From: Myxococcales bacterium
GTDB taxonomy: Bacteria; Myxococcota_A; Polyangia; Polyangiales; Polyangiaceae
DNA: 47,083 nucleotides
NCBI GenBank assembly: GCA_903642325.1
Contig: CAHJWM010000039.1
Coordinates: 1-47,083, forward strand
Reading direction: 5' to 3'
In this document: in pieces, positions 1 through 47,083 of the stretch
How the letters are laid out: each line of letters opens with the position of its first letter
How positions within the stretch are numbered: the first letter of the stretch is position 1
Program-made: the position numbers and the translations under genes
The notes under the pieces: generated by a model
Databases searched by the model: none
What the model was told of the DNA's origin: nothing
What the model saw: only the letters and a program-made list of their open reading frames with translations

Positions 1-122
1 GCTCCGCCGTCCGCCGCGCTCCGCCGTACCGCACTCCGCCGTCCGCCGCACTCGGCCGTCCGCCGCGCTCGGCCATCCGCCGCACTCCGCCGTCCGCCGC
101 ACTCCGCCGTCCCGTGCTCCGC
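1..122. repeat. 17-bp tandem repeat (about seven degenerate units)
   Basis: A GC-rich unit of the form GC(A/G)CTC(C/G)GCC(G/A)TCCGCC is repeated head to tail about seven times, the first two units being 15 bp long. The array enters the window from the left, so its true length is unknown. There are no spacers, which excludes CRISPR. The 260 bp that follow, up to the end of the epimerase gene, show no convincing gene; a short plus-strand frame at 294-524 looks like an antisense shadow. Confidence 0.7.
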
Positions 123-383
123 TATTTTTGCGCGGGGACACGCGAAGACAGTTCTCCCCCGCCGCACAAGCGCGCGTCGCTCCAGTAATCCGCGCTTTCA
201 GAGCCGCTCGAGATACGTCGAGATCATCGCGGGCGACGAAGTACCTGGTGACTTCGTCCCAAGAGGGCCGTCTTTGAGAGGGTTCGAGAGGTCTTGATGG
301 GCGCGCGCGCGGCCAATGATGGCGGAGCCTTCGGCGTCGGGCCTCGCCTCGCAAGAATGCCCAGCCGCAACGATGCGCGTCGA

Positions 384-1292
384 TTACGACGCTTGAATCA
401 CGGCGCGCAGGGCATCTCGCGCGGTGGGGTAACGGAAGGCGAAGCCGATTTTTTCGAGCGCGTGGGGGACGGCGTATTGACCGCCGAGAAGGGGCTCGGC
501 GCCTTCTCCGAACAATGCTTTTAGGGCGAAGCTTGGCGCTTTCAGGAAGCGCGGTCGGCCCAGGAGCTCGCCGATCACGACGCTTAGGTCGGCGTTGGAG
601 ATGGGCTCGGGGCCGCACACGTTCACGGGGCCGGACAGCTGGGGGTCGTCGATGCAGGCGATGAGGGCGGCAATCAGATCGTCTAGGTGGACCCAGGGGA
701 AGCCTTGTTTGCCCGAACCGATTGGACCACCGACGAACATTTTGAAGGGCCGGAGTAAGGATTCGACGGCGCCCCCGCGTTCACTCAGCACGGGCGCGAT
801 GCGCGCGCGGACTACGCGCACGCCGCTGCCTTCGGCGCGGCGGGCGGCGGCTTCCCAGGCCACACACACGAGCGCTAGGAAGTCACTGCCGGCGGGCGCG
901 CTTTCGTCCACGCGTTTGCTGTCGAGCGTAGAGCCGTAGTAGCCGGTGCCCGAGGCGCACACGAACACTTTCGGTTTGTGCTGCGCGCGTTCGATGGCGT
1001 GAACCAGCCACTCCGTGCTTTCGACGCGGCTTTTCAAGATGCCGCGCTTCACCTTTTCGGTGTAGCGCACGCCCACCGCTTGCTCACCGGACAGGTTGAC
1101 GATGGCGTCGTACACTTCCGATAGGGCGGCGCTGGACGGTTCGTCGGGTTGCCAGTGTTGATGGTGCTGGCCATTTCGGAGGCCTGCCGGTCCACGGGTG
1201 AGCACGGTCACGAAATCGCCACGGGCCAAGAGCGTGGAGACCAACGCTTGACCGATGAAGCCGCTACCACCAGCTACGAGAACGTGAGGCAT
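384..1292 (-). CDS. TIGR01777-family NAD-dependent epimerase (YfcH/SulA-like)
   Basis: A 302-residue Rossmann-fold protein of the extended SDR superfamily. The N-terminus MPHVLVAGGSGFIGQAL contains the GGSGFIG dinucleotide-binding loop, and the body has the TIGR01777 landmarks: VNLSGE near residue 85, a SRVEST helix, SGTGYYG, and an FPWVHLDDL segment. The length matches the family (about 300). The open frame extends 63 codons further upstream, but the family N-terminus begins exactly at the ATG at 1292, and the extension would run into the divergent gene. The substrate is unknown for most members; the family is loosely tied to cell division and nucleotide-sugar-like epimerases. The next gene is divergent, with an 82-bp spacer that should hold both promoters. 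Confidence 0.87.
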   Translation of the reverse strand: MPHVLVAGGSGFIGQALVSTLLARGDFVTVLTRGPAGLRNGQHHQHWQPDEPSSAALSEVYDAIVNLSGEQAVGVRYTEKVKRGILKSRVESTEWLVHAIERAQHKPKVFVCASGTGYYGSTLDSKRVDESAPAGSDFLALVCVAWEAAARRAEGSGVRVVRARIAPVLSERGGAVESLLRPFKMFVGGPIGSGKQGFPWVHLDDLIAALIACIDDPQLSGPVNVCGPEPISNADLSVVIGELLGRPRFLKAPSFALKALFGEGAEPLLGGQYAVPHALEKIGFAFRYPTARDALRAVIQAS

Positions 1293-1374
1293 AAAATCGT
1301 GTTTACTCCGCTTTCGGGCCCCGCGCCGGTGGGGACGCACTTGGCACCGGCGCTGAACGGATCTACGAGCGTTC

Positions 1375-2013
1375 ATGCCGAAAATCTCGACGCTTGCCCT
1401 CGCCGCTGTTGCGACCATCGCCACCCTGAGTGGGTGCGCGAGCACACCCGCCGCTCCCTTCGACCAGCTCAAAACCGCCAACCTGACCGCTTACCGGCTG
1501 CAGAACTACGAGATACCGGCCGCGACGGCGGCCGCGACCACGCCAGGCGCGACCGGCTTCACGATCCCGGGCTTGCCCGCGGAGGTGCAGTCTTGGATTC
1601 AGCAGGGCGCCGCTGGCCTCTCACAGCTGATCCCGCCGGGATTGCTACCAGGCGGGGCCGCTTCTGTATTGCCCGCCGCGGACACGACACCGCGCTTTCA
1701 TGACTTTCGCATCCTGAGCCAAACGCAGGTCATCGATCCCGATCTGAAGGAAAGCTTGGGCAAACTGCTGGGCGACAAAGACAGCTTCGACAACGCGGAC
1801 GCGCGCTGTGCACCGAACGTATTTTACGCGGAGATGGGCTTGAGCTTCACCTCCACCGCCGGCATGGTACCGAACGATTTGCTCGTTTCGTTCTCGTGCA
1901 ATCAGGTGGTGTCGCGCAGCTTCGCTTGGCCGCACCCGGCCACCGGCATGAAGGCGGACACGGTCAAGAAATTGTCGGCGATCGTGCAAAAGATCTGGCC
2001 GCAAGGCACGTGA
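1375..2013 (+). CDS. hypothetical lipoprotein
   Basis: A 212-residue protein beginning MPKISTLALAAVATIATLSGC, a signal peptide with lipobox LSGC (Cys21). The mature part is Ala/Pro-rich up to about residue 105, then has a more structured C-terminal half with two cysteines (in DARCAPN and FSCNQ) that could form a disulfide. I do not recognise a family. Its stop codon overlaps the GTG start of the DUF4230 gene, so the two are probably translationally coupled and work together at the envelope. Cellular location (periplasmic face of a membrane) is inferred from the lipobox alone. Confidence 0.8.
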   Translation: MPKISTLALAAVATIATLSGCASTPAAPFDQLKTANLTAYRLQNYEIPAATAAATTPGATGFTIPGLPAEVQSWIQQGAAGLSQLIPPGLLPGGAASVLPAADTTPRFHDFRILSQTQVIDPDLKESLGKLLGDKDSFDNADARCAPNVFYAEMGLSFTSTAGMVPNDLLVSFSCNQVVSRSFAWPHPATGMKADTVKKLSAIVQKIWPQGT

Positions 2014-2684
2014 TTTCCGGCTCCAAGCCTGCGCCGCTGGTTGCCCTCGCGGGCATGCTCGGCGCAGGTTTACTGATCGGCGGTCTGTGCGTAAGAAGCT
2101 GCAGGGCCCCGCAATTTCCGGTAATTCCGCCGCTCAGCTCGAGCGTGACCGTGCTGCGCGTGGCGCCCAATGTGCTCGTGGCCGTCCAGGACTTAGCACG
2201 CCTGGAAAGCGCGGCGTTTCACATGGAGCGCGTGATCGACCTCACCGACAAACAATCGCGCTTGTTCGGATTGATTGAGACCGAAGACGCCATCTTGCTC
2301 GTCGCGGTGGCGGACGTGAGCGCGGGCGTCGACCTGCAAAAGCTCAACAAAGACGACATCCACGTAGATGAGGCAAAAAAGAGCGTGACGCTCACCCTGC
2401 CCGCACCCGAGCTGTTTCACGCCGAGCTCGACAATGCCCGCACGTACGTACACACGCGGCGCACCGGCGCCCTCGCCAATCGCCAAGAAAACCTGGAGAC
2501 GCGCGCGCGTCAGGAAGCCGAGCGCACGCTCGTGGAGGCAGCGTTGCAAGCCGGGCTGTTGCAGCGCGCGAGTGTGAACGCGAAGCACGCGGTGGGGGCG
2601 CTGGTGCGCGGGCTCGGGTATGAGAGCGTGGAGGTCGGCGTGCGGGAGGCTACGGCGACGAGTGACGCAGAAAAGGCGCGTTAG
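2010..2684 (+). CDS. DUF4230 domain protein, membrane-anchored
   Basis: A 224-residue product when started at the GTG at 2010, which overlaps the TGA of the preceding lipoprotein gene (GTGA). An in-frame ATG at 2055 is the alternative. Residues about 10-30 form one hydrophobic anchor. The rest matches the DUF4230 pattern: the ARLESAAFHMERVIDLTDKQ block, the DAILLVAVADVSAGVDL strand region, LPAPELFHAELDN, and a helical C-terminus with LETRARQEAERTLVEAALQ. DUF4230 proteins are single-pass envelope proteins of unknown role. The overlap with the lipoprotein gene suggests a two-protein unit. Confidence 0.8.
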   Translation: MISGSKPAPLVALAGMLGAGLLIGGLCVRSCRAPQFPVIPPLSSSVTVLRVAPNVLVAVQDLARLESAAFHMERVIDLTDKQSRLFGLIETEDAILLVAVADVSAGVDLQKLNKDDIHVDEAKKSVTLTLPAPELFHAELDNARTYVHTRRTGALANRQENLETRARQEAERTLVEAALQAGLLQRASVNAKHAVGALVRGLGYESVEVGVREATATSDAEKAR

Positions 2685-2797
2685 CGGCGTGAAACCCTTG
2701 CGTCGAGACGGCGTTCAAACCCTTTCTCGAGTGTTCGCCCATTCGCCCATTTGGTGCAGCGTCGCTCGTCAGGTCGATCGCGCGGCGATTTGTTCGT

Positions 2798-3598
2798 TTA
2801 CCAGCCCCTGGTTCTGCCCAACGCGTTGCGATACTGGTCGCCCACGATTCCCGTCGTGAGCTGGCGGGGCAACAGGCGCGCGAACGCGCCGCCCACCCGA
2901 TTGACGATTCCTGGGATGTACAGATATTTGCGGAGGTTAAGCGCCTCGACTCCTTGTCTTGCGGCGCGCTCGGTCGGCATCAGCCACCGGCGCAAAGGCG
3001 TGAAGCGTTCTCCGTCCGTCATCTCGCTCACCAGACCGCTCGGTGCATAGGTAGTGATCGAGACGCGGCGGCCCTTGTATTCGTGAAATAGCCCACAGCC
3101 AAAGTGCACCAGGAAGGCCTTCGTGGCCGAATACGCAGTTTGATAGGGCACCGGAAAGATGCCCGCCATGCTCGAGACGAGCAGGAGCCCGCCGTTCGTC
3201 GTCTCCAGCGACGGCAAGAGTGAATTGGTCATGCGTACGACGCTGGTCACGTTCGTGTCGAGCATCTGGCGAAACGCATCCCAGCCCAGATCGCCGTGCG
3301 GCCCGAAGCGGGTGACACCCGCGTTCAGCACGGCGCCGTAGAGCGGGTACGGAGCAGCTTCCTCGAGTACGCGATCGGTGTCTTCGAGCCGGGAAAGGTC
3401 CGCGCGTACGGTGACGACCTGCGCGGACGAGGCAATCGCGATCTCCGCCTTCAGCGAGTCGAGACGCTCTTGCCGCCTCGCCACGACGATGAGATTCGCT
3501 CCGTGCTCGGTGGCCAAAATTTTCGCCATTTCTCGGCCAAGACCGGAGGAGGCGCCGGTCACGAGCAGCCAGCGGTCGCGGAATTCCATCGGCTTCAT
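2798..3598 (-). CDS. short-chain dehydrogenase/reductase (SDR)
   Basis: A 266-residue classical SDR. The cofactor loop TGASSGLGREMAKIL lies near residues 14-28, followed by VVARR (typical of NADP preference), the LNAGV motif, an active-site Ser in VSSMAGIF and the catalytic YSATK (Tyr/Lys). The C-terminal region carries a substrate loop. The ATG at 3598 was chosen because the Rossmann strand starts about ten residues later; the frame extends 19 codons upstream with no family sequence. The substrate is unpredictable; similar proteins reduce keto or acyl groups in lipid metabolism. It is convergent with the DUF4230 gene. Confidence 0.85.
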   Translation of the reverse strand: MKPMEFRDRWLLVTGASSGLGREMAKILATEHGANLIVVARRQERLDSLKAEIAIASSAQVVTVRADLSRLEDTDRVLEEAAPYPLYGAVLNAGVTRFGPHGDLGWDAFRQMLDTNVTSVVRMTNSLLPSLETTNGGLLLVSSMAGIFPVPYQTAYSATKAFLVHFGCGLFHEYKGRRVSITTYAPSGLVSEMTDGERFTPLRRWLMPTERAARQGVEALNLRKYLYIPGIVNRVGGAFARLLPRQLTTGIVGDQYRNALGRTRGW

Positions 3599-4052
3599 CG
3601 GCCACGCGTAACGCGTTGCTTCGCGCCGTGTCAACGAGCGCCCGAGGCAGCACATCGACTCCGAGTCCAGACGAAGTCGCGCGGGCCGCCGAGCGATGGT
3701 TCACAATCATTACGGCGATCCCGTCTAAGCCCGTTCTCGTGGAGGATGCGGGGCGCGTATGGGTGACGTTCGATATCTGTGATGAACGAAGGCGATGTGG
3801 CCGAGCCAGTCGATCGCCCAGCGGCGAGCGTGGCTTCACGGCTATCGCATCGAAAGTCGTGACCCGTGCGGGGGGCGCTGAGTGCGTGGAAGTGAGTCGC
3901 GGAGTGGGGTGCGAAGCGGGATTGCGATCGCCCACCTCTTCGGAAGCTCGCTGCGACGGGCGTACGACGCCTGTTTACGGGGGTAGTGCCGAAGCGCGCG
4001 GCGGGCAGCTACGGCGGGTCGCCGGGGGCTGGGTGGGGCGCTAAGCTTGAGC
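3599..4052. other. intergenic region between divergent SDR and ald genes
   Basis: About 450 bp separating two divergent genes. A 142-codon plus-strand frame at 3616-4044 spans most of it, but its product is low-complexity, has no recognisable motif and no ribosome site, so I treat it as non-coding. Promoters for both neighbours must lie here; no clear consensus was found. Confidence 0.5.
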
Positions 4053-5156
4053 ATGATTGTTGGTGTACCGAAAGAGGTGAAGTCGCACGAGTACCGGGTT
4101 GCGTTGTTACCGGTGGGGGCGGACGAGCTGCGGCGGGCGGGCAACCAGGTGTTGGTCGAGCGTGGCGCGGGGCTCGGCAGTGGCATTCGCGATGAAGATT
4201 TTGAACGCGCGGGCGCGACGATTGTCGCCGACCGGGCGGAGATTTGGAACCGCGCGGAGCTCATCATCAAGGTCAAGGAGCCGCAGCCAGAGGAGCTGCC
4301 GCTGATCCGCGAGCATCAGATTTTGTTCACGTACTTTCACTTTGCAGCGGATGAAGAGTTGACGCGGCGATTTTTGGCAACGGGCGCGACGGCGGTGGCT
4401 TACGAGACGCTGCAAGACCGGCAGGGTCGCTTGCCGCTACTCACCCCGATGAGTGAGGTCGCCGGGCGCATGAGCATTCAGGAGGGCGCGAAGTACCTGG
4501 AGCGGCCGCAGGAAGGGCGCGGGATTTTGCTGGGCGGCGTGCCCGGCGTGGAGCCCGCCCACGTGGTGATTCTGGGGGGCGGCATCGTGGGCACGAACGC
4601 GGCCAAAGTAGCGGCCGGCTTTGGCGCGAACGTCACCATTTTGGACAACAACGTGGATCGGCTTCGCTACCTGGACGATGTATTGCCTACGGTGACCACG
4701 CTGTTCAGCGATCGGCACACCATTCGCGACCAATTGCGGCTGGCGGATTTGGTGATCGGCGCGGTGCTGATCCGCGGCGCACGGGCTCCGCGGCTGGTGG
4801 AGCGCGCGGATTTGAAGACGATGAAATCCGGAGCGGTGATCGTGGACGTGGCGGTCGACCAAGGCGGCTGCGTGGAGACCACGCGGCCCACGACGCACCA
4901 GGCGCCCACGTTCATCGTGGATGAGGTCGTGCATTATTGCGTGGCCAACATGCCGGGGGCGGTCGGTCGCACCAGCACCTACGCGCTGTGCAACGTGACC
5001 GGCCCGTATGCGGTGCGGATCGCGAGCTTGGGCTTAGCGGGCGCGTGCCGCGAAGACCCGTGCTTGCCGAGCGCGGTGAACATACATCAGCACACCGTGA
5101 CGGACTTGGCGGTGGCGAAGACGTTTGGGTTGGATTTTCATCCCTACTTGCCGTGA
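4053..5156 (+). CDS. ald: alanine dehydrogenase
   Basis: A 367-residue enzyme that interconverts L-alanine and pyruvate plus ammonia with NAD. It aligns along its length with the 371-residue Bacillus/Mycobacterium Ald: N-terminal MIVGVPKEVKSHEYRVALLP with the substrate Arg and the catalytic Lys of the KVKEPQ block, the HFAADEELT region with the catalytic His, the NAD loop ILGGGIVGTNAAKVA near residues 170-185, the VDVAVDQGG segment, and the C-terminal HQHTVTDLAVAKTFGL. The ATG at 4053 is preferred over the TTG six bases upstream because it matches the family start. The gene stands alone. A decayed copy of its 3' end lies next to ssrA (29301-29401). Confidence 0.95.
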   Translation: MIVGVPKEVKSHEYRVALLPVGADELRRAGNQVLVERGAGLGSGIRDEDFERAGATIVADRAEIWNRAELIIKVKEPQPEELPLIREHQILFTYFHFAADEELTRRFLATGATAVAYETLQDRQGRLPLLTPMSEVAGRMSIQEGAKYLERPQEGRGILLGGVPGVEPAHVVILGGGIVGTNAAKVAAGFGANVTILDNNVDRLRYLDDVLPTVTTLFSDRHTIRDQLRLADLVIGAVLIRGARAPRLVERADLKTMKSGAVIVDVAVDQGGCVETTRPTTHQAPTFIVDEVVHYCVANMPGAVGRTSTYALCNVTGPYAVRIASLGLAGACREDPCLPSAVNIHQHTVTDLAVAKTFGLDFHPYLP

Positions 5157-5320
5157 GGGTTTCGTGTTCGACGTGCTCGCACGGCTAGCCGCCGGTCATT
5201 GCGCGGCGGTGACCGCGCTGATCGCAGACTGGAACGGCAGTTTCCGACGCGCTCTTAGGTCGAGAGCGCGAGCGAGGACAAGCTCGACTCGAGGCAAATC
5301 CGCGTATAAAATGAGGGAGA

Positions 5321-6352
5321 ATGCCTTCGTCGTCTTTGAGCTCATCCCTAACGTGCAGGCGGATCTTGCGCCAACTCTCGTCGGCTTGGCTTGCCGTCCC
5401 GCTGACACTTGCGGCGAACGGTTGCAGCCCGGCTATCGACGATGATGATTGTCCCGCGCACTCGCACTGTAGCGCGAGCGCGGGCAACGGCGGGGCCGGC
5501 AATGCTGCCGCGGGCAGCCCGAACGCTGGCAGTGGGAATACCGGCACTGGTAGCGCAGGCACTGCCGGCACTGGCAGTGCAGGCACTGGCGCGGGTAGCC
5601 CAGGCGCGGGCGGTAGCTCGGGCTCGAGTAGCTGCGGCGGCTTGCTCGGGAAGACCTGCCCTGCCCAAGAGTATTGCGCATTCCCACTGGCCGCAGCTTG
5701 TGGCAGCGGCGATAGAACGGGCACCTGTCGACCGAAGCCGGAGGCGTGTAACGACCTGTACGACCCCGTCTGCGGCTGCGACAACAAGACCTACGGCAGC
5801 GACTGCTCCGCCGCCAACGCAGGCGTGTCGGTCGCCAAGGCGGGGGCCTGCGCCGGGACGACGCCTGGAAAAACGTGCGCTGGTCTGCAAGGGATCACCT
5901 GCGGCACGGGCGAGTTCTGCGAATTCACGGTGGAAGCCAAGTGCGGCTCGGGAGATCAGACCGGCACTTGCACGATGGCCCCCAACGCCGATGTTGGCGG
6001 ATGCACTGCGAACTACGACCCGGTGTGTGGCTGTGACGGCAAGACGTACGGCAATGCCTGTGAAGCGTGGAACGCGTCGATGTCCGTAGCGGCGCACGGT
6101 GCCTGCGCGACTGGAACGACCACCTGCGGCGGCAAGCTCGGGTCGGCCTGCGCTAGGGGCGAATATTGCAACTACCCCTTAGCCGCCAACTGCGGTCGCA
6201 GTGACGGGAGCGGAAAATGCGCGCCGCTGCCCAAGGGCGTTTGCCCGACGCTCGTCGCGACGGTGTGCGGTTGCGACGGCAAAGACTATGGCAATGCTTG
6301 CTTGGCCGCGCGCGCTGGCGTCGCGGTCTCGTCCCAGGGCAGCTGCAAGTAG
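5321..6352 (+). CDS. lipoprotein with three Kazal-type protease-inhibitor domains
   Basis: A 343-residue secreted lipoprotein. A long signal region ends in lipobox AANGC, followed by a Gly/Ser/Ala linker of about 55 residues. Three repeats follow, each pairing a Cys-rich module (CGGLLGKTCPAQEYC and relatives) with a Kazal domain marked by DPVCGCDNKTYGSDC, DPVCGCDGKTYGNAC or ATVCGCDGKDYGNAC. Kazal domains inhibit serine proteases through an exposed loop, so a role in protecting the cell surface or binding proteases is likely. The ATG at 5321 follows a purine-rich GAGGGAGA. The gene ends at a strong hairpin shared with the convergent phosphoesterase gene. Confidence 0.87.
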   Translation: MPSSSLSSSLTCRRILRQLSSAWLAVPLTLAANGCSPAIDDDDCPAHSHCSASAGNGGAGNAAAGSPNAGSGNTGTGSAGTAGTGSAGTGAGSPGAGGSSGSSSCGGLLGKTCPAQEYCAFPLAAACGSGDRTGTCRPKPEACNDLYDPVCGCDNKTYGSDCSAANAGVSVAKAGACAGTTPGKTCAGLQGITCGTGEFCEFTVEAKCGSGDQTGTCTMAPNADVGGCTANYDPVCGCDGKTYGNACEAWNASMSVAAHGACATGTTTCGGKLGSACARGEYCNYPLAANCGRSDGSGKCAPLPKGVCPTLVATVCGCDGKDYGNACLAARAGVAVSSQGSCK

Positions 6353-6363
6353 CCTCCCCGCTT

Positions 6364-6394
6364 GGCGTCGATCTCCTGCTCGGAGATCGACGCC
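6364..6394. terminator. bidirectional hairpin between convergent genes
   Basis: A perfect 13-bp stem, arms GGCGTCGATCTCC and GGAGATCGACGCC around a TGCTC loop, lies in the 82-bp gap between two convergent genes. There is no long T-run, so it may act in both directions as a hairpin-type or mRNA-end-stabilising terminator. Confidence 0.7.
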
Positions 6395-6434
6395 GCATTC
6401 AGCTGAGGCTGCTCAGCACGTTACTCGTTCATGC

Positions 6435-8417
6435 TCAGCCGTCGTCGCTTTCGGTACCCCAATCGGCGGCGCGGTTGCCGTCGAAGTCGAACAGATCGAA
6501 CAGGTCGTCGAGCGCCGGTGAGTTCCTGGGCACCCAGGGCGTGGCACGATCTGCGATCGGGTTCGGGAGGTTGTCACGGCTGCGCTTGGTGATCGGATCG
6601 AGCTTCCAATTTCTCTCTACGAACTTGAGCAGCGACGCGTGGTCTGCGTAATTGTGTGACAGGTAGCCGTTGGTCGCGTAGGGCGAAACGGCAATCATCG
6701 GAATGCGCGTGCCATCGCCGAAAAAGTCGATCGGCGAAACGAAGCCGGAATCGTAGTAGCCACCGCCTTCATCGAAGGTGATGAATATCACCGTGTCCTC
6801 GAAGAGGGCGGGGTTGTTCTTGACCGCGTCGACGACCTTCTTGGAGAAGCCTTCGAACAAGTTCAGTTTGGAGGATGCCGGGTGCCCGTCGAGCAGTCCG
6901 CTCGGCTTGATGATCGAGAACGCCGGTAGCCAGCCGTTCTCCACATCTGAATAGAAGTCAGTGGTGTCCTTCAGGTAGTTGCTGCGCACGACATCGTTGG
7001 TCATGATCGACGTGGCATACTGGAACGGATTGCAGATCGTGCAGTACTCGCTGCCCGGTCCCGAGGAGTCCGGATCAGCCACGTAGTTGTCCCAGTTCTC
7101 GCCGTAATAGCGCCACGAGATGTGATGATCGAGTAGCTCGTCACCGATCGTACGCGTCGAGGTGGGCGGAATCACGAATTGACCGGACGCGACCGTGCCA
7201 TCGCCGAAGTAGCCGGGGTTGTAGTTGTTCAGTAGGTAGTAGTGTCCCTGCTCGCAGTTGGGTTTGACCTTCACCGCTTTCAAGTAATCGACCACCGGGC
7301 CTACCCCGGGTTGCGTCTCGTCGGCGCAATTGCTGTAGGTGCCACCCGAGTAGCCGTCTTGCGTGTACCAGTTGTTCGTGCCGGCCTGCGGGTTCGGGTT
7401 CTCGGTGTTCAAGGCGGGGGGAGCCAAGGGTTTTCCCGCGCCGTCGCTGAACCAGACCGCGTCGCCCGTGCCGAGCGCGACGTGGTTGGCGCCCGTTCCG
7501 CCCTGAATCGACTGGTGAAAATTGTCGCTCATGGCGTAGTGGTCGGCGAGCTTCTTGAAGTACGGCGCGTCGCCCTGCAGCACGTTGTAAAAGCCCATCG
7601 CAGTCGAGCCTTCGCGTGTCGTGGTCTCGTCGTAGGTGGCGGGGATGGTAGCGCCGTTCGAGCCCGCACCCACCGACACTTCCACCCACGGGAACAGATC
7701 CGAGCGGCAACCGGAAGGGTTCTCTTGGCTCGCCTGCGCGGCGCTGCAGTCGAGCTGCTGCCACATCTGATAAAAGCGATGCACCGGACTTGCGGCGTAA
7801 GCGTCGTAGGCGATCGCAGGCGTGAGCTGAAACGGACCCGGTGGCAGGGCCGCGGGGTTCGGCAAACGAGTGTCCGGTGTGCCGCTCTTGAGACCAGTGC
7901 CGCCAGTGGTCAGGTACTGCAGATAGCTCTTGGGTAACGCTTTGCCTTCTGCGAGCTTTGCATCTTCGAGCGTCGATAGGTAGGGCTTCGTGGGACCGCC
8001 TGCCAATGCGGTTGGCAGCACCTTGTACGCCTTTTTTCCGCCGGGGCTGAGCTCGTAGTGAGTGGTGTCGCTGGCGCTCTTCTGAACCGCCAGCGCATAG
8101 TTCGGGCCGGGGCTACCGTCCTCCTTGATGATGCCTTTGGCGAGGAGGTTGTCGATGCGCTGGCCGTGCTTCGGTTTGTAAGTCGCAAAAACGTGGTCGA
8201 AGGTCCTGTTTTCGCCGACAATCACGATCACGTGCTTGATTGGTGTGCGGGTGTCGCGGTCGTGTTTGTCGTTGCGGCTGCGCGCTGCCACGACCTGAGT
8301 CGGCGTAGCGGCCGACGCCGCCTCGGATGTGGTCCCGCTGGTGTCCGCGGGGTCGGCGCTGCAGGCCATCGAGATTGCGGCGCAACTCAGCAGCCATGGT
8401 GACAATTGGTGTCGCAT
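6435..8417 (-). CDS. phosphoesterase family protein (PF04185; phospholipase C/acid phosphatase type), lipoprotein
   Basis: A 660-residue exported protein. The N-terminus MRHQLSPWLLSCAAISMACS has a lipobox-like MACS. The catalytic domain begins with the family signature HVIVIVGENRTFDHVF (residues about 62-78), where Asn/Thr are nucleophile and metal-region residues, and continues through SDNFHQSIQGG, the DEGGGYYD metal-binding segment and the late YADHASLLKFVERNW motif. This family includes bacterial phospholipases C and AcpA-type acid phosphatases that cleave phosphomonoesters or phosphodiesters outside the cytoplasm. A purine-rich GGGAGA lies eight bases ahead of the ATG. The exact substrate cannot be assigned. 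Confidence 0.88.
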   Translation of the reverse strand: MRHQLSPWLLSCAAISMACSADPADTSGTTSEAASAATPTQVVAARSRNDKHDRDTRTPIKHVIVIVGENRTFDHVFATYKPKHGQRIDNLLAKGIIKEDGSPGPNYALAVQKSASDTTHYELSPGGKKAYKVLPTALAGGPTKPYLSTLEDAKLAEGKALPKSYLQYLTTGGTGLKSGTPDTRLPNPAALPPGPFQLTPAIAYDAYAASPVHRFYQMWQQLDCSAAQASQENPSGCRSDLFPWVEVSVGAGSNGATIPATYDETTTREGSTAMGFYNVLQGDAPYFKKLADHYAMSDNFHQSIQGGTGANHVALGTGDAVWFSDGAGKPLAPPALNTENPNPQAGTNNWYTQDGYSGGTYSNCADETQPGVGPVVDYLKAVKVKPNCEQGHYYLLNNYNPGYFGDGTVASGQFVIPPTSTRTIGDELLDHHISWRYYGENWDNYVADPDSSGPGSEYCTICNPFQYATSIMTNDVVRSNYLKDTTDFYSDVENGWLPAFSIIKPSGLLDGHPASSKLNLFEGFSKKVVDAVKNNPALFEDTVIFITFDEGGGYYDSGFVSPIDFFGDGTRIPMIAVSPYATNGYLSHNYADHASLLKFVERNWKLDPITKRSRDNLPNPIADRATPWVPRNSPALDDLFDLFDFDGNRAADWGTESDDG

Positions 8418-8599
8418 GATTCTGATCTCCCTTGCTCGTCATGCTCGTCGAGCGAACGAACTCATGTCCGTTCGCCAACGAGTGGACCCGAGATAGCGGA
8501 ACGTTGTGACTCCAACGCGGCGTGTTTGAAAAGTTTCGTCGCCGATTTGTTTTCGATTGCTACACGTGACGGGGGTCTGCACGCCACGGGTAGTATTTG

Positions 8600-9877
8600 T
8601 CAACGCGGCACGGGGTCGCTGAGCGTGCCTAGGAACGCGACGATGGCGTCGATCTCGCGATCGTCGAGCGCCGGCGCATCACCCGCGTGTCGATTGTAAG
8701 GCGCTTTGTCGACGTTCACGTACTCGCGATATTGCGTGGGCAGATCGTCGAACTCCGGCCCGCGATACCAGCGACGCGGGTTGGTCGATCGCGATGCGTA
8801 GAACGACACCACGTCGCGCAGGGAGGAGAAGACCCCGTTGTGCATGAAGCTCTGCCTTAGGGCGACGTTGCGCAGCGAGGGCGTGCGGAAAGCACCGCAA
8901 AATTCCGGAGAATCGCTGTGAAATTTGGGATTTGGCCGCTGACACAAGCCAAGGTCGAAGTGGTCGGGGGCATGGTCGACCGAAAGCTTCGCATTGCGCG
9001 GAACGCCGACCGAATCAAAACCGTGGTCGGTGAACAGCGAACGCTCCGGCACGGGAATCGTGTCGTTCAGCTTGTGGCATTCCGAGCAGCCGCCCTTGGC
9101 GGAATCTTTGAACAAGTCGAGGCCGAGCGCCTCTTGAGTAGAGAGGGCCACGCGGTGCTGAATGAATTGGTCGTACTTGGACGAGAAGGGCGCCAGCTCC
9201 GGGCTCGTCAGGTACGATGCTAGCGCTTCACCGACCGAGCGCAGCGTGTGCTCCGCGTCGGTCGACGCGCCAAACGCTTGGCGAAAATCAGCCCCGTACT
9301 CAGCATGTTCGATCTTTGCGACGATTGAGGCGCCGCTCGCGTTGTTCATCTCGTTCGGGTTCAAGAGTGGCTGCTTGGGCACCTCGGCGAGGTCATCCAC
9401 GCGGCCATCCCAAAAGAAGCCGCCGTAGGCGTCGACCACGGGCGCGTCTTCCTCCCAATGCAGATGAAAGGGGCGCGTGAATTTCAGGTACATCACCGAA
9501 GGCGTATTGCGGATACCAAAGTGCCCAGCGCGGCTGCCGAGCGGAACGCCCACGGTCGAGCCGTGATTGCCGGCAAACCCGTGCGCCGGGTCGTGGCAGC
9601 TCGCGCAGCTCGTCCCCTCCGGTTCTGATAAGCTTTTGTCGAAAAAAATCAGTTTTCCGAGCGCGCTTCGCGCGGCCTCGTTCGGCCTCGATACCGAGCT
9701 CAACTTCGGCGCTGGCGCGCTCGACATGGTGGGAGGCGCCAGAGCGACCGAGGCAGGTTCGTGCGCGCGGGTGCGTGCGCCGTACGCGAAGGTGGCGCTC
9801 GCCACGCACACCGCAGTCACGCTGATTGCCCACGTGCCGAGCGCGCCGCGCGGTGCTGCCGTCATCGATTGACTCAT
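8600..9877 (-). CDS. dihaem cytochrome c peroxidase / MauG-family protein
   Basis: A 425-residue periplasmic dihaem protein. Residues 13-33 form a signal or anchor helix. Two haem c sites are present: CASCH (residues 91-95) and CSECH (264-268), the spacing typical of CcpA/MauG proteins. Conserved surroundings include the IRNTPSVMY segment and the late SFMHNGVFSSLRDVV, where the MHNG motif supplies a possible axial ligand region. Members reduce hydrogen peroxide or oxidise protein side chains using electrons from small c-type cytochromes or cupredoxins. It has no partner gene nearby, so peroxide detoxification versus protein modification stays open. Confidence 0.9.
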   Translation of the reverse strand: MSQSMTAAPRGALGTWAISVTAVCVASATFAYGARTRAHEPASVALAPPTMSSAPAPKLSSVSRPNEAARSALGKLIFFDKSLSEPEGTSCASCHDPAHGFAGNHGSTVGVPLGSRAGHFGIRNTPSVMYLKFTRPFHLHWEEDAPVVDAYGGFFWDGRVDDLAEVPKQPLLNPNEMNNASGASIVAKIEHAEYGADFRQAFGASTDAEHTLRSVGEALASYLTSPELAPFSSKYDQFIQHRVALSTQEALGLDLFKDSAKGGCSECHKLNDTIPVPERSLFTDHGFDSVGVPRNAKLSVDHAPDHFDLGLCQRPNPKFHSDSPEFCGAFRTPSLRNVALRQSFMHNGVFSSLRDVVSFYASRSTNPRRWYRGPEFDDLPTQYREYVNVDKAPYNRHAGDAPALDDREIDAIVAFLGTLSDPVPR

Positions 9878-9990
9878 GGTCCGACCTTGCTGGTTGAACG
9901 ACGCGTTTATTGGACGCAGGTGACAGTCACGCGATGTTCACGAAAAGCCGAAGTGACAGCTGCTACTCATGGCATCGTGAGTCCATTTTC

Positions 9991-10368
9991 ATGCACCCCA
10001 CTCGATTGACTACGCAGCTCCCCCACCGGCGCTGGGCGCCGTTTTTCGCGCTCGCTATCGGCGCGCTCGTGTTCGTCGCGCTGGCGCTGTTGCTGATCCC
10101 AAGCCGTTTCGAGCGCGCTCCGCCCATCGTCACCGCGACGCTCGCATCGGCCTCGGCGTTCGTGCCGCACGCCGTCACCAGCGCCGCGCCCCTGAAGTCT
10201 GTCGGCGGTACACCGACCGTCCGGGTTGCAACGAGTGAGGCGGCTCCTCAGCCGCGCGCCTCGGCTCCGCCGGAGCTCGACGGCCCCGCGCAAGGCATGA
10301 CCTCGCGCGCCATGTCGGAACAGCTCGTCGACCGCGGGGATCGGCCGGCTGCGCCCGAACCGCGCTAG
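9991..10368 (+). CDS. small single-pass membrane protein, unknown
   Basis: A 125-residue product when started at the ATG at 9991; the open frame runs 27 codons further up, but those have no ordered character. Residues about 16-40 (FFALAIGALVFVALALLLIP) form one strong transmembrane helix with a basic N-terminal flank, suggesting the N-terminus is cytoplasmic. The rest is Ala/Pro/Ser-rich and probably disordered in the periplasm. No family recognised. It is divergent from the peroxidase gene and convergent with guaB, leaving 16 bp between their stops. Confidence 0.5.
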   Translation: MHPTRLTTQLPHRRWAPFFALAIGALVFVALALLLIPSRFERAPPIVTATLASASAFVPHAVTSAAPLKSVGGTPTVRVATSEAAPQPRASAPPELDGPAQGMTSRAMSEQLVDRGDRPAAPEPR

Positions 10369-10384
10369 GCAGCGCCTGAAACGC

Positions 10385-11938
10385 TCAGACTTCGGTCGGG
10401 GTGACGCGTGCGTCCTTCAGAATCACGTCGTGAGCGCCGCCCTCGTGGATGCTGACGGCCGAGGCCAAGGTGAGGCGAGCCTTTCGGTAAAATTCCGGCA
10501 AAGCCAAGGCCCCGCAGTTGCACAGGGTGCTGCGGATTTTAGCCAGTGTGACGTCGAGGTTGTCGCGTAGCTTGCCTGCGTACGGTACATAGCTGTCGAC
10601 GCCTTCCTCGAACTCGAGCTGATCCTTCTTCTTTTTGCCTGGGCCCGCGTCGCCGTGGTCATAGCGTTGCCAGTTGCGGGCGCGGTTGCTGCCTTCGCCC
10701 CAGTACTCCTTCATGAACTGATTGTTGATGCGCACCTTGCGCCCGGGTGATTCGTCGAAGCGCGCGAAGTAGCGGCCAAGCATCACGAAATCCGCTCCCA
10801 TCGCGAGCGCCAAGGTGATGTGATAATCCTGGCTGATGCCGCCGTCCGAGCAGATCGGGACGTACACGCCCGTCTTTTGAAAGTACTCGTCACGGGCTTT
10901 GGCAACTTCGATCACTGCGGAAGCCTGCCCACGGCCGATGCCTTTCTGCTCGCGAGTGATGCAGATCGAGCCGCCACCGATGCCGACCTTCACGAAATCC
11001 GCGCCCGCCTCGACTAGATACAAAAAGCCCTCGCGATCGACCACGTTGCCCGCGCCTACGTAACCGCGCGAACCGTACTGGGCCTTGACGAACTCGATCG
11101 TATCGCGTTGCCACTCGGAGTAGCCGTCGGAGGAATCGATGCACAAGACGTCGGCGCCGGCGTCCATCAGCGCCGGAACGCGCTCGCGGTAGTCCCGAGA
11201 ATTGATGCCCGCGCCGACGATCAGCCGTTTTTCGCTGTCGACGTTTTCGAGCGGGTGCTCCTGATGCGAGTCGTGATCTTTGCGAAAAACTAGGTAAACC
11301 AGATGTTCTTCGGCGTTCACTACCGGCAAGCAGTTGAGCTTGTGCTTCCAAATCAAATCGTTGGCTTCGTGCAAGGCGATGCCGACCTTGCCGCAGAACA
11401 ACGATTTGAACGGGGTCATCACCTCACTCACCGGCGTTTCGAGCGCGGTGTGCCCGAGCCGGTAGTCACGGCTGGTGACGATGCCAACGAGCTTGCCGCT
11501 GGGCGAACCGTCTTGGGTGATGGCAATCGTGGAATGGCCGCTCAGCTCGGTGAGGGTCAGAACCTCCGCCAAGGTCGCGGTCGGCCTGAGGTTGGAGTCA
11601 CTGACGACGAAGCCAGCCTTGTAGTTTTTGACCTGCTTTACCATCGCGACTTGTTCGTCGATGCTTTGCGAAGAAAAGACGAAGCTCACCCCGCCCATGC
11701 GCGCCAGGGCGATGGCGAGGTCCGCGCCGGACACCGCTTGCATCAGCGCGCTAGTCACCGGTACGTTTATCGTGAGCGGCGATTGATCGGCAGAAGGAGG
11801 GCTGCCGGCTTTGGCGGTGAAGCGCACGATCGGGGCCGTGAGGTCCACATTGCTCGGCACGGACTGCTTGGTGGTCAGATTCGGGATGAGCAGGTATTCG
11901 CCAAAGGTCCTGCTCGGTTCCTCGTATATGAATGCCAT
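10385..11938 (-). CDS. guaB: IMP dehydrogenase, Tritrichomonas-like type
   Basis: A 517-residue enzyme converting IMP to XMP with NAD, the committed step of GTP synthesis. A split (beta/alpha)8 barrel carries a CBS pair near residues 105-225. The catalytic loop is [20 protein letters not shown] with the nucleophile Cys326, rather than the usual SICTTR...GVGVPQ form. The region [15 protein letters not shown], the flap [17 protein letters not shown] and [13 protein letters not shown] closely resemble what I recall of the Tritrichomonas foetus enzyme. The [12 protein letters not shown] stretch is an extra lysine-rich insertion in the flap. Length and start fit the family. It stands alone, without guaA beside it. 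Confidence 0.93.
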
Positions 11939-12373
11939 GGTGGGCGTTAGTTCGCGTTCTCCGGGTGGTCAAGCGACCCGACGACTGGGCGAAAATACCC
12001 GCGAATCATCCGGCGTTGCGGGGCCCCCGCTCGGGGGCGGGCGGCCCGAGAGAGCATGCTGGAGAAGCTCGCTCTTCCCGCGCTCGAAGCTTTGCTCCCG
12101 CGGTGACTCCTAGCTTACCCCTGCCCCCGCGCGCTCGCCGAGGATGCCGACGGCCGCCGTGCGCCGCCTCCGACCGATAGAAATTAGTAGGAGCGAAGCG
12201 TTGTGCTCTTCAGCGGCGATCGTGAGCCCTGCCCGCCGTCACCGATCAGGAAAGCCTTTCCGGCCGGCAAGAGCGCTCAGTTTCGGTTAGCGTCAGGCGA
12301 AAGGGAGCTCGCTCCCCTTCACTACCTGCGAGTTGCGACGACGCGACTAACACGCGGAGGCGCAATGTTGACT
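11939..12373. other. intergenic region, no gene seen
   Basis: About 435 bp upstream of guaB and downstream of the broken MurA-like gene. A weak hairpin with a bulge (arms AAGGGAGC and GCTCCCCTT) lies near 12300-12318. Short frames here have no recognisable features. Confidence 0.5.
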
Positions 12374-13466
12374 TTAGGTCGCGCGGGCAGGCGCGTCGAC
12401 CAAGCGAATGTCCGCGCCCATCTCGATCAGCTTGGGCACCAGGTTGTCGTACTTGCGCTGCAGCTCTTGAATATTCGACAGCTGCGTCGTGCCTTCCGCC
12501 ACCAGCCCGGCCACCACCAAGCACATACCGGCGCGAATGTCGGTGGGCAGCGCAAAATTGCCGCCACGAAGCGGCGTAGCGCCCTGGATCACCGCCGAAT
12601 GCACGTGGTTCTTGTGTTTGAATCGACACGGAGCTTCACCCAAACACGATGAGAACAGCGTGATGTTCGCACCCATCTGCTTCAGGAGACTGGTGTAGCC
12701 CAGGCGGTCTTCGAAGATGGTTTCAGGGAGCACGCTCATTCCATCTGCCTGGGTGAAGAGCACGGTGAACGGTTGTTGCCAGTCAGTCATGAAGCCCGGG
12801 TGCACCTCGACCTCCACGTGGCTTGGTCGCAGCCGTTTGCCTTGAGGCGCGCGCACGAATACGCCGTCCGAGTCGACGCGAAATTCCGCGCCCATGCGTT
12901 GAATGAAGTTGAGGAAGCTGTAGACCGCGTCGTGTCGCAGGCGATCGATCAGCACATCCCCCCCGGTAGCGAGGGCGGCGACGGCAAACGACACGGCCTG
13001 ATTGCGGTCGGGCATGCAACGCAGCTCGCAACCTCGCAAGCGCTCTACGCCTTGATTGACGTACGTGCGGTGGGAATTCATCATGATGTCCGCGCCCATC
13101 TTTTGCAGCATCTTCACGAGCTCGATGATTTCCGGCTCGATGTACGCGACGCTCGGCGGCGACCAGATCGGATCGCGATCCGATTTTGGCGGCAGATTTC
13201 GGCAGGAATTTCGAAACGATTCACACTCCTCGCGCACAAGCGAACGGTGTGCTCGTCCAGATTCTCCACACTGCCGCCCAACGCCGCGAACATTTCTTCG
13301 ACGATCTTGCGCTCCGTCACGTCCGGCGCGCCCTTGATCAGGATGGGCTCGTCCGTGAGGAGTGCCGCGATGATGCACTTGGTCACTTGATTGGAGCTGC
13401 CCCGATGGACACTCGGCCACCACTGAGCTTTTTGCCGCCGCGGATTTCGATCAGCTGGTCGTTCAC
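12374..13466 (-). pseudogene. MurA-like UDP-GlcNAc 1-carboxyvinyltransferase, frameshifted and shortened
   Basis: Three frames must be joined to recover one EPSP-synthase-fold protein. From 13466 the sequence reads VNDQLIEIRGGKKLSGGRVS, then shifts (a G4 run at about 13400 that would be in frame as G5) into NQVTKCIIAALLTDEPILIK, and shifts again near 13185 into PSVAYIEPEIIELVKMLQKM, continuing to the PDRNQAVSFAVAAL block and DIRAGMCLVVAGLVAEG, a close match to the MurA C-terminal motif. The joined product is about 70 residues shorter than a normal 420-residue MurA, the gap falling at the second shift. The usual active-site Cys loop was not seen. Active MurA makes the first committed peptidoglycan precursor; this copy is probably dead, or an accessory paralogue with sequence errors. 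Confidence 0.75.
13167..13184. repeat. 18-bp perfect palindrome at the break in the MurA-like gene
   Basis: ATCGGATCGCGATCCGAT reads the same on both strands. It coincides with the second frameshift and the apparent internal deletion of the MurA-like gene, so it may mark the deletion junction. Confidence 0.7.
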
Positions 13467-13581
13467 CGTGTGGATTATGCCCAGATTCCCGCGCCACCCG
13501 CGCCCCACCCTGCGGCGCCGGCACACGCGTCCAACAATATAGACCAAATCCCTTTACGCGAGACACAGGGCACGTATCCCC

Positions 13582-14000
13582 GTAGACGGCCGCGCGCGCA
13601 ATCTGATCGAGGCCGAGGAGTTGACCAACACTGGCTTAGCGCGCGGGCGTTCGAACTGATCGGCTTGCAAGGGCCCGGCGCTTTCCCGCTGGAGGACGCC
13701 GAGCTGTCCGGGAGGGTTGCCTTGAGAAGCTGCTCGACAGCACCGTCAAGGGTCTGGCGCCGCACCCGGCGTTGAACGGGGCGCTCGAGGACGCCACGAA
13801 TCTCACCTTCAGCGCGCTTGCCATTTGCTCCACGCGATCGAGACGCAGACCGCACGGGCGCCGCGGCAGACGCTCGGAGTCGGGCTCGAGGGCGACATCA
13901 AGCGTTCGTCGCAGCGCTCACTCCGCAGGAAAACGTAGCCGTTTCGGGTTTCCTGGCTGTTTGCACCGGATTGCTGCATCGCGGTGAAGCAACGGCTTGA
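13582..14000 (+). pseudogene. degraded gene of unknown function
   Basis: Protein-like sequence continues on the plus strand through at least four frame changes: DGRARNLIEAEELTNTG, then ARAFELIGLQGPGAFPLEDA, then LEKLLDSTVKGLAPHPALNG, then HAIETQTARAPRQTLGVGLE, then FVAALTPQENVAVSGFLAVC, ending at TGA 13998-14000. Codon-position GC bias follows these segments. I do not recognise the family. So many shifts within 420 bp favour real decay, matching the damaged MurA-like gene next to it. Confidence 0.5.
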
Positions 14001-14325
14001 CTAGGCTCGTTCGCGGAGACCGACCCGTCGACTCTTATGGCGGACTTTGCCACGCCTCACTGAACACATCGGCACAATCGCTGTCTCATACGGGGACCGC
14101 CACCCCGATCAAACTGCGAGCGCCGATGGTGAAGGCGCGATGCAGAACGTCATGCGATGAAACGATTTTATGGCGTTCGAGTGGCGGCGGCGCGCGGGCG
14201 CTGGAAATGCGTCGAACGATCCGTGTTGCCGCCGGCACGAAGTTCGTCTATGACGAACCGACCGACTTATCGGTGCCGCGCCGGGGCGTGGACTGCCGTG
14301 TCGACCAAACACAAGGGAACTCGTC
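14001..14325. other. intergenic region, no gene seen
   Basis: About 325 bp ahead of the RCC1 lipoprotein gene. No convincing frame, RNA or repeat was found; the promoter of the lipoprotein gene should lie at its right end. Confidence 0.45.
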
Positions 14326-15951
14326 ATGTGGAAACGCTTAGCGCTCTTATTGGTGGCTGCGACTCCGATTTTACCGCTCGCATGTGGGTCGTCAGACGCG
14401 ACCGACGACAGCGATGATGGCGGCGGCAGAGGCGGCAACGCGGGCCGAGGCAACGGCGGCAAAGGCGGGGCGAACGTGGGTGGCCGCGGTATCGACGATT
14501 CGGGCGGCGAAGCCGGAGAAGAAGCGCTCGGTGGGATGGCCGGCGACGACGGGCTCGGTGGCGCGGCTTCCGGAAGCGGCGGCAGTGGCGCGGTCGGAGT
14601 TGGTGGTCACGGCGGTAGCGGAGCGACAAGCGGCGGGGCGGTGGGAGGTACGGGCACGGGCGGTACGGGCGGTACGAGCGGTACGGGCACAGGCGGCGCG
14701 GGCGGAACCAGCGGATACGCTGGCAAGGCGGGGGCCAGTGGCTCCAGTGGCTCTGGAGGTATGAGCGGCGCCGGCGGCTCGAGCTGCGGCGACGCAGGCC
14801 AGGCATGCTGTACCACCGGCAATGCGTGCACTGGTATTTCGACATGCTTGAACAGCACGGCCTGCAGCTGCGTTGCGAACCTGTTCGGCCGCTATCTGCT
14901 GCGCACGGACGGATATTTGCTTTATGAATCCGATCCGTCGTCGACGGCGCAAACGGCCGTGCTCGATGCCGCTACCGGTCTGCCGCTCGGCGGCGTGACA
15001 GCGGCATCGGAAGGTGCGTTTCACGGCTGCGCCGTGGTCGGAGCGGCGAAGACGGCGTGGTGCTGGCGAAGCACTTCGTCGAACGGCAACTCGGCCGGTC
15101 AGCTCGGAAATGGGACGATGGATTCTTCAGGTCCTGTGTTCCGCGCGACTCAAGTCCTGACAGCAGCGAACCAGCCACTCACCAACGTCGTAGGGATTGC
15201 GTACAGCGCTGCCTTCAACGGCTACCACCCCAACACCTGTGCCGTTACCTCGGACGGAAAACTGTACTGCTGGGGCGATCTCTCTTATCTCGTCAATGGC
15301 GGATCCCCGGTAAACTCGGCATATGCAGTCCAGATCACGACCGACGGTGTAAATCCGTTCTCGAATGTGCTGCAAGTTAGCGTCAATGACGTAGTTGCGT
15401 GCGCGCTCGTGCAGGGCTCGACAGCGAAAGAGGTCTGGTGCTGGGGATCGAATGGGTATGGTCAGCTAGCAACCGGAGATACACTGCTGCGCAGGTACCC
15501 GACTAAGGTGTTGGGGCTCACGTCACCGACTAAGGTCACCACTGGTGGATATGGATTTTACGGAACAACCTGCGCCATCGACGGGGGCAACGTCCGTTGC
15601 TGGGGCGACAACGAAGCTGGCTCGGTCGGCGATGGCACGAACAACACGCCCATCCTCGCTCCAAAAATCGTAACCCTGATGGGGGGCATTACGCCGGTTT
15701 CGGACGTCGTCGACATCAACGGCACGGGGACCTACAAGAACACCTGCGCGTTGAATGGCAGCCATCTCGCGCTGTGCTGGGGCTCTCGGTTTCAATCCTA
15801 TCCGGCGACTTACCCGGCGAGCAACATCGCTGTCCTTGGCGCGGTCGATAACGACGGTGTTCGCTATGTCACGGGCGATGGCCAGTACCATATCGCCCCC
15901 ATCAACGGCACGGCCGTTACGCGCACGCCCAACTGCGGCTTGCTGCAATAG
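14326..15951 (+). CDS. RCC1-repeat lipoprotein with Gly-rich linker
   Basis: A 541-residue surface lipoprotein. The signal MWKRLALLLVAATPILPLAC ends in a lipobox (Cys20). Residues about 25-150 are an extreme Gly/Ser/Thr/Ala linker typical of myxobacterial surface proteins. A short Cys-rich segment (SSCGDAGQACCTTGNAC) follows. From about 190 on there are degenerate RCC1-type beta-propeller blades, each ending in a CWG or CW signature: AWCWRSTSS, LYCWGDLSY, VWCWGSNGYGQLATGD, VRCWGDNEAGSVGDG, ALCWGSRF. The propeller probably binds a protein or polymer partner outside the cell; the ligand is unknown. It ends ahead of a clear hairpin terminator. Confidence 0.87.
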   Translation: MWKRLALLLVAATPILPLACGSSDATDDSDDGGGRGGNAGRGNGGKGGANVGGRGIDDSGGEAGEEALGGMAGDDGLGGAASGSGGSGAVGVGGHGGSGATSGGAVGGTGTGGTGGTSGTGTGGAGGTSGYAGKAGASGSSGSGGMSGAGGSSCGDAGQACCTTGNACTGISTCLNSTACSCVANLFGRYLLRTDGYLLYESDPSSTAQTAVLDAATGLPLGGVTAASEGAFHGCAVVGAAKTAWCWRSTSSNGNSAGQLGNGTMDSSGPVFRATQVLTAANQPLTNVVGIAYSAAFNGYHPNTCAVTSDGKLYCWGDLSYLVNGGSPVNSAYAVQITTDGVNPFSNVLQVSVNDVVACALVQGSTAKEVWCWGSNGYGQLATGDTLLRRYPTKVLGLTSPTKVTTGGYGFYGTTCAIDGGNVRCWGDNEAGSVGDGTNNTPILAPKIVTLMGGITPVSDVVDINGTGTYKNTCALNGSHLALCWGSRFQSYPATYPASNIAVLGAVDNDGVRYVTGDGQYHIAPINGTAVTRTPNCGLLQ

Positions 15952-15969
15952 GCGAGAACGCCGGCGTGG

Positions 15970-16005
15970 AAGCTCCTGATTGTACATGAATGTCATCAGG
16001 AGCTT
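15970..16005 (+). terminator. hairpin terminator after RCC1 lipoprotein gene
   Basis: An 11-bp perfect stem (AAGCTCCTGAT / ATCAGGAGCTT) around a 14-nt loop begins 18 bp after the stop codon and is followed by TTC. It is well placed to end the lipoprotein transcript, though the T-run is short. Confidence 0.65.
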
Positions 16006-16202
16006 TCACTCTGACGGGACGTAGTTGGCAGCAGCCGCACCGTCGGGACACCGAGCCCAATTAGGTGGCGTTGTGCGTCGCCCAGCCCTCGCAGCGCGGG
16101 AACATCGCGCGCTGCGAGGTGCGCGGCTGGATCGCGATCGCCCCCCTGTCACTGGTTGAAAGAGCTCATTGGCCGCGGCACTTCCGCTAGTAAGCTCGCG
16201 TG

Positions 16203-17648
16203 ATGGCGCCGGACGTGAAGCGTGGCACGGTCATTCAGTCGGACATTCCCTCGCGACTGGACGCTCTGACTTGGTCGAAGTGGCATCGGCGCGTGGTCAT
16301 TGCTCTGGGGATCACCTGGATCCTGGATGGCTTGGAGGCGAGCTTGATCGCGAACCTCGCGCCGACCCTCCAGGATCCTCGTGCCTTCGGCCTGCGCGCG
16401 GCCCAGGTGGGCCTGGCGAATTCGCTTTACCTGGTTGGCCAAGTCGTCGGCGCACTCTTGTTCGGCCACCTCACCGACCGGTATGGCCGAAAGCGGCTCT
16501 TCCAAATCACGCTCGGCCTGTACCTGGGCGCGACTGCTGCAAGCGGGGCAGCCCCGAGCTTCTGGTTTTTTCTTGGGTTTAGATTCCTTTCGGGCATGGG
16601 GATCGGCGGCGAGTATTCCGCCATCAATTCGGCGATAGACGAGCTCATTCCCGCGCGCATCCGCGGCCGCGTCGATCTCGCCATCAACGGCAGCTACTGG
16701 GTCGGCGTGGCCGCCGGCGCTGGGCTGACCGTGCTGTTTCTCGATCCGCGATTGGTGCCCATCGAGATCGGTTGGCGGCTAGTCTTCGGTTTGGGGGCGC
16801 TGCTCGGGTTCGTCATTTTGCTGATCCGCCGGGACGTACCCGAGAGCCCCCGTTGGCTGCTCATGCACGGTTACGTCGCGGAGGCGAACGCGACCATGAC
16901 GCTGATCGAGGCGCGCGTGAACGCCGCCGGCGGGTCGATGGCGGAGGGCGAAGCAAGCGTACCGAAAACGGTACAGCTCACGGTCGCGGGCACCGTCGGC
17001 ATGGGTCATATTTTCCGCACGCTGTGGCGGCGTTTTCCGCAGCGTACCCTGCTGGGCGTGACGCTGATGGTGGCGCAGGCCTTCTTCTACAACGCGATCT
17101 TTTTCAGCTACGGCCTGATCCTGCAGAAGTTCCATGGCGTACGCGCGGACCGGGTCGGCTTTTATATCCTGCCTTTCGCGGCGGGCAATTTCCTCGGCCC
17201 TCTCGCCTTGGGGCCACTGTTCGATCGCTGGGGCCGCCGCGCGATGATCCCCGCAACCTACGCCGCCTCCGGCATCCTGCTGCTGGTGAGCGGCGCGCTA
17301 TTTTATCGCGGGGTCCTCGACGCGACGACGCAAACTCTGTCGTGGTGCCTCGTCTTCTTCGTCGCGTCCGCCGCGGCGAGCTCCGCCTATCTCACCGTGA
17401 GTGAGCTATTCCCGGTTGAAATGCGGGGCATTGCGATCGCAATCTTTTATGCCATCGGGACCAGCGCGGGAGCATTCGCGCCCACGCTATTCGGTTGGAT
17501 TGTCGAGCAAGGAGACCGCTTTCGGCTTTTCCTGGGCTACTCTTTTGCATCGAGCCTGATGCTCGCGGCGGCGCTCGTCGCGCGGCGACTGTGCATTCCA
17601 AGCGAGGGCAAATCGCTCGAAGAAATTAGCGGCGACCTCGCGCCCTGA
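16203..17648 (+). CDS. MFS transporter (sugar-porter/AAHS-like)
   Basis: A 481-residue permease with about twelve transmembrane helices. The signature loop between helices 2 and 3, GHLTDRYGRKRLF, and its counterpart GPLFDRWGRRAMI in the second half mark the major facilitator superfamily; GMGIGGEYSAINSAIDELIP and RDVPESPRWLL resemble the sugar-porter and metabolite:H+ symporter families. The start is ATG 16203; a GTG lies directly before it. The substrate could be an organic acid, sugar or aromatic compound. It is convergent with the MHS-family gene; a small hairpin (TTGCCG/CGGCAA, 17806-17821) lies between them. Confidence 0.85.
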   Translation: MAPDVKRGTVIQSDIPSRLDALTWSKWHRRVVIALGITWILDGLEASLIANLAPTLQDPRAFGLRAAQVGLANSLYLVGQVVGALLFGHLTDRYGRKRLFQITLGLYLGATAASGAAPSFWFFLGFRFLSGMGIGGEYSAINSAIDELIPARIRGRVDLAINGSYWVGVAAGAGLTVLFLDPRLVPIEIGWRLVFGLGALLGFVILLIRRDVPESPRWLLMHGYVAEANATMTLIEARVNAAGGSMAEGEASVPKTVQLTVAGTVGMGHIFRTLWRRFPQRTLLGVTLMVAQAFFYNAIFFSYGLILQKFHGVRADRVGFYILPFAAGNFLGPLALGPLFDRWGRRAMIPATYAASGILLLVSGALFYRGVLDATTQTLSWCLVFFVASAAASSAYLTVSELFPVEMRGIAIAIFYAIGTSAGAFAPTLFGWIVEQGDRFRLFLGYSFASSLMLAAALVARRLCIPSEGKSLEEISGDLAP

Positions 17649-17842
17649 AGCTCCGCATGCGCTTGGCTGCGTGCCGAATCGAGTAACGGCTCTGCTTGAT
17701 CGAAGATGGGCCGCGTGCCTGGCGGCACGCCACGTCACGATTCGACCAAGCCGCCGGGTGCGCGAAATCACACGCGGGGGGTGCAGAGGATTTCTACGCC
17801 CTCAGTTGCCGGGCACGGCAATCGTGAGGACAACACGAGTGA

Positions 17843-19531
17843 TCAGGAGCCGTCGTACACGGTGCTGTCTTTGGTCTCTTTGACGAACAGCATGCCGATG
17901 ACGAAGGTGAGGCTGGCAATGATAATGGGGTACCAAAGCCCACTATAAATGTTGCCCTGCGCAGCGACGATCGAGAAAGAGATAGCTGGCAAGAACCCCC
18001 CGAACCAGCCATTGCCGATATGATAAGGCAGGCTCATCGACGTGTAGCGGATGCGGGTCGGAAACATCTCCACGAGCATGGCGGCAATCGGCCCGTACAC
18101 CATCGTCACGTACACGACCATGACCCATAGAATCGCCACGAGCGCGAACCAGTTGCCAGAAAACGCGGCGATGGGGTCGGCCTTCGCGGGATAGCCGGCC
18201 GCCGTCAGCGCGGCGCGCACCTCCTTCTCGAAGCGACCTTTCTCGTCCTTCGCGTTGGCCGCTTTGCCGTCGTAGCCCAGAACGGCCTTGTTCCCGATCT
18301 TGATGGTGGCCGGCGCTCCCGCGGGACCATCGACCTTGTCGTAGTTCACGCCGGCGTTGGCGAGCCAGGTGCGCGACGTGTCACACGGGGTCGTGAATTT
18401 CGCCGTGCCCGTCAGGTTCAGCACCAAATTGCAGTCCTCGGGCGCGGCCACGACCGTCACCGGTGACTTGTCGATCGCCGCTTGTAGCTTGGGGTTGGCG
18501 AACGACGTGAGCGCGTGAAAGAGCGGGAAATAGGTCAGCGCGGCGATGATGCAGCCCGCCATGATCACCGGCTTTCTCCCGATGCGGTCGGAGAGCGAGC
18601 CAAAGATCACGAAAAACGGGGTACCGAGCAGCAACGAGACGGCGATCAGGATGTTCGCCGTCGGCCCGTCCACCTTCAGAAACGTCTGCAAGAAGTAGAG
18701 AGCGTAAAACTGACCCGTGTACCAAACCACGGCCTGGCCCGCGGTGAGCCCCACCAGAGCCAAGATCACGATCTTCAAGTTCCGCCACTCACCAAAGGAT
18801 TCCTTGAGCGGCGCCTTCGACGTCTTGCCTTCGGCTTTGATCTTGAGGAAGGCGGGGGACTCCGCAAGCTTCACGCGAATCCAAACCGACACGGCCAAAA
18901 GCAGGCCCGAGCAAGCAAACGGGATGCGCCAAGCGCCCCACTCCTGTGAGAATGCCTTCTCACCGTCGGGGCTGAACGCGCCGCCGCCGGAGTAGAAGCG
19001 CGACGCCAGAATCACCATCAGAGCCAACATCAAACCCACGGTGGCGGTGGTCTGGATCCAGCTCGTGTACATGCCCCGCCGACCGGGGGGCGCGTGCTCG
19101 GCCACGTACGTCGCCGCTCCGCCGTACTCGCCGCCAAGGGCCAGCCCTTGCAGCAAGCGCAACGCGATCAACAGAATCGGCGCCAGAATGCCCAGGGTCT
19201 TGTACCCAGGCAAAAAGCTGAGCGCGAACGTCGAGATACCCATGATCAAGATCGTGACCAGGAACGTGTACTTCCGCCCTACGAGATCCCCCAGCCGACC
19301 GAAGACGAGCGCGCCAAACGGACGCACGGCGAAGCCTGCTGCAAATGCGAGCAACGTGAAGATGTTGCGAGTGGCCTCGTCGAGCGGCGCGAAAAACTGC
19401 GCGCCAATGATCGCCGTCAGCACCCCGAACAGGTAAAAGTCATACCATTCGAAGATCGTGCCGAGGGAGGAAGCGAAGATCACTCGCTTTTCGTCGGCGC
19501 TCATGGGTCGCGTCGCTTCTATATTCGCCAT
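17843..19531 (-). CDS. MHS-family (ProP/ShiA-type) MFS transporter with an inserted external domain
   Basis: A 562-residue permease. The N-terminal half is typical of metabolite:H+ symporters: SSLGTIFEWYDFYLFG in helix 1, GRLGDLVGRKYTF, LRLLQGLALGGEYGGAATYV and ESPAFLKIK. The second half has GSLSDRIGRKPVIMAG. Between two helices, residues about 344-458 form a hydrophilic insertion with two cysteines (C367, C383) that ordinary ProP (500) or ShiA (438) proteins lack; it should face the periplasm. It lies 219 bp after dctA on the same strand, suggesting a shared carboxylate or compatible-solute uptake role. Confidence 0.87.
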   Translation of the reverse strand: MANIEATRPMSADEKRVIFASSLGTIFEWYDFYLFGVLTAIIGAQFFAPLDEATRNIFTLLAFAAGFAVRPFGALVFGRLGDLVGRKYTFLVTILIMGISTFALSFLPGYKTLGILAPILLIALRLLQGLALGGEYGGAATYVAEHAPPGRRGMYTSWIQTTATVGLMLALMVILASRFYSGGGAFSPDGEKAFSQEWGAWRIPFACSGLLLAVSVWIRVKLAESPAFLKIKAEGKTSKAPLKESFGEWRNLKIVILALVGLTAGQAVVWYTGQFYALYFLQTFLKVDGPTANILIAVSLLLGTPFFVIFGSLSDRIGRKPVIMAGCIIAALTYFPLFHALTSFANPKLQAAIDKSPVTVVAAPEDCNLVLNLTGTAKFTTPCDTSRTWLANAGVNYDKVDGPAGAPATIKIGNKAVLGYDGKAANAKDEKGRFEKEVRAALTAAGYPAKADPIAAFSGNWFALVAILWVMVVYVTMVYGPIAAMLVEMFPTRIRYTSMSLPYHIGNGWFGGFLPAISFSIVAAQGNIYSGLWYPIIIASLTFVIGMLFVKETKDSTVYDGS

Positions 19532-19750
19532 CTGGAGTATTCCTCTGTGTCTCCGACACTGGTAGTCACTTGAAGTAGTTCACGCCGTCAATCAGCGGAC
19601 CTCGCGGCTGCGTCAGGCAGCGGCCCACGTCGAGACGCGGGCATCATGGCGTTGCATAGGCTGTTCGTTGTCGGGCGTTCCGCGCCCCTGCGGCAGGCAG
19701 TGATGGGGAACGGTTTGCTGCTCGACTTGAACCCGCCGACCGATCTCCAG

Positions 19751-21016
19751 CTACGTATCCCCTCTCAAGGCACTCGCAAGCTTCACGTCATCGAGCTCAT
19801 TTTCCCAACGGGCAACGACCAACGTTGCTACCCCGTTGCCGATGAGATTGGTGATCGAACGCGCCTCGCTCATGAAGCGATCCACCCCCAAGATCAACGC
19901 CATGCCGGCCACCGGTATCGTGGGGACGACCGCGAGCGTGGATGCGAGCGTGATGAACCCGGACCCCGTGACCCCTGACGCTCCCTTCGACGTGAGCATT
20001 CCGACGCCCAAAATCGTCAACTGCTGCTGGAGCGTGAGTGACGTGTTGGTCGCCTGCGCGATGAAAAGCGCCGCCACCGTCATGTAGATGTTCGTGCCAT
20101 CTAGGTTGAATGAGTAACCCGTTGGAACGACCAAGCCCACGACGGGGCTCGAGGCGCCGGCGCGCTCGAGCTTCTCCATCAGCTGGGGCAATGCGCTCTC
20201 CGACGAGCTCGTGCCGAGAACAATCAGCAGCTCTTCGCGTATGTAGAGGAGAAATCGAAAAATGTTGAAGCCCGCAACCCGCGCAATGGTGCCCAGCACC
20301 ACCAGAATGAAAATCACGCAGGTCAGGTAGAACACACCCATCAACTTTGCCATCGGCAGGAGCGAGCCAATGCCAAACTTTCCGATGGTAAAAGACATCG
20401 CACCAAAGGCGCCGATCGGGGCGACCTTCATGATGATGTGTACTATGCCGAATATGGCTTTGGTAGCATCCTCGATGCCACTCAGCAGTAGCAGGCCTTT
20501 GCCGCGTTCGCTGAGCGCTTGCAAGGCGAACCCGAATAACACGGAGAAGAAGACGACTTGCAGGATCTCACCCTTGGCGAAAGCGTCGATGACCGTGGTC
20601 GGGATCATGTTCAGCAGAAAGTCGGTTGCAGTCTGCGCTTTTGCCTTGGTTGCGAACTCATCGATCGCTTTGGTGTTGAGGCTCGCCGGGGTTGCGTTGA
20701 AGCCGTCGCCCGGCCGAATCAGGTTTGCCGTGAGCAACCCGATGCACAGCGCGAAGGTCGAGACGACTTCGAAGTAGATCAGGGCTTTTCCGCCGACCCG
20801 CCCCACCTTCTTCATGCTCTCCATACCCGCGATGCCAGAAACGATCGTGCCGAAGATGATCGGTGCAATCAGCATCTTGACGAGCTTGATGAAGCCATCC
20901 CCAAGAGGCTTGAGGCTCACGCCGAGCTGGGGCCGCAAGTGACCGAGCACAACGCCGCACGTGATCGCGATCAGAACCTGGAGATAGAGACTCTTATAGA
21001 GTGGTTTTTTCAACAC
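19751..21016 (-). CDS. dctA: C4-dicarboxylate/cation symporter DctA
   Basis: A 421-residue inner-membrane symporter of the DAACS family, close to E. coli DctA in length (428). Diagnostic segments are [19 protein letters not shown], the serine-rich re-entrant loop [33 protein letters not shown], and the second re-entrant loop [15 protein letters not shown], followed by [19 protein letters not shown] with conserved Asp and Asn. It imports succinate, fumarate and malate with protons or sodium. The gene follows the porin and lipoprotein genes on the same strand with 24 bp to the lipoprotein stop, so it is probably the third gene of that operon. Confidence 0.95.
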
Positions 21017-21039
21017 GCCCTCCGAACCCTACGTCGCGA

Positions 21040-21441
21040 TCAGACGGTCCGGGCGCCCGAGCCCGGGCGCGGCGGGCGAGCTGCGTACGACGGCGCGTCG
21101 GTCGGAATGTCCGCGGATGCCTGGCCGCCCGTTCCCCCGCCACCCGTTGCAGCACTATTCGCGCCACCCGTGGCGCTAGCGGCCGCGCCCGACGCGCCGG
21201 CCATGCCAGCTTCACCGGCACCGCCCGTTGCCGCACCTGAGAAAGCTGTCGCGCTCGCGCCCGCCGCGGCTACGCCGGCCCCCCCGCCTGCGGCGCCCTT
21301 GGCGCCTGCTGCGCCGCCCGTCTCGAGCGGCGGGAGCGGGTTGGCAACGGTGAGGTCGCTGCAGCCCGCCGTGAGCATCACGGCGACGCCGAACGTAACG
21401 CAAGTGAGTGCTGCGAGTGAGCAGATTCGTTTTCGTGCCAT
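21040..21441 (-). CDS. small Gly/Ala-rich lipoprotein
   Basis: A 133-residue lipoprotein starting at ATG 21441, with AAGGAA nine bases upstream; a second ATG 18 bases further up is less likely. The signal ends at lipobox LTAGC. The mature protein is almost wholly low-complexity Gly/Ala/Ser, with no folded domain visible. It lies between the porin and dctA genes, 24 bp from each, so it is co-transcribed and may act as a periplasmic spacer or accessory. Function unknown. Confidence 0.7.
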   Translation of the reverse strand: MARKRICSLAALTCVTFGVAVMLTAGCSDLTVANPLPPLETGGAAGAKGAAGGGAGVAAAGASATAFSGAATGGAGEAGMAGASGAAASATGGANSAATGGGGTGGQASADIPTDAPSYAARPPRPGSGARTV

Positions 21442-21465
21442 GTCGAGTTCCTTACTCATGACTTG

Positions 21466-23235
21466 TTAAAACCCTAACTGAGCGCGGAACAGGACCTCAT
21501 ACAGGCTATGTCCGTTGTCTCGATCGCCCGGCGAAGTCGTAGTGCCGGCCTTAGGAGCAGGGAGGCTCTGCGCGGGCGCGGCGGCGCGATTGGCGCAGCT
21601 CGCCGCGGAGCACACCGGGCCGCCCGGAAAGCTCGCTGAGGTGGGAGCAGAGTCGGGAAAGTTGTACCGGGTGCCCTGAGCGGTAAGACGGATGTTCTTG
21701 GTGAAGAAATAATTCACGCCCAGTGACAACGCGTCGACTTTGATTTTGCCGTCATAGGGTCCGACGCCGGTAAATGCCGCGGCGCCGGTCGCCGTCGTGG
21801 CGTTGCCCTTGTCATAGCCGTCGTACGTGAGACGAACTTGCTCCCAGCGCGCTACGATTTGAACCGAGCTGGTCGGAACCGCGTTGGGCTTTTTGAAGTC
21901 GGCGTGTTGCGGCGCCCAGACGCCCTGCGCGCCGCCTGCGTCACGGGGACCAAAAACCCAAGCGCTCGCGGTCACGTGGTAGCCGAGCCCGTGCATGTGT
22001 CCGTACCCCAGCGTGCCGGCGGCGGTGTTCGGATTCTGACTCTGATAACCCTCCGCCGCTTCGCGCGTGCCATTGTCGACGTAGACGACCTCGCTCGCGA
22101 TATCGAACATGCTGAAGGGCACGCGGATCTCGCCCGCAAACGCCTTTTGACCGTTTGCCGGCAGGACGTGCACGCGGCGACCGATCGAGGCGTTCGTGTA
22201 AACAGGACTCCAGAAGGTGAAGAGACCCTGCGTGGTCATCGAGTTGTAGTCGTAATAGGACCAGACCGGATCGCGCGAACCGTACATGGCGCTCGCGCCG
22301 ATCTGCGCGTCCTTCAAAACGCCGATGTCTTTTCGGTCAACCAGCGGTCGGAAGTAGACCCGGCCCATCAGGTCACCACGACCGTCCGGGCTGACGCGGG
22401 CGGTGCCCGAGCCGTTACCGAACGCCACCCCATAGGTGAAGAATCGGTTTTCCGTGGTGCCCCAGACCGTCACTCCCGTATCGAACCCATTCGCGACGAC
22501 GGGGCCGAGCACGCGGTTGGCCAGCGCCTTTTCCATGAACGGATTGTACTTGCTACTCGTCTGATTCTCCGAGCTAAACGGCATCTGCGTCTGGCCAATT
22601 TGGAGATTGAGCAAAGAATCCGCGTGGTAGTTCAGAAAGACATTGCCCGTGGTAGCCGTGAGTCGCGCGGTCTGCGCAGAAGCATATTGGCCGCTGGTGG
22701 CGGAGGGCGCGACGCCCGGGGCCGCCGCGGTCGTTTCGGTGGCGCGGCCCGAAGTGTTGTCGAGCGCGGTGTTCCCGAACACCGCCTCGATCTTCCATTG
22801 CCAACGCGTGTAAAACTCGCCGCCGAGCTCGAGCTCGACGCGTCGAAAGGCGAAGGTCCGCTTGAGCGAGGTATCGCTCACCCCCGGGCCAAAGTAGTTG
22901 TATTGGTCGGCCTGGATGCGCGCCGACGGATACAGGATGAACAGGTCTTTGGAGTCGCGAATGTAAAGCAGGCCATTGCGGTAGCCAGCGAGCGGAATGG
23001 CCTCCTCCTTGGGTTTCTCGTCGCCCTTCGACTCCGGAACTCCGGGCTTCGGAGGTTCTGACAGATCCGGCCCGCGCGGCGTCGCGTCACTGGCCGGCGA
23101 TGACGGGGGCACGGGGGACGACACCGGCGTCCCCGGGGGCGGAAGCTCAGGATTAGTTTGCGCCACACTTTCGCACACCCAGGCGGCGGACAACGAGCAA
23201 ATGGCGGCAGCGGTGATGAGGGGTTTAGTCTTCAT
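21466..23235 (-). CDS. OprO/OprP-type outer-membrane porin
   Basis: A 589-residue outer-membrane beta-barrel. A signal peptide ends near SVAQ (residue 26), then a Pro-rich linker runs to about residue 75. The barrel starts with the family block LYIRDSKDLFILYPSARIQ and FAFRRVELELGGEFYTRWQW, and ends with LFRAQLGF, a terminal Phe as expected for BAM recognition. This is the phosphate-selective porin family (PF07396), but members transport diverse anions. Placement upstream of dctA suggests passage of dicarboxylates here. A GGGAAG ribosome site lies ahead of the ATG. Confidence 0.85.
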   Translation of the reverse strand: MKTKPLITAAAICSLSAAWVCESVAQTNPELPPPGTPVSSPVPPSSPASDATPRGPDLSEPPKPGVPESKGDEKPKEEAIPLAGYRNGLLYIRDSKDLFILYPSARIQADQYNYFGPGVSDTSLKRTFAFRRVELELGGEFYTRWQWKIEAVFGNTALDNTSGRATETTAAAPGVAPSATSGQYASAQTARLTATTGNVFLNYHADSLLNLQIGQTQMPFSSENQTSSKYNPFMEKALANRVLGPVVANGFDTGVTVWGTTENRFFTYGVAFGNGSGTARVSPDGRGDLMGRVYFRPLVDRKDIGVLKDAQIGASAMYGSRDPVWSYYDYNSMTTQGLFTFWSPVYTNASIGRRVHVLPANGQKAFAGEIRVPFSMFDIASEVVYVDNGTREAAEGYQSQNPNTAAGTLGYGHMHGLGYHVTASAWVFGPRDAGGAQGVWAPQHADFKKPNAVPTSSVQIVARWEQVRLTYDGYDKGNATTATGAAAFTGVGPYDGKIKVDALSLGVNYFFTKNIRLTAQGTRYNFPDSAPTSASFPGGPVCSAASCANRAAAPAQSLPAPKAGTTTSPGDRDNGHSLYEVLFRAQLGF

Positions 23236-24279
23236 GGGTCACTTCCCGCTAGGCGGGGTCAGAGCCGTAGCTGGTTTTGGGTGTCATATTAGTTTGCAAC
23301 GCAAGCGCTGCGAAGAAGCCGATTGCGCGACTGACTTGAGCCGCACCGAGAATGGCAGATGCACGGTCGCCCCTGACGCGTGAGCCATAACGTGATTCAA
23401 ACACTCGAGTCAAGCCGACAAGCGGAGACATAGGCGAGAACATCCCGTTGATCTTCAGCATCGCGGAAATTGCCGCGCGACGGCGGCGGCGCGTCTCGGT
23501 CTGATTTAGAAGTCTGAGCCTGACGTCTGACGAAGCTCGTGTCGCAACGTCGGCGGGTGCAATGTTATCCACGCGCGCACCACCTTTCCGCAAATTGCCC
23601 TCAACTGCGTGAATTGGACCGATCGAGTGTCGCTGCATGATTACATGGTCTTGATCATCAGGAACTAAGGTGACGGCGGCGCGACGGTCGGCCGAGCTGG
23701 CGCGCTCGATCGTTTGCACGGCGATCCGCTCGCCTAGCGGCAAGAGCATCAAAAAGGAGATCCCGACTGGAGAGTAAGCAATCGCATTTTCAAGCAGCAC
23801 CGTGTCAGCGCGCGCTCGCTGGCCCGAGCCGATAGTGCCCTTTCTCGCAGCGATCATTCGGCACGCCCCTATACACGGACTGTGCCAATGTTCGCTCCAG
23901 AGAAACTGCTCAGCATTCGGCGACAAAGCAACGCTGGTGGGAGGGGCGCAACCTATCGCTGCCAACAGCGCCTTGGCAGTCAACCAGTTCGGGTCGAATC
24001 AGTGCGCCGCGTTCGGATGGCGAACCGATCGCAGAGGCCCGGGTAGGGCGATTGGTGCAACGCTCTGTTCGCGAAAACAGACTCCGACCACGCGGCTCCG
24101 CGCATTCTTCGTGCGCGCGCGACTCGAAGGATTTTGGGAGTGGATGCTCTTTTCGGCCCGCGCCGGCGCAGCATTCACCGCGGGCATGCCCGCGCTGGCG
24201 GCTTATTCGGCCCGTTACGCTCCGGTTGGGAAGGGCTGCGGCTGCTTGGGAGCGATCAGGTCGGCAAGCGCGCCCGGCT
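23236..24279. other. 1-kb region without a convincing gene
   Basis: The stretch between the porin start and the TetA-like exporter's end has slightly lower GC than its neighbours. Overlapping frames occur on both strands (for example minus 23249-23983 and plus 23802-24323), but neither shows a domain, a ribosome site or steady codon bias. It may be decayed sequence; the porin promoter should lie at its left edge. Confidence 0.5.
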
Positions 24280-25491
24280 CTAAATTTTCTTCCGCGCCGG
24301 GTAGCAGTGGGCCTCGCGCATGACGATAAGCAAGGCGCTCACCGAAAGGACGGCCGCGACGAAAAACGGAGCCCCCGGCAGCCTATGCTCGAAAGCGCCA
24401 AACACCTGCGACATGAGGATGGGGCCGAAGATGGACGAAAGGCCCTCGGCCGCGCCAACGGCGCCCTGGAGGCGGCCTTGCGCGTCATCGGGCGTGAGCT
24501 TTGACATCCACGCGTTCATCGCGGGCATGGCAATCGCGGATGGACAAGAGACGACGATCACGGCGAACACCATCCAGGTTTGCGAAGCGAGGCCCATGAG
24601 GAGGAAGCAGACGACGCTGAAAATCAGACCAATGAGCGCCGTCGTCCGCTCACCCCAGCGTCTGGTGCAGAATCCGACGAGCAGGGCTTGCGTGAAGATG
24701 CTGCTCACGCCGTAGGCCGCCAGTGAGATACCGATCATGCCTGGGCTCCAGTCGAAGCGCGCGTTCGCCCAGAACGCCCACACTGCCGGATATACCGCCG
24801 AGCCGAGGAACAGCACGAACAGCGCGAGGATGAGCGTTCGTACGGGCTTGCCGCCGGGAAGACTGGCGACCGCGCCGAACGGATGGACCTGCTCGAGCCG
24901 GAGCGGCCGCCGCCGTTCCTTCGGATGTGTCTCCGGAAGAAACACGAGGCCGTAGATGAAGTTCGCGAGCGAAAGACCAGCCGCCACGAAGAAAGGAACG
25001 CGTGGTCCGAAACCGCCGAGCACGCCGCCAACGGCAGGGCCCACGACGAAGCCGACGCCAAACGCAGCGCCGAGCATGCCGAACGCCTTGCCGCGCTCGT
25101 CGGGCGGCGTGACGTCGGCGATGTAGGCATTGGCCGTCGTGTACGACGCGCCGAAAATACCGGCGATGATGCGCCCCACGAACAGCCACACGATCGTGGG
25201 TGAAAGCGCGGTGAGCGCGTAGTCAACCCCAAGGCCGAGCACCGCGAGGAGCAACACGGGGCGGCGACCGAACGCGTCCGACAGCCCGCCGATGAGGGGG
25301 GCGCAGAAGAACTGCATGACGGCGTATGCGAAGAAGAGCCACCCGCCGTAGATCGAGGCATGCGCGACATCGGCCCCGGTGAGCTGCCGCAAGATGGACG
25401 GCAGAATCGGCATGATGAGGCCGAGGCCAATCATGTCGAGCAGCACGGTGATCCAAACAAAAGCGAACGCGTGCTCGGTCGAGCGGGCCAT
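24280..25491 (-). CDS. TetA-like MFS exporter (DHA1 family)
   Basis: A 403-residue twelve-helix exporter. The drug:H+ antiporter signatures are visible: the helix 1 motif VLLDMIGLGLIMPILP with its conserved Asp, loop 2-3 GGLSDAFGRRPVLL, Arg in GRIIAGIFGASYTTANAY, and motif C GMLGAAFGVGFVVGPAVGG. This pattern is that of TetA/TCR proteins, which swap a drug-metal complex or other compound for a proton. Class A-B tetracycline resistance cannot be concluded; many environmental members export other substrates. It lies 207 bp downstream of, and on the same strand as, an FAD monooxygenase gene of the TetX type. Confidence 0.85.
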   Translation of the reverse strand: MARSTEHAFAFVWITVLLDMIGLGLIMPILPSILRQLTGADVAHASIYGGWLFFAYAVMQFFCAPLIGGLSDAFGRRPVLLLAVLGLGVDYALTALSPTIVWLFVGRIIAGIFGASYTTANAYIADVTPPDERGKAFGMLGAAFGVGFVVGPAVGGVLGGFGPRVPFFVAAGLSLANFIYGLVFLPETHPKERRRPLRLEQVHPFGAVASLPGGKPVRTLILALFVLFLGSAVYPAVWAFWANARFDWSPGMIGISLAAYGVSSIFTQALLVGFCTRRWGERTTALIGLIFSVVCFLLMGLASQTWMVFAVIVVSCPSAIAMPAMNAWMSKLTPDDAQGRLQGAVGAAEGLSSIFGPILMSQVFGAFEHRLPGAPFFVAAVLSVSALLIVMREAHCYPARKKI

Positions 25492-25698
25492 CGGCGGCCC
25501 TTCTAGTGCAGGCCATGCTGCGCGTCGATGGCGCGGCCTTGCCGAGTTGCGAGGACGGGCCGCCGACGCGCTTGGGCGAGTGAGTCAGCGCATGATCGGG
25601 GTGCTGCAGATTACGCGCACTCACTCACAGTATCTGTTCGTGAGGCTCGAGGCGATGTGCCGCTGCGACGATCCGCGCGGGACATCGACCGGCTCCAG

Positions 25699-26925
25699 TC
25701 ACCCGGGAAGTGCGTTTTGCGCCATGCGCTGCTGGCCGACCTTTGCCGCCTCGCGCACGACTTCGAAGCCGTATCTCAGCATCTCGTGTTCGAACGATGC
25801 CAGCGCGGCCGCCAGCTCGCGCTCGCCTTTGGCAACGGAGGTGAGCGCGCGGCCGAGCAGCGCTCCATCGCGCATGGCGAGGTTGGCGCCGCGGCCGAGG
25901 GTTGGCGTCATCGCGTGGATGGCGTCGCCCAGCAGCGTGACGTTCGTGGGCGCCTCGAGCGAGCAAGGTACACTCGTGTACATATCGACGAAGAAGAACG
26001 AAGAGGGATCGCCCGCGCGAACGGCGTTGGCGGCACGCTCCGGCCACTTGGACAGCAGGTCGGCCGCGATGCGTTGCAGCTCCTCGCTCGCTGCCGACTT
26101 CATGGCGGAGCGCTCGAGAGGGAAAAGTTCGTGACGCCCGCCGACGATGGTAACGAAGTAACTGTCCCGCTTCTTGAGCTGTTGGGCCGCTGGCAAGGCC
26201 TTGCTTGCTTCCTCGGGTGGCACTGGGAACGCGACCGATGCGAGACCGAGAAAGACCTTTCGTTCATCGGAGGCGACGGTGAAGATGTCCTCGGTCGATT
26301 CGGACGGTAGAACCTGCCGGCCCGCTTCTATCGGGATACGACCGTAGATCGCTTGCACACCCGCATCGACGATTTGGCAGCGTGGCGCGCGTTGCGCTCT
26401 GACCGCCGATCGAATGCCGTCTGCGCCGACGAGGACATCCCCCGTGGTCGTGGTGCCGTCGGAAAAGTAAGCGACCACGCCGTCTTTCCCAGCATCATAC
26501 TTTTCGAGCCGCTTGTCGAAGTGCACCACGCCCTCCAGTCCGGAGAGCAAGATCTGCCGCAACGTGGCTCGATCGACATTGCGGTGCGTCGGCTTCTCGT
26601 GAGGTCCCGGCCACAGCTGCTCATCGTGCTCGTCTTGAGTCGGAAGACGCTTCACCACGCCGAGGCCCGTGTCGAGGATGGTGGTGAATGGCAGTGTTTG
26701 CTGCGAGGTGGCGTCGAAGAGGGCGCGCAGATTCGCTGGCAACACCTCATGAACGGCGTTGATCCCGTCGGCATCGAGGTGAAGCCGGTAGCCCTGGGCC
26801 CGGTCCCACGGAGTTCTATCCCGCTCGCAGACCTGCACGTCGATGCCGACGCGAACCAGGGATTGCGCAAGACTCAACCCGCCGAGACCCGCACCGACGA
26901 CGATGACTTTCAGTTTTGATGACAA
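25699..26925 (-). CDS. FAD-dependent monooxygenase (group A, TetX/PHBH-like)
   Basis: A 408-residue single-component flavoprotein hydroxylase. The FAD loop VVGAGLGGLSLAQSL lies at residues 9-23; CERD ends the second strand; the DG motif is VLVGADGIRSAVR near 165-177; the second FAD block is LLGDAIHAMTPTLGRGANLA near 335-354. These enzymes hydroxylate aromatic or polyketide compounds with NAD(P)H and oxygen. The neighbouring TetA-like exporter suggests modification plus export of a hydrophobic compound, or use in a biosynthetic or resistance role. Sequence alone cannot separate these. Confidence 0.87.
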   Translation of the reverse strand: MSSKLKVIVVGAGLGGLSLAQSLVRVGIDVQVCERDRTPWDRAQGYRLHLDADGINAVHEVLPANLRALFDATSQQTLPFTTILDTGLGVVKRLPTQDEHDEQLWPGPHEKPTHRNVDRATLRQILLSGLEGVVHFDKRLEKYDAGKDGVVAYFSDGTTTTGDVLVGADGIRSAVRAQRAPRCQIVDAGVQAIYGRIPIEAGRQVLPSESTEDIFTVASDERKVFLGLASVAFPVPPEEASKALPAAQQLKKRDSYFVTIVGGRHELFPLERSAMKSAASEELQRIAADLLSKWPERAANAVRAGDPSSFFFVDMYTSVPCSLEAPTNVTLLGDAIHAMTPTLGRGANLAMRDGALLGRALTSVAKGERELAAALASFEHEMLRYGFEVVREAAKVGQQRMAQNALPG

Positions 26926-27654
26926 AGGACGCTCCTCTCCCTGGATTGGGAAAGGACGTACTGGTAGCCCGTGGCCGCTGAAAATTGAGAGCCCGGTTAC
27001 TTGTACGAACGCAAAGCGTCACCCGGACTACCTACCGGGCTGTGACTTTCGCACGTCCAAAGTCGAACATAGCGTTGCTTCGATCCCTGTCAAGGAGGAC
27101 GCCCCTGCTAATCAACCTCGGCGAGCCGCCGCGGTGAGGCCGTGTCGGCCTCGGAGCGAGATGTGCAATCGAGTCGCCGAGCCCGGCCCTCGTCGCCTCA
27201 CTCACCGCTTCTTAGGGCGAGCGCGCTTGGGCGAACGTGCCTCGTGTTCGAGGCTGGCGTAAAAACTTTCCGCTTGTTTAAGATGGGAGTGTTGACGTAC
27301 CCGGGCGCCACCGTAATGACGTCGATGCCATAGATCACGAGCTCGCGGCGCAGCGACTCGGACAGCCCTTGGAGCGCAAGCCCGCGAGCAGCTTTGAGCT
27401 CGGATTGCAGCTGTGGATCGATGCGGCCCAGGGCGATTGAGAGGACCGGAGTGACATCCAAGGGCTCAGTGCTGCGGTTTGTTGGGGGCGCCCGCCGGGT
27501 CAACATGCAGATCGCGGTCCGGCGGTGCAGCGCGCGAGCCGTGTGTGAGGCGAATTACCGATATCGTCTTCGGCGTGCGTGCTCGGCCGCGCGCGCACTC
27601 ACTAACTTTTTTGTGCGTTCTTGCGCTGCCGCCGAAGCACTCCATTGAGCGTTT
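26926..27654. other. gene-poor spacer containing one SDR relic
   Basis: About 730 bp between the monooxygenase start and the aldo/keto reductase start. Apart from the short-chain dehydrogenase relic at 27261-27401, no coding or RNA feature stands out. Promoters of both flanking genes should lie at its ends. Confidence 0.5.
27261..27401 (-). pseudogene. relic of a short-chain dehydrogenase (C-terminal half)
   Basis: On the minus strand the frame reads GLALQGLSESLRRELVIYGI and then DVITVAPGYVNTPILNK, the region just after the catalytic Tyr/Lys in classical SDRs. The active-site Tyr and the whole N-terminal Rossmann half are absent, and flanking residues have no family match. It is a leftover fragment about 47 codons long. 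Confidence 0.65.
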
Positions 27655-28653
27655 ATGATCAAACAGCGGCTGTTGAGCGAGCACACGGGCCTCCGTATTT
27701 CCGCTATTGCGCTCGAGACGGGCAGGTTAGGCACTTCGAAAGATCGGCCTGTCGATCTGGTCGAGGCACGGGCCACATTTCATGCCTTCGCCGACGCAGG
27801 GGGCACGTTTCTGGATACCTCGAGCGCCTATCAGGGCGGGCACGCGGAGGAAATGGTGGGCGCATTTTTGGCGGAACGAGGACGGGATGCATTCGTCGTT
27901 TCGTCCAAGTACGGGCGCACGCCATTGCCCAGCCCGGCCGCCGCAGCGCTGGGCAATAGCCGGCGGGTGATGATTGCCGAAGTAGAAGGCAGTCTGAGGC
28001 GCTTGATGACCGAACGAATCGAGCTCTACTTTCCTCATTTCGACGACGGAGTGACGCCCATCGAGGAGATCCTGCATGGCTTGGATGCCTTGGTTCGGGC
28101 TAAAAAAATCATGCATGTGGGCCTGTCGAATTTTCCCGCGTGGCGTGTCGCACCGGCTGCGACCCTGGCTCGCGAGCGGCGCCTCGCGGGCGTGGTTGCC
28201 CTGCAAGTCCAGTACAACTTGCTCGAACGCGGGATCGAGCGCGAGCACCTGCCCCTAGCCCGGGCCTGCGGAATGGCGGTGATGGCGTTTTCACCGCTGG
28301 GGGGCGGCCAATTGACGAAGCTCGCAGCGCACGTCGAAGGCGCCCCACCGCCCGCCTCACCGCTTACCCCGCTCGAGAGCGCGCTGCTTGCGGTCGCGGC
28401 CGAGGTCGGCGCGTCGCCCGGCGAGGTCGCCATCGCCTGGTTGTGCGCAACCGACGTCATTCCGGTGCTCGGCCCCCGCACCCGCGAGCAGTTGCTCCAG
28501 AACCTCCGCGGAGCGGAGCTCAGTTTGTCCGAGGCTCAGCTCCGCTCGCTGAACGACGCAAGTCACATCGCTCTCGGCTATCCCTATGACCTGCTCGCGC
28601 AGCAATGGGCGTCGCTGGGTCTGAATGACCTGGGAGCCGGAGCCGTTTTCTGA
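27655..28653 (+). CDS. aldo/keto reductase
   Basis: A 332-residue (beta/alpha)8 oxidoreductase using NADPH. The catalytic set is visible: Asp and Tyr in FLDTSSAYQGGHAEE (near residues 50-65), Lys in VVSSKYGRT, and His in ELYFPHFDD. The nucleotide-binding end is VIPVLGPRTREQLLQNL. Length matches the tas/YajO-type AKR group. It reduces aldehydes or ketones; the physiological substrate is unknown. It is flanked by two SDR relics, so the locus may once have held a larger redox gene set. Confidence 0.88.
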   Translation: MIKQRLLSEHTGLRISAIALETGRLGTSKDRPVDLVEARATFHAFADAGGTFLDTSSAYQGGHAEEMVGAFLAERGRDAFVVSSKYGRTPLPSPAAAALGNSRRVMIAEVEGSLRRLMTERIELYFPHFDDGVTPIEEILHGLDALVRAKKIMHVGLSNFPAWRVAPAATLARERRLAGVVALQVQYNLLERGIEREHLPLARACGMAVMAFSPLGGGQLTKLAAHVEGAPPPASPLTPLESALLAVAAEVGASPGEVAIAWLCATDVIPVLGPRTREQLLQNLRGAELSLSEAQLRSLNDASHIALGYPYDLLAQQWASLGLNDLGAGAVF

Positions 28654-28907
28654 GCCGGCGGCGGGCGGAAGCCAGGATGGCTCGCTTAAATGGAACGCTG
28701 AGGCGCTTGACGTCCGGCTGACGAGAGTGGCCGGCCCAGGCCAACTGGCGCAGTGAGCGTGACCATCGCTCACCGCGGCATCTGCGACACCGACGTCGGG
28801 ACCATGAGTGAGAACGCGACTGGCGCGATGCGATGAATCATGGGCGCGATCGGATTTGCGGCGGCGCCCGTGGAGCCTGACTCTATGGATTGAAAGGGAG
28901 CTGAACC

Positions 28908-29209
28908 ATGGCAAAAGTGCGGCTGATCACCGGGAGCCGAGGGGTATTGGGCGGAAGCTGGCGGAGGCGGTGCTGGCCGCCGGGGAACAGCTCGTGGCCA
29001 CGGCCAGGGATCCCGAGTCGTTGCGCGAGCTGGTCGCGGCCTACCCCGATCACGCGCTGACCGTCGCGCTGGATGTTAAGAGCGCGGCCTCGGCGCGTGA
29101 CGCCGTGGCGGCGGCGGTGGCTCGCTTCGGGCGACTCGATGTCGTGGTCAATAACGCGGGCTATGCCAACATCAGCTCGGTCGAAGCCGCGCCGGAACAG
29201 GGTTCATGA
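28908..29209 (+). pseudogene. truncated, frameshifted short-chain dehydrogenase
   Basis: ATG 28908 begins MAKVRLITGS in one frame; within the cofactor loop the reading shifts to RGIGRKLAEAVLAAGEQLVA, continuing with TARDPESLRELVA and DVVVNNAGYANISSVEAAPE before a stop at 29209. This is the N-terminal half of an SDR with the TGxxxGIG and NNAG motifs but no catalytic Tyr/Lys. A GGGAGCTGAACC ribosome-like site precedes the ATG. The shift near 28940 and the missing C-terminal half make it non-functional as read. Confidence 0.75.
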
Positions 29210-29300
29210 GCCCTATTTTACAGGCGGTGGACTAGGGCGGGTGCGTAAAGCCACGGAAAACGACGATGCAGCGGCTAGCAGATGCTCGCCGCGCCGACCA

Positions 29301-29401
29301 TGCTGGCCGAGCGCGTGAAAGTCCAACAGCACACCGTGACGGACCTGCCGATGGCAAGGACGTTTGGCTCGAATTTTCATCATGCCCGCACTGAACCTTG
29401 A
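29301..29401 (+). pseudogene. relic of the 3' end of an alanine dehydrogenase gene
   Basis: This stretch aligns with 5061-5141, the end of ald, at roughly three quarters identity with a single 1-nt gap. In frame from 29315 it still reads VKVQQHTVTDLPMARTFGSN then FHHARTEP and TGA, against VNIHQHTVTDLAVAKTFGLD in Ald. Only the last 25 or so codons remain. It lies directly upstream of the ssrA promoter. Confidence 0.75.
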
Positions 29402-29425
29402 CCCGCCCCCAAAAATCCTTATGTT
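29398..29425 (+). promoter_or_regulatory. probable sigma-70 promoter of ssrA
   Basis: TTGACC (29398-29403) and TATGTT (29420-29425) are 16 bp apart, close to the sigma-70 consensus, and lie 20 bp upstream of the mature 5' end of tmRNA. A transcript would start near 29432 and be trimmed by RNase P. Confidence 0.6.
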
Positions 29426-29445
29426 TCCCGAACCCATACCCCTTC

Positions 29446-29792
29446 GGGGGCGATCGGTTTCGACGTGGGGACTGAAGGATAATCTGCGTGTAAGCGGCTC
29501 CCATCCCGCTTCATCAAATGGGCCGTATAATTGCGAACGACAACGCAATCGCTCTCGCAGCCTGAAAAACTGACGATAGCCGTCCGACCGTGAGATAGCT
29601 TTTGTAACGGAAGGGCGTCAGCACTAAAGCTGGGTGGCCGAGCGCGTCTCGGGTTCGGCCGCCGAGAAACACCGAGGCTAGGTCGTGGCCGAATCCACGA
29701 ACTCCTGCCGGCGGGGGCAACCACCGGCTACGCACGTGAACGAAGATTATCTCGATGCCTTGCGGACCCGGGTTCAATTCCCGGCGCCTCCA
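29446..29792 (+). ncRNA. ssrA: transfer-messenger RNA (tmRNA)
   Basis: A 347-nt one-piece tmRNA that rescues stalled ribosomes and tags the nascent protein for proteolysis. The 5' end GGGGGCGATCGGTTTCGACG pairs its first seven bases with CGCCTCC at 29785-29791 (one G-U), leaving A as discriminator. The T-arm contains GGGTTCAATTCCC. The tag frame at 29533-29565 encodes ANDNAIALAA and TGA. A sigma-70-like promoter precedes it. The 3' end doubles as the attachment site of mobile DNA (copy at 30585-30616); the insertion has kept the acceptor stem intact. Confidence 0.95.
29533..29565 (+). other. tmRNA tag-peptide reading frame
   Basis: Resume codon GCG is followed by codons giving A-N-D-N-A-I-A-L-A-A and a TGA stop. 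The ANDN start and ALAA end match the usual proteobacterial form recognised by SspB/ClpXP-type proteases. Confidence 0.88.
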
Positions 29793-29793
29793 C
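29762..29793 (+). repeat. att site copy 1 (3' end of ssrA)
   Basis: A 32-nt stretch covering the T-arm and acceptor end of tmRNA is repeated without mismatch at 30585-30616. The 3' ends of tRNA and tmRNA genes are the standard targets of tyrosine integrases, and an integrase gene lies next to copy 2. This copy is the functional ssrA end. Confidence 0.88.
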
Positions 29794-29817
29794 AGACAGT
29801 GATTGAAAAGTGAAGAC

Positions 29818-29840
29818 CCTCGGCGCGAGCCGGGGTTTTT
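29818..29840 (+). terminator. Rho-independent terminator behind ssrA
   Basis: The stem CCTCGGC / GCCGGGG with a GCGA loop is followed by TTTTT. It lies on the island side of att copy 1, 15 bp before the zeta toxin ATG, so the inserted DNA supplies the terminator now used by ssrA. Confidence 0.75.
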
Positions 29841-29854
29841 GCTTTTGTGGGAGC

Positions 29855-30388
29855 ATGACGGCAACACGAGCGAAAAAGAGGGTTCTGATCCTCGCCGGCC
29901 CCAACGGTGCCGGCAAGACGACCTTCGCACGTGAGTTCTTGCCCGACGAAGCGTACTGCCCGACGTTCGTGAACGCGGACCTGATCGCGGCTGGGCTGTC
30001 GCCCTTCAACCCAGAGAGCGCTGCAATGCGTGCGGGGCGTCTCATGGTTCAGCTGATCGCAGAGCACGTTGCTCGTGGCGACAGCTTCGCGTTTGAAACG
30101 ACGCTGGCAGACAAGAGCTACGCGCGGCATATCCCGGAGTGGCAAGCGTCGGGCTATCACGTGAGTCTGATGTTCTTGGCGCTCCCCACTGCCGACGCAG
30201 CCATCCAGCGCGTCGTAGAGCGGGTCGCCCAAGGCGGCCACTTCGTGCCGGAAGGCATCGTGCGGAGGCGTTTTCAGGTTGGAAGAACGAACTTTGATGC
30301 CGTCTATAAGCCCCTGGTCAACGCTTGGGCGCTCTACGACAACTCCGGCAGCGAGCCCGTTCTGCTAGACTGGGGCGACAAGCGATGA
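29855..30388 (+). CDS. zeta-toxin family kinase
   Basis: A 177-residue P-loop kinase. Walker A is LAGPNGAGKTTFARE (residues 11-25); then FVNADLIAAGLSP with the putative catalytic Asp, FAFETTLADKSY with the substrate-site Glu, and HFVPEGIVRRRF with the lid arginines. All the main zeta/PezT features are present. Zeta toxins phosphorylate UDP-N-acetylglucosamine and block wall synthesis; shorter relatives may have other targets. The ATG at 29855 follows GGGAG; the frame is open 15 codons further up but into the terminator. Its stop overlaps the next gene (ATGA). The pair fills the space between two att repeats. No clear promoter fits between the terminator and the start, so read-through from ssrA is possible. 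Confidence 0.87.
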   Translation: MTATRAKKRVLILAGPNGAGKTTFAREFLPDEAYCPTFVNADLIAAGLSPFNPESAAMRAGRLMVQLIAEHVARGDSFAFETTLADKSYARHIPEWQASGYHVSLMFLALPTADAAIQRVVERVAQGGHFVPEGIVRRRFQVGRTNFDAVYKPLVNAWALYDNSGSEPVLLDWGDKR

Positions 30389-30573
30389 ACCCGAAGCCGA
30401 TCGAGCACGCCAACACGCCGGACCTGGCCCTCGCGCTCCCTGCCCTTCGGCGCGCGCGGAAGCGAGCCGAGGAGATCGCGATTGCGACCAACACCGCCCT
30501 AATCCAGGTCGAGAACGGCGAGGTCGTCCGGGTTCAGCCGCGCGCTCAGGGCGAACGCGACGTGACCACGTAG
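30385..30573 (+). CDS. small protein coupled to zeta toxin, candidate antitoxin
   Basis: A 62-residue protein whose ATG overlaps the toxin stop (ATGA), so translation is coupled. The middle is a basic amphipathic helix (ALPALRRARKRAEEIAIATN), the C-terminal part a short beta-like segment (ALIQVENGEVVRVQP). No family is recognised, and it does not resemble the epsilon antitoxin, which usually precedes its toxin. Partner or antitoxin function is inferred only from the overlap. It ends 11 bp before att copy 2. Confidence 0.65.
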   Translation: MNPKPIEHANTPDLALALPALRRARKRAEEIAIATNTALIQVENGEVVRVQPRAQGERDVTT

Positions 30574-30584
30574 CGTTACGCCGC

Positions 30585-30616
30585 GCGGACCCGGGTTCAA
30601 TTCCCGGCGCCTCCAC
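30585..30616 (+). repeat. att site copy 2
   Basis: An exact 32-nt copy of the ssrA 3' end. Flanks on both sides differ from copy 1 (after it comes TGAAATACC instead of AGACAGTG), so the duplication ends sharply. It separates the toxin cassette from the integrase gene and is read through by the integrase frame on the other strand. Confidence 0.88.
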
Positions 30617-30636
30617 TGAAATACCTCGCGTTTTGG

Positions 30637-30652
30637 GCCTGCTTCGGCAGGC
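30637..30652. other. UUCG-loop hairpin beside att copy 2
   Basis: GCCTGC-TTCG-GCAGGC forms a stable 6-bp stem with a TTCG tetraloop 20 bp beyond att copy 2. It may help end transcripts coming out of the toxin cassette or be a recombination-site structure. Confidence 0.45.
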
Positions 30653-30673
30653 ATGACATGAGGCGCGACATGA

Positions 30674-30696
30674 ACGGCCGCCAACTTGGCGGCCGT
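30674..30696 (+). terminator. strong hairpin terminator within the integrase tail
   Basis: A 9-bp perfect stem ACGGCCGCC / GGCGGCCGT around AACTT is followed by TTGCGTTT on the plus strand. It would stop transcription leaving the toxin cassette before it runs antisense into the integrase gene. Confidence 0.65.
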
Positions 30697-30730
30697 TTGC
30701 GTTTGGGCGATCGAGGCGGCGGGCGCTAGG

Positions 30731-30820
30731 GCCGGCTGGGGCGACGAGACCTCGGCGAGCGCCGGCTGGGGCGAAGCCACCTCAGCGAGCGCCGGCTGGG
30801 GCGAAGCCACCTCAGCGAGC
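30731..30820. repeat. three 30-bp tandem repeats in the integrase tail
   Basis: Three adjacent 30-bp units beginning GCCGGCTGGGGCGA; units 2 and 3 are identical, unit 1 differs at a few sites. The length is a multiple of three and each unit encodes a ten-residue Ala/Glu/Pro segment of the integrase C-terminal extension, so copy number can vary without breaking the frame. Confidence 0.85.
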
Positions 30821-31926
30821 ACGGGGGGCTTCTGGCTGTAGTCCAGGCAAACTATGGCTTCGCACAGCGGCTGCCAATCGAAGTGCGTGTACTGGTCGAT
30901 GATCGAGCCCTTCGCGTTGTGCGTGATGCATTCGAGGACGTCCGCCCGCGCCCCGCCGCGACGGGTCAAGCTGATCATGGTGTGGCGCGTCAGGTGACAG
31001 CCCTCAAAGCGAACGCCGACGGCCTGGCAGGCGCGAGCCAGCGCCTTGTATGCGCTGGATTTCGTGTGCGCGCCGCGGCCCTGCGAGCGGGGACGGCGGT
31101 TCGGCACGATGAAGTCGTCCCGCACCGGCTTACGGCAGTAGACGAGCTCGAAGCCCTCGTTCACCACCGCTCGAGGCACTCTGCGAGCTGCGGATGCACC
31201 GGTACCATTCTAGTCTGGTCAGTCTTGAGGGGTTCATCGCTGTACTGAGTGACCACGTTCATGCTCCCGAGCGGTTTTGCGTCCGCGTCCCAATCACGCC
31301 AACGCCGGCCGCATGCCTCACCCTCCCGCACGCCCATGTACAACATCATCGCGAAGAGCACGCGCGCTGGCGCCGGCACGCGCTCGTCCTCCAGGAGCGT
31401 GCCTACCTCTTGCCGCGAGTATACATTGCGAACCGTGCGCGGGGGTTTCGGGAGAAGCTTGCGCGGGAGTTCAGAGAACGGGTCCGACGCAATGACCCCT
31501 TCGAGCTTCGCATCGCGAAACATCGTTCGCACGACGCCGCGAATGTTGCTTGCTGTGCTTGCTGCGAGCAGGTTGCCGCGCACCTGTTCCGCGAGGCCGC
31601 GAACGAACGCGTGCGCCTCGCGTGCTCCAATCTCGTTCATGCGGATCGTTGGACCGAAGTGCGGCTCGAAGTAGTCGCGTAAGCGCTGACGGTCGTCGTT
31701 CGCCGTCCGATTTGTTCGAGTAGCGCCCCAAGACCTGGCGAAACTTGCCGCCGTGACGGCACCCGTTCGTCGAGCTTGCGGCTGGAACTTTTCTTCGCGG
31801 ATTTCGCGCCGGATGCGTGCCTCGACGCGCGATGCCTCGCGCTTGTCCGTGCCCACGAGCTCGTTGTACTGACGGCCCTTGAACATCGCCGTCGCGTAGT
31901 AAACGATCTTACCGCCGGCTCTTTTT

Positions 31927-32430
31927 CTAGCGAACATGGTGCTCTCCAATCCATCGAACGACTTCAGACCGTCGGAAGCGCCACGGGCGGCCCACCTTCA
32001 CGCCCGGCAAACCGAACTTGTGATGCCACTCCACAACTGTCTTTGACGACACACCAAGCAGTTGCGTGACACCGGCCATCGTTAGGATCTCGCCTTCAAG
32101 ATCGACCGGCGTCGTCAAGTCGCGACGCAGCGCGGTGAACTCATCACGTAAAGCGCTGAACGCAGCGAACACCAGCTCGAGTCCGACTGGCGTTTCTGGA
32201 TGTTGGAGGTTCCCCACTCGCCCCCGCGCACGGCTGGCGCGGTACTGGCTCAAGTCCGCGGGTGCAGGTCCGCCAGCGTGCTGGGTAAACCCGCCATTCG
32301 TCCTTGCGGATGGTGAGCGACCGGCTCTCGTCGTGCGCCGCAATGCAGCATCACGCAGCTCCGACACTGGCCCGCTCGCCTGTGGTGGGAGCGCCCCGTG
32401 GCGCCCCCGCTGATTTTTTCGTATAGACAT
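31927..32430 (-). CDS. HTH (excisionase/AlpA-type) DNA-binding protein
   Basis: A 167-residue protein. The first 85 residues are basic and low-complexity. The C-terminal part is a helix-turn-helix of the HTH_17/excisionase type: MAGVTQLLGVSSKTVVEWHH followed by the wing VGRPWRFRRSEVVRWI. Such proteins bend DNA and steer integrase towards excision or control element genes. It sits directly upstream of and overlaps the integrase gene by 11 bp, the usual xis-int order. The start is uncertain; a shorter product containing only the HTH would also work. Confidence 0.78.
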   Translation of the reverse strand: MSIRKNQRGRHGALPPQASGPVSELRDAALRRTTRAGRSPSARTNGGFTQHAGGPAPADLSQYRASRARGRVGNLQHPETPVGLELVFAAFSALRDEFTALRRDLTTPVDLEGEILTMAGVTQLLGVSSKTVVEWHHKFGLPGVKVGRPWRFRRSEVVRWIGEHHVR

Positions 32431-32463
32431 GATGCGCCTGGTTCCTTCAGGTGCCGCCCGCGT

Positions 32464-32499
32464 ACGGCCAGCGTTGCAAGCGCTGGCCGTCGCTTTTTT
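32464..32499 (+). terminator. Rho-independent terminator, plus strand
   Basis: A 10-bp perfect stem ACGGCCAGCG / CGCTGGCCGT with a TTGCAAG loop is followed by TCGCTTTTTT. It lies between two minus-strand HTH genes yet points along the plus strand, so it shields the second HTH gene from opposing transcription. Its stem resembles the one at 30674-30696. Confidence 0.75.
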
Positions 32500-32509
32500 G
32501 GGGGTTGGT

Positions 32510-32809
32510 TTAGTGGCGGTTTTCGCGAACCGTAGGGGATGTTTGGGCGAGGAATCGGGCGAGAGCCTGGCGATGAACCATTCGCCGCCGCCCAGGACGG
32601 ATGCTTTCGAGCTTGCCTTGAGCGCACCAAAACCGAACCGAGCTCAGGGGCGCTCGGGTCATGCGCGCGACGTCCTCCAGATAAAGCCACTCGCTGTTAC
32701 TGGCAGTGTTCATCGCAGCCAGGATGCGCGCAGCGTCAGCAAAATCAAGGTCCAAGGCACTGTCGCCATCTGGAAAGATGCCAGGACAAACTTTCCAGAG
32801 CGGCGACAC
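32510..32809 (-). CDS. second HTH (excisionase-type) DNA-binding protein
   Basis: A 99-residue frame whose C-terminal half is an HTH_17 domain: WLYLEDVARMTRAPLSSVRF, then a wing with RPGRRRMVHRQALARFLAQ. It starts at GTG 32809; ATG at 32713 would give a 67-residue protein that still holds the domain and is equally plausible. No strong ribosome site was seen for either. It is probably an excisionase or regulator of the element, divergent from the next small gene. Confidence 0.65.
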   Translation of the reverse strand: MSPLWKVCPGIFPDGDSALDLDFADAARILAAMNTASNSEWLYLEDVARMTRAPLSSVRFWCAQGKLESIRPGRRRMVHRQALARFLAQTSPTVRENRH

Positions 32810-32868
32810 TCGCGTGGCTGGTGCGAGTCATTGACGGTTGTTACTGTGTCTCTCTTTGAGAGGGAACC

Positions 32869-33300
32869 ATGGTCAGAAAACAACGCGTCAACTCGACCCA
32901 GCCGACACGCAAAGGACCAGGCCGACGAGGCGGCTCCAGCATCAAGGACGATAAGGTTTACGTCGACAAGGTGAAATCCGAGCTCGGTGACGAGCAAACG
33001 CTGCGAGATCATGAGAAGCGCCACCAGGCCGGGGCGACAAATCCGTGTGAGCTAAGCGATAAGAAATGCGACCAATACGTTCGCTGGCTGGTTCTGGAGC
33101 TGCTCCAGGTCGCTGAGACTGGAACCCACGTTGGTTCTGATTTGCGGGAGCTGGCTACGGTCATCATGGAACAGGCCACCGGCGCGCGGCGTACCGTTGC
33201 GATTCTCGAGGGCCTGATTCCGCGCCTGGGCGACCACGATGTCGTTCGATTGCTTCGCGACTATTTCGACAATCAGCGCGAGTCCACCGAGAAAATCTAA
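32869..33300 (+). CDS. hypothetical protein
   Basis: A 143-residue protein with a basic, probably disordered N-terminus (to about residue 30) and a helical remainder (YVRWLVLELLQVAETG, DHDVVRLLRDYFDNQ). The GAGAGGGAACC ribosome site before the ATG is good. No family recognised. It begins a plus-strand pair with the next gene, 36 bp away, within the island. Confidence 0.7.
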   Translation: MVRKQRVNSTQPTRKGPGRRGGSSIKDDKVYVDKVKSELGDEQTLRDHEKRHQAGATNPCELSDKKCDQYVRWLVLELLQVAETGTHVGSDLRELATVIMEQATGARRTVAILEGLIPRLGDHDVVRLLRDYFDNQRESTEKI

Positions 33301-33336
33301 TCGCATCTATTCGCGTCATCCAGGGGCGACCGGTTC

Positions 33337-33747
33337 TTGAATGTAGTGGCTGAGCATCCCCTGGAGCGCTTCCGTGAGAATGCGATCATGCTGTTCGGCC
33401 TTGCTGGATATCGGTACCAGGACATCGCGGACCTCGTCGATGACGGCGAACATGACCGGACGCGGAAGAGCCGAACGTGGCGCGCCGTTCAGGACGAGCT
33501 CAAACGACGGGGGAAACGCCCGCCGACGAAGCCGCGCGTTCAGCGACACCACCGCCAGCCCGGGGAGGCGAGCACGGCGGCTCCGGCGACACCACCTGTC
33601 GTCACTGCTGCCCGGGCAGAGGTAACAGCGGCGACAAAGCACAAACCAGCTGGTGCGGCACGACGCGCGCCAGCACCGAAGCGGCGGGAATCAGAGCGCC
33701 GCGTCGAAGAGGCCAAACACCTCATCGATGAGCCCGCGCTCGACTAA
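33337..33747 (+). CDS. hypothetical protein with HTH-like start and duplicated tail
   Basis: A 136-residue protein from a TTG start preceded by AGGGG; GTG 33346 is an alternative. Residues 5-35 (RENAIMLFGLAGYRYQDIAD) look like a small helical or HTH segment, followed by a basic Ala/Pro-rich tail. The last 18 codons lie inside a 54-bp repeat whose other copy (36117-36170) is the antisense 3' end of an HTH gene. The present C-terminus thus seems created by insertion of foreign DNA. Function unknown. Confidence 0.55.
   Translation: MNVVAEHPLERFRENAIMLFGLAGYRYQDIADLVDDGEHDRTRKSRTWRAVQDELKRRGKRPPTKPRVQRHHRQPGEASTAAPATPPVVTAARAEVTAATKHKPAGAARRAPAPKRRESERRVEEAKHLIDEPALD
33691..33744. repeat. 54-bp direct repeat, copy A
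   Basis: Matches 36117-36170 at 53 of 54 positions in the same orientation. It ends three bases before the stop of the upstream small gene. The two copies bound the sigma factor/metal transporter module. Confidence 0.85.
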
Positions 33748-33766
33748 CCGAACATGCATGCCCGCG

Positions 33767-34303
33767 TCACGGCGCCACACTCGCTCCCCGCATTGAGGCG
33801 CGCCCCACAAGGATCCCAAGAGCAACGCCGGCCATGCTTGCCATCCCTAGGCGTATGCAGCCGAGACTGGCGGTGAGCAGGGCGACAGCAACGGCAAGCA
33901 GCCAGTGATTTGAAAGCGGTGCTCGACCGCGCTCGCACAGCATGACTACCGCGCCTGCGGCTCCACCGATCAGCAGCGAGAACCCAGTACAGTAGGAAAT
34001 GGGGCCGGCAACGGCGCATCCCGGGTCGAGTCGCGTCAGTACCAACGCAGCTGCCAGTGGAATCAGCCCTGCGAGAAGACCTGTGGTGACGCTCTCGACG
34101 CCCCCTCGACTTCGAAACCGAAGCCACACACTGGCGACAAAGAGCAGCCCCGCGCAGCAGGCGCACGCCTCGCGGCCAACCGGCTCAAGTAGGCAGATGG
34201 CGACGATGGGGCCGAGCACAATGGCCACTCGAACGGCCATGCGCAGGCGACCGAGCTCGTAGTGGCGGAGGCTTCGGGCGGTGAGTGTCTCAAGATTGAC
34301 CAT
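33767..34303 (-). CDS. membrane protein paired with ECF sigma factor (anti-sigma-like)
   Basis: A 178-residue membrane protein with about six hydrophobic helices and a short cytoplasmic N-terminus (MVNLETLTARSLRHYELGRL). The CACC motif at the end of helix 2 and other cysteines could bind metal. The ATG at 34303 has a strong GGAGGAGC site and overlaps the end of the sigma gene by 14 bp. Size, topology and overlap resemble NrsF/DUF1109-type anti-sigma proteins, but the sequence match is loose. It probably holds the sigma factor inactive until a signal, perhaps a metal, is sensed. Confidence 0.7.
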   Translation of the reverse strand: MVNLETLTARSLRHYELGRLRMAVRVAIVLGPIVAICLLEPVGREACACCAGLLFVASVWLRFRSRGGVESVTTGLLAGLIPLAAALVLTRLDPGCAVAGPISYCTGFSLLIGGAAGAVVMLCERGRAPLSNHWLLAVAVALLTASLGCIRLGMASMAGVALGILVGRASMRGASVAP

Positions 34304-34829
34304 AAATGCTCCTCCAAAGATTGCGCAGTCGGTCGAGCGCTCGCTGCCGACGCTTGCGCATGGCCGGTGTTGCCGGCCCTCCCCGTGCGGCTCCCCGCAG
34401 CCCAAGGTGCTCTGCGTCGTCAGGTGATGTTTGGTCCAATGCTTCGGCGAACGCGGCGTGGATCTCGGCCTCAATGAGAGCGTCTTCGACGGAGGACGCC
34501 GCCGTATCGGAGTCGAGCATGTTTTCGCCTACGAGCCTCTCGCGCCGGCGCTGGAGCCGCTTGCGTTGAGACATGATTTCGAAGGTGGCGATCCCGAATG
34601 CCCATGAGAGCGGATCGCGCGTTGTGTCGAGCTCCGAGATCCGAGAGGAAATCCGAAAGAGGACTTCTTGGGCTACGTCCTCCGCAGCCTGCGGGTCACG
34701 GAGGCCACGCTCCGCATAGCTCAAGAGCACGGGCCACAGCAGCTCCACCAGCGGCGTCATCGCGGAACGATCGCCATCCGCCAAGCGGAGAATAGCGCTT
34801 TGGATGGCTTTTCTGAGGTTCGGATCCAT
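34290..34829 (-). CDS. ECF-type RNA polymerase sigma factor
   Basis: A 179-residue protein. Region 2 is clear: GLRDPQAAEDVAQEVLFRIS and a WAFGIATFEIMSQRKRLQRR helix for -10 binding. Region 4 is degenerate (ALDQTSPDDAEHLGLRGAAR, then RQRALDRLRNL), so -35 recognition may be unusual. It forms an operon with the overlapping membrane protein and is divergent from the MerT-like gene across about 100 bp, which suggests that it controls that metal-transport gene and itself. Confidence 0.78.
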   Translation of the reverse strand: MDPNLRKAIQSAILRLADGDRSAMTPLVELLWPVLLSYAERGLRDPQAAEDVAQEVLFRISSRISELDTTRDPLSWAFGIATFEIMSQRKRLQRRRERLVGENMLDSDTAASSVEDALIEAEIHAAFAEALDQTSPDDAEHLGLRGAARGGPATPAMRKRRQRALDRLRNLWRSIYGQS

Positions 34830-34931
34830 CGCGGGCGGGAGGGGGCGCTAACGGTAGGCGCTCAGGGCGTGTCGTGACTTCTTTTTTTGAAGATACTCGT
34901 CACGACTCGAAAAGTGGTGCCTACCGACGGC

Positions 34932-35680
34932 ATGAGCGATACCCCTTTCGTCGTCACGAAGAAGAGCCTTGGGTTGGCGGGCATGGCCGCATTCGCAGCT
35001 TGCGTCGCGTGTTGCGCCTTGCCGGTCCTCGCGGCAGCGGGCATCGGCGGCGGGGCCCTGTCTGCCGTTGCAGGCTATATCCGTCCCGGAGCCGACCTCG
35101 TAGTAGCGAGTCTCGTGGGCGTCGGTGTCTTGGCGTTCATTGCCTCGCGTGCCACGCGTGCACGCGCACGCGCGCTGCCGGCCGCGAACTGCAACGTCTA
35201 TTGCGACGTTGGCGGTGGCTGCGGTTGCGCGCCGCCGGGCAACACCAATGTTTTCGCCACCGGGTCTCCCCGATCGGGTGAGCCGATCGTTTGCACCGCC
35301 GACTTGCGCGACCAACCGACGGTGCAAGGCCAGCTGGACGGCTATCGGGCCGCGTTCGCGCACCTGCTTTGCACTGAGAAGGTCGATGGTGCGGTCCGCT
35401 GGGTTTTTGCGAATCGTCCAGGGTTGAGTGGCGACCTGCGAACCTGGCGGAAAAAGAGCATCGTTGCTGCAGCTTCTTCAAGTTCGACCTGCGGATTGTT
35501 GGAGAGACGATCGTTTGGCAAACGACGGCTCACGAAGAAGCGGCCGCGGTGTTGGACGAGTTCGCGCGCTTACCAGACCGCCTGGGCCAGCATTCCCGAG
35601 GGAACGAGGTCCAACCGATCAAAGAGGCGATCGGAGGAGCAGGGCTGATTTTTGCTGCTGACGTACCCCCGCCCAAGTAA
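34932..35680 (+). pseudogene. MerT-like metal transport protein fused to a CC-motif domain, one frameshift
   Basis: The N-terminal part resembles MerT/MerF mercury importers: two or three helices with a vicinal Cys pair in ACVACCALPVLAAAGIGGG and a following helix. A Cys-rich linker (CNVYCDVGGGCGC) then a soluble domain follow. The frame is broken near 35441; adding one A to CGAACC gives DLRNLAEKEHRCCSFFKFDL and a proper end at TAA 35678. The EHRCC motif is characteristic of soluble domains found beside mercury or arsenic genes. The ATG at 34932 is preferred over an upstream TTG. If functional it would carry a thiophilic metal ion through the inner membrane. It is divergent from the ECF operon. 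Confidence 0.65.
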
Positions 35681-35690
35681 TAGTTCGCGC

Positions 35691-36013
35691 GTGAATCCAG
35701 TCGCGAATATCGGGCTGTTCGCCATCACAGCCTTTGCAGAAATCCTAGGCTGCTACTTGGTGCTGATCTGGAGCCAAGGCGGTCGGTCGGTCGCGTTGCT
35801 GCTGGCTGCAGCAGTCGCGCTCGGTCTGTTTGCATGGTTGCTTCGTTTCACCCCACCGCCGGACGGACCTACGCAGCTTACGGTGGGGTTTACGTAGCGA
35901 TGGCTGTTGTTTGGGGCTGGCTGGTCGAGCGGATCCAACCGGATCGCTGGGACCTTATCGGCGCGGCCGTAGCCTTGGTCGGCATGGGCATCATCGCTTT
36001 CGGGCCGCGCTGA
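35691..36013 (+). pseudogene. ynfA: YnfA-family inner-membrane protein, one frameshift
   Basis: The N-terminal half [20 protein letters not shown] and [10 protein letters not shown] matches the start of YnfA (UPF0060, about 108 residues, four helices). The second half is in another frame: [20 protein letters not shown], then [20 protein letters not shown] and PR stop at 36011. Adding one T to the T-run near 35846 joins the halves as [11 protein letters not shown], the family sequence. The start is GTG 35691. YnfA proteins are small transporters of the SMR-like class with roles in compound efflux. It follows the MerT-like gene by 10 bp. Confidence 0.8.
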
Positions 36014-36116
36014 ATTAGTCCGCTGACCTGACCGATGACGCCCCTTTCTCAATTTTTTCAGCGCGCCCGGGCCCGCGCTCGGACGACCTGTTAGTTCTTA
36101 GCTTGTGGGCCAGGAG

Positions 36117-36170
36117 TCAGAGCGCCGCGTCGAAGAGGTCAAACACCTCATCGATGAGCCCGCGCTCGAC
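36117..36170. repeat. 54-bp direct repeat, copy B
   Basis: The partner of 33691-33744. Here the repeat is the 3' end of the minus-strand HTH gene, encoding VERGLIDEVFDLFDAAL and stop, so this copy is probably the original one. Confidence 0.85.
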
Positions 36171-36493
36171 CAGGATCTCGACAGCGGACCGCGCGACCTC
36201 TAGCCGTCCCCGGAGTTCGGCGTTTTCGCGTCGAAGCTCAACGATCTCTTGGTCGTCACCAACTCTGCTCGGCCCACCGCTTGACCGCGCGCGACGCATT
36301 GCAATCGATCCGCGCGCGGCAATGATGCTTTCACCACTAAAATATCGCTCGCTAGCTCCGCCACTTCGCGTGCGTCAAACCGGTGAACGCCGCGCGAGTC
36401 GAGGCGCGAGTCGAGCTCTCCGCCAAGCTGGAGCCGGCGAACGGTCGCGATACCTTTGCCAATGCGTTCCGCAACCTGTGCGCGCGTGAGCAT
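36117..36493 (-). pseudogene. HTH protein with coiled-coil tail, one frameshift
   Basis: The N-terminal part MLTRAQVAERIGKGIATVRR and SRGVHRFDAREVAELA is an HTH_17/MerR-like DNA-binding domain. The C-terminal part DDQEIVELRRENAELRGRLE is a short coiled coil, ending in IDEVFDLFDAAL. These lie in different frames, joined near 36300. Together they would give about 125 residues. Proteins of this plan are common small regulators in myxobacterial islands. It may be dead or hit by a sequence error. Confidence 0.6.
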
Positions 36494-36756
36494 GCGAGAG
36501 AACGTACCACCGGGAAGGCTATGGTGCGGAATGCGCGCGACCGTTCCCGGTCGACGGACTTCGGTTCTCTCCAGGCTTAAGGTGGCTCCCAGGCGAAGCG
36601 CGGACAGCCCACCGCTTTAATGCGAGCGCAGGCAGTCGCACTGGGGCGACGGTTAGGGCACTATCCGCCCTGCACTTGCCTACGTAAGCGCTCCCGGCAG
36701 CAGCAAAGCGTCGGCCCTCCTGCGCAAAGGGACTTGATCGAAACCGCGCTATCAGC

Positions 36757-36776
36757 CTATCGTTCATTTACGATAG
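36757..36776 (+). promoter_or_regulatory. probable ArsR operator upstream of arsR
   Basis: A perfect inverted repeat CTATCGT / ACGATAG with a 6-nt spacer (TCATTT) lies 21 bp before the arsR start, where ArsR-type repressors usually bind over the promoter. Confidence 0.6.
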
Positions 36777-36797
36777 ACCGCCGCGATTGCCGATCCC

Positions 36798-37139
36798 ATG
36801 AAAGCTTCTCACGCACCGGAATGTTGCGCCCCGGCGGTTGAAGGCCCTGATCTTAGGCCTGTCGAAGGCGCAAAGGCAGACGAAGAATTGGCCGAGCTGG
36901 CCAAAGCCATCGGGCACTCTGCGCGGGTGCAAATCCTAAGACTGCTCGCGCGTAAAACGGCCTGCGTATGCGGAGAAATCGTCGAAGAATTGCCGCTTGC
37001 GCAGTCGACCGTATCCCAGCACCTCAAGGTGTTGAAAGAGTGCGGTTTGATTCGCGGCGACGTGGATGGCCCACGAGTTTGCTACTGCATTGAACCGCGA
37101 GCTCTGCGGCGCCTCAAGGCGCTCGTCGGCAGCCTCTAA
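36798..37139 (+). CDS. arsR: ArsR-family arsenic-responsive repressor
   Basis: A 113-residue winged-helix repressor. [18 protein letters not shown] leads into the metal-sensing helix segment [20 protein letters not shown], where the CVC pair matches the CVCDL arsenite site of classical ArsR; the recognition helix and wing follow ([17 protein letters not shown]). An N-terminal ECCAP adds further thiols. As(III) binding should release the operator at 36757-36776. It begins the plus-strand arsenic operon. Confidence 0.92.
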
Positions 37140-37172
37140 CCGTCAACTTACGTTAAAGGAAGTGCCAGGAAC

Positions 37173-37271
37173 ATGCCCGTGCTCCAAGCATTCGAGCCCA
37201 CAACTGCTAGCCGCGACGCCAAGCTGGTGAACGACCACGAAGAAGTCCCGCTCTTGCGGAGTGCAAATTAA
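37173..37271 (+). CDS. possible 32-residue protein between arsR and aquaporin gene
   Basis: ATG 37173 preceded by AAAGGAAG opens a 32-codon frame (MPVLQAFEPTTASRDAKLVN and on) whose TAA abuts the aquaporin GTG with no gap. That arrangement suggests translational coupling or a leader. It resembles no known family and could also be the N-terminal relic of a lost gene. Confidence 0.4.
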   Translation: MPVLQAFEPTTASRDAKLVNDHEEVPLLRSAN

Positions 37272-38003
37272 GTGAACGACATCTCGATCACTCGGCGCCT
37301 CGCATCGGAGGCGGTCGGTACGGCATTTCTTTTGGCAACGGTCGTCGGCTCAGGAATCATGGCGCAGCGCCTGGCCGGCGGAAACGTGGCCATCGCGCTG
37401 CTCGCCAACACGATCGCCACTGGCGCGGGTCTCGTGGCGCTCATCCTCACGTTCGGCCCGGTGAGTGGCGCTCACTTCAACCCAGCGGTCACCCTCGCGG
37501 ACGCGGCAATGGGGGGCCTAGCATGGCGCGACGTACTTCCCTACACTGCAGCGCAGCTCCTTGGGGCATTCGCGGGCGTCGCCGCTGCGCACGTGATGTT
37601 CAGTGAAGCGTTCTTTTCGGCGTCGCAGCATGTTCGGAGCGGTCCCGCGCAGCTGGTCAGTGAGTTTGTCGCCACGTTCGGCCTACTGTCCGTGATCTGG
37701 GGCGTCTCCAGACGCCACGGGCACTACACCCCCTTTGCCGTTGGGGCGTACATCACTGCCGCGTATTGGTTCACAGCATCCACGTCGTTCGCGAACCCAG
37801 CGGTGACGTTGGCCCGCGCCGCAAGCAACACCTTCGCTGGCATACGGCCTGTTGATGCGCCAGGCTTCATTGTTGCACAGCTGGTGGGAGCGGCTGCGGC
37901 GACGGCGCTGTTCCGTTGGCTGGTACCGTCGCTGCCGCAGACGGCTGGTCGTGTCGTGGACGGCGCGCCCGACTCTGAGAGAGCGCGCTCGCATAGCGCC
38001 TGA
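37272..38003 (+). CDS. aqpS: aquaglyceroporin (MIP family), AqpS-like
   Basis: A 243-residue channel with six helices and two half-helices. The two NPA boxes are GAHFNPAVTLADAA and SFANPAVTLARAA. Aquaglyceroporins in ars operons (AqpS) let arsenite, formed by ArsC inside the cell, leave down its gradient, replacing ArsB or Acr3. Neither of those pumps is present here, which supports that role. The GTG start directly follows the stop of the short upstream frame; later starts would cut into helix 1. Confidence 0.9.
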   Translation: MNDISITRRLASEAVGTAFLLATVVGSGIMAQRLAGGNVAIALLANTIATGAGLVALILTFGPVSGAHFNPAVTLADAAMGGLAWRDVLPYTAAQLLGAFAGVAAAHVMFSEAFFSASQHVRSGPAQLVSEFVATFGLLSVIWGVSRRHGHYTPFAVGAYITAAYWFTASTSFANPAVTLARAASNTFAGIRPVDAPGFIVAQLVGAAAATALFRWLVPSLPQTAGRVVDGAPDSERARSHSA

Positions 38004-38028
38004 ATCACTAGGTCAGACAAGGATATCA

Positions 38029-38427
38029 ATGAAAACCGTACTATTTGCATGCATTCACAACGCGGGCCGCTCACAAATGGCCGCTGCGTGGTTCAACGCG
38101 CTGGCTGATGAGTCGAAGGCGCGCGCGATTTCGGCGGGCACAGAGCCTGGAACTCGTGTTCACCCCGAAGTGCTGACAGCAATGCGCGAGGTCAACATCG
38201 AGCTCGAAGGGGTCGAACCGCAGAAGCTGACCGACGAGCTCGCAGCCACCGCGACGATCCTGATCACGATGGGGTGCGGCGAGGCGTGTCCGGTGGTGCC
38301 AGGACTCAGGCGCATGGACTGGCCGCTCGAGGACCCCAAAGGCAAGCCAGTCGAGCGAGTGCGTGAGATCCGCGATGACGTGAAGTCCCGGGTTTCAGCC
38401 TTGCTCGAAGCAGAGCACTGGCGCTGA
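38029..38427 (+). CDS. arsC: arsenate reductase, thioredoxin/LMW-phosphatase type
   Basis: A 132-residue enzyme reducing arsenate to arsenite. The active-site P-loop CIHNAGRSQMA (Cys-x5-Arg) is at residues 8-18; a second Cys pair region, ITMGCGEACPVVPG, supplies the redox cysteines, and MDWPLEDPKG carries the conserved Asp-Pro. The pattern is that of the thioredoxin-coupled ArsC of Staphylococcus and Bacillus. The ATG at 38029 has AAGGA upstream; the open frame reaches further up but overlaps the aquaporin gene. It forms one operon with its neighbours. Confidence 0.93.
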   Translation: MKTVLFACIHNAGRSQMAAAWFNALADESKARAISAGTEPGTRVHPEVLTAMREVNIELEGVEPQKLTDELAATATILITMGCGEACPVVPGLRRMDWPLEDPKGKPVERVREIRDDVKSRVSALLEAEHWR

Positions 38428-38478
38428 TTCTTTGCGTCCTTTTCCCGGACCTTCTGTCTTCATAGGCAGGAGGTCACG

Positions 38479-39312
38479 ATGGTCAGTTCATCCGCAGACG
38501 AAGTTCGAAATACAGTCCGTGAACACTATGGGAAGGTCGCTGAGACCAATGGCACCGTTGGATGTTCGCCAGGGTGTTGCAGTCCGGGCGCAAATAGCAG
38601 CGTCGCACTCGGGTACTCGTCAGACGAGCTCGCTTCCGTCCCCGACGGCTCGAATCTCGGCCTTGGCTGCGGCAACCCGCAGGCCATGGCGGCTCTGCGA
38701 GCGGGCGAGACTGTGCTTGATTTAGGTAGTGGTGCCGGATTCGACTGCTTCCTCGCGGCTCGCCAGGTCGGTCCTACCGGTCGGGCCATTGGGGTCGACA
38801 TGACCCCGCAGATGGTCGCGAAGGCACGCGACAACGCTCGAAGAGCTGGCGTGACCAACGTCGATTTCCGCCTTGGAGAGATCGAGCACCTCCCGGTCCT
38901 GGACGCGTCCGTGGACGTCATTCTGTCCAACTGCGTGATCAACCTCTCACCAATCAAGGCCGAGGTAATTCGAGAAGCGTTTCGAGTGCTGCGGCCGGGC
39001 GGACGCTTGGCAATTTCCGATGTCGTCGCCACTGCACCGATCCCGGAACGGCTTCGCGGAACGGACTCGGCGTTGACCGGTTGCATCGGCGGAGCCGCGC
39101 ACGTGGACGAGCTCGAAAGAATGCTGACCGAGACCGGGTTTGCCGGAGTTGCCGTGCGACCTCGTCCCGAAAGCCGCGAGTTCATCAAGGATTGGATGCC
39201 CGAAAGCGGGATTGAGGAGTACGTCGCCTCCGCCACAGTGGAAGCGGTCAAACCGGCGGCTGTCCGTTCGTGCTGCGGCCCCGAGTGTTGCACACCGGGA
39301 GCAACTCAGTAG
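38479..39312 (+). CDS. arsM: arsenite S-adenosylmethionine methyltransferase
   Basis: A 277-residue methyltransferase. SAM-binding motif I is VLDLGSGAGFDCFLAARQVG; the As(III)-binding cysteines lie in CSPGCC (early), SNCVINLS and LTGCIGGA. It methylates arsenite stepwise to volatile or less toxic forms. The C-terminal tail has CCGPECCTPG, a possible extra arsenic-binding site. A strong AGGAGGT site lies before the ATG. Its stop TAG overlaps the GTG start of the sigma gene. Confidence 0.94.
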   Translation: MVSSSADEVRNTVREHYGKVAETNGTVGCSPGCCSPGANSSVALGYSSDELASVPDGSNLGLGCGNPQAMAALRAGETVLDLGSGAGFDCFLAARQVGPTGRAIGVDMTPQMVAKARDNARRAGVTNVDFRLGEIEHLPVLDASVDVILSNCVINLSPIKAEVIREAFRVLRPGGRLAISDVVATAPIPERLRGTDSALTGCIGGAAHVDELERMLTETGFAGVAVRPRPESREFIKDWMPESGIEEYVASATVEAVKPAAVRSCCGPECCTPGATQ

Positions 39313-39881
39313 TGATAAGCGACGACGCGCGCTGCGCTTATCGAGAGCTCGAGGAACGCCTTCGGCCCTTCGTTGCGCGGCGCGTGCCGACCTCGGACGT
39401 CGAAGACGTCCTGCAAGACGTCTTCGTGCGCGCGCAGCGCGCGCTCCCCGAGCTTCGCGACGATCAGCGGTTTGGTCCGTGGATGTACCGCATTGCTCGA
39501 AGCGCGATCGCCGAGAGCCACCGTCAGCGATCGCGTCATCCAGTCGTCGAAGTGGATGACGCCAACTCCGCCGTTGCGAGCGAGGGCGGTGGTCCGACCG
39601 CGCTAGAGACTGAGGTTGCCGAATACCTCGTGACGCTAGTCGGTCGGCTGCCGTCGCCCTACCGCGAGGCGCTCACGCTCTCCGAACTCGAAGGGCTCAC
39701 CCAGCAAGCTGCGGCTGATGCGCTCGGAATCACGTTGTCCGGCGCAAAGTCTCGGATTCAACGGGGACGTGAGAAGCTGCGCGGCCTGCTCGACGATTGT
39801 TGCCGCATCGGTGTCGATGCACGAGGGCAAGTCATCGACTGCGAACCGCGCCAGCCCGGTTGCTGCTGCAAGAGCGAATAA
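39312..39881 (+). CDS. SigZ-like ECF sigma factor with Cys-rich tail
   Basis: A 189-residue sigma factor read from the GTG at 39312, which overlaps the arsM stop (TAGTG). Region 2 is VPTSDVEDVLQDVFVRAQRA with FGPWMYRIARSAIAESHRQR; region 4 is LPSPYREALTLSELEGLTQQ and GITLSGAKSRIQRGREKLR. The tail DDCCRIGVDARGQVIDCEPR then PGCCCKSE matches the SigZ form with six cysteines, which could sense As(III) directly. No anti-sigma gene is nearby. Being the last gene of the operon, it may amplify the response or act on other promoters. Confidence 0.87.
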   Translation: MISDDARCAYRELEERLRPFVARRVPTSDVEDVLQDVFVRAQRALPELRDDQRFGPWMYRIARSAIAESHRQRSRHPVVEVDDANSAVASEGGGPTALETEVAEYLVTLVGRLPSPYREALTLSELEGLTQQAAADALGITLSGAKSRIQRGREKLRGLLDDCCRIGVDARGQVIDCEPRQPGCCCKSE

Positions 39882-39907
39882 CCCGTGGTGATCGCAGTTG
39901 GCACCGG

Positions 39908-40573
39908 TCACAGGACTGCTTTCGCGGCAGTCTGCGCCACCAGCTTTGCGGCGGCCTCTTTTCGCTCGCTGTGGCGATCGGTCAGGTAGTCGGTGTGGTC
40001 TCGTAGTAGCAGCGTGAACTTGTAGAGCTCTTCCATTACGTCGACCACGCGGTCGCGATACGACGAATCCTTCATGCGACCGTCGTCATCGAACTGCTCG
40101 TACGCCTTTGCAACCGATGACTGATTGGGGATGGTGAACATCCTCATCCACCGGCCAAGCAGGCGAAGCGAGTTGACGGCGTTGAACGATTGCGAACCAC
40201 CACTCACTTGCATCACCGCTAGCGTTCGCCCTTGCGTGGGCCGAACGGCGCCGATGTTGAGCGGGATCCAGTCGATCTGGTTTTTGAGAACGCCGGTGAC
40301 GGCGCCATGACGCTCAGGCGACGTCCAAACTTGACCCTCCGACCATTCGCACAGGCCTCTGAGCTCGACCACCTTCGGATGTTCGGCGGGCACGCTGTCG
40401 CACAAGGGCAGCTCCATCGGGTCGTAAAAGCGGGTCTCGGCGCCCATTTCGGTGATAATCCGTGCCCCCTCCTCGGCAAGCAGGCGACTATACGATCGCT
40501 TTCTCAAGGACCCGTATAGAAAGAGGATCCGGGGCTTGTGTGGCGACGAGGAGTCCGTGAGTGACTGGGTCAT
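39908..40573 (-). CDS. arsH: ArsH, NADPH-dependent FMN oxidoreductase
   Basis: A 221-residue flavodoxin-like protein. The FMN loop [19 protein letters not shown] near residues 17-35, the [13 protein letters not shown] segment, and [20 protein letters not shown] are ArsH landmarks. ArsH oxidises trivalent organoarsenicals to less toxic pentavalent forms, complementing ArsM. It follows arsR2 on the minus strand by 13 bp, so these form one unit, convergent with the main ars operon. The ATG is at 40573. Confidence 0.94.
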
Positions 40574-40586
40574 CTCAATATCCTGA

Positions 40587-40895
40587 TCAGGGCGAGCCCT
40601 TGCCGCCGCGCTTGCAGCAGTCTTGCCAGAGGTAGTTTGTCAGCCCGCGGAGCGATTCGTAGTCAGCGGCGTAGAAATGGAACGTGCCTTCCTGGCGGCT
40701 GATCAGCATCTCGGCATCGAGCAGTCGCTTCAAATGGTGGCTGAGCGTGGATGCAGGAAGTTCAACGTGACTCTGAATCTCACCCGCGGCGCTTCCGTGC
40801 TCACCGCCTTGCACGATGAATCGCAAGATTGCTAGGCGCACGGGATGGCCAAGCGCAGCGAGCTGATCGGCGTGGTAGTTAACTTTTGACGTCAC
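40587..40895 (-). CDS. second ArsR-family repressor
   Basis: A 102-residue winged-helix repressor from GTG 40895, with GGAAG upstream; the longer frame lacks family sequence and would cover the operator. Core: [20 protein letters not shown], with [20 protein letters not shown] as recognition helix and wing. It lacks the CVC pair of the first ArsR; the only vicinal cysteines are in the tail (WQDCCKRGG), placing it in the group with a C-terminal As(III) site. It probably controls arsH and itself through the palindrome just upstream. Confidence 0.88.
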
Positions 40896-40900
40896 GGGAC

Positions 40901-40922
40901 TTCTTCCAATATTATGGAAGAA
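40901..40922 (-). promoter_or_regulatory. probable operator of the arsR2-arsH unit
   Basis: Arms TTCTTCCA and TGGAAGAA flank a 6-nt AT spacer as a perfect inverted repeat, ending 6 bp before the arsR2 GTG. It differs in sequence from the palindrome ahead of arsR, so the two repressors probably have separate sites. Confidence 0.65.
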
Positions 40923-41269
40923 TGCTGGCGGGCCGCAAGCGACTTTCGCCATGGGCGCCACACCCTGCTCGAGTCAGCAATCGTCTGCGGCTGATTAACG
41001 CTCGAACCGATGCCTGCGCAGCTTTGGGCTGAGCGACGCGTGCTCCGTTTCTCGTTCCCCTCGCGTCAGAGGGGCGGCGGCTTGGCAGCAACTGGAATGG
41101 CTGCGGTAGAGCCTGCACGCTGCGTCGTGTCCTCTGTGTGCGCTGCGGAACATCGCTGAGCACCTAGTCCGAAGTGAGCGGCTGCTCGACGTACCTTATC
41201 GCTTTCTTTTGCCGCGCGAAGACTTTAAAGTCTAGGGTTTCTGTAATCACAAGCGAAGTGGGGACATCG
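40923..41269. other. intergenic region before the helicase gene
   Basis: About 350 bp with no gene visible. It should contain the promoters of the divergent arsR2-arsH unit (left edge) and the helicase gene (right edge). The helicase frame is open through part of it, but the matching sequence starts only at 41270. Confidence 0.5.
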
Positions 41270-43054
41270 ATGGCGTTCATAAGCAATCCGAACATCCAAG
41301 CCAATGCGCAATTGCGCATTCCGCAACGAGAAGCATGTGCCGCAATACGTGATCACTTTGCTCGGGCAGATGCGCCGCGTGAGGTGGGCATCGTGCTGCC
41401 CGTAGGTTGCGGAAAGTCCGGGCTCATCGCCATCACACCGTTTGCAATGGAGGCGCGACGAGTGCTCGTGATCGCTCCAGGACTGCGCATTCGCAAGCAG
41501 CTCGGGGACGACCTGAAGGCGAGCAGTCACACAAACTTCTTCAAGCGTACCGGCGTACTCACAAATGATCAGGCGTTTCCAGAAGCTGCTGTTATCGAGA
41601 GCGGGCGCATCAACGCTGACGACCTGCGAAATTCCGATTTTGCGGTCGCCAACATTCACCAGGTCGCGGGTGAGGACAATCGGTGGCTCGGTCAGCTTGA
41701 GGCCGATTTCTTCGATCTAATCCTGGTCGACGAGGCGCATCACAATCCGGCCGCGAGTTGGCAGCAAGTGAAGGAAAGGTTTCCGAGCGCGCGCATCGTG
41801 AACTACAGCGGGACGCCAACCCGCGCCGACGGGCGCGTCATGGACGGCGCAATTATTTATTCCTTCTCCGTCGTGCGGGCGATCCAAGCAGGATACGTGA
41901 AGCGCTTGCGCGCAAAGATGCTCCGCCCCACGTCGCTCAGATACGTCGACCCGAGCGACGGGCAGCAGCGCACGATTGGACCAGACGAGGTCAGAGCGCT
42001 CGGGGAAAATGATGCGGCCTTCCGGCGCGGCATCGTTATGGCGGAAGAAACGTTGGGGTCAATCGTGGACTGCGCTATTGCGGAGCTACTGCGCCTGCGG
42101 CAGGAGACCGGCGAACCACGTCTCAAAATTATCGCATCCGCGCTGAATCAGGCCCACTGCATCCAGATAACAGAGGCTTTCCGAGCGCGCTCAATGCGCG
42201 CGGCCTACGTACACTCGCAGGAGGGAGGCGCTACCAATGACGCCGTTTTCGGGAGGCTGGATCGGGACGAGTTGGACGTCATCGTCCAAGCCAGAATGCT
42301 CAACGAAGGGTTTGACCATCGGTATCTGTCAGTCGCGATGGTCGGCAGCATTTTTGCGAATCTCGGCCCCTTCGTTCAATTCGTCGGTCGCGTGATGCGC
42401 GCGATCGAACAGGATGCCCCGGGCCACCCGTTGAATCAGGGCGTCGTCGTCTTCCACGCTGGCGCGAACGTCGCAAGCCGCTGGAACGACTTTCGAGAAT
42501 TCAGCGAAGCAGACCAGCTTTTCTTCGCTGACCTTCTTCCCGCTGCGGAGAACGTCGAGTTCGATAGCAATGAGGTTGTCGAGCGTGAGCCCGGCGCCGG
42601 AGGCGGTGTGGTTCCCGTGGAAATTTTGGAGGAGCTCGACGTCAGAGTCTCCGAGATGAATCCGATCGGAGACCCGGAGGTCTTGGCGCTTTTTCGCCAG
42701 CTTGCCGAGCGGGGCATCACCCCCGAGCAGGCGGCGCAAGGAATACAGCGCATGCGGCGCGACCGTCAGGACGTGCGCGAGGCGCGACGCGCAGCCCTCA
42801 ACGATCGCGTGCAGAACGACGCTGGCGGCATCCTCGCCCGCCTGAACATCAGCCCGCGAGGTAAGACGCTGGATCGGGCGCGAAGGCTACAGAACTTTGC
42901 CTGGACGGCGGCGGAGCTCCATCGACGAGTGAACGCTGCGGCAAACGGCGAGCTCGACAACCGACAGAACTTCACTCTCGATCAGGTAAACGCGGCACAC
43001 GACGCACTCCCCGGCATTGTCGCGGCCTTGGAAGCGGAACTCGGCCATGGGTAA
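41270..43054 (+). CDS. DEAH-box superfamily II helicase (ResIII-like)
   Basis: A 594-residue protein from ATG 41270, after GTGGGGA; the frame extends 32 codons upstream without family signal. Motif I is VLPVGCGKSGLIA (near residue 48), motif II ILVDEAHHNPA, motif III YSGTPTR, and the second domain has ARMLNEGFDHRYLS and motif VI FVQFVGRVMRA. After about residue 400 comes an Asp/Glu/Arg-rich helical C-terminal region without a visible nuclease motif. Helicases of this type occur in restriction and phage-defence systems. The next small gene overlaps its end by 8 bp, so they act together. Confidence 0.85.
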   Translation: MAFISNPNIQANAQLRIPQREACAAIRDHFARADAPREVGIVLPVGCGKSGLIAITPFAMEARRVLVIAPGLRIRKQLGDDLKASSHTNFFKRTGVLTNDQAFPEAAVIESGRINADDLRNSDFAVANIHQVAGEDNRWLGQLEADFFDLILVDEAHHNPAASWQQVKERFPSARIVNYSGTPTRADGRVMDGAIIYSFSVVRAIQAGYVKRLRAKMLRPTSLRYVDPSDGQQRTIGPDEVRALGENDAAFRRGIVMAEETLGSIVDCAIAELLRLRQETGEPRLKIIASALNQAHCIQITEAFRARSMRAAYVHSQEGGATNDAVFGRLDRDELDVIVQARMLNEGFDHRYLSVAMVGSIFANLGPFVQFVGRVMRAIEQDAPGHPLNQGVVVFHAGANVASRWNDFREFSEADQLFFADLLPAAENVEFDSNEVVEREPGAGGGVVPVEILEELDVRVSEMNPIGDPEVLALFRQLAERGITPEQAAQGIQRMRRDRQDVREARRAALNDRVQNDAGGILARLNISPRGKTLDRARRLQNFAWTAAELHRRVNAAANGELDNRQNFTLDQVNAAHDALPGIVAALEAELGHG

Positions 43055-43283
43055 GTCCGTAGTTGTAAGCATGGAGGTCACGACCGCAAAAAGCTCACAC
43101 AACTGCCGCTTCAATAAGAAGCACCGCATTTGCATGGGCGATGCGCGCCTGACCATTAAAGAAGATGGCTCGCCGCTGAACTATTGCCTGCCGTGCGCTC
43201 GCGCGTTTCTCACGAAGGGATTGGAGCGACTGAGTGAACTACAAGCTCAGGTGGATAAGCGACTCACGAACAACGCGAAGTAG
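43047..43283 (+). CDS. small Cys-rich protein overlapping the helicase gene
   Basis: A 78-residue protein starting inside the helicase stop region (8-bp overlap). Four cysteines, C20, C29, C47 and C50 (NCRFNKKHRIC and NYCLPCARAF), form a likely zinc-binding knuckle. The N- and C-terminal thirds are helical and charged. No family recognised. Overlap implies co-translation with the helicase, suggesting a partner that guides or regulates it. Confidence 0.65.
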   Translation: MGKSVVVSMEVTTAKSSHNCRFNKKHRICMGDARLTIKEDGSPLNYCLPCARAFLTKGLERLSELQAQVDKRLTNNAK

Positions 43284-43332
43284 CTAGACCGGCTCGTGGA
43301 AACCTCGCAGCGAGGCGCGTGCACGCGAACAA

Positions 43333-43548
43333 TTAGAACGGATCGGGGTGCGCTGGGTAGGCCAAGGTTCTCAGAGCTAGCGCCGCGAGTTCGGCGCTCT
43401 CGGCCGGGCTCAGCGCGTCAATGTCATCGAATCGCGCACGCGCTGCGCGTCGTTCGGCCGCTCGCTCGCGGGCCGTGGCTTCAGTCCTTCGAGCGTGCTC
43501 TCGCCCCGATGAAGCGAAGCGTTCGATACTGCTTAGTGATGCAAAAAC
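43333..43548 (-). pseudogene. 3' part of the gene interrupted by IS66
   Basis: In the minus strand, from the IS edge, the frame reads VFASLSSIERFASSGREHAR, then a Glu/Arg/Ala-rich helix and DIDALSPAESAELAALALRT, ending LAYPAHPDPF and TAA at 43333-43335. Taken with the 5' part at 45857-46695 and with one target copy removed, the frame is continuous across the IS. It is the separated C-terminal end of the HTH_36 protein. Confidence 0.8.
43541..43548. repeat. IS66 target-site duplication, left copy
   Basis: GCAAAAAC directly borders the left inverted repeat and is repeated at 45857-45864. Eight base pairs is the usual IS66-family duplication length. Confidence 0.9.
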
Positions 43549-43577
43549 GTAACCTTTCTCCCTGTCCCGTCCTGACG
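43549..43577. repeat. IS66 terminal inverted repeat, left
   Basis: A 29-bp end, the inverse complement of 45828-45856 with two mismatches. Confidence 0.9.
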
Positions 43578-43593
43578 CCGGGATCTACGTGAG

Positions 43594-45093
43594 CTAGGGC
43601 GTCGGAGCGGGCTCGTCGGCGGTGAGTTGCCAGGGCATGAGCACCTCACCGCGGTCGGCGGCACGCACCGCTTCGAGTAGATAGCGGGTGGGCGCAACGT
43701 GGTGCAGCTTGGCTGTCTCGACGAGCGTGTAGAGCGTAGCGGCGACCTTGGTTCCCGCGCGCGACTTCGAGCCGTAGTGGTTTTTGCGCCCCACGACGGG
43801 ACCTCTGATCGCCCGCTCGGTGGCGTTGTTGTCGAGCGGAATTTGCGGATCACTGGTGAAGCGACTCAGACGATCCCAGTTCGCGATGGTGTACGCCGCT
43901 GCCTTGCCGATGGACAAGGTCTTGAGCACGGCCTGGCTCCAGAGCCATGTCTTCAGCTCTGCGAGTACAGCAGCGGCTTCGGTCTTTCGCAACTTGGCCT
44001 TGCTCTCGATGTCGGGCCCCGCGCGCTCGTCGATAGTGTAGAGCTGTCCGATCCAATCGAGAGCGAGTTGCGCATCCGGATGATTCGGGAGCGCCTCCTC
44101 GAATTTCCTGAACACGTGGGCCCAGCACCCTGCGAGCTGAATGTGCTCGTTACCTCGCGCACCAGCCTCGTGAGTTTTGAGCGCGTCGCACACGATCACT
44201 CCGCGGTATTTGCCAACCAAATCCCTGAACGTGTCGGCGCCTTTGTCATCGCGGATCTTGTGGCAGACGATGCCTGGGCCTGTGACACACCACATTTGCC
44301 ACGGCTTCTCGTCTTTTCCCTCGAGTCTCGGCCATCCTGTTTGATCGAGGCCGATCACCGAATGCGATAGCGCCTGTTGGAACAGCGCTTCGGCCGTAGA
44401 CGTCAGACGCTTGCCGAGCGCGAAGACCTGATCCCAGAGGGTTTGCGGCGTGACGACAACGCCGTGTCGCGCGAGGATGCGTTGCTGTCGCGCGAGCGGG
44501 ATATGGTCGAGGTACTTGTCGAGCGCCACCTTGATCGCGAAGGCGAGCGAGTAGCGCCCGCCCTTGATCGCGCGCTCGGGACCGAGCGCCGTTTCAACGC
44601 AGCCTCCACAGCGGCAAACGTACTTTTGCTGCTTGACGTGGACGAGGCGGTAACTGATTTCGACGAAGTCGACCATCTCGGACGACTCGAACTGCCCCGC
44701 CATCGGCTCGAGGCGCTCGCCACACGCGGGGCAGGCGCGGTCAGGCTCGTCGAGCTCGAACACCTTCTCGTCAATTGGCAGAGCAAGCTGCTCGGTTGGA
44801 CCCGACTTCGCCCGCGGCTTGCTCGACTTCTCGCCCTTCAGCGCTTCGTGCTGCTCAGCCTGATCTTTAGCCCGTTTCTGCAGCTGATTGAGCAGCGCCA
44901 GCGTTTGCTGCAGCTCCTGCGGATTTCCTTTCAGCGCCTTGAGCTCTTCGCATTTGGCGCTGAGCACGCGCAGGAGCTGCTCAATCTGCATCTGCTGCGC
45001 CATGGCGATACGACGGAGTTGCTCGACGTCGTTTTCGTGGCGCAGATCCACGTTGCTCTTTAGATCAGGTCGATCGCTCTTCTGCAAGCGCAA
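43594..45093 (-). CDS. tnpC: IS66 transposase TnpC
   Basis: A 499-residue DDE transposase. An N-terminal leucine-rich coiled coil (residues about 25-90) precedes a zinc-finger-like segment with ACPACGERLEPM and CRCGGC. The catalytic residues lie in VIGLDQTGWP (Asp), GVIVCDALKTHEAG (Asp) and NNATERAIRGPVVGRKN (Glu). Length and order agree with IS66 transposases (about 500). Its ATG overlaps the end of the tnpB frame by 29 bp. No damage is visible in this gene. Confidence 0.94.
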   Translation of the reverse strand: MRLQKSDRPDLKSNVDLRHENDVEQLRRIAMAQQMQIEQLLRVLSAKCEELKALKGNPQELQQTLALLNQLQKRAKDQAEQHEALKGEKSSKPRAKSGPTEQLALPIDEKVFELDEPDRACPACGERLEPMAGQFESSEMVDFVEISYRLVHVKQQKYVCRCGGCVETALGPERAIKGGRYSLAFAIKVALDKYLDHIPLARQQRILARHGVVVTPQTLWDQVFALGKRLTSTAEALFQQALSHSVIGLDQTGWPRLEGKDEKPWQMWCVTGPGIVCHKIRDDKGADTFRDLVGKYRGVIVCDALKTHEAGARGNEHIQLAGCWAHVFRKFEEALPNHPDAQLALDWIGQLYTIDERAGPDIESKAKLRKTEAAAVLAELKTWLWSQAVLKTLSIGKAAAYTIANWDRLSRFTSDPQIPLDNNATERAIRGPVVGRKNHYGSKSRAGTKVAATLYTLVETAKLHHVAPTRYLLEAVRAADRGEVLMPWQLTADEPAPTP

Positions 45094-45444
45094 TCGGCTT
45101 GATCACGCCCGGTGAAAGTGAACGCCGACCGACGAGCTCGCAGCCTTCGATGTACAGCGCCAGCTCGCTGGACGTGAGCTGAACGGGGCTGCCGTCTTCG
45201 CGGACAGTGACGCGAAGCAACCACCCTCCAAACGCTTCTGGAAAATGCAGAGTCCAGTGCCATCCCAAACCAGCACCTTGCAGCCGCGCCGTCGGCGATT
45301 GCTGAACAAGAACAAGTCGCCGCTCAATGGATCACGACTGAGCCCCTGCTTAACGAGGCCATACAGCCCATCGTACCCCTTGCGCAGATCAACGGGCGCT
45401 GGATACGCGAACACGCGCACGGCGCGACTGGTGCCCAAGATCAT
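45065..45444 (-). pseudogene. tnpB: IS66 accessory protein TnpB, frameshifted
   Basis: The first part VDLRKGYDGLYGLVKQGLSR and FSNRRRRGCKVLVWDGTGLC is the IS66 Orf2/TnpB family. Near 45210 the frame is lost; the right continuation is one frame over: REDGSPVQLTSSELALYIEG then CELVGRRSLSP, as in intact TnpB. A one-base loss explains this. It starts at ATG 45444, overlapping the tnpA stop (ATGA). TnpB is required for efficient transposition of several IS66 elements, so this copy may be immobile alone. Confidence 0.85.
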
Positions 45445-45782
45445 CCGAGCTCGCGCAGCAGCGCCGCGGCCTCCCCCGGTGTGAGACCGTCGATCCGAAA
45501 GCCGCCCGGCGACACCACACTCAGCGTGCGCACTGGCACCCTCGGAGCGACCACGCGCACGGGCACCAAGGCTTTCGTTTCACCGGCCTCGACACACCAC
45601 CGACGGACGGTATCGAACTGCTGTCCTAGCTCGAGCTTGATCTCTTCCCAGCTCGCTCCCGCCGCACGCCGGCCACGTGCCCACGTCACCACTCGAGCCC
45701 GAAGCTCCGCCGGATACCGCCTGCCCCGACCGGTCTCCACACGCCCCAGATCCCGCCGCAAAATTGCCGTTTCCTTGTCCAT
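45441..45782 (-). CDS. tnpA: IS66 accessory protein TnpA (HTH)
   Basis: A 113-residue protein with a helix-turn-helix region, RYPAELRARVVTWARGRRAA and FDTVRRWCVEAGE, then a beta-rich C-terminus with VVSPGGFRIDGLTPGEAAAL, typical of IS66 Orf1. The stop overlaps the tnpB start by the ATGA pattern, giving coupling. It lies just inside the right inverted repeat. Confidence 0.9.
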   Translation of the reverse strand: MDKETAILRRDLGRVETGRGRRYPAELRARVVTWARGRRAAGASWEEIKLELGQQFDTVRRWCVEAGETKALVPVRVVAPRVPVRTLSVVSPGGFRIDGLTPGEAAALLRELG

Positions 45783-45827
45783 GATCGCCGTCCTTTCGCG
45801 AACGACGCGAGCATGAGACGCCTACGA

Positions 45828-45856
45828 CGTCAGGACGGGGCAGAGAGAAAGGTTAC
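45828..45856. repeat. IS66 terminal inverted repeat, right
   Basis: The partner of 43549-43577, ending GGTTAC at 45856, followed at once by the right target copy. Confidence 0.9.
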
Positions 45857-45864
45857 GCAAAAAC
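45857..45864. repeat. IS66 target-site duplication, right copy
   Basis: GCAAAAAC, identical to 43541-43548. Confidence 0.9.
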
Positions 45865-46695
45865 CACGGCGAATGGCGATTTCGCGCGTCCCTGACGCAG
45901 CCATTCGTCGTGTCTCGCTCCTTCGACCGCCGCAGCAAGCTGTTCATTGGACGCGCCCTCGGAGTGCCGATTTTGCAGGGCCCGCACTGACCGATCGTCA
46001 GGTCCGCCAAGGCCCAAGGTCCGCCACGCCGCCAGTACTTTTTCAAGCTCTGGCGGCACCGGTGGCGGGGGGCCCTCAACCGGGCGGCGCATGCCGGCCG
46101 TGCGGCGCTGTTCTGCTGATGCTTTTCTTGCTCCGTGGAAATTTGAAAATTGAATCTCCCCCTTGCTCGGGTGCCGGTCGGGCGGCGCCTTCGAGCGGCC
46201 GCTGGGGGCTAAGGGGGGATCTTGTTCAAATTTAGGATCCGTACCAGTAGACGCGCTCGAATTCGGATGCGTCGACGCCACCGTTTTTTGCGGTCCGGCG
46301 GCCTCCTCTCCGCCGAGCGCGCGCAAGAGTGCGTCTGCTTCAACGAAGTACTTATTTACGTTGGTGCGGGTGTACTTGCCCGTGGGCAATGGGTGATGAG
46401 GGGGGATCAGGTCCCAACGTAGCAAGCCCGCGTCGCGCAGCTCAAAAAGGGCCCTCCGAACTGTGGTTAGGTTGGACTCAATCGCCTCGGCGATGACCTT
46501 CTGGTGTGCGAAGTACCCCGGGCACTGTCCAAGCAAGAATAGCAGTACCCTAACTGCCGGGTGACTGAGCGCGATGTTTGGCACCTTGCCCCGCCGAGCC
46601 AGCGCACCGAGACAGCGCCAGTACATTTCGCGGGTCTGGCGCTCTGCAAGGTGCCTGACTTGTCCTGGGGCGTGCCGCTCGGCCGGCGCGGTCAC
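45857..46695 (-). pseudogene. 5' part of an HTH_36 (replication-like) gene cut by IS66
   Basis: The frame starts at GTG 46695, five bases after an AGGAGGT ribosome site. A winged HTH_36 domain occupies residues about 25-115: HPAVRVLLFLLGQCPGYFAH, then AIESNLTTVRRALFELRDAG. A disordered Ser/Pro linker and a C-terminal region with EKVLAAWRTLGLGG and EQLAAAVEGARHDEWLRQG follow. The frame ends at the IS edge, the stop being supplied by the IS. HTH_36 proteins resemble plasmid and phage replication initiators. Intact, the protein would be about 350 residues. Confidence 0.8.
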
Positions 46696-46699
46696 GGGC

Positions 46700-46945
46700 G
46701 ACCTCCTGACGGCACGGAAGTGTCGGAGGCTCTGAGACCTGTTCGACAACGGGGGTCGAGCGGAGAACGGCCTCGGCCAGGTCCGTCGCACGCTCGAGAG
46801 CGAAATCACCTCCCTCAAGCACGGCACGCGCGAGGTGGACCGCGTCGCTTTCGAGACAGCCTCAGCCAGTACGGCCGCCAGGGCCCTCCGTGGCTCGCCT
46901 CGGGCCGCCGCGGACAGGTAGGCGGCCGCGAGCTCCGCTACATGT
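46700..46945 (-). pseudogene. possible small gene, frameshifted
   Basis: Minus-strand sequence reads VAELAAAYLSAAARGEPRRA and LAAVLAEAVSK, then one frame over DAVHLARAVLEGGDFALERA and TDLAEAVLRS. The helical, acidic pattern continues across the shift near 46850, suggesting one small gene just ahead of the HTH_36 gene. No family or clear start is visible; the rest of the window to 47083 holds nothing I can support. Confidence 0.35.
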
Positions 46946-47083
46946 CGTGCGTCATGACTGGCGGGAACATACGGGAAACGACGGGAACCTGATTGGGCTG
47001 GGGAGGTGGAGTTGCCCCGATGTGGCGGACAGATTTGACTGCTAAGAATCAGCTGGGGGCGTTGGTCTCGAACTCGATCGGCG

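Follow-up and report, generated by a model that had tools for sequence, protein, structure and literature searches.

The window analysed here, a 47,083-nt stretch of a Myxococcales contig (CAHJWM010000039.1), carries two overlapping genes, flanked by an ars operon on one side and an IS66 element on the other, with no recognised replicon in the window (Table 1). The first gene encodes a predicted SF2 helicase and the second a small partner protein. Their reading as a two-gene unit with 8 bp in common, made in the initial annotation, stands as it was given: start and stop overlap in ATGGGTAA, an arrangement that suggests translational coupling of helicase and partner, and the same gene order recurs in all of the closest related loci. 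The open frame of the helicase extends upstream to a GTG at 41174, and homologues start at the position corresponding to 41270. A promoter scan gave no match.

The initial annotation had also placed the pair in an integrase-bearing island next to IS DNA, and both elements are present in the form of a split tyrosine integrase and an IS66-type element starting 264 bp downstream of the pair. The catalytic Arg region of the integrase and its C-terminal H-x-x-R...Y lie in different frames, reflecting either a frameshifted gene or a sequencing error. Insertion of the island at the tmRNA gene is not claimed, because a terminator-like hairpin lies directly behind that gene. The arsenic operon also holds an ECF sigma factor with a Cys-rich tail.

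Table 1. Features of the window and domains of the helicase model.
Feature	Position	Strand	Remarks
SF2 helicase/translocase (predicted), 594 aa	41270..43054	+	ATG at 41270, stop ends at 43054
Partner protein, 78 aa	43047..43283	+	ATG at 43047, stop ends at 43283
Start/stop overlap of helicase and partner, 8 bp	43047..43054	+	ATGGGTAA
Two RecA-like domains	helicase residues about 14-415		helicase model
Low-confidence linker	helicase residues about 426-490		helicase model
Helical C-terminal domain	helicase residues about 499-594		helicase model
tmRNA gene	29446-29793
Tyrosine integrase, split	31161-31949 and 30499-31179	minus	two overlapping frames
Arsenic operon	36798-40961		ArsR-type regulators, aquaporin-like channel, ArsC-like, ArsM-like, ArsH-like FMN reductase
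IS66-type element, complete-looking	43548-45857		33-nt terminal inverted repeats 43548-43580/45825-45857 (91%)

Sequence and predicted structure of the helicase

The helicase matches the Pfam family ResIII (3.9e-22; 79.4 bits against a cut-off of 22.5), which places it among the ResIII-type SF2 helicases, and Helicase_C at 4e-4, below the cut-off of that family. Motif I (PVGCGKS), motif II (DEAHH), S-x-TP-x-R and QFVGRxxR are nearly invariant across 64 relatives, and the predicted helicase activity is well supported by these motifs. No nuclease domain was found with Pfam in the protein, which begins at the helicase core, in agreement with its earlier description as a ResIII-type helicase without visible nuclease. 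The structural model (pLDDT 82) comprises two RecA domains and a helical C-terminal domain, and its nearest folds are RadD (YejH; Z 21, 21% identity over residues about 9-434) and then XPB, with HsdR and SauUSI also near. RadD and the window helicase have in common an SF2 core without a nuclease, but the latter scores 21.7 bits against the NCBIfam RadD equivalog cut-off of 720, and the window system differs further in its separate zinc-finger gene, its helical C-terminal domain and its mobile, sporadic occurrence. HsdR (type I restriction) and SauUSI (type IV) are built on a related SF2 translocase core; the window helicase, however, comes without a nuclease domain, methylase or specificity subunit, and reaches 34 bits with the EcoAI-type R model, for which the NCBIfam cut-off is 550. 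The archaeal XPB-Bax1 couple shows a similar fold and likewise joins an SF2 helicase to a dedicated partner, yet Bax1 is a nuclease and the window partner a small predicted zinc finger. The helicase core is also shared with phage DNA helicases (PHROG 16, 1.4e-35).

The combination of genes had been described as unlike recognised defence systems, and searches of PADLOC 2023 agree: no specific model fits the helicase, which obtains weak helicase-core matches alone (best 32 bits), and the partner has no match. Hachiman (HamA-HamB) embodies a comparable idea of two-gene, helicase-based defence, but neither HamA (DUF1837) nor HamB matches the window pair in PADLOC at E-values up to 1. No NCBIfam model fits either protein, and searches of an open-access literature library, protein accessions included, turned up no description, family name or tested function of the pair.

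The partner protein

The partner had initially been taken for a four-Cys protein. Cys20, Cys47 and Cys50 are indeed conserved, but Cys30 is not, which rules out a four-Cys zinc site; the fourth ligand falls to His26. The conserved ligands follow the pattern C20-x5-H26...C47-x2-C50, and C20, H26, L35, C47 and C50 are invariant in the clade of the window, so that the invariant ligands support the predicted binding of zinc within this clade. The partner model (pLDDT 90.3) consists of three strands and the zinc site, followed by a single long helix (residues 48-77). Zinc fingers of PARP-1 (Zn1/Zn2) and DNA ligase III make up almost all of its best Foldseek matches; most of these reach probabilities of 0.9-0.99, but their E-values are 0.26-1. 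Comparison with PARP-like fingers by VIA gave a Z of about 5, which is weak by the guide of the tool and is also scored by common small folds, and the PARP likeness is therefore taken as suggestive only. As in PARP-1 Zn1/Zn2 and DNA ligase III, two ligand pairs are arranged around a beta hairpin in the predicted fold, but PARP zinc fingers follow the pattern C-x2-C and H-x2-C, whereas the first pair of the window partner is C-x5-H and the second C-x2-C. The partner profile did not reach PARP sequences, a PDB sequence search returned nothing significant, and no Pfam family matched above its cut-off, zf-PARP (PF00645) included, which gave no match with the window protein and for which the best score reported was 17.2 bits in a relative against a gathering score of 39.3. 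The model is suggestive of a CCHC zinc finger of PARP-like fold. The zinc fingers of human PARP-1, a sensor of DNA breaks, and of DNA ligase III bind nicks and ends.

The role of small effector originally assigned to the partner was not supported by the analysis. What is conserved at the core of the protein is the predicted zinc site, set in a putative DNA-binding fold of PARP type; conserved catalytic residues are absent, which speaks against a nuclease or toxin, and some relatives retain a partner despite lost zinc ligands.

In one genome (G091), the partner profile matches the N-terminal end of a GAF/PAS-type protein, which does not represent the pair. A GAF/PAS-type sensor protein at L102:1441-3135 carries a partner-like zinc-finger motif N-terminally (E 1e-8).

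Conservation and distribution of the pair

Scans of 84,980 genomes yielded 80 loci, and scans of viral contigs 11. The clade holding the window pair (clade A) comprises the 51 closest loci, including six plasmids and 10 viral contigs, and extends over at least eight phyla (Pseudomonadota, Acidobacteriota, Myxococcota, Bacillota, Actinomycetota, Gemmatimonadota, Chlorobiota and Latescibacterota). Helicases without the partner, named beforehand as a possible refutation, were not encountered in this clade: all 51 loci keep the partner directly downstream of the helicase, most of them with an overlap of a few bases to 14 bp. Among close pairs with estimable dS, dN/dS is about 0.02-0.08 for the helicase and 0.06-0.25 for the partner, and both genes are under strong purifying selection. 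This recurrence and the low dN/dS values indicate that the pair is not a product of chance.

In each of 27 pair-bearing genomes, a search with the partner profile gave a single match, and this match adjoins the helicase. The partner is uncommon in samples of 377 and 398 genomes from two phyla, where both of the true matches not seen before (G032 and G714) lie behind a helicase of the family. Only three of the 377 genomes of the phylum have a match, the genome of the window included, and one of these matches is a sensor-kinase-like protein; among 58 relatives, a single one has a helicase match, which belongs to a different clade (36% identity). The pair is thus sporadic among relatives. The partner is retained at two loci of clade A whose helicase is frameshifted or carries in-frame stops, and it persists beside a frameshifted or degenerate helicase at L014 and L125. 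At L125:3789-5201 (Zymomonas pZZM404), the partner gene is intact beside a fragmented helicase.

Neighbouring genes and mobile carriage

For clade A, the PADLOC comparison covered the two genes closest to the pair on either side (128 proteins after filtering), which together gave matches to 145 models at 1e-10 or better, against 26 models for 128 control proteins from other windows of the same genomes (19 genomes); these are counts of redundant models and not of proteins, and among the matches listed, the best 25, those of the control are mostly housekeeping, such as a DndA/SspA-type desulfurase. Full-length IetA/IetS, PDC-S71, a type II methyltransferase and a ThsA-like protein are found among the neighbours. 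By the matches listed, the control windows lack these genes as well as the R-M, integrase and prophage genes that adjoin the pair. IetAS lies about 30 bp upstream of the pair at L011, and other loci feature PDC-S71 (L026, from Yersinia aldovae), a ThsA-like protein (L023), a type IIG enzyme (L066), a Stk2/PD-T4-6-like kinase (L042), a methyltransferase with a DpnII-type R (L003) or a BsuBI/PstI R-M system (L123). Many clade A loci have no PADLOC match among their nearest genes, the neighbours change from locus to locus, and no constant nuclease gene accompanies the pair. Known defence genes thus lie beside the pair in many genomes, as compared with the control windows, a feature expected of anti-phage defence systems in general. 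Since the models are redundant and the controls are unmatched for mobile content, the neighbourhood shows an association with defence islands and mobile elements, not a function, and defence genes may also come to adjoin the pair through carriage on the same mobile elements.

Relatives of the window helicase with up to 70% identity are found on plasmids. Mobilizable ColE2-type plasmids of about 6 kb carry the pair in Klebsiella, Salmonella, Serratia, Hafnia and Erwinia, and present the order rep, helicase, partner, with overlaps of 11 bp and then 8 bp and a rep protein of the Replicase + PriCT_1 type. E. coli plasmids sharing that rep are devoid of the helicase and the pair, which identifies the pair as cargo behind rep on ColE2-type plasmids and weakens plasmid replication helicase as its sole role. 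On Acinetobacter and Paracoccus plasmids, the pair adjoins R-M genes; on viral contigs, it lies near integrase, terminase and head genes, and integrases and resolvases recur among its neighbours.

The wider helicase family

Beyond clade A, the family was read from the tree and the neighbouring genes, and its more distant members carry a diverged partner, a 140-aa substitute partner or a fused HNH nuclease. In a second clade, HTH_17 is fused to the N-terminus of the helicase, as confirmed in long open frames, and the partner is of the CxxC...CxxC type; the Nocardiaceae group combines an HTH fusion with a partner that has no C50. An overlapping partner is kept at L052, L056, L061, L064 and L079, with H26 and C50 lost in most members. 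Because two sister groups keep a ligand-depleted partner, neither zinc nor end sensing can be the whole role of the partner. At L068 and L070, an HNH nuclease domain is fused to the N-terminus of the family helicase, and at L072-L078 the helicase is overlapped by a few bases, or adjoined, by a conserved, unrelated-looking 140-aa partner with a GVQPS motif. Across the family the helicase stays constant and the attached module varies, as would be expected of a part that aims or adapts the helicase rather than of an effector.

Discussion

The pair is real, old, conserved and nameless in the libraries searched, and joins an ordinary motor to an unusual partner with an unusual spread. Of its initial description as a possible defence pair, the defence-island association in relatives and the mobile context have been upheld, but not the small-effector role of the partner. 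With belief and doubt in about equal measure, we propose that the two genes form a compact and mobile module for defence, whose zinc finger would direct an ATP-driven translocase to invading DNA. The helicase, an SF2 enzyme of the RadD/XPB/HsdR type, would use ATP to translocate along double-stranded DNA, and the partner, probably translationally coupled to it and a putative PARP-like CCHC finger with a long helix, would bind the helicase and lead it to ends, nicks or branched replication structures in the DNA of an invading phage or competing plasmid. From such structures the complex would translocate, stripping or unwinding replication and repair intermediates or, alternatively, exposing them to host nucleases, the helicase having none of its own. 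It is the neighbourhood that points to an action against phages or mobile elements, the overlap and co-inheritance of the genes that suggest a complex, and the fold likeness that hints at recognition of ends or nicks; loss of the invader through translocation would be the presumed outcome. As a defence module it would be among the smaller ones (about 2 kb), compact enough for carriage on 6-kb plasmids, and would work without a nuclease.

The main rival explanation casts the pair as a helper in the replication or repair of mobile elements, a RadD-like helicase equipped with a detachable zinc finger that would assist plasmids and phages in completing replication or withstanding DNA damage. The closest fold is that of a repair protein, phage DNA helicases share the core, the helicase gene overlaps rep on ColE2-type plasmids, and the pair occurs in prophages by integrase and terminase genes. 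However, the pair is missing from E. coli plasmids that share this rep, is sporadic among relatives and repeatedly adjoins R-M, IetAS and other defence genes, and the window pair itself lies between an ars operon and IS66 without a recognised replicon, so that we regard this explanation as unlikely. Gene overlap with the small protein in second place, and a partner that is never alone in the genomes searched, would also agree with an abortive-infection pair, in which an antitoxin-like partner restrains a genotoxic helicase until infection frees it. The predicted fold of the partner is, however, DNA-binding-like, and its persistence beside broken helicases (L014 and L125) is compatible with an antitoxin role without being required by it; we deem this reading distinctly improbable. 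Very improbable, in our view, is a defence helicase that relies on a separate, unlinked nuclease and uses the partner as an adaptor, following a Hachiman-like or XPB-Bax1-like logic. XPB, whose nuclease partner is Bax1, is among the close folds, and two sister helicases (L068 and L070) bear a fused HNH domain, but the genes beside the pair vary by locus and include no constant nuclease.

A broader proposal is advanced tentatively and with more doubt than conviction. The pair may belong to a phylum-spanning, previously undescribed immune family directed against mobile genetic elements, whose SF2 translocase would be directed by interchangeable modules (PARP-like finger partner, fused excisionase-type HTH, fused HNH or 140-aa partner) and whose finger would be the bacterial counterpart of a eukaryotic DNA-break sensor used in immunity. 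If true, the PARP-like finger would tie DNA-break sensing to prokaryotic immunity.

In some public records, and often so, the partner gene is left unannotated; the public annotation of the pair today reads 'DEAD/DEAH box helicase family protein' and 'hypothetical protein'.
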